A stretch of 64,000 nt of DNA from Catenulispora sp. MAP5-51 (GTDB lineage Bacteria > Actinomycetota > Actinomycetes > Streptomycetales > Catenulisporaceae), in NCBI RefSeq assembly GCF_041261205.1, contig NZ_JBGCCH010000016.1, forward strand, positions 124,001 to 188,000, read 5' to 3'. A program made the translations under genes and the position numbers. Below, piece after piece: positions 1 through 64,000 of this stretch (positions within the stretch are counted from its first letter, which is position 1; the number at the start of each line of letters is the position of its first letter). Below the pieces are notes generated by a model that saw only the letters and a list, made by a program, of their open reading frames with translations, had not been told where the DNA came from and ran no database searches.

Positions 1-569
1 GACAGCGCCAGCGCGGGCAGCGCCAGGTGGTAGGCCATGTCGAAGAACCCTGATCCGGACCCGATGGACGGGAACCAGCCCAGGCGCACCGAGAACACCC
101 AGATCAGCACGATCGCCGCGACGAAGGACGGGGTCCCGACCGCGACCGAGGTGGCCACCAGCATGCCGGAGTCCGCCGGCCCGCCGGGCCGGCGCGCCGA
201 GAGCCAGCCGGAGCCGACGCCGAGGACGACCACCAGGACCGCGGCCATCCCGATCAGCATCAGCGTCCCGGGCAGCCGGGCCGTGATCAGGCCCAGGACC
301 GGCGCGCGGTACTGGATGGAGGTGCCGAAGTCGCCGTGCGCCATCTGCGTCAGCCAGCGCCAGTACTGCACCGGGAACGGATCGTCCAGGTGGTAGTGCG
401 CGCGGATCGCGGCCAGCGCGTCGGGGGTGGCCGAGCGCCCGCCGAGCAGGAACGTCTCGGGCCGGCCCGGCGCCAGGTACACCGCCGAGAAGATCAGGAA
501 CGAGGCGGCGAGCAGCGTCACGGCGAGCTCGGCGGCCCGCCGTGCCGCGAACCGCCAGACCTCGCTCAC
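1..569 (-). CDS. ABC transporter permease, DppB/OppB family (partial)
   Basis: Inner-membrane permease of the peptide/nickel ABC importer family, expected to work with the binding lipoprotein encoded just upstream. Only about the first 189 residues are present; the gene runs off the left edge. A transmembrane segment follows the start (AELAVTLLAASFLIFSAVYL), then the family-typical stretch YHLDDPFPVQYWRWL and a second hydrophobic segment (LMLIGMAAVLVVVLG). The GTG start at 569 overlaps the TGA stop of the binding-protein gene (GTGA), so translation is probably coupled. The second permease and the ATPases are not in the window. Substrate cannot be read from the permease; the neighbours suggest agmatine, guanidino compounds or arginine-containing peptides. 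Confidence 0.85.
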   Translation of the reverse strand, partial: MSEVWRFAARRAAELAVTLLAASFLIFSAVYLAPGRPETFLLGGRSATPDALAAIRAHYHLDDPFPVQYWRWLTQMAHGDFGTSIQYRAPVLGLITARLPGTLMLIGMAAVLVVVLGVGSGWLSARRPGGPADSGMLVATSVAVGTPSFVAAIVLIWVFSVRLGWFPSIGSGSGFFDMAYHLALPALAL

Positions 570-2215
570 CCGGCCGAGCCGACGTCCGCGGCCCACGGGT
601 AGTAGAGGTAGGCGATGGACGTCGGTGCGCCGGTGACGCGCTTGTCCAGGAACAGCGAGTTCGGCCACTCGGCGGCCGGGATCCAGGGCAGCTGGTCCAC
701 GGCGATCTTCTGGATCTGCGCGCTGATCGCCGCGCGCTTCACCGGGTCGTATTCGGCCTCGGCCTGGTCGACGAGCTTGTCGTAGGCCGGGTCGGACCAG
801 CCTGCGTAGTTCTCGAAGTCGCCGGTGCGGAAGATGTGGTAGATCGCCAGCGGATCGGTCGTGGACAGGTAGTACGTCTCGGGGAAGGCGTCCAGTCCCT
901 CCCGGGCCTTGGGGTCGGAGAACAAGGCGGTGAAGGCGTCCGGGGCGATCGTCTTGAGCTGCACCTTCAGCCCGATCTGGGTGCCGGCCGACTGGAAGGC
1001 GGTGGCCAGCAGCCAGACGTCCGGGCCGATCGGCGAGGTCGCGATGGTGACGGTCTTGCCGGTCGCGCCGGCCTGCTGGATCAGGGCCTTGGCCTGGGCC
1101 AGGTCCTGGGCGGTCGGCGGCAGGTCGGCGGCCGGCGGCACGGTGCCGGCGGGCCAGGCGTCCGCCGGGGCGACCGAGGAGGTGACGGTGCCGACGCCCT
1201 TCAGCCCGGTCTTGACGAAGCCGGACCGGTCCAGCGCCAGCAGCAGGGCTTTGCGGACGCGGACGTCGCCGAGCGTCCCGGACAGGTTGCAGACGTTGAG
1301 ATTGACGGTGGTCAGCGACTTGCCGAAGTACAGGTTCCCGACGCCGGAGGACTTCAGCCGGGCGTAGCTGTCGGGCGTGATCAGGTACCCGCCGTCGGCG
1401 GCGCCGGTGAGCAGCGCGTTGGTCAGCGCCGTCGGGTCGGTGATGAACCGGAAGACGACCTTGCCGGCCAGCGCCGGCTTGCCCCAGTAGCCGGGGAACT
1501 TGTCGAGCTCGATCGAGGTGCCCTTGACCCACGTCCCCAGGGTGTAGGGGCCGGTGCAGCCCAGCGTGCCGCCGGTCCCGTAGTTCTGTCCGGCCGCCCG
1601 CACCGCCGAGGCGTGCACGACCGTGCCGGCCGAGTTCGCCATCGCCTCGCCGAACTGCGAGTCCGGCTTCTTCAGCTTGACGGTGACCTGCGACGGTCCG
1701 GTCTTGGTGACGGAGTCGACGTTGTCGAACGTGGATATCCAGGTGGAGCCGGTGGCCGGATCCATCTGCCGCTTGAGCGAGAACACCACGTCGTCGGCGG
1801 TCATGGTGCCGCCGTCGTGGAACTTCACGCCGGATCGCAGGGTGTAGACGTACGTCGTCGGATCCGGCTGCTCGACGGAGGAGGCCAGGCCCGGGGACTC
1901 GGTCAGGTCCGGGTTCCAGCGCATCAACGACTCGCAGATGTTCGACAGGATCATGTTCTGCGGGTAGTCGAAGGCCTGGGCGTAGTCCAGGGTCGTGGGC
2001 TCGGCGTACAGCGCCCAGGTGAACGAGTCGATCGGGCCCTTGGGCGCCGGGGTGGACGCGGACAGGGTGTACGCGGCGGCGCCGGCCCGGCCCGCGCCGC
2101 TGGCCGAGCCGCCGCCCGCGCCGGCGGTGTGCCCGCCGGAGCAGGCCGCGGTGGCGGCGACGAGGATCAGGCCGGTACTCGCAGCGGCGGCGGACCGCCA
2201 GGGAACTCTTATCAA
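566..2215 (-). CDS. ABC transporter substrate-binding lipoprotein, family 5
   Basis: Extracytoplasmic solute receptor of the DppA/OppA family, 549 residues, usual for the family. The N-terminus has a basic stretch, a hydrophobic core and a lipobox (ATAAC, Cys near residue 25). The mature protein has family-5 features such as ALYAEPTTLDYAQAFDYP near the front and the conserved region around YTLRSGVKFHDGGTMTADDV. The start is TTG at 2215 behind an AGGTAGGG Shine-Dalgarno; no other in-frame start sits before the signal peptide. It follows aguB by 52 bp and overlaps the permease by 4 nt, so it belongs to the aguA-aguB-importer operon. The ligand is unknown; its operon mates point to agmatine or a related compound. 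Confidence 0.88.
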   Translation of the reverse strand: MIRVPWRSAAAASTGLILVAATAACSGGHTAGAGGGSASGAGRAGAAAYTLSASTPAPKGPIDSFTWALYAEPTTLDYAQAFDYPQNMILSNICESLMRWNPDLTESPGLASSVEQPDPTTYVYTLRSGVKFHDGGTMTADDVVFSLKRQMDPATGSTWISTFDNVDSVTKTGPSQVTVKLKKPDSQFGEAMANSAGTVVHASAVRAAGQNYGTGGTLGCTGPYTLGTWVKGTSIELDKFPGYWGKPALAGKVVFRFITDPTALTNALLTGAADGGYLITPDSYARLKSSGVGNLYFGKSLTTVNLNVCNLSGTLGDVRVRKALLLALDRSGFVKTGLKGVGTVTSSVAPADAWPAGTVPPAADLPPTAQDLAQAKALIQQAGATGKTVTIATSPIGPDVWLLATAFQSAGTQIGLKVQLKTIAPDAFTALFSDPKAREGLDAFPETYYLSTTDPLAIYHIFRTGDFENYAGWSDPAYDKLVDQAEAEYDPVKRAAISAQIQKIAVDQLPWIPAAEWPNSLFLDKRVTGAPTSIAYLYYPWAADVGSAG

Positions 2216-2267
2216 GGTGGCGCCCTACCTTTCATTGAGGGGATTGACCGGGTCGGGCAGAGGGCTG

Positions 2268-3224
2268 CTACTCGCGCGTCATCGGCGTGGTCAGCGGCCC
2301 GTAGATCTCGGGGCGCCGGGTGTAGACCAGGCCGAACTCCAGCCAGTCCCGCCGCTGGTCCAGGTCCAGATCGGCGACCAGGACCGCGGGCTTGTCGCGC
2401 GGGGCGCGCAGGATGACGCGGCCGTAGGGGTCGGAGATGAAGGAGGACCCGTAGAAGGTGATCCGCCCCTCCGGCCCGACCCGGTTCGGCACGATCTGGA
2501 ACAGCGCGTTGGCCAGACCGTTCGCGCTGATCGCGTGCTCCCACATCGGCCGGGTGTCGAACTCCGGCAGCTCCGGCTCCGAGCCGATCGCGGTCGGGTG
2601 CACCAGGACCTGGGCCCCGGCCAGCGCGTAGGCCCGGGCCAGCTCCGGGAACCACTCGTCCCAGCAGGTCGGGAACCCGAAGCTGACATTGTCGATCGGC
2701 ACCACCGGGAAGCCGCTGTCGCCGGGGCGGAAGCAGAGGTTCTCGTGGTAACCGGGGAACTCCGGGATGTGGTTCTTGCGGGTGCGGGCCAGCATCCGGC
2801 CCTCGGCGTCCACACAGATCGCCGTGTTGTAGCCGAGACCGCCGTCGGCCGCGCGCTCGTACAGCGAGGCGTGCACGACGATGTTCAGTTCCTTGGCCAG
2901 CTCGGCGGCCAGGCGTGCGGTGGGGCCGTCGGTCAGGTCCTCGGCGAAGCGCGGGGCGTCCACGGCCATCGCCGCGTCGGCGGCGAAGTAGGGGCTGCGT
3001 GTCAGCTCCGGCAGGCAGACCATCGTCGCGCCCTGCTCGGCGGCGATGCGGACGCCGGCGCGCAGGGCCTCGTCGTGGGCCTCGGCGTCCGGCTGCCAGC
3101 GCATCTGCACCAGGCCGATCCGCAGCATCGGGCGGACCGAGGGCTCCAGCCGGGCCGGGGAGCCCAGCGGGGAGCCGAAGGAGGTCAGGAGGGTGTAGTC
3201 GATATCTGTCACGGGGGCACTCAT
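2268..3224 (-). CDS. aguB: N-carbamoylputrescine amidase (nitrilase superfamily)
   Basis: Cytoplasmic carbon-nitrogen hydrolase that converts N-carbamoylputrescine to putrescine, CO2 and ammonia, the step after agmatine deiminase. 318 residues, slightly longer than typical AguB because of about 30 extra N-terminal residues. The Glu-Lys-Cys triad is visible: Glu in VCLPEL, Lys in RKNHIPEFPG, Cys in TCWDEWFPE. The stretch after the Lys (HIPEFPGYHENLCFRPGD) is AguB-like rather than general nitrilase. The ATG at 3224 overlaps the stop of aguA (ATGA), so the two enzymes are translationally coupled. Assignment rests on motif match and the direct aguA linkage; another carbamoyl-amine substrate is possible. 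Confidence 0.9.
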   Translation of the reverse strand: MSAPVTDIDYTLLTSFGSPLGSPARLEPSVRPMLRIGLVQMRWQPDAEAHDEALRAGVRIAAEQGATMVCLPELTRSPYFAADAAMAVDAPRFAEDLTDGPTARLAAELAKELNIVVHASLYERAADGGLGYNTAICVDAEGRMLARTRKNHIPEFPGYHENLCFRPGDSGFPVVPIDNVSFGFPTCWDEWFPELARAYALAGAQVLVHPTAIGSEPELPEFDTRPMWEHAISANGLANALFQIVPNRVGPEGRITFYGSSFISDPYGRVILRAPRDKPAVLVADLDLDQRRDWLEFGLVYTRRPEIYGPLTTPMTRE

Positions 3225-4228
3225 GCCGCTGCCGCCTTCGGTATCTGCTGGGTGATGCAGTGGATGCCGCCGCCGCCGTGCGCGATGGTCGGGGTCCGCA
3301 CGCCGACCACCTCGCGGTCCGGCATCGCCTCGGCCAGCACCGCCAGCGCCCCGGCGTCGGCCGGCACGCCGGCGACCGGGACCACGACCCCGCCGTTGGG
3401 GAGGTAGAAGTTGAGGTAGCCGACCTCGACCTCGCCGCCGTCCACCTCGACCCGGTTGGACTGCGGGACCGGGATGATCCGGAGCTTGCGGCCGCGGGCG
3501 TCCACGGCGGTCTGCAGGACCTCCAGGTTCGCGCGGCAGCGGTCGTAGTCCGGGTGCTCCGGGTCCTCCGGCAGCTGCGCGATCACCGTGGCCGGGGCGA
3601 TGAACGCGCAGCAGCCGTCCACGTGGCCGTCGGTCTCGTAGTCCTCGGCGCCGCCGTAGGGCAGCCAGATGACGGTGGTGACGCCCAGGCGCGCCTTGAG
3701 CTCCTCCTCGATCTGCTCCCGGGTCCAGTCCGGGTTGCGGTTCGGGTGCAGCAGGCACTGCTCGGTGGTGATCAGCGTGCCCTCGCCGTCGACCGTGATG
3801 GAGCCGCCCTCCAGGATCAGCGAGGACTCCACGCGCTCCACGCCCAGCCGCTCCAGGAGCAGGGCGCTGATGCGGTCGTCGGCGTCCCACGGCGTGTGCT
3901 TGCCGCCCCAGGCGTTGAAGCGGAAGTCCACGCCGGCGCGGCGGCCTTCGGTGTCGGTGACGAAGATCGGCCCGGAGTCGCGGAACCAGGAGTCGTCGAT
4001 GGGGAGCTCGACGACCTCGACGGTGTCGCCGCAGCGGGCCCGGGCCTCCTCGCCGGAGCCGGGCGGGGCCACCATCAGGACCGGCTCGAAGCGGGCGACG
4101 GCGCGCGCCACCTCGGCGTACTCGTCCTTGGCGGACTCCAGGACGGCGCCCCACAGGTCGGCTCTGGTCGGCCAGGCCATCAGGGTGCCCTCGTGCTCGG
4201 CCCATTCGGCCGGCATGCGCATGGTCAT
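3221..4228 (-). CDS. aguA: agmatine deiminase
   Basis: Hydrolyses agmatine to N-carbamoylputrescine and ammonia in the cytoplasm (PAD_porph / guanidino-group-modifying family). 335 residues. Visible motifs: AEHEGTLMAWPTR near the start, DDSWFRDSGPIF, NAWGGKH, ILEGGSITVDGEGTLI, the catalytic His in DGHVDG (about residue 202) and the nucleophile Cys in GGGGIHC (about residue 324). The ATG at 4228 is preferred because an AAGGAA Shine-Dalgarno lies upstream; ATG 4222 is an alternative. It is the first gene of the minus-strand operon aguA-aguB-binding protein-permease, divergent from a tetR gene. An 18-bp palindrome at 4291-4308 lies upstream and overlaps a TTGACT -35-like hexamer reading towards this gene. 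Confidence 0.93.
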   Translation of the reverse strand: MTMRMPAEWAEHEGTLMAWPTRADLWGAVLESAKDEYAEVARAVARFEPVLMVAPPGSGEEARARCGDTVEVVELPIDDSWFRDSGPIFVTDTEGRRAGVDFRFNAWGGKHTPWDADDRISALLLERLGVERVESSLILEGGSITVDGEGTLITTEQCLLHPNRNPDWTREQIEEELKARLGVTTVIWLPYGGAEDYETDGHVDGCCAFIAPATVIAQLPEDPEHPDYDRCRANLEVLQTAVDARGRKLRIIPVPQSNRVEVDGGEVEVGYLNFYLPNGGVVVPVAGVPADAGALAVLAEAMPDREVVGVRTPTIAHGGGGIHCITQQIPKAAAA

Positions 4229-4290
4229 GGTTCTTCGGTTCCTTGTGAACGGGGCCGCTGTCCGGCGGCGCGGTGTGCATAGAATGCTCC

Positions 4291-4308
4291 TGACTGAAAC
4301 TTCAGTCA
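4291..4308. promoter_or_regulatory. Operator-like palindrome between aguA and tetR
   Basis: Perfect inverted repeat TGACTGAA-AC-TTCAGTCA, the size and symmetry of a TetR-family operator. It sits in the divergent promoter region, and its right edge forms TTGACT on the minus strand, a -35-like hexamer pointing at aguA. A near-identical copy lies at 6276-6293 and is flanked by the same bases (TCC before, ATACC after). Sequence is direct; binding by the adjacent TetR is inferred. Confidence 0.75.
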
Positions 4309-4363
4309 ATACCTCGGTCCAGACCGTGGGGACGACAGCGACTCGCATGTAAGGTGTGATGGC

Positions 4364-4954
4364 GTGGCCAGCAAAAGGGACCTGATCCTCCAGGCGGCGG
4401 TCGGGATGATCGCGCAGAGCGGCGTCAGAGGGCTGCGGGTCGAGGAGATCGCGGCGAAGGCCGGAGCCTCGACGGGGCTGATCTACTACCACTTCAAGGA
4501 CCGTGCCGGCCTGCTGCGCGCGACCCTGGACTACATCAGCGACCGCGCCGACCGGTACACCGCCCAGGCACTCGCGGCGGCCGGCTCCAACGGCCGCGAC
4601 CCGCGCTCGGAGCTGGAGCAGACCCTGCTCCTGGAGCTCCAGGACGACGACGAGATCCGCGAGAACAGCACCGCCTGGGGCGAACTGCGCGCCTCGGCCA
4701 TCTTCGACACCGACCTGCGCGACCAGCTGCAGAGCGCGACGGCGGCCTGGGTGGCCGAGATGGCCGAACGCGTGGCGCTGGCCCAGGAGGCCGGCCAGGC
4801 CCGCGAGGGCGTGGAGCCCGAGGACGTGGCCGAACGGCTGACGGCGCTGGTGGAGGGCCTGTCGGAGCGCTGGCTGTCCGGATCCCTGGGGCTGGAGCGA
4901 GCGCGGGATCTGCTGCGCGGGGCGATCGTGGCGGAGCTCGGGCCGGCGGCTTAG
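4364..4954 (+). CDS. TetR/AcrR family transcriptional regulator
   Basis: DNA-binding repressor of 196 residues. The N-terminal helix-turn-helix is clear: RDLILQAAVGMIAQSGVRGL, then EEIAAKAGASTGLIYYHFKD. The C-terminal ligand domain is not recognisable by motif. The GTG start at 4364 follows AAGG at 4351-4354. It is divergent from aguA across the palindrome at 4291-4308, and a second copy of that palindrome sits in front of the exported deiminases, so it probably controls both units. The effector might be agmatine, putrescine or a carbamoylated intermediate (inference). It converges on the Tat-exported deiminase gene, separated by a hairpin at 5001-5040. Confidence 0.9.
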   Translation: MASKRDLILQAAVGMIAQSGVRGLRVEEIAAKAGASTGLIYYHFKDRAGLLRATLDYISDRADRYTAQALAAAGSNGRDPRSELEQTLLLELQDDDEIRENSTAWGELRASAIFDTDLRDQLQSATAAWVAEMAERVALAQEAGQAREGVEPEDVAERLTALVEGLSERWLSGSLGLERARDLLRGAIVAELGPAA

Positions 4955-5000
4955 CAGCGCCGGCTGTCGGCGGCCGGGCGGGACAACGGCCGCCGGTCAG

Positions 5001-5040
5001 GCTCGGGCCTGCCTCTGCTGCTACCTGCGCAGGCCCGAGC
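5001..5040. terminator. Bidirectional hairpin between convergent genes
   Basis: A perfect 12-bp inverted repeat, GCTCGGGCCTGC at 5001-5012 and GCAGGCCCGAGC at 5029-5040, with a 16-nt loop. On the plus strand it is followed by ATGTTTTC. It lies between the ends of tetR (+) and the exported deiminase (-), as expected for a shared terminator. Confidence 0.75.
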
Positions 5041-5071
5041 ATGTTTTCAGCGTTCGATCAGTCGGCCCGGC

Positions 5072-6223
5072 TCACGCCGCGGGCTGCTGCTGCGTCACGC
5101 AGTGGATGCCGCCGCCCCCGTTGCCGAGGTTGTCGATGTTCAGCTGCTCGACGGTCCGGCCCGGGAACAGGGCACTGAGGGTGTCGTAGGCCAGGCCGTC
5201 GGCGTTGCCGTCGCCGAACTGCGCGGAGATCACCGCGCCGTTGCAGACGTAGTAGTTCGCGTAGGAGCCCACGAAGTCCTGGTTCGTCGAGCGGATGACG
5301 TTGTAGTTCGGGCCCTGGATGCGGGTCACGCCGATGGCGGCGCCCTGCGCGTCCTTGGCTGTGGACAGGACCTGGTACTGCTGCTTCTCGTCCGTGGCCC
5401 AGACGTCGGACTCGTTCGGGTCCGGGAGTTGCACCGCGCCGGCGCCGGCGCCGAGGAAGCGGCTGGTGGCGTCCACGTGGTCGTCGGTGATGTCCTGGTT
5501 CTTGATGCCGGTGAACCAGATGACCTCGCCGGCGCCGTAGGCCGCGCACATCGCCGCCTCGATCTGGGCCTGGGTCAGGTTCGGGTTGCGGTTGGAGTTG
5601 ATGATGCTGGAGCGGGTGGCCATCAGGGTGCCGGCGCCGTCGGTCTCGATCGCGCCGCCCTCGGAGACCAGGCCGGCCGCGGTGAACGGCAGCCCGAGGT
5701 AGGCCGCGACGCGCTTGGCGACCAGGGCGTCGTTGGTGTGGACCTGGCGGTTGCCCCAGCCGTTGAAGTTCAGGCCGACCGTGTCCTGGCCGCCGGCGCC
5801 GTTGCTCCGGAAGATCGGGCCGGTGTCGCGCATCCAGCAGTCGTTGATCGGGATCGAGCCGATGACCGTGACGCCGGAGCCGCACATCGAGCGTGCCTTG
5901 GAGACGCTGGCGGAGTTGGCGAGCAGGTAGACCGGTTCGTAGCCGGCGATGGTGCGGGCGATGAGGGCGATGTTCTGCTGGACGCCGGAGAGCTGGCGGC
6001 CCCAGATCGAGCTGGAGTCCGGCCAGGCCATCCAGGTGCGGGTGTGGGGGACGGAGTCGGCCGGGACGACGAAGGCGCCCGAGGCGGCCCGCCGGACGCG
6101 GGTCGCCGGTGCGGCCGGGCTCGCGGCGGCGGATTCGGCGACGCCGGCGCCGACCAGCGTCGCGGCACCGGCGGCGGCCGCGCCGAGCAGCACTGCACGT
6201 CGGGTGGGGGTGGAAGCGGACAT
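5072..6223 (-). CDS. Tat-exported agmatine deiminase family protein
   Basis: 383-residue member of the agmatine deiminase / PAD_porph family with an N-terminal twin-arginine signal (TPTRRAVLLGAAAAGAATL, then an Ala-rich h-region), so the enzyme should be folded inside and exported. Active-site motifs are intact: MAWPDSSSIWG, NDCWMRDTGPIF, FNGWGN, SEGGAIETDGAGTL, DDHVD and the nucleophile in GGGGIHC (about residue 375). The start is ATG 6223 with AAGGAG seven bases upstream. It is divergent from a second exported paralogue, with a TetR-type palindrome between them. It could act on agmatine outside the cell or, like related enzymes in other bacteria, on C-terminal peptidyl-arginine. No processing data are visible. 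Confidence 0.88.
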   Translation of the reverse strand: MSASTPTRRAVLLGAAAAGAATLVGAGVAESAAASPAAPATRVRRAASGAFVVPADSVPHTRTWMAWPDSSSIWGRQLSGVQQNIALIARTIAGYEPVYLLANSASVSKARSMCGSGVTVIGSIPINDCWMRDTGPIFRSNGAGGQDTVGLNFNGWGNRQVHTNDALVAKRVAAYLGLPFTAAGLVSEGGAIETDGAGTLMATRSSIINSNRNPNLTQAQIEAAMCAAYGAGEVIWFTGIKNQDITDDHVDATSRFLGAGAGAVQLPDPNESDVWATDEKQQYQVLSTAKDAQGAAIGVTRIQGPNYNVIRSTNQDFVGSYANYYVCNGAVISAQFGDGNADGLAYDTLSALFPGRTVEQLNIDNLGNGGGGIHCVTQQQPAA

Positions 6224-6275
6224 GCGCTCACTCCTTGGTGACGGAGGGGTGGTGCGATCGCTGGTATCGTGTTCC

Positions 6276-6293
6276 TGACTGAAGTTTTAGTCA
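6276..6293. promoter_or_regulatory. Second operator-like palindrome between the exported deiminases
   Basis: TGACTGAA-GT-TTTAGTCA matches the palindrome at 4291-4308 except for one arm base and the spacer, and shares the flanking TCC and ATACC. On the minus strand it again creates TTGACT, oriented toward the 5072-6223 gene. It is enclosed by a longer inverted repeat, CTGGTAT at 6261-6267 and ATACCAG at 6294-6300. Predicted to be bound by the TetR protein encoded at 4364-4954. Confidence 0.72.
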
Positions 6294-6326
6294 ATACCAG
6301 CGAGCCACCCATCCAGGAGCCACCCG

Positions 6327-7487
6327 ATGCACCAGCGCACCCTCTCCCGCCGCACCGCTTTGGGCTCAGCGCTCGGGATGGGAGCCGTCGCGCTGGGCGC
6401 GGTGGCCTGCGGGGGCGGCAGCGGGAGCGGCAGCAGTCCGACCGGCGCCCCGAGCTCGAACGCCCCGGCGTCCTCGGCGCCGACCCGGGTGTTCGGAGCC
6501 GAATGGGACCCGCACGTCCGCACCTTCATGGCCTGGCCGGCGTCCGATGCCATCTGGGGCGACCAGCTGCCGGGCGTTCAGGCCGACATCGCCAACCTCG
6601 CCCGCACCATCTCCGGCTTCGAACACGTGGTGCTGCTCGCGCGGTCCGAGCAGCAGGACGCGGCGCAGAACGCGGTGGGGTCGGGCGTCGAGGTGATCCC
6701 GATCCCGGTCGACGACCTGTGGATCCGCGACACCGCGCCGGTGTTCGTCCAGGACGCCGGGAAGACCGCGGGCGTGGAGTTCCACTTCAACGGCTGGGGC
6801 AACAAGCAGCAGCACGCCCTCGACGCCGGCGTCGCCGCGGCGATCATCAAGCAGTACCAGCTCCCCGGTATCGACTCCGGGATGGTCGCCGAGGGCGGCG
6901 CGCTGGAGACCGACGGCAAGGGCACGCTGATGGCCACCGAGAGCTCGCTCGTCAACGACAACCGGAACCCGGGCAAGACGCGTGATCAGATCGAGAGCCG
7001 GTTGAAAACGGCGCTGGGGGTCACGAACGTCATCTGGTTCACGGGGGTGAAGGGCCAGGACATCACCGACGCGCACGTGGACTGCCTCGCGCGGTTCGCG
7101 GCGTCCGGGGCCGTGCTGCTCGACAAGGCGTTCCCGGACCTGCCGCCGGACGTCTGGTCGCGCGCCTCGGACCAGGCCCGGACCGTGCTGGCCGGCGCGA
7201 CCGACGCGGCGGGGCGCAAGCTCACGGTCGTCGACCTGCCGCAGCCGGACCCGGACAAGATCACCGGGAAGGGTGACGCCTTCGTGTCCTCCTACGCGAA
7301 CTTCTTCGTCGCCAACGGCGCGGTGATCATGCCGAAGTTCGGCGACGCCGACGCCGACGACAAGGCCGCGGGCATCCTCGCCGAGCACTTCCCGGGCCGC
7401 AAGGTGGTGCCGATGGCGATCGACGCGATCGCGGCCGGCGGGGGCGGCATCCACTGCTCGACGCACGACATGCCGGGCGCGGCGTGA
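6327..7487 (+). CDS. Tat-type lipoprotein, agmatine deiminase family
   Basis: 386-residue paralogue of the two deiminases to its left. The N-terminus combines a twin-arginine motif (SRRTALGSALGMG) with a lipobox (GAVAC, Cys about residue 28), so the mature enzyme is probably a surface lipoprotein. Catalytic elements are retained: MAWPASDAIWG, DDLWIRDTAPVF, FNGWGNKQQ, AEGGALETDGKGTLM, DAHVD and GGGGIHC (Cys about residue 377). ATG 6327 has AGGAG seven bases upstream. It is divergent from the Tat-exported paralogue and shares the palindrome at 6276-6293. A serine/glycine-rich linker follows the lipobox. Substrate is inferred (agmatine or peptidyl-arginine). Confidence 0.87.
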   Translation: MHQRTLSRRTALGSALGMGAVALGAVACGGGSGSGSSPTGAPSSNAPASSAPTRVFGAEWDPHVRTFMAWPASDAIWGDQLPGVQADIANLARTISGFEHVVLLARSEQQDAAQNAVGSGVEVIPIPVDDLWIRDTAPVFVQDAGKTAGVEFHFNGWGNKQQHALDAGVAAAIIKQYQLPGIDSGMVAEGGALETDGKGTLMATESSLVNDNRNPGKTRDQIESRLKTALGVTNVIWFTGVKGQDITDAHVDCLARFAASGAVLLDKAFPDLPPDVWSRASDQARTVLAGATDAAGRKLTVVDLPQPDPDKITGKGDAFVSSYANFFVANGAVIMPKFGDADADDKAAGILAEHFPGRKVVPMAIDAIAAGGGGIHCSTHDMPGAA

Positions 7488-7581
7488 GGGAGGGACGAGG
7501 CGGCGGTGGCGGTGCTGGCGGCAGCGGCGGCAGCGATGGCGTTGGCGGCCGTGGTGGCGATGGCGATGTTCGCCAGGCGCG

Positions 7582-8919
7582 TCACTTGGCCGGCGGCGGC
7601 GTGTCGGACCCCTGCGAAGCCTCCGCGACCTCAGCCCGCGGCGCCCGCGGCGACCACGTCAGATCACGCCCGGCCCCGATGCCGATGACCGCTTGGACCC
7701 CGGCCAGCCCGGTCAGCAGCGTCAGCGGCACGACCCATCCGCCGGTGGTGCCGTGCAGCGCGCCGAGCAGCAGCGGACCGATCGCGGCGACCAGGTAGCC
7801 GACGGACTGGGCCATCGCGGCCAGCGCCGCGGCCTGCGGCCCCTCGGCGGCGCGCTGGCCCTGGAAGGTCAGGGCCAGCACCAGCGTCGCGCCGCTGCCC
7901 AGGCCCAACAGGACGCAGCTCACCACGGCCAGGCCCGGGGCCGCCGCGAGCAGCGCGAAACCGGCCGCGCTCAGGACCGAGGCGGTCGCGGCCAGCAGGC
8001 GCTGATCGACGCGGCGCCGGGTGAGCAGCGGCAGGGTGCTGCTGGCGACCAGCCCCACGGCCTGGAACAGGAACAGCTCCCACCCGGCGGCGGCCGCCGG
8101 AGTGCCGTGGTCGTGGACGATGCTGGGGAACCAGGCGATGGTGGCGTAGAAGCCGAAGGACTGCAGGCCCATGAACAGGCTGACCTGCCAGGCCAGCGCC
8201 GAGTGCCAGGGTCCGGCCGCTTTCGCCTTCCCCTTTGCCTTCCCCTTTGCCTTCTCCTTCGGAGCCGCCTTCGCGTCCGCCTTCGCCTGCGTCGTCGGCA
8301 TCGCCGCCGGCCGAGCCTCCCGGCGCAGATACGGCAGCCACGCGGGAAGGGCCAGCACCGCGAGCACCGCCCAGCAGCCCAGCGCGCTGCGCCAGCCGCC
8401 GGGCAGGACGTCGGCCAGCGGCACCGACACCCCGGAGGAGATCGCCGCGACCAGCCCCATCGCGGTCACGTAGACGCCGGTGACCTGCCCGATCCGCGAC
8501 CCGGGCACGTTGGCCCGCACCACCACCGGCAGCAGGACGTTGCCCGCGGCGATCGCGGCGGCGATGACGACGGTGCCGGTGAACAGCAACGCCGTCCCCG
8601 GCAGCGAGCGCACCACCAGACCGGCGGCCAGCAGCGGCAGCGACAGGGCCAGGACCCGCGGCGCCCCGTACCGGCGCGCGGCCCGGCCGGCCAGCGGGGA
8701 GGTGCCCGCGAAGGTCAGCAGCGGCAGCGTGACCAGCAGCCCGCCCCAGGTCTCGGACAGCCCGGTGGAGTGCTCGATGCTCGGCAGCAGCGGCCCGACG
8801 CCGGTCAGCCCCGCGCGCAGGTTCGCCGCGACGAGGATGATCGCGATCAGCAGCGAGGTGGTCAGCGTGGCCGGTCCGGGCGCCGTCCGGCCGCGGGCAG
8901 CCCTCTCCTCCACGCTCAT
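7582..8919 (-). CDS. MFS transporter, CynX/NimT-like
   Basis: About 445-residue major-facilitator exporter with 12 expected transmembrane segments; the family includes cyanate and 2-nitroimidazole transporters. The first segment is LTTSLLIAIILVAANLRAGL, and the early loop has the family-typical GVGPLLPSIEHSTGLS. The central cytoplasmic loop, where the two six-helix halves join, holds a Lys/Ala-rich insert built on KAKGKAKGKAKAA. ATG 8919 (MSVEER) is chosen because the hydrophobic core follows soon after; upstream ATG codons such as 8931 add residues with no Shine-Dalgarno support. It is divergent from the unknown gene at 8972. Substrate is unknown. Confidence 0.82.
   Translation of the reverse strand: MSVEERAARGRTAPGPATLTTSLLIAIILVAANLRAGLTGVGPLLPSIEHSTGLSETWGGLLVTLPLLTFAGTSPLAGRAARRYGAPRVLALSLPLLAAGLVVRSLPGTALLFTGTVVIAAAIAAGNVLLPVVVRANVPGSRIGQVTGVYVTAMGLVAAISSGVSVPLADVLPGGWRSALGCWAVLAVLALPAWLPYLRREARPAAMPTTQAKADAKAAPKEKAKGKAKGKAKAAGPWHSALAWQVSLFMGLQSFGFYATIAWFPSIVHDHGTPAAAAGWELFLFQAVGLVASSTLPLLTRRRVDQRLLAATASVLSAAGFALLAAAPGLAVVSCVLLGLGSGATLVLALTFQGQRAAEGPQAAALAAMAQSVGYLVAAIGPLLLGALHGTTGGWVVPLTLLTGLAGVQAVIGIGAGRDLTWSPRAPRAEVAEASQGSDTPPPAK
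8222..8257. repeat. 12-bp repeat in the MFS central loop
   Basis: Three near copies of TTTGCCTTCCCC on the plus strand, encoding Lys-Gly-Lys-Ala units in the MFS protein on the minus strand. It lies in frame, so unit gain or loss would lengthen the loop without a frameshift. Confidence 0.7.
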
Positions 8920-8971
8920 GCACGAGATCATATGTGCCGACTGTCGGCGCGAACCCTTAGCGTGGTCGGCC

Positions 8972-9616
8972 ATGGGACTGGGAATTTCGGTGGGGCTGCT
9001 CTGCGACCAGGCACGCAACGACCCCGAGGGCTACGCCCACCACCGCGAGGGCTTCGACCGCCTGACCCGCGCACTGGCGGCGGAGGGCATCACGTGGAGC
9101 GAGCCGGAGGTCATCCACAAGGCCGGCGACGAGCACGACTACTCGGCGGGCTTTCCGTACAGCTACTTGTCGCACATGCGGCGGACCTTCACCCTCGCCG
9201 AACTCGGCGAACCGGTGACACCCCGGGCCGCGATCAGCGACGAGGAGTATGAGCGCGACCAGGCGAAGGTCCAGGACGAGATGGTCATGTTCTCCTCCCA
9301 TCTGCTCTGCCATACCGACGACGAGGGCTACTACATCCCGGTCGACTTCTCCGACCCGCTGTTCCTGCCCGAAGAGGCACAGGTCGCGGGCGCCGGCATG
9401 GTCGGCTCCAGCCACCGGCTGCGGGCGGAGTTGGCCGGCTTCGCCACCTCGCTCGGGATCCGACTCGACGAGCAGGGCATGGTGTCCGCCGACGAGGCCG
9501 CCGCCATAGAGGCGGGCACCGATGAGCCGTTCACGGCGGAACGGTACGCGTGGCTGCACCTGTATCAGGCATGCCTGGCGAGCATCGGGAGCGGGCACGC
9601 GATCGTGTTCTGCTGA
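8972..9616 (+). CDS. Conserved-type hypothetical protein, function unknown
   Basis: 214 residues starting MGLGISVGLLCDQ. No signal peptide or membrane segment. The protein is acidic, with mixed alpha/beta character, and contains the sequences HKAGDEHDYSAGFPYSYLSH and DDEGYYIPVDFSDPLF, which may be surface or binding loops. I do not recognise the family. It lies 14 bp before the S1-domain gene in the same direction and may share its transcript. The start at 8972 is the first ATG after the divergent MFS promoter region; the Shine-Dalgarno is weak. Confidence 0.7.
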   Translation: MGLGISVGLLCDQARNDPEGYAHHREGFDRLTRALAAEGITWSEPEVIHKAGDEHDYSAGFPYSYLSHMRRTFTLAELGEPVTPRAAISDEEYERDQAKVQDEMVMFSSHLLCHTDDEGYYIPVDFSDPLFLPEEAQVAGAGMVGSSHRLRAELAGFATSLGIRLDEQGMVSADEAAAIEAGTDEPFTAERYAWLHLYQACLASIGSGHAIVFC

Positions 9617-9630
9617 GAGACTGCATCACG

Positions 9631-10176
9631 ATGGCTTATGAGCAGTCCGACCACCCCGAGCTGTGGACCTTCCTCGAAACCCTGCGACCCGGCGAGACCC
9701 TGACCGGCGCGGTCGCGGCGATCGAGCGCTTCGGCGTGTTCGTGGCCTTGGACGACGGCCCCGCGCACCCGACCTTCCCCGGCGTCGGCTTCATCACGAT
9801 CCCCGAACTCGCCTGGCAGCACTTCGACGCGGCCACGGACATCGTCGAGGTCGGCCAACGCGTGTCGTGCGAGTTCCTGCAGTTCGACACCTGGAACCTG
9901 GAGGCCCGCCTCTCGCTGCGCGCGATGCAGCCGGATCCTTTCCAGACCTTCGCCGACCGGGTATCCGTGGGCGCGGAGCTGACCGGGCAGGTCACCAAGG
10001 TGCTGCCGTTCGGCGTCTTCGTCCGGGTCGCCGAGGGCATCGAAGGGCTGCTGCGGCAGGCGGAGGCTGAGGTCGCGGTCGAGGTTGAGGTCGGAGCCGG
10101 CGTGACGGTTGTCGTCGCCTCCATAGACCGCGAGCGGCGCACGCTGGGACTCAGCAAAAGGGTGGCGGCACCTTGA
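9631..10176 (+). CDS. Protein with two S1 RNA-binding domains
   Basis: 181 residues containing two S1-like OB-fold units. The first spans about residues 20-90 (GETLTGAVAAIERFGVFVAL) and the second about 110-178 (GAELTGQVTKVLPFGVFVRV, with EGLL and the closing stretch RRTLGLSKR). S1 folds bind single-stranded RNA, so a role on mRNA or the ribosome is likely, but no catalytic domain is present. The second domain ends with an Ala/Val/Glu-rich repeat (AEVAVEVEVGAG). The ATG at 9631 has a weak Shine-Dalgarno and lies 14 bp after the preceding stop. A hairpin overlaps its stop codon. Confidence 0.82.
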   Translation: MAYEQSDHPELWTFLETLRPGETLTGAVAAIERFGVFVALDDGPAHPTFPGVGFITIPELAWQHFDAATDIVEVGQRVSCEFLQFDTWNLEARLSLRAMQPDPFQTFADRVSVGAELTGQVTKVLPFGVFVRVAEGIEGLLRQAEAEVAVEVEVGAGVTVVVASIDRERRTLGLSKRVAAP

Positions 10177-10186
10177 CCGCCACCCT
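10159..10186. terminator. Hairpin overlapping the S1-protein stop codon
   Basis: Perfect 10-bp inverted repeat AGGGTGGCGG / CCGCCACCCT with an 8-nt loop containing the TGA stop. It lies between the convergent S1-domain and DUF3068 genes and probably terminates in both directions. Confidence 0.7.
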
Positions 10187-10204
10187 CGTCCACGAAACCC
10201 ACCC

Positions 10205-11293
10205 CTACGGGTGCGTGGCCTCCGGCCCCGGTCCCGCCGCGGGCCCCGGGCCCGCGGTCGGCGCCGGCGGCACCGTCGGGCCGCGGCGGCGGCCGCGCCA
10301 GAACAGGAAGGCGGTCAGGGCCAGGAGGACCACGCCGAGGACCAGCAGGATGATCGGGATGTAGACGCCGAGCCAGCTGATGACGTTGCTGCCGTTGCTC
10401 GCGTCGTCGGCGGCCTGCTTCTGGCTGGCCGGGGTGGTCTCGTAGGTGGCGGCGACCGCGGGGATCAGGGGGACCAGGGTGCCGGTGGGCAGGGCGATCG
10501 CGGCGATGCGCTGCTGGTTGCGCTGGACGTCGATGACCAGGCCGGTGTCGGGGTCGACCCAGAAGGTGGAGTCGTCCTGGAAGGTGTAGGCCATCGGGAC
10601 CTCGGCCGGGAGCGTGGGCAGGAGCTGCGCCAGCTGCGCGGCCTGGGCCGCGGGGAGGTTGCCGGCGGTGGCGAGCAGCTTGAGGAGGCTGCCGGGCAGC
10701 TGCTTGGGCAGTGCGGCCAGGATCTGCGAGTCCACGATCTTCGTCGGGGCGACCTTCGCCTCGTAGACGTAGGTCGTGATGCCCTGCTTCTGCTCCGAGC
10801 GCAGGTAGGTCAGCGGGGTCGTGGTCTGCGTCTCCGGAGTCCAGCCCTCGTAGTTCTTCTTCTGGGCGCCGAAGGGCCAGCTGACGGTCAGGCCCTTGGC
10901 CGGGATCACGTTCCAGCTGCTGGGGTGGCTGGTGACCGCCTCCAGCGACTTGCGGTCGACCGCGTACTGCCACTTGGTCTGCTCGACCTTGGCGCCGGCG
11001 GCCTCGGTCGTGCGGGAGTCGCTGACCAGGGCCGTGTTGCCGGAGGTCGACTCGACCTTCACGTCCTGGGCGACGGTCATCGGCACCTTCTGCTTGATCG
11101 CGCCCAGCAGGTTGCCGGCGGCCAGCGCCTGGGGATCGAGCAGGGTCTCGAACGTCCCGGCGTAGTTGCGGGAGATGTTCTTGTCCGAGGGAACCCGGGC
11201 GACGTAGCTCGGGGTGATCCACCAGGCCATCAGCGCGGCGGCGACGAGAGAGAGCACGCCCACAACGGCGCACGCGATGCGTGTCTTGGTCAC
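10205..11293 (-). CDS. DUF3068 (PorA-like) membrane-anchored protein
   Basis: About 362 residues with an N-terminal signal-anchor (IACAVVGVLSLVAAALMAWW), a large extracytoplasmic domain and a C-terminal transmembrane helix (IIIL-type, IPIILLVLGVVLLALTAFLF) followed by a basic Arg-rich tail. This is the architecture of actinobacterial DUF3068 proteins, grouped with PorA-type envelope proteins; the biochemical role is not established. GTG 11293 starts just before the hydrophobic segment; a TTG at 11353, five bases from the livF-like stop, would add 20 residues. It may be the last gene of the Liv-type operon or stand alone. Confidence 0.72.
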   Translation of the reverse strand: MTKTRIACAVVGVLSLVAAALMAWWITPSYVARVPSDKNISRNYAGTFETLLDPQALAAGNLLGAIKQKVPMTVAQDVKVESTSGNTALVSDSRTTEAAGAKVEQTKWQYAVDRKSLEAVTSHPSSWNVIPAKGLTVSWPFGAQKKNYEGWTPETQTTTPLTYLRSEQKQGITTYVYEAKVAPTKIVDSQILAALPKQLPGSLLKLLATAGNLPAAQAAQLAQLLPTLPAEVPMAYTFQDDSTFWVDPDTGLVIDVQRNQQRIAAIALPTGTLVPLIPAVAATYETTPASQKQAADDASNGSNVISWLGVYIPIILLVLGVVLLALTAFLFWRGRRRGPTVPPAPTAGPGPAAGPGPEATHP

Positions 11294-11357
11294 AGCGTCA
11301 GTGTCCGAGGATGGACGGTCGAAGGCCAGCTGGACGATGCTAACGAGTGACAAAGGT

Positions 11358-12014
11358 TCACTCGGACAGCGGCAACTCCCCCGGTTCGCCGCTGAAGGCG
11401 ACGCGTCCGCGGTGCAGCACGTGTACGACCCCTGCGGCGCCGAGCGTGGCGGGCAGCGTCTGCGCGGCCAGGACCACGGTCCGGCCCTCGGCGGCGATCT
11501 CCAGCAGCCGGCGGTGCAGGCGCGCCACGACCGCCGGGGCCAGGCCGCGGTCGGGCTCGTCGAGCACCAGCAGGCGGGGACGGCGGAGCAGGGCCCGGCA
11601 CAGCGCGACCAGCTGCTGCTGGCCGCCGGACAGGGTCTCGGCGCGCCGGTCGAACAGCGGCGGCAGCTCAGGGAACGTCTGAGCGACCTCTGCGTCGGTG
11701 CGTGCGGCGGACCCCAGGTTCTCGGCCACGGTCAGCGAGCCGAACACCGCGTGCTCGGACGGGACGAACGCCATGCCCTCCCGTGCACGACGGTACGCGG
11801 GCAGGGTGCTGACATCGCGCCCCTGCCACAGGCAACGGCCGGAGGACAGGGGGACGGCCCCGGCCAGGGCACGCAGCGCGGTGGTGCGCCCCGCGCCGTT
11901 GCGGCCGATGAGGACGCTGACGTACCCGGCCGGAAAGGCCAAGTCCACACCGTGCAGCGCCTCCAGCGGGCCGTAGCGGACCCGGGCGCCGCGCAACTCG
12001 GCCTCGACGGTCAT
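11358..12014 (-). CDS. Branched-chain amino acid-type ABC ATPase (LivF-like), altered Walker A
   Basis: 218-residue ATP-binding subunit of a Liv-type importer. Visible: Walker A IGRNGAGRTT, signature LSGGQQQLVALCRALL, Walker B RLLVLDEPDRGLAP. The Walker A lysine is replaced by arginine (codon CGC), which in most ABC ATPases severely reduces hydrolysis. The switch region is also atypical (LAAQTLPATL instead of the usual VEQN). It lies 25 bp after the livG-like gene. Either this is a catalytically weak half working with an active LivG, or the transporter is degenerating. Confidence 0.85.
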   Translation of the reverse strand: MTVEAELRGARVRYGPLEALHGVDLAFPAGYVSVLIGRNGAGRTTALRALAGAVPLSSGRCLWQGRDVSTLPAYRRAREGMAFVPSEHAVFGSLTVAENLGSAARTDAEVAQTFPELPPLFDRRAETLSGGQQQLVALCRALLRRPRLLVLDEPDRGLAPAVVARLHRRLLEIAAEGRTVVLAAQTLPATLGAAGVVHVLHRGRVAFSGEPGELPLSE

Positions 12015-12039
12015 CGGCTCAACCGCCCCACCACGCCGC

Positions 12040-12792
12040 TCACACCTGCCCCCACAGCACGCCGACCTCCGGATCGGCGAGCACCGCCGCCGCCGGACCC
12101 CGCGCGACCACCCGGCCGGCCGCCATCACGCAGACCGTGTCGGCCAGTTCGGCGACCAGGTCGACGTCGTGTTCGACCAGCAGCAGCGCCATGCCCTCGC
12201 CGCTGAGCGTGCGCAGCGCCGCGGCCAGGCGGGCGGCCTCGGCCGCGTCCAGTCCGGCGGCGGGCTCGTCCAGCAGCAGCACGCGCGGCGCCCCGGCCAG
12301 TGCGCGGGCCAGCTCGACCATGCGCAGGGTGCCGGTCGGCAGGTCGGAGACCGGGTGGTCGCGCAGTGCCGACAGACCCGCGAGGTACAGGGCCCGGTCG
12401 GTGGCCAGCGCCGTCGCCTCCTGGGCCGAGTCCGGCAGGCCGACCAGCCCGCGCAGGGTGGCGCCGGGGCGGGCATCGGCGCCGACGCGGACGTTCTCGG
12501 CCACGGTCAGGCCGGGGAAGATCGAGAGCTGCTGGAAGGTGCGGGCCAGGCCGAGCCGGGCGCGGCGGTAGTCCGGGAGGCGGGTGATGTCGCGGCCGCC
12601 GAGCAGGACGCGGCCCGCGTCGGGACGCAGCGTGCCGGACAGGCAGTCGAACAGGGTGCTCTTGCCCGCGCCGTTCGGGCCGACCAGCGCGGTGATGCGG
12701 CCGGGCGGGACGGACAGGTCGACGCCGTCCACGGCCACGACGCCGCCGAAGCGTCGGACCACGCCGCGCGCGGTGAGCCGGACTGTTTTCAT
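12040..12792 (-). CDS. Branched-chain amino acid-type ABC ATPase (LivG-like)
   Basis: 250-residue ATPase. Walker A GPNGAGKSTLFDCLSG is intact, Walker B is [13 protein letters not shown], and the switch histidine is in LLVEHDVDLV. The signature region reads LPTGTLRMVELARAL rather than LSGGQ, a variant form. The ATG at 12792 overlaps the stop of the fused permease (ATGA). It partners the adjacent LivF-like protein and the LivH-LivM fusion. Substrate may be an amino acid, amide or urea; this cannot be told from the ATPase. Confidence 0.87.
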   Translation of the reverse strand: MKTVRLTARGVVRRFGGVVAVDGVDLSVPPGRITALVGPNGAGKSTLFDCLSGTLRPDAGRVLLGGRDITRLPDYRRARLGLARTFQQLSIFPGLTVAENVRVGADARPGATLRGLVGLPDSAQEATALATDRALYLAGLSALRDHPVSDLPTGTLRMVELARALAGAPRVLLLDEPAAGLDAAEAARLAAALRTLSGEGMALLLVEHDVDLVAELADTVCVMAAGRVVARGPAAAVLADPEVGVLWGQV

Positions 12793-14840
12793 GATCGCGC
12801 CCGGCCGGGGGCTTCGCGCCGGGCAATACGGGCTCGGACTCGCTGCCCGAGCGGGCTGAGCTGTGCCTGGGACGACCGCGGCGCTCGGGCTGCTCGGGAC
12901 ACTCGGGGCGGCGGCAGCGAGCTGCCGGCGCCAGTGCCAACACCAGTGCCAACACCGGTGCCAACACCGGCGCCAACACCGGCGCCGAGACCCGCTACCC
13001 ACCCCGCCAATCCGCCGGGCAGCCGGCCGATCGCCACCGCCAGGGCGCCGACCACGACCGTCGAGAGCCCCGCCGTGGTGCCGGCGTCCAGGCCGACCAG
13101 CAGCGCCGCCGCCAGGACCGCGCCGAGCGCGCTGTCCGCGCCGGCCACGACCACCGCCGCGAACCAGAGCAGGCCCTGTAAGGGGTCGAAGGTCGCGGCG
13201 TTGAACGCGCGGCCGCCCAGGCCCATCAGGCCGCCGCCGAGCGCCGCGAGTCCGGCGCCGGTCAGGAAGGCGAACACCTTGAGCCAGGGCACGTTCAAGC
13301 CCGCCGCCGACGCCCCGGCCTCGTGGTCGCGCAGCGCGGTCAGGGCCCGGCCCAGGCGCCGGCGGTGCAGGTTGCGCACGATCACGACGCCGAGGGCGAG
13401 CAGCGCCAGTTCGGCGGCGTAGAAGGCGCGGTCGTCGGCGAGGAAGCCGGGGCGGTCCAGGGTCAGGCCGGTGGTGGCGTACGGCTGGTCGAAGACGAAG
13501 CGGCTCATGGCGGTGCCGACGGCGAACGTCACGAGCGCCAGCGCCAGCCCGCGGCGGCGGATCGCGGGCCAGCCGGTGAGCAGGCCCAGCGGGATCGTCA
13601 CCAGCACCGCGCACAGCAGCGCCGGGACCGCGGGCATCGCCGTGACGCCGGGGACCTTGCCGGAGATGAAGAGCCCTGTGCCGAGCGCGCCCATCCCGGC
13701 GTAACCGGCCTGCCCGAGCGAGACCTGGCCGCCGTACCCGGTCACCACCACGACCGAGAGCAGCACCAGCGCCAGCGCCGGGACCTGCAGCGCGCTGCGC
13801 AGGTCGGCGCCGCGGAAGCCGAGCGGCATGAGCAGCAGGACGGTGCAGGCCATCGCGGCGACCGCCGCGCGTTCGGGGGCGCCCCGGCCGGCGGCGGCGG
13901 CGCGCGCCGGCGGGGCCTGCGAGCCGGTGCCCAGCCGGCCCGGCAGCAGCGCCACGACCAGCAGCGCGATCACGAACAGGTTCGACTGCACGGCCTGGAC
14001 CAGCGGCAGGACCTGGCCGCCGGGCCGCAGCCGGGTCAGCTCACTGCCGATGACGCCCAGCCCGAGGCCCACCGCCACGGCCACCCCGACGCTGCGCAGC
14101 CGCCCCGCGACCGCCACCGCCATGGTCTCCATGACCAGCAGCGACAGGCCGTAGGGATCGAGCAGCAGGTTCGGCGCGAGCAGCACCCCGACCAGCCCGG
14201 CGATGAAGGAGCCGAAGGCCCACCCGATCGCCGACACCCGGCCGGCGTTCACCCCGGACAGGCCGGCCAGCGCGCGATCGTCGACGACCGCCCGCAGCCG
14301 CAGCCCGAAGGGCGTGAAGCGGGTGACGAGCGCGACCAGCACGCTGAGCGCGAGCACGACCCCGAGCTGCACGGCGGTGTCCAGGCGCACGGGATGGCCC
14401 CCGGGCAGCGTGAAGGGCGTGCTGGGGACGAGCGCGGGCGCGTCGGCGTAGGGACCGGTGCCCCAGATGAGCACGACGGCACCGGTCAGCAGGATGAAGA
14501 CACCGATGGTGGCGACCATGGTCTCGGCGGGCCCGGCCCCCCGGCGCTGAAGCGGACGGAAGATCCCGAGCTCGAGCACCACCCCGAGCGCCGGCGCCAC
14601 GACCAGCAGGCACAGGACGGCGGCCGGCCACACCGGCCAGTGCCAGACCACGACCAGCTCGCGCAGCAGGTACGCGATGATCATGGCCTGCGCGCCCTGC
14701 GCGAGGTTGAGCACACCGGTGGCCCGGTAGGTGACGACCAGGCCGATCCCGCTGAGCGCGGCGGCGCTGCCGACGGCCAGGCCGGCGATGGCCAGGTCGA
14801 TGGTGAGGCTGAGGGAGGGGGCTTCGGCCAGGAGGGGCAT
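12789..14840 (-). CDS. Fused LivH-LivM permease
   Basis: 683-residue double permease. The N-terminal half (about residues 1-300) is LivH-like (GIGLVVTYRATGVLNLAQGA); the C-terminal half (about 330-620) is LivM-like (GYGGQVSLGQAGYAGMGALG). In most systems these are two polypeptides. After the last membrane helix comes a Gly/Ala/Val/Thr-rich tail made from a 12-bp repeat, then a Pro/Ser/Arg-rich end. The ATG at 14840 overlaps the stop of the upstream membrane gene (TGATG), and the end overlaps livG. The fusion would force 1:1 assembly of the two permease halves. Confidence 0.87.
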   Translation of the reverse strand: MPLLAEAPSLSLTIDLAIAGLAVGSAAALSGIGLVVTYRATGVLNLAQGAQAMIIAYLLRELVVVWHWPVWPAAVLCLLVVAPALGVVLELGIFRPLQRRGAGPAETMVATIGVFILLTGAVVLIWGTGPYADAPALVPSTPFTLPGGHPVRLDTAVQLGVVLALSVLVALVTRFTPFGLRLRAVVDDRALAGLSGVNAGRVSAIGWAFGSFIAGLVGVLLAPNLLLDPYGLSLLVMETMAVAVAGRLRSVGVAVAVGLGLGVIGSELTRLRPGGQVLPLVQAVQSNLFVIALLVVALLPGRLGTGSQAPPARAAAAGRGAPERAAVAAMACTVLLLMPLGFRGADLRSALQVPALALVLLSVVVVTGYGGQVSLGQAGYAGMGALGTGLFISGKVPGVTAMPAVPALLCAVLVTIPLGLLTGWPAIRRRGLALALVTFAVGTAMSRFVFDQPYATTGLTLDRPGFLADDRAFYAAELALLALGVVIVRNLHRRRLGRALTALRDHEAGASAAGLNVPWLKVFAFLTGAGLAALGGGLMGLGGRAFNAATFDPLQGLLWFAAVVVAGADSALGAVLAAALLVGLDAGTTAGLSTVVVGALAVAIGRLPGGLAGWVAGLGAGVGAGVGTGVGTGVGTGAGSSLPPPRVSRAARAPRSSQAQLSPLGQRVRARIARREAPGRARS
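12929..12988. repeat. 12-bp tandem repeat in the permease tail
   Basis: About five near-identical copies of CCAACACCGGTG (plus strand), encoding Gly-Val-Gly-Thr/Ala units beyond the last transmembrane helix of the LivH-LivM fusion. In-frame, so copy number can vary harmlessly. Confidence 0.8.
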
Positions 14841-15496
14841 CAGGGGCCTGGCGGGGTGGGGCCGGAGCGGGGGTCGGGGGCGGGGTCGGCGTCGCGGTCG
14901 GGGTCGGCGTCGCGGTCGGGGGCAGGCGCGGGACCGGAGTCAGGGTCCGGATGGCCGGAGCCGCCGCCCGGCTGATCAGGGCCGGAACCACCCTCCATCG
15001 CCACCACCCCCGGCGGCTCGCACACCGGGCACGGCGTCAGCGAGCGCTCGGTGATCGTCCCCGCGTCGACCACCTCCGCGTTCGGCTTGTCCGCGACCAG
15101 CGGGCAGTCCCGCCGGTGATACAGCGTGCCGCCGGGGACCGCGAGCAGTGCCTCGGCATCGGCATCGGCACGCGGCATGGTGCGGGTCGCGTCGCCACCG
15201 GTCTCGGCGTCCGTCACCAGCAGGCCGTAGAGCGTCTCGATGCGTTCGTCGGCCGCCTCGGTGCGGCGGGCCGGCCGGGCGGCGATCAGGAATGCGCCGG
15301 CCACGATCAGCGCTGCGCCCGGAATGGTGGCCGAGGCCAGGTAGGGGAGCTGTTGTTCGATCACGCTCTCGCCGGAGATGCCGTACCAGCCCAGGACGCA
15401 CAGCACCGCGCCGGCCGCCACCACGAACCAGCCGGACCATTCGCGGATCGCGCGCGCCAGCACGGTTGTCGCCGCTGGGTGTGGCATCCGAGCCAT
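14840..15496 (-). CDS. Small membrane protein with cysteine motifs, unknown function
   Basis: 218 residues with two transmembrane helices (GWFVVAAGAVLCVLGWYGI and IPGAALIVAGAFLIAA) and a soluble C-terminal part. That part holds YHRRDCPLVA and, further on, TPCPVCEPPG, which together look like a small metal- or thiol-binding site; similar layouts occur in uncharacterised actinobacterial proteins. The C-terminus is a low-complexity Asp/Pro/Arg tail from an 18-bp repeat. It is the first gene of the minus-strand Liv-type operon and overlaps the permease start by one base. It is possibly an accessory protein of the transporter. Confidence 0.72.
   Translation of the reverse strand: MARMPHPAATTVLARAIREWSGWFVVAAGAVLCVLGWYGISGESVIEQQLPYLASATIPGAALIVAGAFLIAARPARRTEAADERIETLYGLLVTDAETGGDATRTMPRADADAEALLAVPGGTLYHRRDCPLVADKPNAEVVDAGTITERSLTPCPVCEPPGVVAMEGGSGPDQPGGGSGHPDPDSGPAPAPDRDADPDRDADPAPDPRSGPTPPGP
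14882..14917. repeat. 18-bp direct repeat
   Basis: Two exact copies of GGGGTCGGCGTCGCGGTC, encoding Asp-Arg-Asp-Ala-Asp-Pro units at the C-terminus of the membrane protein on the minus strand. Confidence 0.75.
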
Positions 15497-15502
15497 GGCG
15501 GG

Positions 15503-15531
15503 TTTCTACCGCTTGTGTTGCGGTTTATACA
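15503..15531 (+). promoter_or_regulatory. Possible promoter for the lipoprotein/binding-protein genes
   Basis: An AT-rich island in an otherwise GC-rich stretch contains TATACA at 15526-15531, with TTTCTA 17 bp upstream as a poor -35. It lies between divergent genes and precedes the lipoprotein start by about 70 bp. Weak match; listed for completeness. Confidence 0.3.
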
Positions 15532-15600
15532 TAAAAGGACATGCTGAGGGTGCACCGGAGTCCCTTCCAGCGCAGCGGAGACAGAGAGAAGGCCATGTCG

Positions 15601-16161
15601 ATGCATCGCGGCACCTCCCCATTCGGACGCACCCGCGTCGCCGGTATCGCGGCCGCGGTGCTGATCGTCGCCTCGGCGTGCGGGGGTGGCGGCAGCAAGC
15701 CGGCGCCGTCCTCGACCACGACCACTCCGCCGACGACGACGCAGACCACCACGACCTCGCCGGCCACGTCGCCCACCACATCGCCCGGGGCGAGCGGCCC
15801 GTCCGACCCCGCGGCCGCCTCGGCCGAGGTGAAGAAGAACTGGGAACTGTTCTTCTCTCCGCAGACCTCGGTCGCCGACAAGGAGAAGTACCTGCAGCAC
15901 GGCAGTGTCCTGGCCCCGCTGCTCCAGGGCTTCGCCGCCGACCCGCGGGTCGGCCAGGTGTCCGCGACGGTCTCGAACGTCTCCTTCACCTCCGCGACCA
16001 CCGCCACGGTCACCTACGCGCTGTCCCTGCAGGGAACCGTCGTGGAACCGAACGCCACCGGCCAGGCGGTGCTGGAGGACGGGACGTGGAAGGTCGCGGA
16101 CTCGACCCTGTGCGGGCTGGTCGCGCTCACCGGCAACCCCAACCTGCCGGGATGCAGCTGA
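15601..16161 (+). CDS. Secreted lipoprotein of unknown function
   Basis: 186 residues: signal peptide with lipobox (IVASAC, Cys about residue 27), a Thr/Pro/Ser-rich linker (TTTTPPTTTQTTTT) typical of a wall-spanning spacer, then a globular domain of about 110 residues containing KNWELFFSP and an evident beta-rich core. Two ATG codons lie six bases apart; 15601 is preferred because AGAAGG lies eight bases upstream, against two bases for 15595. It overlaps the start of the Liv-type binding-protein gene and may be a co-receptor or an unrelated lipoprotein on the same transcript. Confidence 0.78.
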   Translation: MHRGTSPFGRTRVAGIAAAVLIVASACGGGGSKPAPSSTTTTPPTTTQTTTTSPATSPTTSPGASGPSDPAAASAEVKKNWELFFSPQTSVADKEKYLQHGSVLAPLLQGFAADPRVGQVSATVSNVSFTSATTATVTYALSLQGTVVEPNATGQAVLEDGTWKVADSTLCGLVALTGNPNLPGCS

Positions 16162-16193
16162 CGCCGGGCATGCAACTGACACCGGGCATGCAG
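16152..16193. repeat. 18-bp repeat creating three tandem start codons
   Basis: Units ATGCAGCTGACGCCGGGC and ATGCAACTGACACCGGGC are followed by the partial copy ATGCAG. Each unit brings its own ATG and a CCGGG that could act as a weak ribosome-binding site for the next. Confidence 0.75.
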
Positions 16194-17624
16194 CCGCCCC
16201 CGCCCACCCGACACCGGCACCAACGCCGCCGCCGACTCCGCCGACACCGCCGCGCCGCCGCACCCCTGCTCCTGGCGCTCCTCACAGCGGCGGCGACCCT
16301 CGCGGCGGCCACCGGCTGCGGCACCCGGCTGCCCTCCAGCGCCTTCGCCTCCCGCCCGGCCCCGGGCACGACCGGCCCGGCCACCGGCCCGGGCCCCGCC
16401 AATCAGAACCCCGCCAGCGACATCGGCGTCACTCCCACCCAGATCCACATCGGCATCCTCGCCTCCCTGACCAGTCCGGTCGGCTCGGCGGCGTTCAGCG
16501 GCCCCGGCTATGGCGCGCAGGCCTTCTTCCGCGCGCTCAACGACAGCGGCGGCGTCAACGGCCGGACCGTGGCCGTCACGGTCTGCGACGACGGCGGCAG
16601 CGGCATCGGCAACCAGGACTGCGTGCACCAGCTCATCGACCACGACCAGGTCTTCGCCCTGGACGCGACAGCGGCCCTGGACTACGCCGGAGCCCCCTAC
16701 GTCAACCAGAAGGCCGTCCCCGACATCGGCGGCCAGCCGATCACCACGGTCTACGACCAGTACCCGCACCTGTACGAGATCGGCGGCAGCAACGCCCCGC
16801 GCGACGGCCGCACCGTCGGCTGGAACGGCACCCTGTACCAGAGCACGGAGATCTTCCGCTTCTTCAAGCAGCGCCTGGGGACCGTCCGGGCCGCGGTGGT
16901 CGCCTACAACCAGGCCGACTCCACGCGCTACGCCTCGCAGCTGGTGGACGGTCTGCACGCCGAGGGCTACCACGTGCTCTCGCAGACCGTCGACCTGGCG
17001 CTGCCGGACTTCCAGGCCGTGGCGGCGGCGATGAAGGCCGACGGCACCCAGCTGCTGTTCGACGCCATGGACACCCGGGGCAACGCCGCGCTGTGCAACG
17101 CGATGGACACCGCCGGGGTGAAGGTGCTGGCGAAGGTCACCAACGTCGAGAACTGGGGCGAATCGGTCCGGCAGGACTACGCCTCCTCCCCGAACTGCCG
17201 CAACGTCCTGTGGGCCACCTCCTCCAGCCGCAACTACGAGGACGTCCAGTACCCGGCCGTCGCGCAGTTCCGCGCCGCGATGGCCAAGTACTTCCCGGAC
17301 CAGCAGTCGCAGCTGTCCGCCTGGAACCTGGAGGGCTGGGCGGCCGCGCAGTGGCTCGCCGACGCCGTCGCCTCCTGCGGCGCGAACGTGACGCGCGCCT
17401 GCGTCGAGCGCTTCATGAACCGCACGCAGCCCTACAACGCCCACAACCTGATCCTGCCGGCCTCGTTCGTCCGCACTCCCCCGCCGACCGGCGACACGGA
17501 CGCGTGCCTGAACGCGGCCCGGTGGCAGGATTCGGCCCAGGGTGGGAGGGGCGGATGGGTGACGCAGGTGCCGAACATGGACACCAACTGCTACGTGGTG
17601 CCGCAGTTGCCGTACACGCCGTGA
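16152..17624 (+). CDS. Liv-type ABC substrate-binding lipoprotein
   Basis: About 490-residue periplasmic-binding-protein-like (LivJ/type I fold) receptor. A very basic n-region (RHRHQRRRRLRRHRR) and a hydrophobic core end in a lipobox (AAATGC). The mature domain begins DIGVTPTQIHIGILASLTSP, as in amino-acid/amide receptors, and contains FFRALNDSGGVNGRTV. Three in-frame ATGs (16152, 16170, 16188) lie in an 18-bp repeat, each preceded by CCGGG; which is used is unclear, and 16188 gives the most compact signal peptide. It is encoded on the opposite strand from the Liv-type permease/ATPase operon and probably serves it. Confidence 0.82.
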   Translation: MQLTPGMQLTPGMQPPPPTRHRHQRRRRLRRHRRAAAPLLLALLTAAATLAAATGCGTRLPSSAFASRPAPGTTGPATGPGPANQNPASDIGVTPTQIHIGILASLTSPVGSAAFSGPGYGAQAFFRALNDSGGVNGRTVAVTVCDDGGSGIGNQDCVHQLIDHDQVFALDATAALDYAGAPYVNQKAVPDIGGQPITTVYDQYPHLYEIGGSNAPRDGRTVGWNGTLYQSTEIFRFFKQRLGTVRAAVVAYNQADSTRYASQLVDGLHAEGYHVLSQTVDLALPDFQAVAAAMKADGTQLLFDAMDTRGNAALCNAMDTAGVKVLAKVTNVENWGESVRQDYASSPNCRNVLWATSSSRNYEDVQYPAVAQFRAAMAKYFPDQQSQLSAWNLEGWAAAQWLADAVASCGANVTRACVERFMNRTQPYNAHNLILPASFVRTPPPTGDTDACLNAARWQDSAQGGRGGWVTQVPNMDTNCYVVPQLPYTP

Positions 17625-17646
17625 CAGCGCGCTGCTTCGGGGCGCC

Positions 17647-18078
17647 CTACTTCTTGTAGTACTCCTCGATCGGCACCCGCGCCTGCTCGAACAGCGCCGG
17701 CCCCTCCTGCGGGACGACCGGCCACTCCGAGCCCGGGTTCACCTCGTAGAACTGGTCGGTCGACAGCGCGTAGACGACCCGCCCGAGTCCCGAGCGCGCG
17801 ATCCCGCTGGTGCACATCCCGCAGGGCTGGCAGCTGGTGTACATGGTCGTCGCGGCGGCTGCCTCGGGGCTGAGCTCGCGAGCGGCCCAGCGGGCCAGCT
17901 TCAGCTCCGGGTGCGAGGCGATGTCGTCGTCGCGGCGCACCGTGTTGTGCTCCTCGATCAGGATCGTGCCCGCGGCGTCGGCGAGGAGCGAGCCGTAGGG
18001 GGCGTCGCCGAGGGTGATGGCGTGGGCCGCGATCTCGATCGCGCGGCGCAGCAGGGTCTCGTCGGCCGGGGTGAGCAC
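17647..18078 (-). CDS. Nucleoside/guanine deaminase family protein
   Basis: 143-residue zinc-dependent deaminase of the cytidine/deoxycytidylate superfamily, probably acting on guanine, cytosine or a related base. Zinc ligands and the proton shuttle are visible: His and Glu in SHPEL, the two Cys in PCGMC, followed by a TSGIARSGLGRVVYAL strand. The start is GTG 18078 because GGAGG lies six bases upstream; the longer reading from 18129 adds 17 residues unlike the family. It converges on the binding-protein gene with only 22 bp between stops. Confidence 0.85.
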   Translation of the reverse strand: MLTPADETLLRRAIEIAAHAITLGDAPYGSLLADAAGTILIEEHNTVRRDDDIASHPELKLARWAARELSPEAAAATTMYTSCQPCGMCTSGIARSGLGRVVYALSTDQFYEVNPGSEWPVVPQEGPALFEQARVPIEEYYKK

Positions 18079-18178
18079 GGGTGTCCTCCGATGGTCGGGC
18101 AGCAGTAAGGACCGAACAGCTAAGGACATTGTGCCGGGCCGCCCGGGTCAAGGAGAGGTCAGCGCGCGCCGCCGCCGC

Positions 18179-19105
18179 TCAGCTGCCGAAGGCCGCCGCG
18201 TACTGCTTCAGGTACTCCGCGAAGTGCTCGGATCTCACCAGGGCCAGGAACCCGTCGAGCGTCATCGGCTCCGGCGCGCCCTTCTCGAAACCGAAGGAGA
18301 ACTGGAACTGGCGGCCGCCGGAGAGGTCGACATCGAGCTCGTAGCCGCCCGGCTTGCCGTCGACGGGTGCCCCGCCGAACACAATCCCGGTCATGCCCTC
18401 GGCCAGCGTCACCGACTGGCACTGCGTCTGGGGGTACCAGACGTTCGCGCAGTGCGCGGTGAAGTACGGCTTGGTGCTGATGCCGGTGCCCAGCGGGCTG
18501 GCCGGGGCCGCGTCGGACGCGTAGTCGTCCGCCAGGTACGTGACAGCTTCACCGGGGGCGACGAAGGGGTCCTTGACCGGCGCCCAGGCGTGTCCGGGCA
18601 GCATGGCGGCGAAGGCTGTCAGGCCCTGCTCGCACAGCTTGCGGGCCGCGGCCTGCGAAGGGATCGGGAGCTCGCTCGTGGCCATCTTCTCGGCGAGCGT
18701 GAAGGTCCGGTCGCACGGCCCGCCCGACGGCTTGCCCGACGTTTCGCCCGACGGCGAGGACGAGGACATGGACATGGTCGGCGCCGGCGAGGACGTCACC
18801 GGGGGCCGCAGCGGGCTCGAACGCACGGCGGCCGTGGGCGTCCCGGCGCGGCCCGGCGAGGCGTTCACACCCGTGCCGCCACCGCCGCCCAGCTGGGTCG
18901 CGACCAGCGCCGTGGCGGCCACCGCCGCGACCGCGCCGCCGACGCCGGCGGCCTGGCGGCGCCTGCGGCCGCGTTCGTACACCGCGACCGCGCGCGGCAC
19001 CATGTCGACCAGGGGCGGCTCGTCGGCGAACTCGCCGAAGAAGGCCCTGCCCGGAGTGGGCTCGCGGCCGAAGTCGTCCTGGCCGGGGAACAGGTCGTCA
19101 ACCAT
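18179..19105 (-). CDS. Single-pass membrane protein partner of the SigE-type sigma factor
   Basis: 308 residues: cytoplasmic N-terminal region of about 50 residues, a basic stretch (YERGRRRRQAAG), one transmembrane helix (GVGGAVAAVAATALVAT), a Ser/Thr/Pro linker, then an extracellular domain with Cys residues. It starts 14 bp after the sigma-factor gene. Position and topology suggest an anti-sigma or surface-sensing partner, but there is no zinc-binding HxxxCxxC motif at the N-terminus, so the role is inferred from location. Confidence 0.75.
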   Translation of the reverse strand: MVDDLFPGQDDFGREPTPGRAFFGEFADEPPLVDMVPRAVAVYERGRRRRQAAGVGGAVAAVAATALVATQLGGGGGTGVNASPGRAGTPTAAVRSSPLRPPVTSSPAPTMSMSSSSPSGETSGKPSGGPCDRTFTLAEKMATSELPIPSQAAARKLCEQGLTAFAAMLPGHAWAPVKDPFVAPGEAVTYLADDYASDAAPASPLGTGISTKPYFTAHCANVWYPQTQCQSVTLAEGMTGIVFGGAPVDGKPGGYELDVDLSGGRQFQFSFGFEKGAPEPMTLDGFLALVRSEHFAEYLKQYAAAFGS

Positions 19106-19119
19106 TGGTCTTCACCATC

Positions 19120-19626
19120 TCACTGGAGTCCGCTGTCGATGAGGGAGTCGCCGACGATCTCCCGCAGCCTGGCCAGGGCACGGGACGTCTGGCTCTTGAC
19201 GTTGCCGACGGAGCACTCGAGCGCGGCGGCCGTCGCCTCCACGCTCATGTCCTCCCAGAAACGCAGCACCACCACGGCGCGTGCGCGCGGCGGGAGGAGG
19301 TGCAGTGCGGCTTGCAGGGACAGGCGCAGGTCGGTCGGCTCCGCGGGAGCCGCCTGCGGCTGGCCCGAGGCGTACGCCGCGGCCCGCTCCACCTGGCGCT
19401 GGTACTTGCGCTTGTGCCGCAAGAAGGTGTTGACCAGGACTTTGTGGGCGTAGGCGTCCAGCGACTCGGCCTGGCGCGCCCGGCCCCAGCTGCGGCACAG
19501 GTGGACCAGCGCCGTCTGGGTCAGGTCCTCGGCCAGATGCCAGTCGCCGCACAGCAGGTAGGCGCTTCGGCGCAGGTGGCGCTGGCGCGCCCCCGCGTAC
19601 TCCGCGAACCCTTCGAGCCGGTCCAC
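19120..19626 (-). CDS. RNA polymerase sigma factor, SigE family (ECF)
   Basis: 168-residue ECF sigma factor. Region 2 includes LRRSAYLLCGDWHLAEDLTQ and ALVHLCRSWGRA; region 4 has LPPRARAVVVLRFWEDMSV and CSVGNVKSQTSRALARLRE. GTG start at 19626 with GGAAGG five bases upstream. It is co-transcribed with a single-pass membrane protein, the normal arrangement for stress- or surface-responsive ECF factors. No autoregulatory promoter was identified by eye. Confidence 0.9.
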   Translation of the reverse strand: MDRLEGFAEYAGARQRHLRRSAYLLCGDWHLAEDLTQTALVHLCRSWGRARQAESLDAYAHKVLVNTFLRHKRKYQRQVERAAAYASGQPQAAPAEPTDLRLSLQAALHLLPPRARAVVVLRFWEDMSVEATAAALECSVGNVKSQTSRALARLREIVGDSLIDSGLQ

Positions 19627-19751
19627 CGAAACCTTCCCCCGCTCCGTCCGCCCTGTTCAGCTCCGTCATGAGGTTCCGAGCCGGCTGGGTGCGGAAAGGT
19701 TGCAGCGCGCCGCTATCATCATTCGTACTCGCGCCCGACCGGGAGGAACGG

Positions 19752-21257
19752 ATGTCGTCACCGCCGGAAATCGAGGTGCTGGTCGTCGGGGCCGGACCCG
19801 TCGGCTGCTGGGTGGCCGCGGAGCTGTGCGCGGCCGGGGTGCGGGTCATGGTGGTCGAGGCGCGGGAGAACCGTGCGGCCTGGTCGCGCGGGTTCGTCGT
19901 GCATCCCCGGACTCTGGAGATCTTCGATTCGCGCGGGGCCGCGGCGTCCATGCTGGCGGCCAGTCGGCGGTTGCCGACCTGGCACTTCGCGATGGGGGCC
20001 TCGCGGCTGGACTTCGCCGTGCTGCCGACGCCGTTCCCCTTCATCCTGCTCCAGCCGCAGGCGCAGACCGAGGAGATGCTGGAGGAGCACCTGCGGCGCT
20101 GCGGCGGCGAGGTGCTGCGCGGTCGGCGCGTGACGAGCGTGCGGCAGGAGCCGGACCGGGTGGTCGCGCGGGTGCGGCACGACGGCGCCGAGCAGGAGGT
20201 CAGCGCACGGTTCGTCGTGGGCTGCGACGGGGCGCACAGCACGGTGCGCGAGGCCGCCGGGATCGGCTTCGGCGGCACGCCGGACACCATCGTCAGCCCG
20301 GCCGCACTGGTCGAGCTGGCCGATCCGCCGCCGCCGGAGCAGTACCTGCAGGGCAACGAGCGCGGGCTGCTGTTCGTGATCCCGCTGCCGGACGGCCGCT
20401 TCGTCGTCTCGACCGTCGACCACGCGGTGATGGCCGACGTGACGACGCCGTGGACGGCGCGGATGGTGCGCGACTCGCTGATCCGGATCGCCGGGACCGA
20501 CTACGGGCTCGGCGCGGTCGAGCGGGTCTCGACGATCGGCAACTCGGCCCTGCAAGCGGACCGCTACCGCGACGGCCGGATACTGCTGGCCGGGGACGCG
20601 GCACACGTGCACTTCCCGATGGGCGGCCAGGGCATGAACCTGGGCGTGCAGGACGCGCACAACCTGGCGTGGCGGCTGATCGCGGCCGTGCGCGCCGAGC
20701 GGGGCGGGCGCACCGAGCACGACGCGGACGCCGCCGCCCCGCGCGCCGACGTGGACGTCCTGCTCGACGGCTACGAGGCCGAGCGGCGCCCGGTCGGGGA
20801 GCGTGTGCTGGAAGACGTGCACGCGCAGATGGGCCTGGTCGCCGCGACCGGCGCCGACGGAGCCGCCCTGCGCGCCCGCTTCGAGGCGCTGCTGGCCGAA
20901 CACCCCTCGGTCAACGCGCAGTACGCGCGCCGCCTGTCCGGTATCGCCGTGCGGTACGTCGGCACCGACGCGACTGTGGACGACCGCCTCGGCGCGCGCG
21001 TCCCCGACCTGCTGCTGGAACGCGACGGCGACACCCCGGTCCGGCTCTACGAGCTGCTGCGGGAGATCGGGCCGGGACGTTTCGTGCGGCTGGACGTCGG
21101 GGGCGACGAGAAAAGAACCGAAACCGCCGCCGACGCCACGGTCGTCACCGCGACGGCCGTCCTGGGCCCCGGATGGGCCGTCCGGGACGGCTGGGACCGT
21201 CCCGGGTCAGTGCTGATCAGGCCCGACGGGCATGTCGCCGAGCTCACCACCTGGTGA
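19752..21257 (+). CDS. FAD-dependent aromatic monooxygenase
   Basis: 501-residue flavoprotein of the class A hydroxylase (PheA/TfdB, polyketide hydroxylase) family that inserts oxygen into aromatic substrates using NAD(P)H. Visible: FAD-binding GAGPVGCWVAAELCAAG near the N-terminus, the second dinucleotide motif region VVGCDGAHSTVREAAG, and GRILLAGDAAHVHFPMGGQG for FAD ribityl binding. The C-terminal thioredoxin-like part is present but short. ATG 19752 has GGGAGGA four bases upstream. No biosynthetic cluster surrounds it, so catabolism or detoxification is likely. Paralogous to the protein at 35721-37388. Confidence 0.9.
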   Translation: MSSPPEIEVLVVGAGPVGCWVAAELCAAGVRVMVVEARENRAAWSRGFVVHPRTLEIFDSRGAAASMLAASRRLPTWHFAMGASRLDFAVLPTPFPFILLQPQAQTEEMLEEHLRRCGGEVLRGRRVTSVRQEPDRVVARVRHDGAEQEVSARFVVGCDGAHSTVREAAGIGFGGTPDTIVSPAALVELADPPPPEQYLQGNERGLLFVIPLPDGRFVVSTVDHAVMADVTTPWTARMVRDSLIRIAGTDYGLGAVERVSTIGNSALQADRYRDGRILLAGDAAHVHFPMGGQGMNLGVQDAHNLAWRLIAAVRAERGGRTEHDADAAAPRADVDVLLDGYEAERRPVGERVLEDVHAQMGLVAATGADGAALRARFEALLAEHPSVNAQYARRLSGIAVRYVGTDATVDDRLGARVPDLLLERDGDTPVRLYELLREIGPGRFVRLDVGGDEKRTETAADATVVTATAVLGPGWAVRDGWDRPGSVLIRPDGHVAELTTW

Positions 21258-21329
21258 TTCACCTGGTCAGGCGGTGCAGGACCGCTCGGATATCATGGAG
21301 ATCACTGGACGCAGGGAGCAGGCGCATCG

Positions 21330-23717
21330 ATGGCGAGTGCGGCGGAACGCGGGACCGGAACAGGTGCCCACGGGCAGTCGCGGCCGGACGGGGTCCCTCC
21401 AAAACCGGGTATGCCGCATTCGGAAGCGGATGCTCGGATACCCGCGTCCGGACCTGAATCGCTCGACAGCCCCGCCGTGCCCGCCCTGCCCGCCGTCCCG
21501 CCCGGACCGGAGGGCCCGGTGCGGCCGATCGACGAGGCCGAGCTGGACCGGATCTGCCTGCACAACCTGCTGTCGGCCTGCGCCGACATGATCTTCTTCA
21601 AGGACCGCGAGTCCCGTTTCCTGCGCGTCAGCGACAGCGCCGCGGAGTTCAGCGGCACCGAGCCGGCCGCGATGATCGGCAAGACGGTCCGCGACTACTT
21701 CACCGCCGAGCACGCCGCCGCGGCCTTCGCCACCGAGCAGTCGATCATGAGCAGCGGCCGGGCGATCACCGACTTCGAGGAGCCCCACCTGCGCGCGGGC
21801 ACCCCCGAGGAGGAGACGCTCAGCGCCAGCAAGCAGCCGCTGCGCGACTTCGACGGCCGGATCATCGGCACCTTCGGGATCAGCCGCGACATCACCGCGC
21901 GCAAGATCTCCGAGCGCGAGCTGGAGGCCCGGACCGCCGAGCTGGACCGGGTCGGCCGCGAGCTCAAGACCCTGCTGGACACCAGCCCGGACCTGATGGC
22001 CCGCTTCGACCGGGACCTGCGCTGCACCTACGCCAACCCGGCGGCCCGGGGGCTCACCGGGGTGGAGATGCTCGGCCGCACCACCCGGGAGCGCGGCTAT
22101 TCCGAGGACTTCCTGGGGGTCTGGGAGGAGTCGCTGCGGTACGTGCTGGAGACCGGCCTGGACACCGAGCGGGAGTTCAGCGTCACGGTGGCCGGCCGGT
22201 CCCGGTTCCTGCACACCCGCTTCGTGCCCGAGCTCGACGGCGACGGGCGGGTGGCCAGCGTGCTGTCGGTCAGCCGGGACCTGACCGAGCGCCGCCGGAT
22301 CGAGGAGGCGCTGGCCGAGCAGGCGGTGCGCGACCCGCTGACCGGCCTTGCCAACCGCACGCTGCTGGTCAGCCGGATCCGGGAGGCGATCGAGCTCGGC
22401 GGCGGGCAGGACGACCGGCTCGCCGTGCTGTTCCTGGACCTGGACCGGTTCAAGCTGGTCAACGACAGCCTCGGGCACGCCGCCGGCGACGAGCTGCTGG
22501 CGGCGGTGGCCGACCGGCTGCGCAAGGCGGTGCGCCGCGGCGATCTGGTGGCCCGCTTCGGCGGGGACGAGTTCGTGGTGCTGTGCGAGAACGTGGCCGG
22601 CCACGCCGAGGCCGCGGTGATCGCCCAGCGCGTCATCGACTGCCTGATCCGGCCCTTCGACTGCGCCGGCAAGCCGATGCACGTGCGCACCAGCATCGGC
22701 ATAGCCCTGGCGCACGGCCCGGACACCACCGTGGACGAGCTGCTGCGCGACGCGGACGCCGCGATGTACCAGGCCAAGGCCGACGGCGCGGTCGCCGGCG
22801 GCTACCGGTTCTTCGAGCCGGCCACCCACGAGCGCGCCGTGCACCGCATGAACCTGGAGCAGGACCTGCGCCAGGCGGTCGAGCGCGGCGAGTTCACGCT
22901 GGTCTACCAGCCGATCGTGGCGATGGAGGACGGCCGGGTCACCGGTGCCGAGGCGCTGATCCGCTGGCGGCATCCCGAGCGCGGCCTGCTGGCCCCGGGG
23001 GCGTTCCTGGAAGTGGCCGAGGAGACGCAGCTGATCGTGCCGATCGGGCGCTGGGTGCTGGACGAGGCGTGCCGGCAGCTGGCGGCCTGGAACGCGGCAC
23101 TGGTGGCGGAGGCCGGTGACGGCAGCGGCACCGAAGCCGCCGACGGTACCGACGTCGGTGCGGAAGTCACCGCCGACCCGCGGCTGCCGCTGCTGGCGGT
23201 GAACCTGTCCAGCCGCCAGCTGTCCCACGACTCCGACCTGGTCAGCCAGGTCACCAAGGCGATCGCGCGGAACAACGTGCCGACCGGCCGGATCTGCCTG
23301 GAGGTCACCGAGACCGCGGTCCACGAGGCCTCGCTGACGGCGCGCTCGGCCCTGGCCGCGTTCTCCGCCGCGGGCATCAAGATCGCGCTGGACGACTACG
23401 GCACCGGCTACTCCTCCCTCGGACACCTGCGCGACAACCCGGTCGACACACTGAAGATCGACCGCGTGTTCATCAGCGGCCTGACCCGCAACCGGGGCGA
23501 CGACGCGATCGTGGTCGCGGTGATCACCCTGGCGCACGCGCTCGGGATGCGGGTGGTCGCCGAGGGCGTGGAGACGCCCGAGCAGGCCGCGCGGCTGCGG
23601 GAGCTGGGGTGCGACTTCGCCCAGGGGCACCTGTTCGCGAAGCCGCTGTGTGCGGAGGAGTTCGGGGAGCTGCTGCGCAGCGGCGCGGCCGCCGTCGGCG
23701 CGGTGTCCTGCCATTGA
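21330..23717 (+). CDS. PAS-PAS-GGDEF-EAL cyclic-di-GMP protein
   Basis: 795-residue cytoplasmic signalling protein. A Pro-rich N-terminus is followed by two PAS domains (about residues 70-190 and 205-325), GGDEF (about 330-490; intact motif at 411-415) and EAL (about 505-780; EAL at 541-543, in AEALIRWRHPE). Both catalytic signatures look complete (RFGGDEF; DDYGTGYSSL in the EAL domain), so it may both make and degrade c-di-GMP, or one domain may regulate the other. No transmembrane helices. c-di-GMP controls development in actinomycetes through BldD; whether this protein feeds that pool is not visible. Confidence 0.93.
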   Translation: MASAAERGTGTGAHGQSRPDGVPPKPGMPHSEADARIPASGPESLDSPAVPALPAVPPGPEGPVRPIDEAELDRICLHNLLSACADMIFFKDRESRFLRVSDSAAEFSGTEPAAMIGKTVRDYFTAEHAAAAFATEQSIMSSGRAITDFEEPHLRAGTPEEETLSASKQPLRDFDGRIIGTFGISRDITARKISERELEARTAELDRVGRELKTLLDTSPDLMARFDRDLRCTYANPAARGLTGVEMLGRTTRERGYSEDFLGVWEESLRYVLETGLDTEREFSVTVAGRSRFLHTRFVPELDGDGRVASVLSVSRDLTERRRIEEALAEQAVRDPLTGLANRTLLVSRIREAIELGGGQDDRLAVLFLDLDRFKLVNDSLGHAAGDELLAAVADRLRKAVRRGDLVARFGGDEFVVLCENVAGHAEAAVIAQRVIDCLIRPFDCAGKPMHVRTSIGIALAHGPDTTVDELLRDADAAMYQAKADGAVAGGYRFFEPATHERAVHRMNLEQDLRQAVERGEFTLVYQPIVAMEDGRVTGAEALIRWRHPERGLLAPGAFLEVAEETQLIVPIGRWVLDEACRQLAAWNAALVAEAGDGSGTEAADGTDVGAEVTADPRLPLLAVNLSSRQLSHDSDLVSQVTKAIARNNVPTGRICLEVTETAVHEASLTARSALAAFSAAGIKIALDDYGTGYSSLGHLRDNPVDTLKIDRVFISGLTRNRGDDAIVVAVITLAHALGMRVVAEGVETPEQAARLRELGCDFAQGHLFAKPLCAEEFGELLRSGAAAVGAVSCH

Positions 23718-23784
23718 GACAGACTCGACCCGGCCGATCGGCGACCCGGCCGATCCGCCTTCGCGGCACAGTGACGGAGACCCG

Positions 23785-24186
23785 ATGACAGACCCCGACG
23801 GCATGGCGTTCTGGACCGAACGCCACATCTGCGCCCTGGCCACCGTCCGCCCCGACGGCACCCCGCACCTGGTCCCGGTCGGCGCCGTCTACGACCCGGA
23901 GACCGGCCTGGCCCGCATCATCACCAGCGGCACCAGCGCCAAGGCCCGCCGCATCGCCGCCGCCGGCACCCTGCCGGCCGCCGTGACGCAGACCGACCGC
24001 GGCCGCTGGACCACGCTGGAAGGCGTGGCCCGCGTGAACCCGGACCCCGAGGCGGTCGCCGACGCCGAGCGCCGCTACGCCGCGCGGTACGGCGAGCCGC
24101 GGCCGAACCCGCTGCGGGTGGTGATCGAGATCGAGGTGAAGCGGGTGCTGGGGACGGTGAAGGTGCCGCTGCCGGGGGTGGCGTGA
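23785..24186 (+). CDS. PPOX-class flavin/F420-dependent protein
   Basis: 133-residue split-barrel protein of the pyridoxamine-phosphate-oxidase-like superfamily, common in actinobacteria with F420 or flavin. Typical elements: ICALATVRPDGTPHLVPVG at the front, TSAKARRIAAAG, and TLEGVARVNPDPEAVADAE. The start at ATG 23785 lies 67 bp after the GGDEF-EAL stop. The substrate is unknown; the family reduces diverse small molecules. A strong hairpin follows at 24206-24244. Confidence 0.83.
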   Translation: MTDPDGMAFWTERHICALATVRPDGTPHLVPVGAVYDPETGLARIITSGTSAKARRIAAAGTLPAAVTQTDRGRWTTLEGVARVNPDPEAVADAERRYAARYGEPRPNPLRVVIEIEVKRVLGTVKVPLPGVA

Positions 24187-24205
24187 GGCGCATACCGGTG
24201 TAAAG

Positions 24206-24244
24206 GGAATCCCGGGGTGGCCTGGAACGCCATCCCGGGATTCC
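24206..24244. terminator. Bidirectional hairpin between PPOX and DHA2 genes
   Basis: A 16-bp inverted repeat, GGAATCCCGGGGTGGC at 24206-24221 and GCCATCCCGGGATTCC at 24229-24244, with a 7-nt loop and one non-Watson-Crick position. It separates convergent genes. Confidence 0.82.
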
Positions 24245-24265
24245 GTCTTGGCTCCCTATGGCGCC

Positions 24266-25759
24266 CTATACCGGGCCGTAGGAGGGTTCCAAGTTCTGCC
24301 GGGCCTCCGATGCCGCGACGGGTTCGCCGCGGGTGTTGGAGGCGCGCAGCGCGATCACTCCCGCCGCCACCAGACACAGAGCACTGACGAGCAGGGCCCG
24401 TTGGAACCCGGCGGTGAGCGCCTGCGGCAGCGGGGTGTGGGCGGCCAGCAGGCTGCTGGTGCGGCTGGTCGCGATCCCGCTGAACGCCGCCAGCCCGAGC
24501 GCCGACCCGAGCTGGAACGAGGCGGTGATCAGGGCCGCGGCCAGGCCGGCCTGGTCCTCCGGCACGCCCGCGTTCGCGGCCGTCTGCACGCCGGCGTACA
24601 GCAGCCCCAGCCCGACGCCCATGATCGCCAGCGGGACGAGCAGGTTGCCCGCGTAGGTGCCGTGCACCGGGATGCGGGACAGCCACAGGATGCCGCCGGC
24701 GGCGAGCAGCGCGCCGGAGACGATGACGGGACGGGTACCGGTCCGGACGAACATCTCCGTCGCCAGGGTCGAGCCGGCTGCGATGCCGACGCTCACCGGC
24801 AGGTAGCAGAGCCCGGATTCCAGCTGGGAGAAGCCCAGGACGTTCTGCATGTACAGCGTGACGAAGAAGAACATCGAGTAGAACCCGGCCCAGGCGATCA
24901 CCTGCGTGGCGTCGGCTGCGGCCAGTCCCTTGATCCGGAAGATCGACAGCGGCACCAGCGGCTGGGCCCGCCGCCGCTCGTTGGCCAGGAACGCGGCCAT
25001 CAGCACCGCTGAGGCGGCCAGCCCGCCGATCGTGCGGCCCGCGCCCCAGCCCTCGTCCGGCGCCTTCACGACCGTGTAGATCAGCAGCAGCATGGCAACG
25101 GTGGCCAGCACCGCTCCGAGGGCGTCGAAACCGCCCGGCACCGGCCGCCGACCGTGATCGGCCTTCAGGAGCCGGAACGTCCCGGCCAGCACCAGCGCGC
25201 ACAGCGGGAGGCTGACGAAGAACACCCACCGCCAGCCGAGCTCCTCGGTCAGCATTCCGCCGAAGAACAACCCGACCGCCGAGGCCATCCCGCTGATCCC
25301 GGCCCACGCGCCCAGCGCCTTGTGCCGGTCGGAGTCCTGGAAGGCGGTGGTCAGGATGGACAGCGCGGCCGGGGACATCATCGCCGCGCCGAGGCCCTGG
25401 GCGAGCCGGGCGCCGACCAGCAGCCCCTGGCTGTCCGCCAGCCCGCAGGCCAGCGAGGCGGCCGCGAACAGCGTGGTCCCGGCGACCAGCAGCCGCCGTC
25501 GCCCCAGCAGGTCCGCGGCCCGGCCGCCCAGCAGCAGGAACCCGCCGTAGGTGATCAGGTAGCCGCTGACCACCCACTGCAGGTTCTGCACCGAGAAGCC
25601 CAGGTGCGTGCGGATGGTCGGCAGCGCGACGTTCACGATGGCGCCGTCCATGACGTCCAGGAACGTCACCAGGCACAGCAGCGCCAGCGTGGCCTTGCCG
25701 CGCCCGGTCGCCAGGAAGGACCCCGGCGGCGCCGTGGAGGGGTTCATGACATCGCTCAC
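24266..25759 (-). CDS. MFS drug exporter, DHA2 (EmrB/QacA) family
   Basis: 497-residue proton-driven exporter with 14 expected transmembrane segments. The first segment contains the family-typical LVTFLDVMDGAIVNVALPTI; the motif A loop is GRAADLLGRRRLL; motif C-like residues follow in the fifth helix. The GTG start at 25759 overlaps the YCII-gene stop (GTGA) with GGAGG ten bases upstream; ATG 25747 is an alternative. It forms an operon with the YCII protein, divergent from a SigX5-type sigma factor that may control it. Substrate is unknown, most likely a hydrophobic toxin or antibiotic. Confidence 0.9.
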   Translation of the reverse strand: MSDVMNPSTAPPGSFLATGRGKATLALLCLVTFLDVMDGAIVNVALPTIRTHLGFSVQNLQWVVSGYLITYGGFLLLGGRAADLLGRRRLLVAGTTLFAAASLACGLADSQGLLVGARLAQGLGAAMMSPAALSILTTAFQDSDRHKALGAWAGISGMASAVGLFFGGMLTEELGWRWVFFVSLPLCALVLAGTFRLLKADHGRRPVPGGFDALGAVLATVAMLLLIYTVVKAPDEGWGAGRTIGGLAASAVLMAAFLANERRRAQPLVPLSIFRIKGLAAADATQVIAWAGFYSMFFFVTLYMQNVLGFSQLESGLCYLPVSVGIAAGSTLATEMFVRTGTRPVIVSGALLAAGGILWLSRIPVHGTYAGNLLVPLAIMGVGLGLLYAGVQTAANAGVPEDQAGLAAALITASFQLGSALGLAAFSGIATSRTSSLLAAHTPLPQALTAGFQRALLVSALCLVAAGVIALRASNTRGEPVAASEARQNLEPSYGPV

Positions 25760-26055
25760 GACTCGGGGACCTCCATCTCCGGGCCGATCTCGACGCCGCC
25801 GCCGACCCGCAGCACCGGGCAGTCCTTGGCCAGCGCCACCGCGGAGTCCAGGTCCTCGGCGGACACCACGGAGTAGGCGACGAACCGGGAGCCGCCGCCG
25901 CCGACCTCGCCGAGCGAGGCGTACGCGGTCACCGCCTTGCCGACGTCCGCCAGGGCCGGGCCCAGCCCGCGGAACCAGGCCTGCCACTCGGCCGGGGTCC
26001 CGGCGTCGGGCCGGTAGTCGGCGGGAACCCGGAAGGAGAGAACGTACTTGGCCAT
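25756..26055 (-). CDS. YCII-related (DGPF-type) domain protein
   Basis: 99 residues forming a single ferredoxin-like YCII domain (YVLSFRVPADYRPD... VAYSVVSAEDLDSAVALAKD... GGGVEIGPEMEV). Such proteins are small possible enzymes and are often next to ECF sigma-factor genes in actinobacteria. Here it lies between a divergent sigma-factor gene and the coupled DHA2 exporter. The catalytic role is unknown. It starts at ATG 26055, with the repeat-rich promoter region immediately upstream. Confidence 0.82.
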   Translation of the reverse strand: MAKYVLSFRVPADYRPDAGTPAEWQAWFRGLGPALADVGKAVTAYASLGEVGGGGSRFVAYSVVSAEDLDSAVALAKDCPVLRVGGGVEIGPEMEVPES

Positions 26056-26134
26056 GGGTTGTGGTCCTGTTCTGTATCCGGGGCGCGCCCGGACTGGGAG
26101 CGCCTCCAACCGGGTGGACGCCGCCCGGGGCGCG

Positions 26135-26200
26135 AATTGGGCGCGGATTGGGCGCGGATCGGGCGCGGATCGGGCGCGGATTGAGTGCGGATCGGGTGCG
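26135..26200. repeat. Six 11-bp direct repeats in a divergent promoter
   Basis: Six consecutive units of the form GATCGGGCGCG (variants AATTGGGCGCG, GATTGGGCGCG, GATTGAGTGCG, GATCGGGTGCG). The 11-bp period keeps each unit on one face of the helix, and the array sits upstream of both the YCII-exporter operon and the sigma-factor gene, so it may be a regulator-binding array. Confidence 0.75.
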
Positions 26201-26288
26201 CGGCCACCGCCCGATTCCCGGCCCCGCCGGCGTCGGTATCGATAGGCACGCCGAACACCGGAGCCGGAAAGAAGAAAAGCGAGGATGC

Positions 26289-27320
26289 ATGGAGACCACG
26301 GACCTGATCGCCAAGGCGGCCGCCGGCGACCACGACGCGTTCCGCGCACTGGTCGAGCCGCACTCCCACGAGTTGCAGGTGCACTGCTACCGCATCCTGG
26401 GATCCCTGCAGGACGCCGAGGACGCACTCCAGGAGACCCTCGTGTCCGCCTGGCGTAGCCTCGGGGAGTTCGGCCGCCGGTCCTCGATCCGCACCTGGCT
26501 GTACCAGATCGCGACCAACCGCTGCCTGAGCATGCTGCGCGCCGACAGCCGCCGCCCCCGCATCGCCACCGCGCGCCCCGAACCCGCGCTCCCCGACCCG
26601 GCCGGCTCCGGCGACGCCCCGCCCTGGCTGGAGCCGTACCCCGACGTGCTGCTGGACCACCTCGTCGACCAGCGCCCGGGGCCGGAGGCGCGCTACGAGA
26701 GCAGCGAGGCCATCTCACTGGCCTTCATCACGGCCCTGCAACTGCTGCCGCCGCGGCAGCGCGCGGCGCTGGTGCTGCGGGATGTGCTGGGATACCGCGC
26801 GGCCGAGGTGGCGGGGATGCTTGAGACGACGCAGGAGTCGGTGCAGAGTGCGCTCAAGCGGGCTCGGGCGACGGTCGACAGCCATCTCGCGGACTCCGGC
26901 GCCGGCGGCGGCAAGCCCGTGCGCCAGCCCGATACGGCGGTCGAGCAGCGGCTCGTCGCACGGTTCACGGACGCGTTGGAACGCTCTGATCTGGACGCCC
27001 TGATCGAGCTCCTGGTCACGGACGTGCGGCTGTCGATGCCCCCGGTCATGCTCGAGTACCAGGGCATCGAATCGGCCCGACGCCTGTTCACCGCCGTCGT
27101 CTTCCGGCCCGGCCGCGCGTATCGGGTGGTGCCCACGCGCGCCAACGGCCAACCCGCGTTCGGCCTGTACCTGGCGGACCCCCGCGCCGGTGTCTACCGG
27201 GCTTACTCGCTGCTGGTCATCACCACGGCCGGCGATCAGATCACGGTCATCACCGGGTTCCACAACACCGAGATCATGACGCGCTTCGGGATGCCGCGGA
27301 CGCTGCCGGACGCCTGTTGA
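26289..27320 (+). CDS. RNA polymerase sigma factor, SigX5/ECF type with SnoaL-like tail
   Basis: 343 residues. Region 2 is visible in FRALVEPHSHELQVHCYRIL and SLQDAEDALQETLVSAWRSL, region 4 in LPPRQRAALVLRDVLGYRAA and ETTQESVQSALKRARATV. About 130 C-terminal residues form a SnoaL/NTF2-like fold (VARFTDALERSDLDALIELL), the layout of sigma factors that use the tail instead of a separate anti-sigma factor. ATG 26289 has GAGG four bases upstream. It is divergent from a YCII protein and a DHA2 exporter, which it may control together with the 11-bp repeats. Confidence 0.88.
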   Translation: METTDLIAKAAAGDHDAFRALVEPHSHELQVHCYRILGSLQDAEDALQETLVSAWRSLGEFGRRSSIRTWLYQIATNRCLSMLRADSRRPRIATARPEPALPDPAGSGDAPPWLEPYPDVLLDHLVDQRPGPEARYESSEAISLAFITALQLLPPRQRAALVLRDVLGYRAAEVAGMLETTQESVQSALKRARATVDSHLADSGAGGGKPVRQPDTAVEQRLVARFTDALERSDLDALIELLVTDVRLSMPPVMLEYQGIESARRLFTAVVFRPGRAYRVVPTRANGQPAFGLYLADPRAGVYRAYSLLVITTAGDQITVITGFHNTEIMTRFGMPRTLPDAC

Positions 27321-27580
27321 CAGACCGTGCGAACCGCGCCTCGGTGTCCGTCAGCATCCGCGCGCGCTCCTCGGGCGTCCGGTCGGCGACGCGGTCGTAG
27401 TTGACCCAGTTCAGGTCCTTCACGCCGATCTTGCCGAAGGTGCCCTTGAACAGGATCTTCGTCAGCGGGTCGCGGTACCACCAGCGGTAGGCCTTGTCGG
27501 GCGTCGTCATGATCGACAGGACTGTGACGCCCCCGAGGCGCGGCATCAGGGTGCGGAAGGAGTTGCCCTTGGCCTGCGGC
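27274..27580 (-). pseudogene. C-terminal remnant of a flavodoxin-fold NAD(P)H oxidoreductase
   Basis: The minus strand reads RTLMPRLGGVTVLSIMTTPD, then YRWWYRDPLTKILFKGTFGK and a closing ARMLTDTEARFARS, which resembles the last third of NAD(P)H-dependent FMN oxidoreductases. Homology stops near 27570-27590, where the opposite strand starts to resemble MarR. The flavin-binding N-terminal half is absent, so no working enzyme is expected. Family identity is by eye only. Confidence 0.55.
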
Positions 27581-27587
27581 AGCTCCG

Positions 27588-27898
27588 TCGTCGACGCGCA
27601 TCCCGGCCCGCTCAACCAGCAGGCCGTCGCCGACCGCCTGGGCCTGACCAAGGGCACCGTCAGCCGGCAGATCGACGCCGCGGTCGCGGCCGGCCTGAGG
27701 ACCGTCCGGACCGCGCCGCACAACCGGCGCGAGAACGTCATCGGCCTGACGCCGGCCGGCACCGGCCTGGTCCGCCGCGGCGACGCCGCCTTCGAGCGCG
27801 AGAAGTCCGAGACGCTGCCGGCCCTCGCGCCGGACGACCTGGCCGCCGCGATCCGCGTGCTCGCGGCGATGAACGGAGCGCTCGAGCCGGAGGCATAG
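27588..27898 (+). pseudogene. Truncated MarR-family regulator
   Basis: The plus strand encodes PLNQQAVADRLGLTKGTVSR then QIDAAVAAGL and RRENVIGLTPAGTGLVRRGD, the helix-turn-helix and wing of a MarR protein, ending at 27898. The N-terminal dimerisation helices are missing; in-frame upstream sequence (from 27494) is antisense to the oxidoreductase remnant and does not look MarR-like. It could be expressed as a hybrid, but DNA binding would lack the normal dimer interface. Confidence 0.6.
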
Positions 27899-27919
27899 TC
27901 AACCACCAGGGGGGACACC

Positions 27920-28024
27920 ATGGTTCCGATCTGGCGGATGACGTTCACCGTCCTGCGCGTGTTCGGGCCGATCCTGCTGCTGCCCTTCGCGCACTGGGCG
28001 ACCTCGACACTCCCGCCCTGTTAG
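27920..28024 (+). CDS. 34-residue hydrophobic small protein
   Basis: ATG at 27920 is preceded by a strong AGGGGGG Shine-Dalgarno. The peptide reads MVPIWRMTFTVLRVFGPILL, then a further hydrophobic and aromatic stretch ending TLPPC with TAG at 28022-28024. One membrane segment is predicted by eye. It lies just after the truncated MarR gene. No family recognised; support is the ribosome-binding site and composition only. Confidence 0.4.
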   Translation: MVPIWRMTFTVLRVFGPILLLPFAHWATSTLPPC

Positions 28025-28202
28025 GCCGCGCCGCCGCCCAAAAGCCGCCCTCCGCCCCGCGAAGTCGGTAGCGTCGGGGCATGGCAAGATCGGCGCCGAC
28101 GATACTTCGGTGACCGAACATCTTTGCCACCGATGTAGTCTCTGAGCACGCACCGCGGCGGACCGGCCGGCGCGGCCGGAACAAGCAGGGGTGGTCGCTG
28201 CG

Positions 28203-29033
28203 ATGACGTTGGCGTATCTGCCGAGCCCGTCGCAGGGCGTGTGGCATCTGGGCCCGATCCCGATCCGGGCCTATGCGATGTGCATCCTGTTGGGCATCGT
28301 GGTCGCGGTCGTATGGACCGGCCGGCGCTGGGAGGCGCGCGGCGGGCACCACGAGGACGTGGTCGACATCGCGATCTGGGCCGTGCCGTTCGGACTGGTC
28401 GGCGGGCGGCTCTATCACGTGATCACCGATCCGGAGCTGTACTTCAAGGCCGGGGAGGATCCGGTCAAGGCGTTCTACATCTGGGACGGCGGGCTCGGGA
28501 TCTGGGGCGCGGTCGCGCTCGGGGCGGTCGGCGCGTGGATCGGCTGCCGCCGCAAGGGGATCGACCTCGCCGACTTCGCCGACGCCCTGGCGCCCGCCCT
28601 GGCCCTGGCGCAGGCGATCGGCCGCTGGGGCAACTACTTCAACCAGGAGCTGTACGGCCGCCCCTCCGGGCTGCCGTGGGCGATCCGCATCGACCCCTCG
28701 CACCGCCCGCCGAACACCCCGAACGCCGCCTTCTACCAGCCGACCTTCCTGTACGAGTCGATCTGGGACGTCGGCGTGGCCCTGCTGCTGGTCTGGATCG
28801 ACCGCAAGTGGCACCCGAACCGCGGGCGGCTGTTCGCCATATATGTCGCGTTGTACACCGCCGGCCGCGCGGTGGTCGAGGCCCTGCGCGACGACCACGC
28901 CAACCGGTTCCTCGGGCTGCGGGTGAACGACTGGGTCTCGCTGATCGTGTTCCTCGGCGCGCTGGCCTACTTGTGGCTGCGGCGCGACCGGCCGGAAACC
29001 AAGACCGCGAGCACTGAAACCCCCGACGAGTGA
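28203..29033 (+). CDS. lgt: Prolipoprotein diacylglyceryl transferase
   Basis: Membrane enzyme that transfers diacylglycerol from phosphatidylglycerol to the lipobox cysteine, needed by the many lipoproteins in this window. 276 residues with seven expected helices. Family motifs: IPIRAYAMCILLGI near the N-terminus, GGRLYHVI, and the signature GRWGNYFNQELYGRPS containing the conserved Arg and Asn, followed by QPTFLYESIWD. The start ATG 28203 is preferred to GTG 28191, which would abut the AGGGG Shine-Dalgarno. The last codons overlap the PAP2 gene. Confidence 0.96.
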   Translation: MTLAYLPSPSQGVWHLGPIPIRAYAMCILLGIVVAVVWTGRRWEARGGHHEDVVDIAIWAVPFGLVGGRLYHVITDPELYFKAGEDPVKAFYIWDGGLGIWGAVALGAVGAWIGCRRKGIDLADFADALAPALALAQAIGRWGNYFNQELYGRPSGLPWAIRIDPSHRPPNTPNAAFYQPTFLYESIWDVGVALLLVWIDRKWHPNRGRLFAIYVALYTAGRAVVEALRDDHANRFLGLRVNDWVSLIVFLGALAYLWLRRDRPETKTASTETPDE

Positions 29034-29911
29034 GCGGCGGCGAAGCGCCCGGAGCCCGGCTCCGGCGCGTCTTCTCCCCCGGCCGGCAAGGCCGTCCGCG
29101 GCTGTGGACCGAACTGGCCCTGATCGTCATCGGCTACGGCCTGTACTCGGTGACCCGCGACGCGGTCCCCAGCCAGAAGGCGGTCGCCATCCGCCGGGCC
29201 GGGTCGGTCCTGCGCTTCGAGCACCGGCTGCACATCGACATCGAGCTGACGATCAACCACGCGGTCGACAAGGTCACGCCGCTGATCGTCGGCATGAACT
29301 ACTACTACGCGACGCTGCACTTCCTCATCACCATCGGCGTCCTGGTGTGGCTCTACGTCCGCCACCCGCAGGCCTACCGCGCCGAGCGGATCGTCCTGTT
29401 CGTCGTCACGGTGTCCAGCCTGGCCGGCTTCTACTTCTACGCCCTGGCCCCGCCGCGCTTCCTGCCCGGCGCCGGCTTCATCAACACCGTGGTCACGCAC
29501 CACACCTGGGGTTCCTGGGGCAACTCCGGCGTCGACTCGGTCTCCAACCAGTACGCCGCCATGCCCAGCGACCACATCGCCTGGTCCGGCTGGTGCGGGA
29601 TCATGCTCTACCGCTACGCCGGACAGCGCTGGATCCGGATCGCAGGCTTGCTCTACCCGTTGTTCACATTGACCGTCATCCTGGCCACCGGCAACCACTT
29701 CGTGCTCGACGCCGTCGTCGGTGCGCTGAATCTGGGCCTGGCCTTCGGGATCCGCTACGCCGCGACCAGGCTGTGGCGCCGCCGCGCGATCGCAGGGGCC
29801 TTGCTACCGCCGCCGCGCGCACAGCACGACGGTCGCGGGCATGAGGGGGCACTCGGCGAACAGCGCGGCGTCAGCGATCCGGAAACCGCTGTCGAGCAAC
29901 GGGACGGCTAG
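29030..29911 (+). CDS. PAP2-family membrane phosphatase
   Basis: 293-residue integral membrane protein of the PAP2/vanadium-chloroperoxidase superfamily, related to inositol-phosphoryl-ceramide-synthase-like enzymes. Active-site elements: the PSDHIAWSGW stretch (C2-like, conserved His) and GNHFVLDAVVG (C3-like His-Asp). About six hydrophobic segments. The GTG start at 29030 overlaps the lgt stop (GTGA), suggesting a link to lipid or cell-envelope metabolism. The last 100 bases overlap a convergent methyltransferase gene; the C-terminal tail (after about residue 265) is charged and could be extended readthrough. Confidence 0.85.
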   Translation: MSGGEAPGARLRRVFSPGRQGRPRLWTELALIVIGYGLYSVTRDAVPSQKAVAIRRAGSVLRFEHRLHIDIELTINHAVDKVTPLIVGMNYYYATLHFLITIGVLVWLYVRHPQAYRAERIVLFVVTVSSLAGFYFYALAPPRFLPGAGFINTVVTHHTWGSWGNSGVDSVSNQYAAMPSDHIAWSGWCGIMLYRYAGQRWIRIAGLLYPLFTLTVILATGNHFVLDAVVGALNLGLAFGIRYAATRLWRRRAIAGALLPPPRAQHDGRGHEGALGEQRGVSDPETAVEQRDG

Positions 29912-30538
29912 CGCCGAGGAGATGCGCACGCCGCGCCGCCGGATCTGCCGGACGTCCGGCGGGTCCCACGGCGCGACCCCCTGCAGATGCGCCAGCGCCA
30001 GCAGTCCGTCGGCGGCGGTGATCCGGCGCAGCTCGGCCAGCGCCGCCGTCGGCTCCTGCCAGTGGTGCGAGCAGGCCGTACAGGTCACGACGCCGAAGGC
30101 GCCGTCGGCGAAGGGCAGCGCGGCGGAGTCGGCGCGCACGAAGACGCCGCCCTCCCCCGGCCCGGCCATCGCCTGGGCCTGCTCCAGCATCCCGGCCGAG
30201 AGGTCCACGCCGACCAGGTGCGCGTCCGGGAACGCGGCCGCGGCCGTGCGCAGCAGCCGGCCGGTGCCGCAGCCGACGTCCAGGATCCGGCGCGGCGCGT
30301 CCGGCGCCCCGGACGCGAACGCCAGGACCCTGCGATGCAGGCGCGTGTAGAACACGTCCTGCAACGCGCTGGCCTCGTAATCCGGCGCCCAAGCGTCGAA
30401 ACGCCCATCCACGGTTACACGCTGCACGCCCCGCGGACGGCTTGCAAGGGTTCTTCGGAAATACCGTGAGAAACCCGTGAGCAGACCGGTCCGGACCTGG
30501 ACGAACCGGCCCCGGACCGGGTCCCGGCCCAGACTCAA
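29804..30538 (-). CDS. Class I SAM-dependent methyltransferase
   Basis: Up to 244 residues with a Rossmann-fold methyltransferase core: motif I ILDVGCGTGRLLRTAAAAFP, motif II LVGVDLSAGMLEQAQAM, motif IV region FGVVTCTACSHHW. Substrate unknown; the layout resembles ubiquinone/menaquinone-type or small-molecule methyltransferases. The start is uncertain: the reading to 30538 has a basic N-terminus, while GTG 30412 would begin at VDGRFDAWAP, nearer the usual family start. No clear Shine-Dalgarno at either. It overlaps the PAP2 gene end by 108 bp. Confidence 0.82.
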   Translation of the reverse strand: MSLGRDPVRGRFVQVRTGLLTGFSRYFRRTLASRPRGVQRVTVDGRFDAWAPDYEASALQDVFYTRLHRRVLAFASGAPDAPRRILDVGCGTGRLLRTAAAAFPDAHLVGVDLSAGMLEQAQAMAGPGEGGVFVRADSAALPFADGAFGVVTCTACSHHWQEPTAALAELRRITAADGLLALAHLQGVAPWDPPDVRQIRRRGVRISSALAVPLLDSGFRIADAALFAECPLMPATVVLCARRR

Positions 30539-30540
30539 AT

Positions 30541-30576
30541 ACAGCTACAGATACAGCTACAGATACAGCTACAGAT
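30541..30576. repeat. 12-bp tandem repeat downstream of the ABC ATPase
   Basis: Three copies of ACAGCTACAGAT between the methyltransferase start and the ATPase stop codon. AT-richer than its surroundings; no hairpin. Confidence 0.7.
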
Positions 30577-30582
30577 TCAGGT

Positions 30583-31665
30583 TCAGACCACCATCACCGG
30601 AGCGTCGTCCAGCACCACGGCGGCCCGCGCCCCCGGCGCCAGGTCCGCGGCCGCGGCGCTGGGCACGTCGGAGAGCACCTCGGTGCCGTCCGGCAGCACC
30701 GCGGTGATCCGGGTGATCGGGCCGCGGAACCCGGCCTGGCGCACGGTCGCCGCGCCGTCCTCGGCCGGCTCGAAGCGGACCGCCTCGGGCCGGATCAGGA
30801 CCGCGACCTCCCCTCCCGGTCGCGGTCCCGCCGCCTCGCGCACGACGAGGCGGCGGCCGGCCACCTCGACGGTCTGGCCGTCGGCGGCCAGGGTGCCCGG
30901 CAGCCGGTTCATGGTGCCGATGAACTCCGCGACGAAGGCGGTCGCGGGCTCGGCGTAGACCTCGGCCGGTGCGGCGCACTGCTCCAGACGGCCGGCGCGC
31001 ATCACCGCGACCTGGTCCGAGACGCTCAGCGCCTCTTCCTGGTCGTGCGTGACGAACACGGTCGTGATGCCCAGGCGCGTCTGCAGCGAGCGGATCTCCT
31101 CGCGCAGCTGCACCCGGACCACCGCGTCCAGCGCCGACAGCGGCTCGTCCAGCAGCAGCACCCGCGGCTCGATCGCCAGCGCCCGGGCCAGCGCCACGCG
31201 CTGCTGCTGGCCGCCGGACATCTGGTGCGTGTACTTGTCAGCGTGCGCCGACAGGCCGACCAGCTCCAGCAGTTCGCCGGCGCGCTCGCGGCGCTTGGCC
31301 GCGCCCATTCCGCGCATGCGCAGGCCGAATGCGACGTTGTCGCGGGCGTCCAGGTTCGGGAACAGGCTGTAGGACTGGAACACCATGCCCATGTCCCGCT
31401 TGTTCGCCGGGACGCGGGCGATGTCCTGGCCGCCGACGCGCACCTCGCCGCCGTCGCTGTGCTCGAGTCCGGCGATGATGCGCAGCGCCGTGGTCTTGCC
31501 GCAGCCCGAGGGGCCCAGCAGACAGGTCAGCGTGCCGGGCTCGACGGTCAGGTCCAGGCCGTCCAGGGCGGCGACGCCGCCGAAGGAGCGGGTCAGCTTG
31601 ACGAGCTCGACGGAGGGCGCGGAGGTGGTCGCCGCAAGGGCGGGAACGGAAGGGGCGGCGGTCAC
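30583..31665 (-). CDS. ABC importer ATPase, PotA/FbpC-like
   Basis: 360-residue ATPase for a spermidine/putrescine-, iron- or phosphonate-type importer. Walker [18 protein letters not shown]-loop in [12 protein letters not shown], signature [15 protein letters not shown], Walker [14 protein letters not shown], switch His in [12 protein letters not shown]. The C-terminal TOBE domain (about residues 265-360) is present. It is the last gene of the operon binding protein-permease-permease-ATPase; the start overlaps the preceding stop (ATGA-like, 4 nt). Given the polyamine-precursor genes at 1-7.5 kb, polyamine uptake is a reasonable guess, but 2-aminoethylphosphonate or iron cannot be excluded. 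Confidence 0.92.
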
Positions 31666-32588
31666 TGGGCACTCCGCGGGTTTTCGGATTCATCGGACAT
31701 CGGGGACTGGGCGGCCTTGTTCGGCTTCTTGGGCTTCACAGGCTTCTTCGCCCCGCGGCCGCGGCCGAGCTGCGACACCAGCATCAGCAGCAGCCAGGAC
31801 AGGAACAGGATCAGCATCGAGGCGGTGGTCGCGACCTCGCCGTCCTGCTGGCCGGCCTGGTCGGTCCAGATCGGGAAAGTGTTGAGCAGCAACAGGTTCG
31901 CGATGGTGAACTCGCCCAGGGCCAACGCCGCGCCGAGGATGCCGGCCGAGGCGACGGAGGTGCGGATGTTCGGCACCACGACCCGCCACAGCGTGGTCGG
32001 CCAGCTCGCGCCGAGGCTGCGCGCCGCCTCCACCATGGTGGTCAGCGGGATCGCCGACAGGCCGGCGTCCAGCGAGCGGTAGGTGAACGGCAGCGCGAGG
32101 ATCACGTACTCCAGGATCAGGATCCAGGAGGAGCCGGTGATCGCCTGCGGCCAGGACTTGAACGCCCCGAGGATGCCGTTGGCGATGACCACGGCCGGGA
32201 TCGCCATCGGCAGCAGGCAGATGCCCTCGACCAGGCGGCGCAGGTGCGGCAGGCGCAGGTGCAGCCAGGCCATCGTCGGCACCATGAGGACCAGCAGCAG
32301 CAGCACGGTGCCGCCGGCGATCTTCAGCGAGGTCATCAGGTTGGTGGTGAAGCCCTCCTGATGGACCAGGCCGGTCCAGACCGACAGCGTGTGCCCCATG
32401 TTGCGGCGGCTGCCGCCGAGGGTGAAGTCGACCGCGGCGTACAGCGGGATGAAGAAGTAGGCCGCGAACATCAGCAGGAGCAGCGTGCGGCCGACCTTCG
32501 GGCGGCGGCGCGGCGTCCGGCGGCCGGGACTCGCCGTCGCCGGGCTCTGTATGCCCGCACCCGCCGGGTCGGAAATGAGAGCAGTCAC
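31662..32588 (-). CDS. ABC importer permease, PotC-like
   Basis: 308-residue inner-membrane permease with six expected helices. The coupling (EAA-like) loop reads MVEAARSLGASWPTTLWRVV, matching the family. N-terminal 30 residues are Pro/Arg-rich; the C-terminus is a basic tail (GAKKPVKPKKPNKAAQ). GTG start at 32588 overlaps the upstream permease stop (GTGA). Part of the same operon as the ATPase and binding protein. Confidence 0.9.
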   Translation of the reverse strand: MTALISDPAGAGIQSPATASPGRRTPRRRPKVGRTLLLLMFAAYFFIPLYAAVDFTLGGSRRNMGHTLSVWTGLVHQEGFTTNLMTSLKIAGGTVLLLLVLMVPTMAWLHLRLPHLRRLVEGICLLPMAIPAVVIANGILGAFKSWPQAITGSSWILILEYVILALPFTYRSLDAGLSAIPLTTMVEAARSLGASWPTTLWRVVVPNIRTSVASAGILGAALALGEFTIANLLLLNTFPIWTDQAGQQDGEVATTASMLILFLSWLLLMLVSQLGRGRGAKKPVKPKKPNKAAQSPMSDESENPRSAQ

Positions 32589-33574
32589 CGCAGCCACCTC
32601 GCCGTCCGGCGCTGGAGGAGCGTGTAGGCGACCACGACCAGGCCGACCACCACGATCATCCACAGACCCAGCGCGTTGCCGATGTTGTCCTGGCCGGCCA
32701 GGACGTTGCCGGACATCACCGAGCCGATCTGGATCGGTACCAGCGGGACGCTGCCCGTGCTCAGCGCGTACGCGGTCGCATAGGCGGCGAAAGCGTTGGC
32801 GAACAACAGAAGCAGCGCGCCCAGGAACGGCGGCGCGAGCAGCGGGCCGCCGACGCGGAGCCAGTACTGCAGGCGCGAGGCACCCAGGCTGCGCGCGGCC
32901 TCCTCCCACTGCGGGCGCAGGCCGTCCAGGGCCGGGAAGATCACCAGCAGCATCAGCGGGATCTGGAAGTACAGGTAGACCAGCACCAGGCCGGCCATGT
33001 TCCACAGGACGAAGCCGTGCTGCGTGAGGTTGTAGCCGGCGCTGTTCAGCCACTTGGTGACCAGGCCCTGGGGACCGAGCGTGGCCAGGAAGACGAACGC
33101 CAGCGGCAGGCCGCCGAAGTAGGCCAGCACGCCGGAGGCGGTGGTGACGGCGCGGTGCACGAAGCCGTCACGGCGCGCTCCGGAGACCGCCACCGCGAGC
33201 GCCAGGCCGAGGACCGCGCCGAGGACGGCGCTGAGCACGGACAGCTCGATGCTGACGGTGAAGGCGTGCCGGTAAGGGTCCTTCAACGTCGTGGTGACGT
33301 TCGACAACGTGGGGTTGCCGGAGTCGTCCTTGAAGGCGGCGGTGATCACCGCGTAGGCCGGGGCCCCCAGGAACACGGCCACGTACGCCGCGAACGGCAG
33401 CAGGCCCAGCAGGTCCACGGGGCGGGTGCGGCGGGCACGGCGCGGACGGCCGGCGCGGCCGGCCAGGGCGCCGAGGCCACGCGGACCCGCGGCGGCCGGG
33501 AGCGGGGACGCCGCAGCGGCCGGCGTGGAGTCTCCCACGCCGGCCGGGACGTCCGCCGGGGCGGAGGTGGTCAC
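32585..33574 (-). CDS. ABC importer permease, PotB-like
   Basis: 329-residue permease with six expected helices and the coupling loop WEEAARSLGASRLQYWLRVG. The N-terminus carries an Ala/Pro- and Arg-rich extension of about 50 residues before the first helix (DLLGLLPFAAYVAVFLGAPA). GTG start at 33574 lies one base from the binding-protein stop. Heterodimer partner of the 31662-32588 permease. Confidence 0.9.
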   Translation of the reverse strand: MTTSAPADVPAGVGDSTPAAAASPLPAAAGPRGLGALAGRAGRPRRARRTRPVDLLGLLPFAAYVAVFLGAPAYAVITAAFKDDSGNPTLSNVTTTLKDPYRHAFTVSIELSVLSAVLGAVLGLALAVAVSGARRDGFVHRAVTTASGVLAYFGGLPLAFVFLATLGPQGLVTKWLNSAGYNLTQHGFVLWNMAGLVLVYLYFQIPLMLLVIFPALDGLRPQWEEAARSLGASRLQYWLRVGGPLLAPPFLGALLLLFANAFAAYATAYALSTGSVPLVPIQIGSVMSGNVLAGQDNIGNALGLWMIVVVGLVVVAYTLLQRRTARWLR

Positions 33575-33575
33575 G

Positions 33576-34736
33576 TCAGCCGGTCGCCTTCGCCCAGCCG
33601 GCCACCACGAGCTTGGACGCGGCGGTCATCTGGTCCTGGGTGGCGAACTGCGGGGTGCCGGTGACGGCGGGCAGCGCGGCCAGCGCGGTGGCGTCGGCGG
33701 TGCCGGCCTTCTGCAGCGCCGGGAGCTCGGCCGGGCGGGCCATGCCCTTGAGCCACAGGTTCTGGCCGTCGGCGGAGTACAGGAACTCCTCCCACAGGCG
33801 CGCGGCGGCCGGGTGCGGCGCGGTGGCGCTGATGGCCTGGTTGTAGAAGCCGCCGAAGAGCCCGTCGGAGGGCACGACGACCTTCCAGTTGACGCCCTTG
33901 GACTTCAGGTCGGACGCGGCCGAGGCCTGCAGGTAGTCCCAGTCGATGGTGATCGGCGTGGTGCCGGACTGGATGGTGGCCTCGGTGGCCTTGACCGGGA
34001 CGTAGACGCCGTCCTTCTTCAGCTTGCCGAAGAAGTCGATGCCGGGCTGGACGTTGTCCACGCTGCCGCCGTTGGCCAGGGACGCGGCCAGGACGCCGGA
34101 CAGCGCGGCGTTCGCCGTGGTCGGGTCGCCGTTGAGCCCCACCTGCGACTTGTACTGCGGGTCGTCCAGGGACTTCAGGCTGGTCGGCGGGTTCTTCACC
34201 TTGTCGGCGTCGTAGCCGATGGCGATGTAGCCTCCGTAGTCGTTGTACCAGAGGCCCTGGGCGTCCTTCTGCGCGTCGGCGATCTGCGACCAGGTGGCGA
34301 CCTGGTAGGGCGCGAACTGGCCCGCCGCGGCGCCGGCGGTGGCGGCGGCCTGGCCGACGTCCACCACGTCCGGGGCGCTGCTCTTGCCGGCCAGCTGCTT
34401 GATCGCGTTCAGCTCGTCCTGGCTGGAACCGTCCGGGTTGGCATCGTTGATCTTGATGCCGTACTTGGCGGTGAAGGCGTCCATGATGGCGCCGTAGTTG
34501 GCCCAGGTCTTCGGCAGCGCTATGACGTTGAGCGTGCCTTCCTTCTTCGCGGCGGCCACGAGGGCGTCCATGCCGCCCAGGTCGGCGGCGCTGGTGGCCT
34601 TCGCAGCGCTCTTGCCCGCAGCGCCCCCCGCCGCGGCGCTGCCGCCAGAGCTGGAGCTCTTGCTCGACGAGCAGGCGGTCGCGCTCAGGGCGAGCACGAC
34701 CGCGGTGGCGGCGATGCCCGTCAGACGTCGATTCAC
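33576..34736 (-). CDS. ABC substrate-binding lipoprotein, family 1 (polyamine/phosphonate/iron type)
   Basis: 386-residue receptor: signal peptide with lipobox (SATAC, Cys about residue 22), a Ser/Gly/Ala linker, then a periplasmic-binding fold. The mature start (GGMDALVAAAKKEGTLNVIA) is the common opening of PotD/AfuA/phosphonate receptors. GTG 34736 has GGAGG five bases upstream. First gene of the operon; divergent from a GntR/UTRA regulator, with twin GTTG-N6-CAAC sites between. Ligand unknown; UTRA-type regulators beside such importers occur in aminoethylphosphonate, sugar-phosphate and polyamine systems. Confidence 0.9.
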   Translation of the reverse strand: MNRRLTGIAATAVVLALSATACSSSKSSSSGGSAAAGGAAGKSAAKATSAADLGGMDALVAAAKKEGTLNVIALPKTWANYGAIMDAFTAKYGIKINDANPDGSSQDELNAIKQLAGKSSAPDVVDVGQAAATAGAAAGQFAPYQVATWSQIADAQKDAQGLWYNDYGGYIAIGYDADKVKNPPTSLKSLDDPQYKSQVGLNGDPTTANAALSGVLAASLANGGSVDNVQPGIDFFGKLKKDGVYVPVKATEATIQSGTTPITIDWDYLQASAASDLKSKGVNWKVVVPSDGLFGGFYNQAISATAPHPAAARLWEEFLYSADGQNLWLKGMARPAELPALQKAGTADATALAALPAVTGTPQFATQDQMTAASKLVVAGWAKATG

Positions 34737-34842
34737 AGTTTCCTCCCGGTCGGGGCGGCACCGAGTCGGCCGCGATCACCCGCGGCAAGGACTATGCGGA
34801 TGCCAGGTGGACGGAAACCCGGTATCAGGTGAACAAATCGAA

Positions 34843-34875
34843 GTTGTATGGCCAACACCTTGTTGTCTGGCCAAC
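34843..34875. promoter_or_regulatory. Twin GntR operator-like sites
   Basis: Two copies of GTTGTNTGGCCAAC (34843-34856 and 34862-34875), each an imperfect palindrome GTTG-N6-CAAC, with starts 19 bp apart. They lie in the region between the divergent ABC operon and gntR, 45-80 bp before gntR. Binding by the adjacent GntR protein is inferred. Confidence 0.65.
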
Positions 34876-34920
34876 TATTAAGATCACGAAACACCACGAC
34901 CAAGGAAGCGGGGACTCCTG

Positions 34921-35676
34921 GTGACCCAGGAACCGAGATATCGGCGCATCGCCGAAGAACTGCGGCACTCCATCACAGAGCACGCATACGGCCCGGGCGG
35001 CAAGCTGCCCAGCGAGGGGGCGCTGGCCGAGCAGTTCGAGGTCTCACGCGGCACCATCCGCCAAGCGCTGATGCTGCTGCGCCAGGACGGTCTGGTCACC
35101 TCCCGGCGCGGGACCCGCCGCGTGGTGCTGGACGACGCGCCGGTGCAGGACTTCGCACAGATGCAGAGCTTCGCCCGCTGGGCCCGCTCCATCGGCGAGA
35201 CGCCCGAGGGCCGCGTGGTCCGCCAGGGCTGGCACCCCGCCGACCCCGACGAGCAGCGCCACATGCGCGTCGAGGAGCATGCCAGGGTGCTGCGGGTGGT
35301 GCGTCTCAGGCTGCTGTCGGGACACCCGGCGATGCTCGAGCGCACGGCCTACCCCGAGGCGGTGGGCGTGATCGTGGAGGGGCTGCCGACGGACACGGTG
35401 TCCGTCACCGAGTACCTGGAGCGCGCCGGCGTCTTCGTCGCGGACGCCGAGCACACCATCGACCTGGCGCGCGCCGACCCCGAGGACGCCGACCTGCTGG
35501 GCTGCGCCGCGGGGGACCCGCTGCTGCGCGAGCGGCGCCGCACGACGGACCCGGCGGGGATGCCGCTGGAGTGGTCGGAGGACCGGTACGTCCCCGGGAG
35601 CGTGGCGTTCGTGGTGCACAACTCGCTGGCCTCGACGCCTATGACGCGGCAGCACATGGTGCCGCAGGCGAAGTAG
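34921..35676 (+). CDS. GntR-family regulator with UTRA domain
   Basis: 251-residue repressor of the HutC/PhnF group. The N-terminal winged helix is classic (YRRIAEELRHSITEHAYGPG, LPSEGALAEQFEVSRGTIRQ). The C-terminal UTRA effector domain (about residues 90-245) includes LRVVRLRLLSGHPAMLERTA and MPLEWSEDRYVPG, where small-molecule effectors bind. GTG start at 34921 behind GGGGA. It probably controls the divergent importer operon through the twin sites at 34843-34875. The effector may be the imported solute. Confidence 0.9.
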   Translation: MTQEPRYRRIAEELRHSITEHAYGPGGKLPSEGALAEQFEVSRGTIRQALMLLRQDGLVTSRRGTRRVVLDDAPVQDFAQMQSFARWARSIGETPEGRVVRQGWHPADPDEQRHMRVEEHARVLRVVRLRLLSGHPAMLERTAYPEAVGVIVEGLPTDTVSVTEYLERAGVFVADAEHTIDLARADPEDADLLGCAAGDPLLRERRRTTDPAGMPLEWSEDRYVPGSVAFVVHNSLASTPMTRQHMVPQAK

Positions 35677-35720
35677 GCCGGGGCGGGGTCGGCTGGGCGG
35701 GGTTGGCTAGGCAGGATTGG

Positions 35721-37388
35721 CTAGGCGGGACCGAACCATGCGGCCAGCGCGTCGGCGAGGCCCGGGGCGCAGGGGCGCTGGGCGGTGGGGCTCTGGCCGG
35801 TGGGGCTCTGGCCGGTGGGGCCCTGGGCGGTGGGGCCCTGCGCGGTGGGGCCGCCGACCCAGGCGACGTAGCCGTCGGGGCGGATGAGGACGGCCTGCGG
35901 GGCCGGGACGGGGCCGAGGACGGGGAGCTCCCAGGTGTCCGCGGCCCGGGACGCGGCCGGGGGCGCGACCTCGGCCTCGACCAGGCAGACCCGGTCGGAC
36001 CAGCCGGCCAGGTCGAAGGCGCCGGGCTCGGCGAAGCTGAGGAGCACGGGGCGGGCGGCGTGCAGGAGGGTGAAGACGCGCTGGTCGCCGCTGCGGGTGC
36101 TGATATCGAGGTCGGGCATGCGGCGGCCGATCAGGGGATGGGGTTCGGCGGCACCGGTGCCACCATCAATATTCGAACCATTGCTGCCGTAGTGAATATC
36201 GAGCCCTGTCATCATCCCCGCGATCCGCCGCCGGGGCTCGTCCATCCCCAGCAGCTCGGCCACGATGTCCCGCAGTGCCTCGGCGCGCGCCCCGGTCCGG
36301 GTGAGCGCGACCTGCGCCAGCGTGTTGTGCAGCACGCGGGCCGCGACCGGGTGGCGCTCGGCGTGGTAGGTGTCGAGCAGGGTCTCCGGGGCGGTGCCCC
36401 GGACCACCCGCGCGAGCTTCCAGCCCAGGTTCACCGCGTCCTGGACGCCGACGCCGAGGCCCTGGCCGCCCATCGGGGAGTGCACGTGGGCCGCGTCGCC
36501 GGCCAGCAGGACGCGGCGGTCGCGGTAGGCCTCGGCCTGGCGGGCCATGTCGCTGAAGCGGGAGATCCAGGCGGCGGAGTGCAGGCCGTAGTCCGTGCCG
36601 AAGGCGGCGGTCAGGGCCTGGCTCAGGTCGCGGAGGGTCGGGCGTTCGGGGCCGCCGAGGCGGGGTTCGGTGACCACGACGCGGGTCAGGCCGTGCTCGT
36701 CCGGAGCGGCGAAGGAGTGCAGGCCGCCGTCGTTGCGGTGCACGCCGTAGGGCGGCTCCTCGGCGAATTCGACCTCGCCGATCAGGCTGCTGAAAGAGGC
36801 CTCCCAGCCGGGGAAGGCGATGCCCGCGCTCTTGCGGATCAGGCTGCTGCCGCCGTCGCAGCCGACCAGGTAGCCGGTCCGCAGGGTGCGGCCGTCGGAC
36901 AGGTCGACCGTGACCCCCGACTCATCCTGGCTGAAGGCCGTGACCTCGGTCCCGTACCGGATCGGCACGCCGAGTTCGGCCACCCAGTCGGCCAGCACCC
37001 GCTCGATGTGCCGCTGGGCCAGGCCTACGCCGTAGTTGTGCCGGGTCGGGAAGTCGCCGACGTCCAGGCGCACCCAGCCGAAGCCGCCGAACTGGCCGGT
37101 CTGTGCCTGGTCGAGCTCCAGGAAGCGGTCGGCGATGCCGCGCTGGTCGAACACCTCGACGGTGCGGGCGAAGAAGCCCAGGGCCCGCTGCCCGACGAGC
37201 TCCTGGTCGGGGCGACGCTCCAGCAGGACCGCCTCGACGCCGGCCAGAGCGAGTTCGGCGGCCAGCATCAGGCCGGTCGGGCCCGCGCCGGCGATGACGA
37301 CGGCAGGTTCGGCACCCGCCTCGGCCATCGGCTCGGCCATCGGCTCGGCCATCGGCTCAGTCATCGGCTCAGTCATCGGCTCAGTCAT
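35721..37388 (-). CDS. FAD-dependent monooxygenase with repeat-built termini
   Basis: 555-residue class A flavin monooxygenase. FAD motifs: IAGAGPTGLMLAAELALAG, VGCDGGSSLIRKSAGI, RRVLLAGDAAHVHSPMGGQG. The first 20 residues are six MTEP/MAEP units from a 12-bp repeat, each giving an in-frame ATG; the true start could be any of them. The C-terminus holds GPTAQGPTGQSPTGQSPT from a 15-bp repeat, before a last helix (LADALAAWFGPA). Converges on gntR with short tandem repeats between. Substrate unknown; the family hydroxylates phenols, polyketides and antibiotics. Confidence 0.87.
   Translation of the reverse strand: MTEPMTEPMTEPMAEPMAEPMAEAGAEPAVVIAGAGPTGLMLAAELALAGVEAVLLERRPDQELVGQRALGFFARTVEVFDQRGIADRFLELDQAQTGQFGGFGWVRLDVGDFPTRHNYGVGLAQRHIERVLADWVAELGVPIRYGTEVTAFSQDESGVTVDLSDGRTLRTGYLVGCDGGSSLIRKSAGIAFPGWEASFSSLIGEVEFAEEPPYGVHRNDGGLHSFAAPDEHGLTRVVVTEPRLGGPERPTLRDLSQALTAAFGTDYGLHSAAWISRFSDMARQAEAYRDRRVLLAGDAAHVHSPMGGQGLGVGVQDAVNLGWKLARVVRGTAPETLLDTYHAERHPVAARVLHNTLAQVALTRTGARAEALRDIVAELLGMDEPRRRIAGMMTGLDIHYGSNGSNIDGGTGAAEPHPLIGRRMPDLDISTRSGDQRVFTLLHAARPVLLSFAEPGAFDLAGWSDRVCLVEAEVAPPAASRAADTWELPVLGPVPAPQAVLIRPDGYVAWVGGPTAQGPTAQGPTGQSPTGQSPTAQRPCAPGLADALAAWFGPA
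35778..35852. repeat. 15-bp tandem repeat in the monooxygenase C-terminus
   Basis: Five units of CTGG(G/C)CGGTGGGGC(T/C), encoding Gly-Pro-Thr-Ala/Gly-Gln type pentapeptides in the minus-strand protein. In-frame. Confidence 0.8.
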
Positions 37389-37392
37389 CGGC
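37321..37392. repeat. 12-bp tandem repeat at the monooxygenase start
   Basis: Three copies of TCGGCCATCGGC followed by three of TCAGTCATCGGC (last one partial in sequence). On the minus strand each unit supplies an ATG, so the gene has up to six tandem in-frame start codons. Confidence 0.82.
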
Positions 37393-37542
37393 GCGCCCCC
37401 GCATCAGCCCTCGATCTTCGGCTGTCGTCATGCACATGTCATCTCCCGTCGGCGCAGCTCAACGCTCCGGGCGACGATTGTGCTCCCTCCCCGGGGCCTT
37501 GCCGCAAGGCCCGGGGTCGGCTATATCTTGAAAGTGGAGGGA

Positions 37543-38220
37543 CTACGCCACCACTTCGCAGGGACTGAGTTCCTTCACCTCGCGCCGCGTCATCAGCACT
37601 CGGACACCGTCCGCGCCGACGCCGCCGACCTGCTCCATCGGGATCGCGACCCGCTTGTGCCCGCGCAGCAGCCCCTCGTCGACCAGGATGTGCGTCACCG
37701 TGTCGCCCTGCGGGGCCACCACCACGCCGCGCACGTGGCCGATCGCGCCGTCGCTGGCGTGGACGTGGTCGCCGGGGTATATGCGCGTCTCGCCGGCCGG
37801 GACGTGGTCGTCGTAGGCGATGCGGGGCATCAGCACCGGCTCGGGGGCGGCCAGGCCCAGGTCGGGGTCGCTGGGCCCGAGGTCGAAGAACGGCCAGGCC
37901 GAGCTCTCCTCCTGCGGGACGTGGCGGGGCGGGCGGGCCGGGTCCATCGGCGTGATGTGCACGTCGACCGCCGGCTCCATGGCGTTGAAGTCGTCGAGCG
38001 AGCAGCCCAGGCGGACGGACGCGCCCTCGCAGCGCGCGGCGGCGAACGGGACCAGGCGCGAGTCGATGCCGTGGTCGGGCGTGACGATCAGGTGTTCCAG
38101 CCGGCCGGTCGCGGGGTCCACGACCGCCGAGGTCAGGTATCCGCAGGGGCACTCCGCACAGTAGACGCGGCTGCCGATCACGTACTGGCGTCCGATCACC
38201 CGGTTCACGGTGGCGGTCAT
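37543..38220 (-). CDS. PRC-barrel domain protein 1 with Cys cluster
   Basis: 225 residues. A PRC-like barrel at each end (start: GRQYVIGSRVYCAECPCGYL; end: RIYPGDHVHASDGAIGHVRG then VDEGLLRGHKRVAIP). The N-terminal barrel has Cys-x2-Cys-x-Cys, possibly a metal or redox site. ATG 38220 has GGAGG nine bases upstream. It has a paralogue at 46241-46912 with the same two-part layout. PRC barrels serve in ribosome maturation and photosynthesis; stand-alone versions are common in actinobacterial stress regions, role unknown. It lies beside an anti-sigma kinase and a SpoIIE phosphatase. Confidence 0.85.
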   Translation of the reverse strand: MTATVNRVIGRQYVIGSRVYCAECPCGYLTSAVVDPATGRLEHLIVTPDHGIDSRLVPFAAARCEGASVRLGCSLDDFNAMEPAVDVHITPMDPARPPRHVPQEESSAWPFFDLGPSDPDLGLAAPEPVLMPRIAYDDHVPAGETRIYPGDHVHASDGAIGHVRGVVVAPQGDTVTHILVDEGLLRGHKRVAIPMEQVGGVGADGVRVLMTRREVKELSPCEVVA

Positions 38221-38324
38221 CAGGACCTGCCTCCTCTCCCTTTCGCGCGTCTGTTCCCCCCATCCAGTTTGCGGCATATCGCCGTTTTTGCGCACGGGGA
38301 GTCGGACGGACATCGCCAGGGGAG

Positions 38325-38807
38325 TCAGGTGCCCAGGTCAGCGTGCCGTTTTTTCAGGACGACGCGCGCCGTGACCCCGTCCTGGGCCCAGGACACCGCG
38401 TCCACCAGCGCGCCCATCATGGTCCAGCCCAGGCCGTCGGTGTCCGGGACGTCGAAGGCCCCGGCCGGCGCGGCCAGCGTCACCCGCAGCGTGTCGTCGC
38501 GGATCTCGGCGCGGCACTCGATCGTACCGACCGGATCCAGGCCGCCGGCGCTGCCGATGCTGCCGACGCCGCCGCCGCCGAACGCGCCCGGCCGCCAGGC
38601 GACCAGCAGCGCGCAGGCCTCGTTCACGGCCAGCCGCAGATCGGAGATCTCCCGCACCGTGTAGCCGAAACAGGCCCCGAGCTGCGCCACCGCCGAGCGG
38701 ATGATGACGACGTATTCCTTGTCCGCCGGCACCGTCAGGACCACCGACGCGCCCCGCGGCGTCCTGATCCGGCTGGTCAGCGGTGCCACCTTCGCGCCCC
38801 GCATCAT
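38325..38807 (-). CDS. RsbW/SpoIIAB-like serine kinase anti-sigma factor
   Basis: 160 residues with a GHKL-type ATPase fold: N-box in EISDLRLAVNEACALLV, and the C-terminal GLGWTMMGALVDAVSW strand-helix. Such proteins bind and silence a SigB-type sigma factor and phosphorylate an anti-anti-sigma factor. A Gly/Ser-rich insert (FGGGGVGSIGSAGG) lies in the middle. ATG 38807 has AAGGAG seven bases upstream. The expected sigma factor and STAS partner are not in the window. It is followed upstream by the SpoIIE phosphatase, the normal antagonist. Confidence 0.85.
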   Translation of the reverse strand: MMRGAKVAPLTSRIRTPRGASVVLTVPADKEYVVIIRSAVAQLGACFGYTVREISDLRLAVNEACALLVAWRPGAFGGGGVGSIGSAGGLDPVGTIECRAEIRDDTLRVTLAAPAGAFDVPDTDGLGWTMMGALVDAVSWAQDGVTARVVLKKRHADLGT

Positions 38808-38919
38808 GCTTCCTCTCCTTCGACCGTCCCCCACGGCCCGGGTTCCCTGCTCTGTCCGCTCCTGGTCCCGACCTTCCCCGGTTGACCGATCCACGGCGGA
38901 TCAAACGTTTGTGCCGTGC

Positions 38920-41403
38920 TCATTCGAAGCGGACGGCCAGCACGCACACGTCGTCGTCGGTGTCCGAGCGCGCGCCGTCCAGGACCCGGTCGGCGTAGCG
39001 GTCCAGGTCGGCGTCGGGATACCTGGTCTGCTGCAGCAGGTGCGCGATGGTCTCGTCGTCGCCGACCTGGCGGCGCTCCACCAGGCCGTCGGTGTACAGC
39101 AGCAGGACGTCGCCGCTGGCGACGTCGGCTTCGCAGTCCTCGTACACCGCGCGCGGGTCGGCGCCGAGCATGGGGCCGACCGCGTCGTACATCGGCTCGG
39201 GCACCCCGCCACGGATCCGCAGCGGCGCCGGATGGCCGGCGTTCCCCCAGGTCAGGCGGCGGGTCGCGGGATCCCACAGCAGCGCGCAGGCGCTGGCGAT
39301 GGTGAACTGCGGCATGGTCTCGACCAGCTCGTTGAGCAGGGTGAGCAGCCGGCCAGGACGAGTCTCGGCCAGCGCCATGCCGCGCAGGCCGTGGTGCAGG
39401 TCGGCCATCGCCGAGGCGGCGGGCAGGCCGTGCCCGGCGACGTCGCCGATGGCCAGCAGCAGCTTGTCGTCGCGCAGCGGGAAGACCGAGTACCAGTCGC
39501 CGCCGACGCCGGCCGAGGCGCTGGCCGGGCGGTAGCGCGCGGCGATCTGCACCCCGCTGCGCGGCGGCTGGTTGCGGGCCGCGCTGGGGATGACGGCCAG
39601 CTGGAGCGCGGAGGCCAGCTGCCGTTCGGCGTCGGCGCGCGAGCGCTGGGCGGCCAGCTGGACCCGGGCCACCTCCAGCCCGGTCTCGGCGCGGCGCAGC
39701 TCGGTGACGTCCTGGACCACGCCGACGACGCCGGCGACCGCGTGCTCGCCGCCGTCATCCCCGACCGGCTCGGCGGTCACCCGCACCCGCGTCGGCTCCC
39801 CGCCGTAGTGCAGGATCCGGAACTCGGCCTCGGCCGGCCGGCGCTCCACGGTCAGCGTCTTGACGAACCGCCGCTCGGCCTCGGTGTCGTCGGGATGCAC
39901 GGTGTACGGCGGCCGATCGATGCCGGCCGAGTCGCCCAGCCCCGGCGCGTCGACGATCCGCAGCGCCTCGGCCGACCAGGCCACGCGGTCGCCGTCCACG
40001 TCCCAGCGCCAGGTCCCGAAGCGCGCGAGCCGCTCCAGCGTCCCGTCGGCGGCGGTCGGGTCCAGCGACGCACGCTCACAGACCACGACCAGCGTGCCGA
40101 CCCCGACCCGCACGGCGGTGAGCGCGTCCACACCGAGCGGCCCGGTCTGCACCCGCAGCCGGTGCGGCGCGCCGGTGTTCAGGACGGCGGCCAGCCGCTC
40201 GGGCAGGTCGGCGGCGAGCAGCCAGGGCACCGCGTCGGCGAGGGTGCCGTCGGTCGGAGCCGGGCTCATCAGCTCGCCGGCCGGCCCGTTGGCGCCGATC
40301 ACCCGGAAGCGGCCGAGGGCGCCGGGAGCCACGGTGTCCTCGGCCAGGGCCAGGGCGGGCTGGTCCATGAGGTCCAGGAGGTCCTGCCAGGCGGAGTCCT
40401 CGGCGGCGGCGCCGGCCGGGACGAGGGCAGAGGCGCCCGAGCCAGCCGGTCCGGCCGCGCCGCCCGAGCCCGCCGAGCCAGCCGGTCCAGCCGAGCCGCC
40501 GGAGCTAGCCGGTCCAGCCGCGCCGCCCGATTCCGCCTGTGCCGCCGCGCCGCCCGAGCCAGCCGGTGCCGCCGCGCCGCCCGAGCCACCCGAGCCAGCG
40601 TGCCTGGCCGGGCCGGCGGGCGTGTCCGTCCCCAGCGTCCGCAGCAGCGACGGTCCCACCGACCGCACCACCGCCTCGGCGTGCCGCCGCGCGCGCTCGT
40701 CCAGTTCCGCCGACGCCGGCCAGGCCAGCTCCACCACGCCGATCAGGGCGCGGCCGAAGCGGACCGGGACCGCCACGCGGGTGCGGGCGCGGTCGGCGCC
40801 GGCCGGTTCACCGAGCGGGGGCGGCGGGTCGGGGGTGGTGGCGTCGGTCCAGACCGGGCGGCCGGCGCGCAGGGCGCGGTTCATCAGGCAGTCCACCGCC
40901 GGCGGGATGCGGCGCCAGCGGCGGATGCCGCGGGCCGGGAAGCCGTGCGAGCCGACGACGGCGACCGTCCCCTCGTCGTCGAGCAGGCCGATCGCGGCGG
41001 CGCCGGGGTGGGAGAAGCCCAGGGCCTCGGCGATCAGGACGCGGGCCAGGTCGTCGCCGTCGGCGGCGCGGTCCAGGCCGGCGATCTCCGGGCGCAGGCG
41101 CAGGGTGTCCGAGCGTTCCGCGGGCTCGACCGACCGGCCGGAGGCCTCGGCCACCACGTCGGCGGCGACGTCGGCCAGCGGGCGCCGGGTCCGCTCGGCG
41201 ATCGCCGCCAGCTGCGCGACCGCCTCGGCCGAGCCGCAGGCCGAGCGCGCCATGACCACGCCCACAGCCTGGTCGACCAGGGCGTCGCGGCGGTGCGCGC
41301 GCTGGTCGTGCAGCAGCTGCCGGCGCTCGGCGGCGAAGGCGGCAGCCGCCGAGCGCACCGTGGGGTGCTCGGCGCGGTCGTCCGACGCAAAGTCCTGAGT
41401 CAT
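38920..41403 (-). CDS. ANTAR-GAF-PAS-SpoIIE phosphatase
   Basis: 827-residue cytoplasmic PP2C-type phosphatase. Domains in order: ANTAR-like RNA-binding helices (about 35-100; RRDALVDQAVGVVMARSACG), GAF (about 105-260), Ala/Gly/Ser/Pro linker (about 275-345), a PAS-like region and a second PAS (about 350-570), SpoIIE phosphatase (about 605-827; GVGGDWYSVFPL, LAIGDVAGHGLPAAS, GNAGHPAPLRI, DDDVCVLAVRFE). It would dephosphorylate an anti-anti-sigma factor to release a sigma factor, in response to signals at GAF/PAS. The ANTAR fusion hints at extra control of transcript antitermination. ATG 41403 with AAAGGG upstream. Confidence 0.9.
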   Translation of the reverse strand: MTQDFASDDRAEHPTVRSAAAAFAAERRQLLHDQRAHRRDALVDQAVGVVMARSACGSAEAVAQLAAIAERTRRPLADVAADVVAEASGRSVEPAERSDTLRLRPEIAGLDRAADGDDLARVLIAEALGFSHPGAAAIGLLDDEGTVAVVGSHGFPARGIRRWRRIPPAVDCLMNRALRAGRPVWTDATTPDPPPPLGEPAGADRARTRVAVPVRFGRALIGVVELAWPASAELDERARRHAEAVVRSVGPSLLRTLGTDTPAGPARHAGSGGSGGAAAPAGSGGAAAQAESGGAAGPASSGGSAGPAGSAGSGGAAGPAGSGASALVPAGAAAEDSAWQDLLDLMDQPALALAEDTVAPGALGRFRVIGANGPAGELMSPAPTDGTLADAVPWLLAADLPERLAAVLNTGAPHRLRVQTGPLGVDALTAVRVGVGTLVVVCERASLDPTAADGTLERLARFGTWRWDVDGDRVAWSAEALRIVDAPGLGDSAGIDRPPYTVHPDDTEAERRFVKTLTVERRPAEAEFRILHYGGEPTRVRVTAEPVGDDGGEHAVAGVVGVVQDVTELRRAETGLEVARVQLAAQRSRADAERQLASALQLAVIPSAARNQPPRSGVQIAARYRPASASAGVGGDWYSVFPLRDDKLLLAIGDVAGHGLPAASAMADLHHGLRGMALAETRPGRLLTLLNELVETMPQFTIASACALLWDPATRRLTWGNAGHPAPLRIRGGVPEPMYDAVGPMLGADPRAVYEDCEADVASGDVLLLYTDGLVERRQVGDDETIAHLLQQTRYPDADLDRYADRVLDGARSDTDDDVCVLAVRFE
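40420..40620. repeat. Low-complexity Ala/Gly/Ser/Pro linker
   Basis: Degenerate repeats on the plus strand of GAGCCAGCCGGT-like units coding the AGSP linker of the SpoIIE phosphatase. Acts as a spacer between GAF and PAS sections. Confidence 0.65.
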
Positions 41404-41621
41404 ACGGTCAGCCCTTTACGTTCTCTGCCCTGATGCCTGTGCCGTCATAGTTTGGACGGTCCGGCGGGCGAACCGGTTCCCGGCACGCCCGAATCCGGCC
41501 CGCCGCAGGGCGTGCCCTCCCCATGTTCCCACGCGCGGCCGCGCCCGCACCTGCGGAACCCGCCCGCCCCCGCGCGCGGCGGCGGTTCAGATCCAATACA
41601 GATGTTCAGATCCAACACAGC

Positions 41622-46103
<4,482 letters not shown>

Positions 46104-46240
46104 GCAGTCCGCCGTTCGTATACGGGGCGCGGGCCACGCCCGATACCCCCATCGTGTACCAGTGCCGCGCACCGGCGGAAGACGGCCGGGCGCGGCAGTT
46201 CATGCTCTGTTTCTCTCTGTTTCCTTCTGGAGGAAAGCCG

Positions 46241-46912
46241 TCAGTCCAGCCCGGCGACCTCCACCGATGGCAAATCCTTGATCTGGTGTTTGGTCAGCCG
46301 GACGGTGACGCCCGCGGCGTCGATCCCGGACACCTCGCCGACCGGGATCGCCACCCGCTTGTGGCCCCACAGGTGGCCCTCGTCCAGCAGCACGTGGGTG
46401 ACCGCCTCGTCGTCCGGGTCCACCACCAGGCCGCGGACGTGGCCGATGTGGCCGTCGGTGGCCGCGACGCGCTCCCCGCGCCGGATCCGCACCTGCCCCG
46501 CCGGCACCCGGTCCTCGATCTCGATGCGCGAGGAGCCCATCGACTCCGCCCCGGCAGGCTCCGCCGCGGCCGGCTCCGCGCCGGTCGCCAGGCCGTAGTG
46601 CGGCCAGTACACGACCTCGCCCTCGTCGAAGCCGTAGCGCTGTTCGGCGTCCAGCGCCGTGAGGAAATGCGTCGCGACCGAGGGTTCCAGGCCGGCGAAC
46701 TCCTCCGGGGTGCAGTTCAGGCGCACCCCCTCGGCGTCGGCGTGCGCCAGCTCGACCGGGACCAGCCGCCCGGCCGTGCCGTTCGGGGCGACCACGATCA
46801 GGTGGGTGAGCCGCTGGGCGACCGGATCGACCACGACGCAGACCAGGTGGCCGCACCGTTCGCCCTGGCAGCGGACGACGCTGCCGATGTCGTATTCCTC
46901 GAAGGCGTTCAT
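46241..46912 (-). CDS. PRC-barrel domain protein 2 with Cys cluster
   Basis: 223-residue paralogue of the protein at 37543-38220, with the same two-barrel plan: EYDIGSVVRCQGERCGHLVC at the front and RIRRGERVAATDGHIGHVRG near the end, followed by DEGHLWGHKRVAIPVGEV. The front barrel again has clustered Cys (Cys-x4-Cys). ATG 46912 has AAGGAGG five bases upstream. The middle linker differs (Ala/Glu-rich). The two genes bracket the anti-sigma kinase, phosphatase and HAMP kinase, which suggests a shared role in that signalling block. Confidence 0.85.
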   Translation of the reverse strand: MNAFEEYDIGSVVRCQGERCGHLVCVVVDPVAQRLTHLIVVAPNGTAGRLVPVELAHADAEGVRLNCTPEEFAGLEPSVATHFLTALDAEQRYGFDEGEVVYWPHYGLATGAEPAAAEPAGAESMGSSRIEIEDRVPAGQVRIRRGERVAATDGHIGHVRGLVVDPDDEAVTHVLLDEGHLWGHKRVAIPVGEVSGIDAAGVTVRLTKHQIKDLPSVEVAGLD

Positions 46913-47021
46913 CGCTACCTCCTTCCACCCCCAGTCTTCTCCCCCGCCGGCCGACCGGCACGGGCAGTCCGGCTCAGGTCCGGTCCGCCCGCGCTTCTCA
47001 GGTGTCGGCTCAGGTATCGGC

Positions 47022-47651
47022 TCAGGTATCGAAGAGCACCGCCCGGACGCGGTCGACGACGCTCGTGGCGGCGCCGGCCCCGGCGGCGCTGTCGGCGGTG
47101 GCACCCGGCCCTGCCTGGGGCGGCACCATGCCCGTCGCGGTCCCGGTGGCGGTCCCGAACCCGGCGCCTCCGAGCCCGGCCGCCCCGGCCGCGCTCTCAG
47201 CGCGCCGCCGCGCCTCGGCCATCTCCTGCCCGGCGGCCAGCAGCTCGCCGCGGTCGCACTGGCGGGCGAGCTCGGCGAACGTGATCCGCTCCTCGTGCTG
47301 GATGTGCCCGCGGGCCGCCGCGACCAGCTGGGCCAGCAGCGGTTCGAAGCGGGCGTCGGAGGGGTCCTTGCCCTCCAGGTCGCGGACCATGTGCTCGACG
47401 GTGAGGTGCTCGGCGGCGTGCAGGTCGGCCAGGTCCTCGCCGTCCGGCAGCGTGCGGCGGGCCAGCGGCAGGAAGTAGCGCTGCGCGGCGGCGGCGTGCC
47501 AGGCCAGTTCCAGGGCCAGGGCGTCCACCAGCGACTTGCGCGAGCCGTCGGGACCGCCGGCGCCGGTCTCCAGGCGCTGGAAGAGCGCCTCGACCGCGCG
47601 GTGTTCGCCGGACAGGACGTCGATCACATCACGGCGGTCGGTCACGCTCAT
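47022..47651 (-). CDS. Hemerythrin-like protein with altered iron ligands
   Basis: 209 residues. A four-helix hemerythrin/HHE core (about residues 5-150) is suggested by SGEHRAVEALFQRLE, LAWHAAAAQRYFLPLARRTL, LHAAEHLTVEHMV and ARGHIQHEERITF. In the second helix the usual Glu ligand position reads Gln/Arg (AAAQRYF), so oxygen- or iron-binding may be weakened. The C-terminal third is Gly/Ala/Thr-rich (GFGTATGTATGM). Hemerythrin-like proteins sense O2, iron or NO or mediate stress responses. It lies between the PRC-barrel gene and a divergent HesB-like gene. Confidence 0.78.
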   Translation of the reverse strand: MSVTDRRDVIDVLSGEHRAVEALFQRLETGAGGPDGSRKSLVDALALELAWHAAAAQRYFLPLARRTLPDGEDLADLHAAEHLTVEHMVRDLEGKDPSDARFEPLLAQLVAAARGHIQHEERITFAELARQCDRGELLAAGQEMAEARRRAESAAGAAGLGGAGFGTATGTATGMVPPQAGPGATADSAAGAGAATSVVDRVRAVLFDT

Positions 47652-47840
47652 CGGGGCTGGCTCCTCGGTCCCGGCCGACCACGCCGGTCGGCATCGCTAT
47701 CGACTAACCCGTGAGGCCATCCGTAAACACACCCGATCGGGTGATGGGGAACACGACTCGCGGTACACCTGATGTTTAGGACTCAGGGACCGGGTAACCG
47801 CCTCGAGTACCCATCCGACGACAAGCACCGGGAGGAAGTC

Positions 47841-48140
47841 GTGCTGACTCTCACCGACCGGGCCGCCGAGGCCGTCCGCAATCTGACCACGCAATCCGAT
47901 CTGCCCGACGACAGTGCCGGGCTGCGCATCGTCTCGCACGGCGCAGCCCAGAACAGCGGGCAGGGGCAACTTTCCCTGTCACTCACCCAGGGTCCGCACT
48001 CCGGCGACGCCGTCGTGGAGACCGGGCCGGCCCGGGTCTTCCTCGAGGCCGAGGCCGCGCAGGCCCTGGACGACCAGCAGCTGGACGCGACGGTCGCCGC
48101 AGACGGCGGGGTCCGTTTCCTGCTCGCGCCGCAACAGTAG
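47841..48140 (+). CDS. HesB/IscA-like small protein lacking cysteines
   Basis: 99 residues resembling HesB/IscA proteins: LTLTDRAAEAVRNLTTQSDL at the front and SGDAVVETGPARVFLEAEAA then the beta-strand end AADGGVRFLLAP. The three Cys that bind Fe-S clusters in IscA are all absent, so cluster assembly is unlikely and another role, perhaps stress-related, is possible. GTG 47841 follows GGGAGGA by four bases; upstream in-frame codons add residues without support. A very strong hairpin terminator follows. Confidence 0.8.
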   Translation: MLTLTDRAAEAVRNLTTQSDLPDDSAGLRIVSHGAAQNSGQGQLSLSLTQGPHSGDAVVETGPARVFLEAEAAQALDDQQLDATVAADGGVRFLLAPQQ

Positions 48141-48147
48141 CGTGGCG

Positions 48148-48202
48148 GACCGGGCAGGCCGCGGTGGACACCGCGGCCGGCCCGGTCTTATTTGTTTTAT
48201 TG
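48148..48202 (+). terminator. Strong intrinsic terminator after the HesB-like gene
   Basis: Nested stem: GACCGGGC with GCCCGGTC (48148-48155 / 48180-48187) outside GGCCGCGGT with ACCGCGGCC (48157-48165 / 48170-48178), one mismatch, 4-nt loop, followed by the T-rich run TTATTTGTTTTATT. Classic rho-independent signal. Confidence 0.88.
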
Positions 48203-48238
48203 CTCGGCCGCCGGCCCGGTTTTCCGCTCAGCCGCCGC

Positions 48239-49792
48239 TCAGCCGCTGGTCAGCCGCTCCACCAAAGCGGCCACCGACACCGTCGCGAACTCGATCCCCA
48301 TATCGCCGAAGCCGTACGGGATCACCAGCAAGTCCCCGTGCTTGAGCCCGCCGCACGAGTACACGACGTTCGGCACATACCCGTCCCGCTCGTCCGGCGC
48401 GGCGATCAGCAACGGATCCCGCAGCGTGCCGACGACGCGCGCCGGGTCCTCCAGGTCCAGCAGCATCGCGCCGAGCGCGTAGGTCCGCATCGGGCCCACG
48501 CCGTGGGTCAGGACCAGCCAGCCCGCCTCGGTCTCGATCGGCGACCCGCAGTTGCCCACCAGGGTGAGCTCCCACGGGCGCAGCGGGGCCTCCAAACTGT
48601 GCGAACGACGCCAGATCCGACCGTCGTCCGACGTCGCGAGCGCGTTGCTCTCGCGATCCCAGCGCGACAGCGCCAGATGGCGGCCCCCGACCCGGCGCGG
48701 GAACAGGGCCAAACCCTTGCTGCCCACGGCCGGCCCGAACAGCTGCGCCATGTGGAACGTCCGGAAATCGGTGGTCTCGACAAGCTGGGTCGCCGACTCG
48801 GTTCCGCTGTAGGCGGTGTACGTCCCGCGATACACCGCCGAGCCGTCCGGCTCCGTGCAGCGCACGAACCGCGCGTCCTCGATGCCGCACCGCTCGGTCG
48901 GCGACCGCGGCCACAGGACGTGCTCGGACACGTCGGCCTCGGCGCCGAACTCCAGCTGGTACTGGCAGGCCAGGAACCAGCGGACGCGCGAGATCGTGCG
49001 GTGTGTGTTCTCCTGCACCAACAGCTGCGGGTGCAGCTCCCCCAGCCGCGCCTCCAGCTCGGCGTCCGTGAACCGCTCGGGCAGATGACGCAGCAGGTAG
49101 GCGAGCACCTCGTCGTCCTCGCCGGCCATCGCGGCCTGCAACATCGCGCGCTCGTAGTGAGTCGGCCGCACCTGGCCGATCGAAGCGTGCGGCGAGGGCC
49201 GATCGACGCGCAGTTCGCCGCTCGGCCCGATGACACCGGTCCGGAACTCGACGCACGACAGGTGGCCCTCGCCGATCGCGCGGGCGCTCATCAGGAACCG
49301 GAGTTCGCCGGGCTCCAGCCCGCTTTGGTCCGGATGGGGGACCATCGAGGGATTGGTCAGCGCGGCGCCCTCGATCGCGTACTCGTGCGTGAAATGGGCG
49401 CCGATCAGCAGCTTGCGCAGCTCGGAGACGGGCGTGCCGGGGCCGACGCGGTGCTCGATGGTGCGGAAGTGCTCAGCGAACGTCCCCTCCAGGTCGCGGT
49501 GCCGCGAGCCGAAGGCCTCCAGGATGTGCGCGTAGGACTTCTCGGCCTCCTCGTCCGACAGGCCCAGGACGCGCTGGACCACGCCCCCGGTCCGGGAGTT
49601 CATGTCCGGGGGCTGGGTTCCGAGGACGAAGAGCTTGGCGATCACGCGGCCGGGATCGCGGTCGAGGCGCAGTCTCCTGCGGGTGACGAGCTCGTCCGCC
49701 TCTAGGCCGGGGGCCATCGTCGGGGTGCTCGGGGTGCTCGGGGTGCTCGGGGTGCTCGGAGTTCGCGCGGGAACGGATTCGGTGGTGGTCAT
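48239..49792 (-). CDS. Glycoside hydrolase/phosphorylase, GH130 family
   Basis: 517-residue five-bladed-propeller enzyme of GH130, whose members phosphorolyse or hydrolyse beta-mannosides or mannosyl-glucose. Visible: NPSMVPHPDQSGLEPGELRF, ERCGIEDARFVRC (the family Glu-Asp-Pro/Ala-Arg motif), SNALATSDDGRIW and GNCGSPIETEAGWLVLTHGV. The N-terminus (about 25 residues) is a PSTPSTPSTPST run from a 9-bp repeat and is probably disordered. No signal peptide, so intracellular. No sugar transporter is adjacent, so it is an isolated metabolic gene, perhaps for mannan-derived oligosaccharides. Confidence 0.82.
   Translation of the reverse strand: MTTTESVPARTPSTPSTPSTPSTPTMAPGLEADELVTRRRLRLDRDPGRVIAKLFVLGTQPPDMNSRTGGVVQRVLGLSDEEAEKSYAHILEAFGSRHRDLEGTFAEHFRTIEHRVGPGTPVSELRKLLIGAHFTHEYAIEGAALTNPSMVPHPDQSGLEPGELRFLMSARAIGEGHLSCVEFRTGVIGPSGELRVDRPSPHASIGQVRPTHYERAMLQAAMAGEDDEVLAYLLRHLPERFTDAELEARLGELHPQLLVQENTHRTISRVRWFLACQYQLEFGAEADVSEHVLWPRSPTERCGIEDARFVRCTEPDGSAVYRGTYTAYSGTESATQLVETTDFRTFHMAQLFGPAVGSKGLALFPRRVGGRHLALSRWDRESNALATSDDGRIWRRSHSLEAPLRPWELTLVGNCGSPIETEAGWLVLTHGVGPMRTYALGAMLLDLEDPARVVGTLRDPLLIAAPDERDGYVPNVVYSCGGLKHGDLLVIPYGFGDMGIEFATVSVAALVERLTSG
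49720..49759. repeat. 9-bp tandem repeat at the GH130 N-terminus
   Basis: Four to five copies of CTCGGGGTG on the plus strand (the Pro-Ser-Thr units of the minus-strand protein). In-frame. Confidence 0.8.
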
Positions 49793-49963
49793 GCGGCATC
49801 ACCAATTCGGTCTCTCAATCAGCGTGCAGGCGAACTGTCACCGATAACCGGCACTCAGCAGCCCAAACGTGGTCAAGGCAATGGTAATGGCCTGCCTATG
49901 CCGCCGCCGGGGAAGCGGGATGCATGAATCCGCCGCCGTGCTGCCCGACCCGGCCGGGCGCAC

Positions 49964-50715
49964 TCAGCCCCGCGTCAGCCCGCTGACACTCCCGCCCTCC
50001 GCCGTGGCGTGCCCCATCGCCTCGGCGGCCAGATCGGGCTGGTCCACCAGCTCCTTCGCGCTGAACTCGTCGGCGACGCGGCCGGCCACCAGGATCGTCA
50101 CCCGCTCGGCGACCTCGACGGCGAAGGCCGGGCGGGGGGCGGCGACCAGGATGGTCAGGCCGTGGTCCGGCAGGGTCTTGATGAGATCGGCTATGTCCTT
50201 GACGATCAGCGGGGCCAGGCCCTCGGTGGGCTCGTCGAGCAGCAGCAGGCGCGGCTGGCCCAGCAGCGCGCGGGCGATGGCCAGCATCTGCTGCTCGCCG
50301 CCGGACAGCTGGCGGCCGCGGTGTCCCGCGCGTTCGGCCAGCCGGGGCAGCAGGTCCTTCACGCCCTCCGGCGTCCACCGCGCGGTCGCGCGCTCGCGGC
50401 GGCCGCGGCGGCCGAAGGCCAGGGTCAGGTGCTCCTGGACGGTCAGCCCGGGGAACACCCTGCGGCCCTGCGGGACCAGGCCGACGCCGGAGCGCGCGCG
50501 GCGGTGCGCGGGCAGCCGGGTGACGTCGGCGCCGGCCAGCACCACCCGGCCCGAGGAGGCCGGGACCAGGCCGGAGACGGTGTGGATCAGGGTGGTCTTG
50601 CCGGCGCCGTTGTGGCCGACCACCGCGTGCACCGAGCCTTCGGGGATCTCCAGGTCCAGGCCGTGCAGCACGGTGCCGCCGTCGTAGCCGGCGTTCAGGG
50701 AGTCCAGGCTCAGCA

Positions 50716-50716
<1 letters not shown>
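49964..50716 (-). CDS. livF: Liv-type ABC ATPase (LivF-like), second system
   Basis: 250 residues. Walker A VGHNGAGKTTLIHTVSG, signature LSGGEQQMLAIARALL, Walker B RLLLLDEPTEGLAP, all intact. The switch region (VAAPRPAFAVEVAE) is not the typical VEQN form. ATG 50716 overlaps the livG-like gene stop by 1-2 bases. Last gene of the minus-strand operon binding protein-livH-livM-livG-livF. Imports a branched-chain amino acid or another amino compound. Confidence 0.87.
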
Positions 50717-51575
<859 letters not shown>

Positions 51576-51579
<4 letters not shown>

Positions 51580-52583
51580 GCCGGCTCCCCTCGTCGTTTC
51601 GGCATCCGGAACCGGATCCCGGCCACCCCGTCGGGCAGCGCGTAGACGGCGATGATGAACATCAGCCCGAGCAGCAGCGGCCCGTGCCCGGGGAAGGGAC
51701 CGGCCAGCCAGTCGTTGGTGGCCACGATCAGCCCGGCGCCCAGCAGCGCGCCCAGCGGGGAGGTCGCCCCGCCCAGCACCACGGCCAGCAGGACCAGCGC
51801 GGAGTTGGAGAAGCTGCCGTCGTCCGGCGACACGTACTGGTTGACCGAGCACATCAGGACCCCGCCGAACCCGGCCAGGGCCCCGGCCGCAACGTAGGCC
51901 AGCCACTGGTAGCGCGCCACCGGGTGGCCGGCCGAGCGCATGCGGTCCTCGTGGTCGCGGCAGGCCAGCAGCAGTTTGCCGACCGGCGAGCGCAGCACCC
52001 ACCAGACGATCGCGACGATCACCGCCGTCGAGGCCAGCACGAACCAGTACACAGACCGGTCGGAGTCCAGCGCCGCCATCCCGGGCAGCGGGTTCAGCGG
52101 CGGGATGCCGTACATGCCGTCGGTGCCGCCGGTGAGCGAGTGCCACTCCCCGGCGGCGGTGACCGTGAGCTCGCCGAGCGCCAGGGTGGTCATCAGGAAC
52201 GCGACCCCGCGCGTGCGCACGGCCACCAGCCCCGTGGCCGCGGCGAAGCCGGCGGCGGTGAGCGTCCCGCACAGCAGCTGCACGACCCCGATGGTGTGCC
52301 CGTGCGTGCCCAGGATCCCGGCGGTGTACGCGCCGACCAGGAACGGCGCGGCCTGGCCCATGGTCGGCAGGCCCGAGTAGCCGGCCAGGATGCTGACGCT
52401 GACCGCCAGCACCCCCAGGGCCAGCGCCTTGGACAGCAGGCTGATGCCGTAGCCGTCGAAGCTGGCGGGCGCGATGAGCAAGAACGCCGCCAGCGCCGCG
52501 AGCGGCACGCCGACCCGGACCCGCGGCGAGTTCAGGAGCGCCGGGAGGTTCATGCGCGCGGGGTTCACGCGTTCGGGGTTCAC
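51576..52583 (-). CDS. livM: Liv-type permease (LivM-like), second system
   Basis: 335 residues. The GTG start at 52583 overlaps the livH-like stop (GTGA); the N-terminus has the repeated VNPERVNPARMNLP before the first helix (GVPLAALAAFLLIAPASF). Family stretches include ILAGYSGLPTMGQAAPFLVG and VARYQWLAYVAAGALAGFGG. About nine helices. Works with the LivH-like subunit. Confidence 0.9.
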
Positions 52584-53464
52584 GCGTGCGCCCCCGCCGC
52601 CGCGCCGACCGGGGCCGCCGAGCCCCGGAAGGTCCGGGCCACCAGCGCCAGGGCCATCAGCCCGAACAGCAGGTAGGGGGCCCAGTTGGAGGAGATCGAC
52701 ACGCCGAGCGTCTCGATCTCCCCGACCGCGATCGCCGCCACGAACGCCCCGACCACCGAGCCGGGCTTGCCGAGCACGATGACGACCATGGAGAGCATCA
52801 GGACCTTGTCGGCGGTGTCCGGCCCCGGGCCGATGATCGGCGCGCCCAGGCCCCCGGCCAGCCCGGCCAGCGCCCCGGCGGCGCCGCACAGCGCCGCGTG
52901 CACGCGCCACGGCGCGTAGCCCATGGCGCCGACCATGTCCCGGTCGTCGGCCGCGGCCCGCAGCAGCGCCCCGGCGCGGGTGCGGCCCAGGACGTACGTC
53001 CCGATCAGCGCCAGCACCGAGGCCACCACGATGAACATCAGGCGGTAGGTCGGGTAGACGTGCCCGAGGATGTGCACCGTCCCGTTGACCGAGTTCGGGA
53101 TCACGACCGGATGCGGGTCCCCGCCGTAGACGGTGCTCAGGATGTCGCCGCCGACCAGGGCCAGGCCGAAGGTCAGCAGCGCCTGCGGCAGGTGGCCGCG
53201 CTCGGCCAGAGGCAGCGTCCCGGCGGCCAGAACCGCGCCGCCGAGGGTGCCGCCGACCGTGGCCACCACCAGCCCCAGGAAGGCCGTGGACCACGAGCCG
53301 TCGGACACCGTGGCGGCCAGGTAGCCGCCGAGCGCGAACAGGGTCCCGTGGGCGATGTTCAGCACACCGCCGATCCCGAACAGCAATGTCAGGCCCGCGG
53401 CCGCGACGAACAGCAGGAGCCCGTAGGCCACCCCGTCCAGCGCGGGCACGAAGTGCGTGCCCAT
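52580..53464 (-). CDS. livH: Liv-type permease (LivH-like), second system
   Basis: 294 residues with eight or nine helices. Family stretch LTLLFGIGGVLNIAHGTLFA near the N-terminus and the coupling region DMVGAMGYAPWRVHAALCGA. ATG 53464 has AAAGGGG five bases upstream. A perfect hairpin at 53522-53550 lies upstream, between this gene and the binding-protein gene. Confidence 0.9.
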   Translation of the reverse strand: MGTHFVPALDGVAYGLLLFVAAAGLTLLFGIGGVLNIAHGTLFALGGYLAATVSDGSWSTAFLGLVVATVGGTLGGAVLAAGTLPLAERGHLPQALLTFGLALVGGDILSTVYGGDPHPVVIPNSVNGTVHILGHVYPTYRLMFIVVASVLALIGTYVLGRTRAGALLRAAADDRDMVGAMGYAPWRVHAALCGAAGALAGLAGGLGAPIIGPGPDTADKVLMLSMVVIVLGKPGSVVGAFVAAIAVGEIETLGVSISSNWAPYLLFGLMALALVARTFRGSAAPVGAAAGAHA

Positions 53465-53521
53465 GGAACCCCTTTCGCAGCGCTCTTGCTGGTTGTGCTG
53501 GTGGTGCAGATTACGCCGATC

Positions 53522-53550
53522 GCGCCGGGAACGTTGTCGGTTCCCGGCGC
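53522..53550 (-). terminator. Hairpin between binding protein and permease genes
   Basis: Perfect 11-bp stem GCGCCGGGAAC / GTTCCCGGCGC with a 7-nt loop, in the gap between the binding-protein stop (53628) and livH start. Probably a partial terminator or RNA-stability element giving more binding protein than permease. There is no T-run after it on the minus strand. Confidence 0.6.
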
Positions 53551-53568
53551 TCGGCGTTCGGCTGGCAG

Positions 53569-53624
53569 TACTCGATGATCAGAGCTCGATATTCAGAACT
53601 CGACGATCAGTACTCGCGGATCAG
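53569..53624. repeat. 14-bp imperfect repeats downstream of the binding-protein gene
   Basis: Four units of TACTCGATGATCAG-type sequence (AGCTCGATATTCAG, AACTCGACGATCAG, TACTCGCGGATCAG) just after the stop codon of the binding protein. AT-richer than the surroundings. Confidence 0.65.
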
Positions 53625-53627
53625 GAC

Positions 53628-54833
53628 TCAGCTGCCGATGGTGGCCAGGTCGCCGATCTTCACGTTGGCCAGCGCGGTGCCGTCCATCTCGACCTTGCGC
53701 AGGTACCACTTCTGGACCGGCACGTGGGTGTCGGCCGACAGCTGCCAGGTGCCGCGCGGGCTGTCGATCTGGCCCATCGCCTTGATCGCGGCGTTGACCG
53801 CGTCCGGCGTCAGGTTAGAGCCGGCCTTGGCGATCGCCTGGTCCAGCACCGAGGCCGCGTCCCAGCTGTACATCGCGGTCGCCGGCGGCGCCTCGCCGCT
53901 GTACTTCTGGCCCCACGCCGAGACGAACTCGCGGTTGGCCGCGCTGGAGATGTCCGGCGAGTAGTTCATCGAGGTGATGATGCCGCTGGCCGCCGGGCCC
54001 TCGGCCTTGAGCGTGGCGCCCTCGGTGATGAAGCCCGCCGCGTACAGCGGGATGTCCTTGGCGTCGGACTGCGACCACTGCTTCACGAAGTCGATGGCGT
54101 TCTGGCCGGTGTAGAAGCAGTAGATGGCCTTCGCGCCGGAGGCCTTGACCTTGGCCAGGTACGGCGTGAAGTCCTGGGTGGTCGGGAACGGCGTGAAGGT
54201 GGGCTTGCCGCCGTCGTTGGCGAGCTTGCCGCCGGCCTTGGTGTAGGAGTCGGTGAAGCCGCGCAGCTGGTCGTAACCGCCCTGGTAGTCCGGGCCGAAG
54301 GCGTAGACGCTGCCCTGGATGTTCTGCGCCATGTACGGGCCCATCGCGCCGCCGGGGTCGGTGGACATGAAGCTCATGGTCCACAGGTGCGAGACGTCCT
54401 TCATGGTCGGCCGGCCGCCGGTGTTGACCACCGGCACGCCCGCCGCGCTCGCGATCGGCACCACGGCCTGGATCGTCGGCGTGGCCACGATGCCGGCGAT
54501 GGCCAGCACGTGGTCCTGCTCGATCATCTTCTTGGCCACCGGCACCGCGGCCGCGCCGCCGTTGGCCTCGTCGCCCACGTCCAGCTTGACGGTGTGCCCG
54601 CCCAGCTTGTCGCCGTGGGTGTCCAGGTAGAGCTGGAACCCGTTCAGGTGGTCCGGGCCCAGCGCCTTGTTGCTGCCGGTCAGCGCCGTGATCAGACCGA
54701 TGGTGATGGGCGCGTCGCCCTTGGCCGCGCTCTTGCTCGACGTGCTGCTGCTGCATCCGGCCGCGGCGAGCGCGGTCACCGCGCCGATGGCCACGGCGGC
54801 GCGCAGGCGCGCCGGAACTCGGGACGAGAACAT
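53628..54833 (-). CDS. Liv-type substrate-binding lipoprotein, second system
   Basis: 401 residues: signal peptide with lipobox (AAAGC, Cys about residue 27), then a type I periplasmic-binding fold opening with APITIGLITALTGSNKALGP and containing VAKKMIEQDHVLAIAGIVAT. ATG 54833 has AAGGAG six bases upstream. First gene of the livHMGF-type operon. The ligand is not fixed by motifs; amino acids, amides and aromatic acids are all known for this family. Confidence 0.9.
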   Translation of the reverse strand: MFSSRVPARLRAAVAIGAVTALAAAGCSSSTSSKSAAKGDAPITIGLITALTGSNKALGPDHLNGFQLYLDTHGDKLGGHTVKLDVGDEANGGAAAVPVAKKMIEQDHVLAIAGIVATPTIQAVVPIASAAGVPVVNTGGRPTMKDVSHLWTMSFMSTDPGGAMGPYMAQNIQGSVYAFGPDYQGGYDQLRGFTDSYTKAGGKLANDGGKPTFTPFPTTQDFTPYLAKVKASGAKAIYCFYTGQNAIDFVKQWSQSDAKDIPLYAAGFITEGATLKAEGPAASGIITSMNYSPDISSAANREFVSAWGQKYSGEAPPATAMYSWDAASVLDQAIAKAGSNLTPDAVNAAIKAMGQIDSPRGTWQLSADTHVPVQKWYLRKVEMDGTALANVKIGDLATIGS

Positions 54834-54917
54834 CGCTGTCTCCTTAAGCGATTGATTTCATGGTTCACATGGAACTGGTCCGCCGACCGGAGGCCGGCGG
54901 CCCACATTTCGCGGAAG

Positions 54918-54935
54918 CCACCGGGGGTTCGGTGG
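54918..54935 (-). terminator. Possible terminator of the conservon operon
   Basis: CCACCG (54918-54923) and CGGTGG (54930-54935) with a 6-nt loop, between the GTPase stop (54990) and the next minus-strand gene (54833). Short stem and no T-run, so weak. Confidence 0.4.
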
Positions 54936-54989
54936 TCCCGCAATGCACTGAGGTGCGGTACGGCTTACTGTCCGGCCGGCCGCGGGGCG

Positions 54990-55577
54990 TCACTGCCCTG
55001 CGTAGGCCGCGTCCGGGTTCATCCGGAGCTGGGTCACGGCGTGTTCCACCAGGGTGACCAGCACGCGCTTGCTCGACTCGCGGCGGCGCGCGTCGCACAT
55101 CAGCAGCGGGACCGAATCCCGGACCGAGAGCGCGTCGCGGATCTCCTCGTGGCCGTGCATCGGGGCGCCGTCGAACTGGTTGATCGCCACGACGTGCGGG
55201 ATCGAGCGGTGCTCGAAGAAGTCGATGGCCGCGAAGGCGTCGTCCAGCCGGCGCACGTCGGCCAGCACCACGGCGCCGATCGCGCCGCGGGACAGCTCGT
55301 CCCAGAAGAACCAGAAGCGCTCCTGGCCCGGCGCGCCGAACAGGTACAGGATCAGGTCCTGGGCCATGGTGATGCGGCCGAAGTCCATCGCCACCGTGGT
55401 CGCCGTCTTGCCCGGGATGCCCCGGACGTCGTCGATGCCCGCCCCCGCGACGGTCATCTCCGCCTCGGTGGTCAGCGGCTGGATCTCCGAGACCGAGCCG
55501 ACCAGAGTGGTCTTGCCGACCCCGAAACCGCCGGCCACGACGATCTTGGCCGCGGTGGCCTGGTTCGCGCGGTTCAC
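54990..55577 (-). CDS. cvnD: Conservon GTP-binding protein (CvnD-like)
   Basis: 195-residue Ras-like small GTPase. P-loop GGFGVGKTTLVGSVSE, switch II/DxxG region LYLFGAPGQERFWFFWDEL, base-recognition motif NQFDG in place of NKxD, a feature of this family. GTG 55577 overlaps the roadblock-gene stop (GTGA). In Streptomyces, CvnD works with a sensor kinase-like CvnA and a roadblock protein in a membrane-associated complex controlling development and antibiotic production. Confidence 0.9.
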   Translation of the reverse strand: MNRANQATAAKIVVAGGFGVGKTTLVGSVSEIQPLTTEAEMTVAGAGIDDVRGIPGKTATTVAMDFGRITMAQDLILYLFGAPGQERFWFFWDELSRGAIGAVVLADVRRLDDAFAAIDFFEHRSIPHVVAINQFDGAPMHGHEEIRDALSVRDSVPLLMCDARRRESSKRVLVTLVEHAVTQLRMNPDAAYAGQ

Positions 55578-56011
55578 CGCATCCGTCCGGCGGCCTCGCG
55601 GGCGAGCATGCGCGAGCGCGCCATCGGCGTCAGCGCCGAACCGACCTGGTTGATCAGCTCGGCCATGGTGTAGGAGACCTGGCCGATGTCGCACTCGCGG
55701 CGGGCGAAGACCAGCAGCGAGGCACCGTCGCTGACCGCCATGGAGAACAGGAAGCCGCCGAACAGCTCGGTCAGGTTGCTCTGCACCGGGGCCGCGCGCA
55801 GCAGCCGGGCGGCGCCGGCCAGCAGGCCGACCAGCCCGGAGGCCACGGCCGCCAGGTTCTCGGCCTGCTCGTCGGTCAGGTCGGCGCTGGCCGCCACCAC
55901 CAGGCCGTCCGCCGAGACGGCCAGAGCGTGCACGACGCCGGGTACGCGCAGTGCGAAGTCGTTGAGTAGCCAGTCCAGATTGTCGGGGGGACTGCTGGGC
56001 ATGAGCGACAT
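55574..56011 (-). CDS. cvnB: Conservon roadblock/LC7 protein (CvnB-like)
   Basis: 145 residues forming a roadblock/LC7 fold: NLDWLLNDFALRVPGVVHAL, VSADGLVVAASADL and LFGGFLFSMAVSDGASLLVF. Roadblock proteins bind small GTPases and modulate their cycle. ATG 56011 is preceded by AGGGA and overlaps the kinase stop (TAATG). It lies directly between the CvnA-like and CvnD-like genes; the DUF742 protein normally present as cvnC is missing here. Confidence 0.9.
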   Translation of the reverse strand: MSLMPSSPPDNLDWLLNDFALRVPGVVHALAVSADGLVVAASADLTDEQAENLAAVASGLVGLLAGAARLLRAAPVQSNLTELFGGFLFSMAVSDGASLLVFARRECDIGQVSYTMAELINQVGSALTPMARSRMLAREAAGRMR

Positions 56012-59000
56012 TAGAAGGTCCCTGTGCTTGAAGGCGGCGTGTAGGGGGTCTGGGGGGCACTGCCGGGGGCGCCGCGGCCGCCGATCCCGCGGGCGTAGGC
56101 CACCATCGAGGCCGAGACCCGGGACGGGTCGCGCTCGGCCGGGCTGGTCGCCTCCGGTGCCTCGTCCATGGCCTCGGCGGGGAGCCGGGCCAGCGGCACC
56201 CGCTTGGGCAGGCCGTGCGTCGTCTGGACCCTGACCTGCTCGGCCGCCGCCGGCGCCGGTGCCGGCGGCTGGTACGCGACCGGCGCGGGGGCGGCGGTCG
56301 GCAGAGCGGGCTGGGTCTGGAACGACGGCTGGACCGGCGCCGGGGGCCGGGACTGGTACGAGGGCTGGCCCTGGAACGACGGCTGCTGACCCCCGGGGGT
56401 GGGTCCAGCCGGGTACGCAGGGTGGGACTGGAACGAAGGCTGGCCCTGGTGGGACGGCGGCGCCGGGGGTTCGAACGCCGACCGGACCTGGTACTCGGAC
56501 TGTGCCTGCGTCTGGTACGAGGGATGGGCCGCCCCCTGCGCGGCCGCGACCGCCTGGACCTGCGCGGCTTGGGCGGCCTGGGCTTGAGCGGCCTGCGCCG
56601 CCTCGGCCGCCGCGCGCCCCCGCAGCGCGCTGGCCAGCCACGGACTCACCGGACCGTCGGCCGCCGTCGCGGTGCCGCCGACCGGGGCCGCCGGAGCCGC
56701 CGGACCCGCCGGCCGGCTCAGGGGCCTGACCCGGATGGGCGCCGGCGGGAAGCCGTTGACGCCTTCGGTGATCCCGGCCTGCCCGTTGGCGAACTGGCCG
56801 CCGTTGAACTGCCCGGTGTTGAACTGGCCGGCGCCGTACGGGCCGGTGTCCATGGCCTGCGCGGGATTCGGCTGATGCGGGAACGGCGCGGGCCGGTGCT
56901 GCGGATCGGGTCCGGCGGGCGGCATGGACGGGACGGCGAACTGGCCGGTGTCGTCCTGCTGCGCCCCGGGCCGGCGGCGCCGGCCGCCGTTGACGGCGCC
57001 GGGCTGGTTCGCCCCGACGCTCTGCGCCCCGGCGTTCGGGCCGCGCACGCCGGGCTGTCCCATCCCGGAGGCCAGAGAGTTGATCGCGGCCGTCGGCAAC
57101 GACTGGAACGAGCTGTCCTGCGATCCCGGCGCCCAGTACAGCGTGGGCGGCAGGACCAGCTCGGCGATCGTGCCGCCCTGCGGGTTCTGCCGCAGCTCCA
57201 CTGCTATGCCGTACCAGGACGCCAGCTGGCCGGCCACGGTCAGGCCCATCGCCTTGACCGAGGCGGCGTCCAGGTGGGTCGGGGTGGTCAGCCGGGCGTT
57301 GAGCTCCGAGCGGCGCCGCGGCGTCATGCCGATGCCGCGGTCGGTGATCTGCACGATGATCCGGTCGGCCAGCACGCGCATGTCCACCAGCACCCGGCTG
57401 TCCGGGGAGGAGAACGCGGTGGCGTTGTCCAGCAGTTCGGCACACATGTGCACCAGGTGGTCGACCACCGGCGGGGCGACGACCACGCCCATGTCGATGT
57501 TCACCAGGTCCACGCGCGAGTAGCGCTCGATGCGGCCGGCCGCGCCGCGGATCACGTCGATCAGCGGCACGCCCTCGTCGCGCACCCGCACCGTGCCCTC
57601 GCCGCCGAGCACCAGCAGGCTCTCGTTGTTGCGGGTCATGCGCGCGGCCAGGTGGTCCAGGACGAACAGCCGGGCCAGACGGTCCGGGTCCTGCTCGTCG
57701 CGCTCGGCCTTGTCCAGCTCCAGGGTGAGCGCGCCGGTCAGGCGCTCGCCGCGGCGGGCCAGGGCGACGAAGGCGGCGCCGACGCCGGCGCGCAGCAGCA
57801 CCTGCTCGGCGGCGGTCCGGATGGCCTCGCGCCGGACCGCGTTGAAGGCCCGGGCCACGGCGGCGATCTCGTCGTCGCCCTTCACCGGCAGGCCGCCGGC
57901 CGCCTCGTCGGCGAACTCCTCAGGGGTCTGACCCGTCAGCGAGCCGGTGCCGCGCAGCGCCTGCACCGCGGCCGGCAGGTCCTCGAAGGCCACCGCGTGC
58001 GCGCCGTCGCGCAGGCCTCGCAGACCCTTGATGATCGGCCGGCCCAGGCGCAGGCTGACCATCAGCGCCAGCAGCACCGTGCCGGCGATCGCCGCGGCCT
58101 CGACCCCGGCCAGCTCGCGCTGGCGGGTGCGCTCCTTGGCGATCAGGTCCAACGTCGCCAGGTCCATGTCGTGGCGCACGCCGTCCAGGGCGGTGAGCCG
58201 GGCGTCCAGCGGGGGCGTCCAGGCACTGGCGTCGACGGACGGCTTGGTACCCGGCGGCGTCTGCGCGACCTGGTCCTCCAGCTGGCCGGCGTCGGCCATG
58301 CCCGCACCGCCCAGCACCTGGTTCGGGACGTCCTTCCAGCTGGCCGGGGCCAGCGCGCCGAAGGACTCCATCGCGCTGGCGTAGCTGGAGCGGCTGCCGA
58401 TCAGGTCCTGGGCCGCCGAGGCGGTCTGCGCCTTCTCGCCCATGGTCCGCAGGACGTCCGACTCCTCGCCGGACAGCGCTTCCCGAGCGTCGCTGAGCGC
58501 CGAGGTGGCCCGCAGCATGGTCGCCACCTGGTTCGACGCGCCCGAGTTCTGCACCAGGTCGTGGTAGGACAGCAGGTCGGAGATGACGATGTGGTAGCTG
58601 AAGTCCGCCGACGAGAGCGTTTTCGGCGAGCTGCTGCGGATCTGGTCGCGCAGCGCCTCGATCGTGCGCAGCTCGCCGTCGATCCGGTCCAGCAGCGCCT
58701 TGCCGTCCGAGGACAGCCAGGGCATGTTCTTCAGCCGGTCCTCGTAGACCGCGGTCGCGGCCTGCGTCTTGGCGATCTGGTTGTTCAGCGCGGTCGGATC
58801 CGGCGCCGGGTTCGTGGTCAGGAACAGCGCGACCTGGGTGCGCTCGGCCTGCAGTTCGGCGACCAGGTCGCCGGCCGCCGTGGCCGAGTTCATCAGGGTG
58901 TACAGATGCCCGGCGCTGATCGCTCCCGATGTCGAGGTGACCAAGGCCAGCGCCCCGAAACCGGAGACGGCACACAGGGGGACAGCGACCAGTATGCCGA

Positions 59001-59019
59001 GCTTCTTCGTGATTCTCAC
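56011..59019 (-). CDS. cvnA: Conservon sensor kinase-like protein (CvnA-like) with NIT domain
   Basis: About 1002 residues. N-terminal signal-anchor (LGILVAVPLCAVSGFGALAL), extracytoplasmic sensing domain of nitrate/nitrite (NIT) type (about 40-300), second helix (VEAAAIAGTVLLALMVSL), HAMP-like segment, then a histidine-kinase-type ATPase (MCAELLDNATAFSSPDSRVL; QITDRGIGMTPRRR). No clear phosphoacceptor His box, as in other CvnA proteins. C-terminal 300 residues are Pro/Gln/Ala-rich. GTG 59019 is preferred because AAAGG lies seven bases upstream; TTG 59103 would add 28 residues. First gene of the conservon. Confidence 0.88.
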   Translation of the reverse strand: MRITKKLGILVAVPLCAVSGFGALALVTSTSGAISAGHLYTLMNSATAAGDLVAELQAERTQVALFLTTNPAPDPTALNNQIAKTQAATAVYEDRLKNMPWLSSDGKALLDRIDGELRTIEALRDQIRSSSPKTLSSADFSYHIVISDLLSYHDLVQNSGASNQVATMLRATSALSDAREALSGEESDVLRTMGEKAQTASAAQDLIGSRSSYASAMESFGALAPASWKDVPNQVLGGAGMADAGQLEDQVAQTPPGTKPSVDASAWTPPLDARLTALDGVRHDMDLATLDLIAKERTRQRELAGVEAAAIAGTVLLALMVSLRLGRPIIKGLRGLRDGAHAVAFEDLPAAVQALRGTGSLTGQTPEEFADEAAGGLPVKGDDEIAAVARAFNAVRREAIRTAAEQVLLRAGVGAAFVALARRGERLTGALTLELDKAERDEQDPDRLARLFVLDHLAARMTRNNESLLVLGGEGTVRVRDEGVPLIDVIRGAAGRIERYSRVDLVNIDMGVVVAPPVVDHLVHMCAELLDNATAFSSPDSRVLVDMRVLADRIIVQITDRGIGMTPRRRSELNARLTTPTHLDAASVKAMGLTVAGQLASWYGIAVELRQNPQGGTIAELVLPPTLYWAPGSQDSSFQSLPTAAINSLASGMGQPGVRGPNAGAQSVGANQPGAVNGGRRRRPGAQQDDTGQFAVPSMPPAGPDPQHRPAPFPHQPNPAQAMDTGPYGAGQFNTGQFNGGQFANGQAGITEGVNGFPPAPIRVRPLSRPAGPAAPAAPVGGTATAADGPVSPWLASALRGRAAAEAAQAAQAQAAQAAQVQAVAAAQGAAHPSYQTQAQSEYQVRSAFEPPAPPSHQGQPSFQSHPAYPAGPTPGGQQPSFQGQPSYQSRPPAPVQPSFQTQPALPTAAPAPVAYQPPAPAPAAAEQVRVQTTHGLPKRVPLARLPAEAMDEAPEATSPAERDPSRVSASMVAYARGIGGRGAPGSAPQTPYTPPSSTGTF

Positions 59020-59457
59020 GGGGTGGCCTTTGCGATCCGCGCTGGTCGGCGCATCGGGTGTGGGCGAACTACGTCGGTGGCTTTTGCGTGGTTCAACGCT
59101 CAATCAAAGTTCTGTCATGGGCCGACCCGACGGCCACGAAACAGACCACTGTTTTGTTCGAGCGAATGCATGCTAGCGGAAACGGGTTGGCTTGACACAG
59201 CCTGGGTGGTGGAACGGACACGGAACGCGTTAAACAGGCGGTGAACAGGCGGTTCAGTCCTTACCGGGCGCCGGATATGCCCGGTTCGAGGCATGCCGGA
59301 CCGGTGCGTCCGCCCGCGGCGGCTACCGTGTGTTGCCAAAGCCCGAAGAAACATGTGGCTACCCGCACCGAATCCTGGACAGAACACGCCGGACGTAGAT
59401 CAGTACCCGAGTATTCGTTCAGGAATTCACTAATCCGATTCCTCGGGCGCCGTCTCG
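59020..59457. other. Non-coding region between cvnA and the MpaB-type gene
   Basis: 438 bp, less GC-rich than the genes around it. It should hold the cvnA promoter on the minus strand and the 3' region of the MpaB-type operon. TTGACA occurs at 59192-59197 on the plus strand but without a gene to the right on that strand. No convincing hairpin or conserved ORF; a 98-codon plus-strand frame at 59241-59537 has no supporting features. Confidence 0.5.
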
Positions 59458-60624
59458 CTATCCGGTCACCAACGGGGAGACCGGAGGCGGCGACCAGCGT
59501 TCATCTTCAGGCCGGTGAACGCCATATTCGTCCTTGAGGTGATCAGGGATCGCATAGTGCATGATCCGGCCGCGAGTCAGCGAGCTGAGTTCGAAGCGGG
59601 TGGTGAGCGCTCCGAGCCGGTCGATGACCATCGCGGCGATCGGCGAGCGTTCCTTGAGGTGTTCGGTGACACCCAGCAGCAACGGCGCCGCGGGCACCAG
59701 GCGGTCGAACACCGCCGAGCGCGGAACCGCCAGCCAGTCCGCGGCGGTGTCGCCGATCAGATAGCGGATCAGGGCTGGAACAACGGGGTCCAGCAGCGTG
59801 CCGGGGACCACGTCCTGGTACAGGTCGATGAGCTGCCGGGTGAGCTGGACGCCGTCGGCGGAAGGGCCCATGAATTCGGACATGTAGAGGTCTGAGAAGT
59901 CCCGCGCCTGGTTCAGATCGGCCGGCGCCGCCTCGGTGTCGATGCCGAGCATCGCCCCGACGACCTGCCAGGCGTACAGATACGCCTCGGCCCCGGCCTG
60001 GGTGACGTGCACGCCCAACCGGTGCAACGCGTCCAGCACCTGGATCGAGAACATCATCTGGCCGCCGATCATGTCCTGCTGGCAGATCGGCACGCCCCAC
60101 GCCGCCTGGTCCCACGCGCCCTCCCGGCGCAGATGGTGGCGGATCGAGGCGTGCAGCAGGCGGACCTTCTGCGCGGCCGGGACGAACGAGCCGCCGGCCT
60201 CGAAGGCGTCCGGGCGCATCAGGTACACGGTGAACTGCCCGGTCGCGGCCATCCGGTTGGACGGGTAGTCCAGCGCGTGCGTGGCGGCCAGCAGCCTGGC
60301 CACGTGCGGCAGCATGTAGCAGGCCGGCATCGAGGCGAAGGACAGCGCCGTGGAGATGTGCACGTTGTTGTCGATGAAGAACATCCGCGCGGTCTCCATC
60401 ACATCCCAGTCGACCCAGTCCGGCGGGGCCGCGGTGGCCGCGAGGTAGTCGTGCGCCGCCCGCGGCAGGCCCTCGGGCAGCGGATCGCCGGAGCGCTCGA
60501 ACCAGCGCATCAGGGTATTGAAATGGCCGACCTCGCCGCCGGCGAACAGCGCCTCGACGGTCGCGTCGGCGAGCTCGTCGCCGCGCAGCCGCAGTGCGGC
60601 CATGGCTTCGGGGGTCACGGGCAT
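59458..60624 (-). CDS. Oxygenase MpaB family protein (DUF2236)
   Basis: 388 residues of the family that includes rubber oxygenase Lcp (heme b) and the fungal MpaB, which cleaves an isoprenoid side chain. Visible: DWDVMETARMFFIDNNVHIS, PHVARLLAATHALDYPSNRM, RLLHASIRHHLRREGAWDQ with conserved His residues, and GVPICQQDMIGGQMMFS. ATG 60624 has GAGGAG six bases upstream. It directly follows a polyprenyl diphosphate synthase gene (51 bp), which suggests an isoprenoid substrate. Confidence 0.82.
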   Translation of the reverse strand: MPVTPEAMAALRLRGDELADATVEALFAGGEVGHFNTLMRWFERSGDPLPEGLPRAAHDYLAATAAPPDWVDWDVMETARMFFIDNNVHISTALSFASMPACYMLPHVARLLAATHALDYPSNRMAATGQFTVYLMRPDAFEAGGSFVPAAQKVRLLHASIRHHLRREGAWDQAAWGVPICQQDMIGGQMMFSIQVLDALHRLGVHVTQAGAEAYLYAWQVVGAMLGIDTEAAPADLNQARDFSDLYMSEFMGPSADGVQLTRQLIDLYQDVVPGTLLDPVVPALIRYLIGDTAADWLAVPRSAVFDRLVPAAPLLLGVTEHLKERSPIAAMVIDRLGALTTRFELSSLTRGRIMHYAIPDHLKDEYGVHRPEDERWSPPPVSPLVTG

Positions 60625-60675
60625 GGGGTTCTCCTCGGCGGTGCGGGATGGCGGAACGTGCTGGGCGTCAGGACG

Positions 60676-61719
60676 TCAGAACGTGCGGCTGGTCACGGCC
60701 TCGGCCAGCTGGTGCAGCGCCTCGGCGGCCGAGCGCGGCAGGGCGGCGCCGGCCAGCGCGGCCCGGGCCCGGCGCACGCGCTGCGCGATCAGCTGCTCGA
60801 CCCGGCCGCGCGCGCCGCTGCGCTGCAGGATCGCGCGCGTTTCGGCCAGGTCCGCGGGGCCCAGGTCGTCGCGGCCGAGCAGCCGGTCCAGCACCGCGCG
60901 GTCGCGGGGCGCGGCACCCTGGCGGGCGAAGGCCACCAGCGCCGTCGGCCGGGCCGCGACCAGGTCGTCGAGGTTCGACTTGCCGGTGCGCGCCGGGTCG
61001 CCGTACACGGCCAGCAGGTCGTCGCGCAGCTGGAACGCCTCGCCGAGCGGCAGCCCGTAGTCGCTGAAGACGCCGAGCGCGCGCTCGGAGGCGCCGCCGA
61101 GGCGGCCGCCGATCTGCAACGGATGCTCGACGGTGTACTTGGCGGTCTTGTAGCGCACGATCGCCAGCGATTCGGCCGGATCGGTCTGGGTACCGGTGCG
61201 CAGCACCTCCAGGCACTCCCCGGCGATCAGCTCGCGCGCCAGCACGGCCCACATCGGTCGGGCCCGCGCGAGATACAGCGCGGGCAGTCCGCATCCGGTG
61301 AACAGCTGCCCGGCGTAGGCCATCAGCAGATCGCCGACGAGCAACGCCAGCGAGCGCGCGGCACCGTCGGGATCGGGGGCCTTCGCGGTGGCGTCGCGCA
61401 GGGCGACGTGCGGGGTCGGCACGCCCCTTCGCAGAGGGCTGTCATCGATGAGGTCGTCGTGGACCAGCGCCGCGGCGTGCACCAGCTCCATCGCGGCCGC
61501 GGCCCGCACCATCGCCGGGGTGTCCCCCTGCCCGGACGCGCGCCATCCCCAGTAGCAGAAGGCGGCGCGGATGCGCTTGCCGTCGGCGACCGCGGCCCGC
61601 AGCTGGGCCCCGACCGGCGCGAGCAGCGGATCGACGGCTTCGAGCAGATCGGCCTCGGCCCGGACGAAGGCGCGCAGTTCGGTGTCGATCCGGGATTTCA
61701 GATCGGCCTGGGACAGCAC
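60676..61719 (-). CDS. Polyprenyl diphosphate synthase family protein
   Basis: 347-residue all-helical prenyltransferase. First Asp-rich motif DDLID (about residues 88-92, in HAAALVHDDLIDDSPLRRG), second motif RDDLLAVYGD. The residues before the first motif are small (AALVH), so no bulky stop for chain elongation is seen; a medium or long product (C20 or more) is possible. GTG 61719 lies one base after the small-protein stop; GGGGGCTGAG lies upstream. Operon: small protein, this enzyme, MpaB-type oxygenase. It may make the substrate for the oxygenase or a general isoprenoid. Confidence 0.88.
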   Translation of the reverse strand: MLSQADLKSRIDTELRAFVRAEADLLEAVDPLLAPVGAQLRAAVADGKRIRAAFCYWGWRASGQGDTPAMVRAAAAMELVHAAALVHDDLIDDSPLRRGVPTPHVALRDATAKAPDPDGAARSLALLVGDLLMAYAGQLFTGCGLPALYLARARPMWAVLARELIAGECLEVLRTGTQTDPAESLAIVRYKTAKYTVEHPLQIGGRLGGASERALGVFSDYGLPLGEAFQLRDDLLAVYGDPARTGKSNLDDLVAARPTALVAFARQGAAPRDRAVLDRLLGRDDLGPADLAETRAILQRSGARGRVEQLIAQRVRRARAALAGAALPRSAAEALHQLAEAVTSRTF

Positions 61720-61720
61720 C

Positions 61721-61999
61721 TCAGCCCCCGGAAGTCTTGTCCCGCGCCGCCGCGGCCCGCCGCGCCAGCGCCTCCATGTGCGCCTGCGCCGGCGGCGCGA
61801 CCCGGTCGAGCACCACGTCGCCGTGTGCCTTCACCTCGCGGTGCAGGTCGGCGGCCATCTCGGGCAGATCCGAGCGCCCCAGCACGCCGCGGGCCCGCCG
61901 CACCGCGCCCTCGGCGGCCTCCAGCCCGAGGTCGGCGATCCCCGCCACCAGGCGTACCGCGTCCCGCGCCACCGATCCGATCCGGTCCTGCTCAGCCAT
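61721..61999 (-). CDS. Small helical protein of the isoprenoid operon
   Basis: 92 residues, predicted helical, with amphipathic repeats (DAVRLVAGIADLGLEAAEGA; MAADLHREVKAHGDVVL). ATG 61999 has GGGGAGGG seven bases upstream. It is coupled to the polyprenyl synthase gene (1 bp apart). No family recognised. It may be an accessory to the prenyltransferase; the gene is probably real because of its ribosome-binding site and tight operon position. Confidence 0.72.
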   Translation of the reverse strand: MAEQDRIGSVARDAVRLVAGIADLGLEAAEGAVRRARGVLGRSDLPEMAADLHREVKAHGDVVLDRVAPPAQAHMEALARRAAAARDKTSGG

Positions 62000-62128
62000 G
62001 GTCCGGCCCTCCCCACCCGTGTCCCGCTCCGACGCCCGGCCCCTTCCCGCGCCCAAGCCCCGCCACGCCCTGGTTCGCTCGCGCGGGTGATGTGGCTTGA
62101 CATGCGGATCGGTGAGTAATGTGGCTGC

Positions 62129-62674
62129 GTGCACTCTCCGCTCAAGAGCTTGATGGTGGGCACCGCCACGGCGCTGCTGGCGGCCGCGTGCGCTTCCACG
62201 GGGACGACCAGCACTGGTACCGCGACCCACACCAGCACCAGCCCCGGTGTGGAGGGGACGAGCGCCGCCACCGCCGCCGCGCCGCCGTCGCTCGACGTCA
62301 CCGGCACCGCGCTCGGCGGCAGCAGCGCGACGAGCTCGGCGCACTCGATCGGCAAGGCCACCGTCTACGGCTGCGACGGGCAACCGGTGTCGCAGCCGAA
62401 GACGTACACCCTGGCGTGCGGCGACGGCGGGACCCTGCTGGAGCAGCTGGCCTGGACCGGCTGGGGCAAGGCGAAGGCCACCGCCACCGGTGTGCAGATC
62501 CAGAACAGCTGCCAGCCCAGTTGCGCGGCCGGCGCACCGATCTCGGCCAAGGCGACGGTGACTCTCAGTGGCCTGAGCTCAGGGCGCTACACCACGCTGA
62601 GCGTCGTGACCGCCAAGGGCACGGCCGTTTACACGATCGACACCCGGGGACCGCTTGTCACGGGTGGCCGCTGA
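62129..62674 (+). CDS. Secreted lipoprotein of unknown function
   Basis: 181 residues: signal peptide with lipobox (LAAAC, Cys about residue 21), a Ser/Thr/Gly/Ala linker of about 50 residues, then a compact domain with paired Cys (YGCDGQPVSQPKTYTLACGD; QIQNSCQPSCAAGAP) that could form disulfides. GTG 62129 start, divergent from the isoprenoid operon. No known family recognised. It overlaps the 3' end of a doubtful minus-strand gene. Confidence 0.72.
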   Translation: MHSPLKSLMVGTATALLAAACASTGTTSTGTATHTSTSPGVEGTSAATAAAPPSLDVTGTALGGSSATSSAHSIGKATVYGCDGQPVSQPKTYTLACGDGGTLLEQLAWTGWGKAKATATGVQIQNSCQPSCAAGAPISAKATVTLSGLSSGRYTTLSVVTAKGTAVYTIDTRGPLVTGGR

Positions 62675-63248
62675 CCGGCACGCCGTTGATGTAGCACTGG
62701 CCTCCGCTGTAACAGAAGCTCCGGCCGGTGGTCTGTCCTGTCGCGGGCTGGGCCGTCGTGGACTGAACCGGCGTCGGCTGAGCCGGCGCGGGCTGAACGA
62801 TGCCCGGCTGCGGCGGCGAGTCCAGCCCGCCGGCTGAGCTCGTCATACCGACCCCGGCCACCACCGCCACAACCGTCAGCGCCCCCTGGATCCACCCTTC
62901 GGCGGGCCAGCTGCTGCGAAACAAGTAAACGGTGTGCACCATCAGCGCGGCGCCGACGACGAGCACCGCCCAACTGCGAAGGTTCGAAGGTACGGCGAAC
63001 ACCCCTGCCAACCCCACGCAGTCACCAGCCACCACCGCTGCACACCGCGACCGCGCCGAAGTCCCCGAAGACATTGACCAAGCGTGGCAGAACCTTGAGC
63101 CCATGTGCGACGGCGGCAGCAGACCAAACCCGAAGTGAGAACCCGTCTTTACCGATTCGTGACCACTCAGAGGGCTGACCTGCGCCATGGCACATGGCAC
63201 GCTGCGGGCTGGCACGGCATAACCCTTCCTCGACAGTTGGGATCCCAC
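62658..63248 (-). CDS. Doubtful membrane protein with Pro/Thr tail
   Basis: The minus strand has an open frame of up to 196 residues. The convincing part is its second half: two hydrophobic stretches (SWAVLVVGAALMVHTVYLF and GALTVVAVVAGVGM), a Pro/Gln/Thr-rich linker (QPAPAQPTPVQSTTAQPATG) and a Cys-containing end (SFCYSGGQCYINGVPVSGHP). The N-terminal half shows no clear features, so the start is uncertain (GTG 63248 or a later one). It overlaps the neighbouring lipoprotein gene by 17 bp. Codon bias is weaker than in its neighbours. Confidence 0.45.
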   Translation of the reverse strand: MGSQLSRKGYAVPARSVPCAMAQVSPLSGHESVKTGSHFGFGLLPPSHMGSRFCHAWSMSSGTSARSRCAAVVAGDCVGLAGVFAVPSNLRSWAVLVVGAALMVHTVYLFRSSWPAEGWIQGALTVVAVVAGVGMTSSAGGLDSPPQPGIVQPAPAQPTPVQSTTAQPATGQTTGRSFCYSGGQCYINGVPVSGHP

Positions 63249-63251
63249 GGC

Positions 63252-64000
63252 ATGCGAACTGCCTCTCGACTAGGCCTGCTCCCGATCGGAGCAGCCTGCG
63301 CGGCCTTAGCGCTGGCCTTGACCGGCCCGCAGGCCTCCGCCGCGAACATCGGAGCCACACAGAACCACAACCGGCCGCACGCAATCGGTACATCCGTGTC
63401 CTCTTCTACGGGACACATTCGGTCTGATGCCACCGGCGGCCCTCCCGGCAACCCCGACGGCGGCGTCGACGACCCGAGCGCGGCGGACAACGAGTACTTC
63501 GCGGCACGCAGCGCGCCCGGCGTCGTGGCACCCGGCGCGTACGGCGCGGCGTGGCAGCAGATGCAGTCCATGCAGCACTACGGACCGACGTGGAAGCCCG
63601 TCACCACGACGCCGTATAACGCCGACGACCCGCGCTACCGCGACTACGACTCGAACTCCTCCGGCGGCGCGGGCAACGTCACCGGCCGCATCACCGGTCT
63701 GGCCGCCGACAACGCCGGCCATGTCTACGCCGGCGCGGCGAACGGCGGCGTGTGGCGCTCCTCCACCGGCGGCGGCAGCTGGACCCCGATCTCCGACGCG
63801 CTGCCGGCGGAGTCCACCGGCGACCTGGAGCTGGACGCGACCGGGCGGCTCTGGTACGCCACCGGCGAGGCGAACACGGCCTCTGACACCTTCACCGGCT
63901 CCGGCGTCTACGTGCTCACACACCCCGGGTCCGGCCAGTTCAGCACCGCCGACCGGGTCGGCGGGTCGGAGCTGGAATCGACCAGCATCCGCAAGATCCG
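63252..64000 (+). CDS. Secreted beta-propeller (sortilin/BNR-like) protein, partial
   Basis: Frame open from ATG 63252 to the window end (about 249 residues, no stop). Sec signal peptide (MRTASRLGLLPIGAACAALA, then a hydrophobic core and cleavage near SASA). After a Pro/Gly-rich pro-region come repeats of propeller type: TGRITGLAADNAGHVYAGAA, NGGVWRSSTGGGSWTPISDA and GDLELDATGRLWYATGEANT, as in BNR/sortilin-like glycosidases and secreted adhesins. The C-terminus, with any catalytic or carbohydrate-binding module, lies beyond the window. Confidence 0.75.
   Translation, partial: MRTASRLGLLPIGAACAALALALTGPQASAANIGATQNHNRPHAIGTSVSSSTGHIRSDATGGPPGNPDGGVDDPSAADNEYFAARSAPGVVAPGAYGAAWQQMQSMQHYGPTWKPVTTTPYNADDPRYRDYDSNSSGGAGNVTGRITGLAADNAGHVYAGAANGGVWRSSTGGGSWTPISDALPAESTGDLELDATGRLWYATGEANTASDTFTGSGVYVLTHPGSGQFSTADRVGGSELESTSIRKI

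Follow-up and report, generated by a model that had tools for sequence, protein, structure and literature searches.

A TetR-linked locus of Catenulispora encodes three agmatine deiminase-family proteins with different predicted locations and carries a shared candidate operator

The window analyzed here is a stretch of 64,000 nucleotides from Catenulispora sp. MAP5-51, the features of which are compiled in Table 1. A profile search found all three PF04371 genes of the locus at 3221-7487 present, intact and above the Pfam cut-off (25 bits), and in the whole genome (99.97% complete) this trio accounts for every PF04371 match with an E value of 0.001 or lower. As judged by rule and by eye, the AguA-like protein lacks a signal, while the N-termini of the two exported-type proteins represent a Tat-type signal without lipobox in the soluble form (MSASTPTRRAVLLGAAAAGAATLVGAG) and a Tat-type signal followed by a lipobox in the lipoprotein form (MHQRTLSRRTALGSALGMGAVALGAVAC). 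The AguA-like gene starts with an ATG that was picked by its ribosome site, and its stop is overlapped by the start of the AguB-like gene, as read from the sequence. The Opp-type ABC importer is complete, with the majority of its genes outside the window: the second permease and two ATPases follow beyond its edge, in L091 (Pfam BPD_transp_1 and ABC_tran; synteny). Signals and gene content thereby bear out the claim of an earlier note that three predicted locations are combined in one TetR-linked locus with an importer, and the common operator proposed below, along with the recurrence in other genera, strengthens it.

Table 1. Features of the Catenulispora sp. MAP5-51 locus (positions in the window).
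Feature	Position	Strand	Basis
ABC permease (Opp/Dpp type), truncated at window edge	3..560	-	Pfam BPD_transp_1; synteny
Family-5 solute-binding lipoprotein	566..2215	-	PF00496, 232.5 bits; lipobox TAAC by eye
Carbon-nitrogen hydrolase (CN_hydrolase), AguB-like	2268..3224	-	PF00795, 158.6 bits
AguA-like deiminase, no export signal	3221..4228	-	PF04371, 395 bits; TIGR03380, 348.2 bits
Proposed TetR operator (palindrome TGACTGAAACTTCAGTCA) in the AguA/TetR intergenic stretch	4291..4308	.	Perfect arms
TetR-family regulator	4364..4954	+	PF00440 and TetR_C_6; orthologues co-occur with palindrome
Exported-type deiminase, Tat signal, soluble	5072..6223	-	PF04371, 310 bits; signal by rule/eye; model closest to agmatine deiminases
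Proposed TetR operator (palindrome TGACTGAAGTTTTAGTCA) between the genes of the two exported deiminases	6276..6293	.	One arm mismatch
Exported-type deiminase, Tat signal and lipobox (lipoprotein)	6327..7487	+	PF04371, 354 bits; signal by rule/eye

Both divergent promoters of the locus contain the palindrome TGACTGAA-nn-TTCAGTCA, newly found here, which is a candidate operator for the TetR-family regulator. A scan of the 10.9 Mb genome at up to two mismatches returned two sites, both in this locus, while a composition model predicts 0.005 sites at exactly one mismatch and 0.16 at exactly two by chance; two or more sites were obtained in none of 100 shuffles of the window. When genomes were compared, a site at no more than one mismatch was present in 17/17 genomes with the TetR and in 2/15 without it, in a set that was not randomly picked. 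Genome scan, shuffles and co-occurrence with TetR across genera rule out a chance match. Promoter scans around both palindromes found no sigma-70-like promoter, a pattern which actinobacterial promoters need not match. A CynX-type MFS gene was dismissed as regulon member, as there is no palindrome site beside it, and some paralogues of the TetR adjoin catalase genes with no deiminase nearby. The presence of a TetR gene and of a palindrome where the deiminase genes have their promoters corresponds to the arrangement of AguR, a TetR protein described as repressing aguBA until agmatine binds (PMC4287709).

The association was also assessed in a held-out set of 40 TetR-anchored regions from 35 further genomes. 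An exported-type deiminase was detected in 36 of them, a palindrome site at no more than one mismatch in 32 and a full AguA in 14. The script found no exported-type deiminase in four regions (L182, L200, L202, L212), and among the eight regions without a site at this stringency, four had none even at two mismatches. The held-out co-occurrence of TetR, exported-type deiminase and palindrome argues for a recurrent regulon, and by TetR-anchored regions and synteny the theme of the locus, for which the earlier note had suggested a search elsewhere, indeed recurs in other genera. The TetR marker is present in 47/293 order-level genomes; within Catenulispora, the deiminase family is wholly absent from 5/10 genomes, two of which are less than 82% complete. 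The order of the AguA and importer genes is conserved in Catenulispora, Streptacidiphilus, G156, G345 and G374. In G156, AguA, urease, the lipoprotein deiminase, a TetR and one Tat deiminase each have a separate site upstream; a second Tat deiminase of this genome (L071) has none. In G345 (L077) and L203, the gene directly downstream of the last ATPase, in the same orientation, codes for a Tat-lineage deiminase, and G130 has lipoprotein deiminase, permeases, ATPases and AguA clustered without TetR or operator.

The partner of AguA varies. Counted with kinship ignored, 24 TetR-linked AguA clusters contained AguB in 7 cases, urease in 14 and both in none; three had neither within the fetched stretch, which excludes AguB or urease as a constant component. 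AguB was found as partner in Catenulispora and G374. Hence, the two functions seem to alternate among clusters.

In the tree, the two exported proteins of the locus occupy different parts, of 12 and 19 rows, of an exported branch, and the AguA-like protein is placed elsewhere. These separate positions of all three proteins rule out that they arose by a recent local triplication. On sequence grounds, the exported proteins are an old branch set apart from the AguA type, in which 6/43 exported-type proteins lack a signal according to the rule. The earlier note had described the AguA as cytoplasmic; the protein is intact and free of a signal, but its TIGR03380 score is below the NCBI equivalog cut-off (381.8 bits), and therefore the designation "agmatine deiminase" rests on homology and not on proof. 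The exported pair also scores below this cut-off (227 and 239.4 bits). By sequence, the exported proteins are filed with agmatine deiminases.

Residues are numbered according to the Medicago enzyme (PMC6447857). Asp94, His224, Asp226 and Cys366 are present in all three proteins of the locus, in agreement with the catalytic motifs claimed earlier. In the alignment, they are intact in 9/9 and 22/22 exported-type rows, and AguA-type rows retain Asp94 in 36/38 and the other three in 38/38 cases. A different picture emerged for the position of Asp220, four residues before the catalytic His. All five distinct solved members of the family with inspected alignments carry Asp or Glu there, and the residue is acidic in 37/67 rows without signal, whereas 37/38 signal-bearing rows carry Ile, Val or Leu, the remaining row being unread. 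The AguA of the window has Glu, and both exported proteins have Ile or, in the gapped alignment, a one-residue gap. Since 20/67 signal-less rows carry Gly, residue 220 is not a universal mark of the AguA type and separates the exported branch from the inspected solved enzymes rather than from all relatives. The exported branch thus keeps the residues processing the guanidine group while lacking the acidic residue that grips the far amine of agmatine in the solved plant enzymes, so that free agmatine cannot safely be assigned as its substrate. This weakens the case, made in the earlier note, for free agmatine as a substrate of the outer enzymes. Moreover, importer and cytosolic AguA would already be enough for agmatine, so that the role of the outer enzymes may be a different one.

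Beyond gene content, predicted locations, common palindrome, TetR co-occurrence, synteny, catalytic residues and a distinct exported branch, all obtained by computation, we infer repression, inducer, direction of flow and substrate as follows. The cluster seems to equip a soil bacterium to gain nitrogen from extracellular compounds, and we consider it rather probable that it constitutes a regulon, repressed by TetR, for scavenging guanidino compounds. TetR would bind one palindrome in each of the two divergent promoters and thereby control its own gene, the AguA-AguB-importer operon and both exported deiminases, until released by an inducer that is probably substrate or product. Outside the cell, the soluble and the membrane-anchored deiminase would release ammonia from a guanidino compound, leaving the ureido form. 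The compound or its product would enter through the family-5 ABC importer, and inside the cell further ammonia would be released by the AguA-like enzyme together with the AguB-like amidase; in other genera, a urease of the same cluster may replace the amidase. More tentatively, the exported branch (D-[IVL]-T-x-x-H-x-D) could be a separate family deiminating guanidino compounds capped at the far end, e.g. agmatine conjugates such as the hydroxycinnamoyl-agmatines of plant litter, or arginine inside peptides. In that case, it could form the part acting outside the cell in a TetR regulon of Actinomycetes that is so far undescribed, supplies nitrogen via its own importer and uses AguB and urease as interchangeable last steps.

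The locus may, with a modest chance, instead serve ordinary agmatine utilisation in redundant compartments, all three enzymes deiminating free agmatine, two of them outside, with import of N-carbamoylputrescine, as the actinobacterial equivalent of aguBA combined with agu2ABCA'. The intracellular agmatine deiminases of Medicago, Arabidopsis and Enterococcus share fold and catalytic residues with the exported proteins and are among the best matches of the structure models, for which agmatine deiminases are the closest solved structures (TM-score 0.70-0.81 versus 0.67-0.69 for the Porphyromonas gingivalis enzyme PPAD). The common fold family, the AguB partner in Catenulispora and G374 and a TetR regulator like AguR point in the same direction. 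In P. aeruginosa, a TetR repressor, an agmatine deiminase and a carbamoylputrescine amidase are likewise found together in aguRBA, and the accessible text of this source does not mention an exported deiminase or importer, whereas in Catenulispora the palindrome is common to two exported-deiminase genes (PMC4287709). This organism also has a second agmatine operon, agu2ABCA' (PMC4287709, PMC4211729), which responds to environmental agmatine (PMC4211729). Against such a reading, the amine-gripping Asp220 is replaced in almost all signal-bearing rows, and outside Catenulispora AguB is absent from 17/19 TetR-linked AguA clusters.

Combination of a Tat-exported and a cytosolic deiminase in one locus would have a precedent: Williams et al. 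2010 reportedly found that agu2ABCA' of strain PA14 is agmatine-induced and encodes two deiminases, of which Agu2A' is Tat-exported to the periplasm. The view that agmatine deiminase is normally intracellular overlooked this case, and the arrangement is therefore a variation on a known theme and not wholly new. Set against that description, rather than the Agu2A' sequence, the Catenulispora locus differs by its Gram-positive host, soluble Tat and Tat-lipoprotein forms from two branches, an Opp-type importer and a defined palindrome; we know of no lipoprotein form of the deiminase in agu2ABCA'. For an actinobacterial agmatine deiminase, FRAAL0164 of Frankia cluster Ia, nitrogen access or blocking of agmatine-derived plant phenolamides has been proposed (PMC9956245), but the accessible part of this source handles it as a single gene and gives no secretion in its table.

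It appears unlikely that the exported enzymes serve detoxification or competition by destroying guanidino toxins, antibiotics or arginine-rich peptides that are sensed by TetR. Lipoprotein and soluble forms would fit surface protection, and 26/40 held-out regions had no full AguA in the fetched stretch, some of which were ended by contig ends; most of these 26 consist of TetR and an exported-type deiminase alone. However, dedicated importer, AguA, AguB or urease in many clusters argue for nutrition.

PPAD, a PF04371 relative, is exported and holds the carboxylate of its substrate by R152 and R154 (PMC4487231). A PPAD-like role, in which arginine residues of exported or environmental proteins would be citrullinated, has still less to recommend it: catalytic Cys, His and guanidine-binding Asp are identical, the Catenulispora proteins are predicted to be exported and the lipoprotein form matches PPAD at E 1.5e-8, but identity in the structure match is 18-19%, the modelled fold is closer to agmatine deiminases, R152 and R154 seem, by eye, to coincide with glycines of the FNGWGN motif, and PF04371 extends to residues 381/383 and 383/386, which leaves no space for the C-terminal Ig-like domain of PPAD. 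As the carboxylate-binding arginine pair seemingly has no counterpart, the earlier proposal that the outer enzymes process C-terminal peptidyl-arginine is weakened, too; they may act on arginine inside peptides.

Should the exported branch act on a substrate of its own, an exported and recurrent enzyme currently bears the wrong name. Palindrome and regulon provide a direct handle, as the inducer of TetR would reveal the natural substrate, and the alternation of AguB and urease becomes testable through the regulon. If true, the scavenging regulon would add an extracellular route to the recycling of guanidino nitrogen in soil.

The earlier note had placed three deiminases and an importer in a single TetR-linked locus, and this is upheld. 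A PF04371 search of the whole host genome (10.9 Mb) returned exactly three matches, all of them within the locus. The three proteins, an AguA-like form without signal, a soluble Tat form and a Tat lipoprotein, share 35–49% pairwise identity. Beyond the left edge of the window, the operon also encodes a second permease and two ATPases (fetched locus L091; coordinates following an L number refer to that locus), so the Opp-type importer is complete.

Genes of the deiminase locus in window positions
Feature	Position	Strand
Permease, cut by window edge	3–560	minus
Family-5 binding lipoprotein	566–2215	minus
AguB-like amidase	2268–3224	minus
AguA-like deiminase	3221–4228	minus
TetR	4364–4954	plus
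Tat deiminase	5072–6223	minus
Tat-lipoprotein deiminase	6327–7487	plus

Both divergent promoter regions carry an 18-bp palindrome. Between AguA and TetR it reads TGACTGAA-AC-TTCAGTCA (4291–4308; perfect arms), 62 bases before AguA and 55 before TetR, and between the two exported deiminases TGACTGAA-GT-TTTAGTCA (6276–6293; one arm mismatch), 52 bases before the Tat and 33 before the lipoprotein deiminase. None of 100 shuffles of the window contained two or more such sites. A genome scan allowing up to three mismatches returned six places, namely the two locus sites (0 and 1 mismatch) and four others with three mismatches, and the reversed control pattern returned two; a simple composition model predicts approximately 0.005 sites with exactly one mismatch, 0.16 with two and 3.2 with three. 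We consider it very probable that the genes of the locus form one regulon with a defined putative operator. The lipoprotein deiminase gene is adjoined by a gene for a CynX/NimT-type MFS transporter (7582–9018) without a palindrome, and such a gene is also found at this place in three of the four other locus-bearing Catenulispora genomes.

Co-occurrence of palindrome and TetR was assessed in 32 genomes, a non-random set chosen as carriers of relatives or close kin. TetR was present at E 1e-20 or better in 17 of these, and a site with at most one mismatch was detected in 17/17 TetR genomes versus 2/15 genomes without TetR (G037 and G409; Fisher 3e-7, uncorrected for kinship). The TetR is present in 47 of 293 order-level genomes, 35 of which were new and yielded a held-out set of 40 TetR-anchored regions, for which predictions were fixed ahead of analysis. 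A deiminase with the exported-type motif was found in 36 of the 40 regions, and the palindrome in 32 at up to one and in 36 at up to two mismatches. No exported-type deiminase was found in L182, L200, L202 and L212; of these, L182 and L202 contain AguA, L212 a weak fragment and L200 no deiminase at all. Full AguA is encoded in 14/40 regions, the script label of 17 having been reduced by three weak fragments (L199, L212, L214; 111–158 bits). TetR paralogues adjoin catalase genes in L126 (6826–9392), L127 (6558–9173) and L182 (8844–13000), the last of which also has AguA and AguB, while no deiminase was found in the first two; a catalase is likewise encoded near the deiminases of genome G374 (L073). 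Actinomadura litoris (L130) gave no match to TetR; a palindrome-like site (8804–8821) is located there about 480 bases after a gene of the ornithine/arginine decarboxylase family.

The order AguA-(AguB)-binding protein-permease-permease-ATPase-ATPase is shared by Catenulispora, Streptacidiphilus fuscans, S. jiangxiensis and genomes G156, G345 and G374. In G345 (L077) and in L203, the next gene after the last ATPase, with the same orientation, encodes a deiminase of the Tat lineage. S. fuscans (L132) carries five deiminase genes in 14 kb, encoding AguA, two Tat lipoproteins, one soluble Tat form and a short form without signal; by the signal rule, one of the lipoproteins would be Sec-type and the soluble form without signal, but both are Tat by eye. 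In G156, a site precedes each of AguA, urease, one Tat deiminase, a TetR and the lipoprotein deiminase, and no site was found upstream of the second Tat deiminase (L071). Genome G130 keeps the lipoprotein deiminase, two permeases, two ATPases and AguA clustered, although neither TetR nor operator was found there; hence, TetR is not the only evidence tying the exported deiminase to the importer and AguA. The deiminase family is absent from 5/10 Catenulispora genomes, and the locus is therefore accessory. Side observations in these clusters include an unbroken frame joining AguA and family-5 binding protein in G345 (L077 7721–10429), attributable to either natural fusion or loss of a stop codon, short or fragmentary deiminase genes with the palindrome still nearby (L073 11610–12248, L084 7052–7378, L132 3342–4214), and serine/threonine protein kinase genes within or beside the clusters of G156 and S. 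jiangxiensis (L071 7233–8294, L072 6465–8045, L133 5492–7138).

AguB and urease alternate among the 24 TetR-linked AguA clusters (10 first-seen and 14 held-out): AguB is present in seven, urease in 14, both in none and neither in three (L203, L210, L213). Fisher's test gave 3.5e-4, and 1.2e-3 once two TetR-less AguA clusters with neither gene (G130, G037) were added, both values being uncorrected for kinship; Catenulispora accounts for five of the seven AguB clusters, and fetched stretches may cut genes off. Among 13 genomes searched, an AguB orthologue with at least 56% identity occurred only in Catenulispora and G374; seven others had relatives of 36–39% identity only, and three gave no match. 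Urease is not known to hydrolyse N-carbamoylputrescine. Speculatively, an AguA product yielding urea would fit urease in place of AguB.

A tree was calculated from 105 of 108 collected deiminases, leaving out three with the exported-type motif whose core anchor failed (L020, L063, L064). A single 41-row branch (SH-aLRT support 100, quick method) takes 40 of the 43 rows carrying the motif D-[IVL]-T-x-x-H-x-D and mixes Actinomycetes with Gammaproteobacteria, the class of the Paraglaciecola genome; its 41st member, L172, has a Tat signal and no motif. The remaining three motif rows, all from this second class, group separately. Export signals, assigned by rule and eye, are present in 37/43 motif rows versus 1/62 others (33/43 and 3/62 before hand correction). 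L059, L061, L132 14628 and L170, Tat by eye with the signal hidden by contig end or rule, were set to exported, and the AguA rows L058 and L149, in which the match lies upstream of the likely start, to no signal. In G484, of the Paraglaciecola class, two exported deiminases are adjacent (L167 7792–8931 and 8938–10053); by rule, one has a Sec signal and the other a Tat signal.

Medicago agmatine deiminase uses Asp94, His224, Asp226 and Cys366 for the guanidine and holds the distal amine of its substrate with Asp220 (PMC6447857; the text has Asn94 and once Asn226, taken as Asp from sequences). The guanidine residues are kept in 9/9 and 22/22 exported-type rows, two truncated duplicates left out. 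Four residues before the catalytic His, five distinct solved members carry Asp (Arabidopsis, Medicago, Helicobacter, putative Chlorobium) or Glu (putative Streptococcus), the Enterococcus, Campylobacter and Porphyromonas structures being outside this comparison. In the window, this residue is Glu in AguA and Ile in both exported proteins. It is Ile in 35 of 38 signal-bearing rows (Val 1, Leu 1, unread 1), and in the 67 others Glu 20, Gly 20, Asp 17, Ile 6, His 2, Val 1 and Ala 1. A gapped alternative for the exported forms has a one-residue deletion and keeps Asp218; under either alignment, the exported forms lack this carboxylate. Loss of the acidic residue alone does not prove a new substrate, because many unproven AguA-type relatives carry Gly. 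The model of the Tat deiminase (mean pLDDT 88; residues 1–42 under 50) is nearest, among solved folds, to agmatine deiminases, with TM-scores (query length) of 0.80–0.81 for the plant and Enterococcus enzymes and 0.70–0.80 for other bacterial ones, whereas the Porphyromonas gingivalis peptidylarginine deiminase (PPAD) ranks behind at 0.67–0.69. PPAD possesses the arginine pair R152/R154, in contrast to apparent glycines in FNGWGN of the exported proteins (by eye, from the text of PMC4487231). We lean slightly towards a substrate other than free agmatine for the exported enzymes.

Agu2A', a deiminase of Pseudomonas aeruginosa PA14, was reportedly found by Williams et al. in 2010 to be Tat-secreted. 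In P. aeruginosa, the TetR protein AguR represses aguBA unless agmatine is bound, and there is a second operon, agu2ABCA' (PMC4287709, PMC4211729). Among the matches listed, judged by title and abstract start and covering few subscription journals, none describes an agmatine deiminase of Actinomycetes as exported or as a lipoprotein, or the regulon presented here. With moderate confidence, we favor scavenging of guanidino nitrogen as the role of this regulon.
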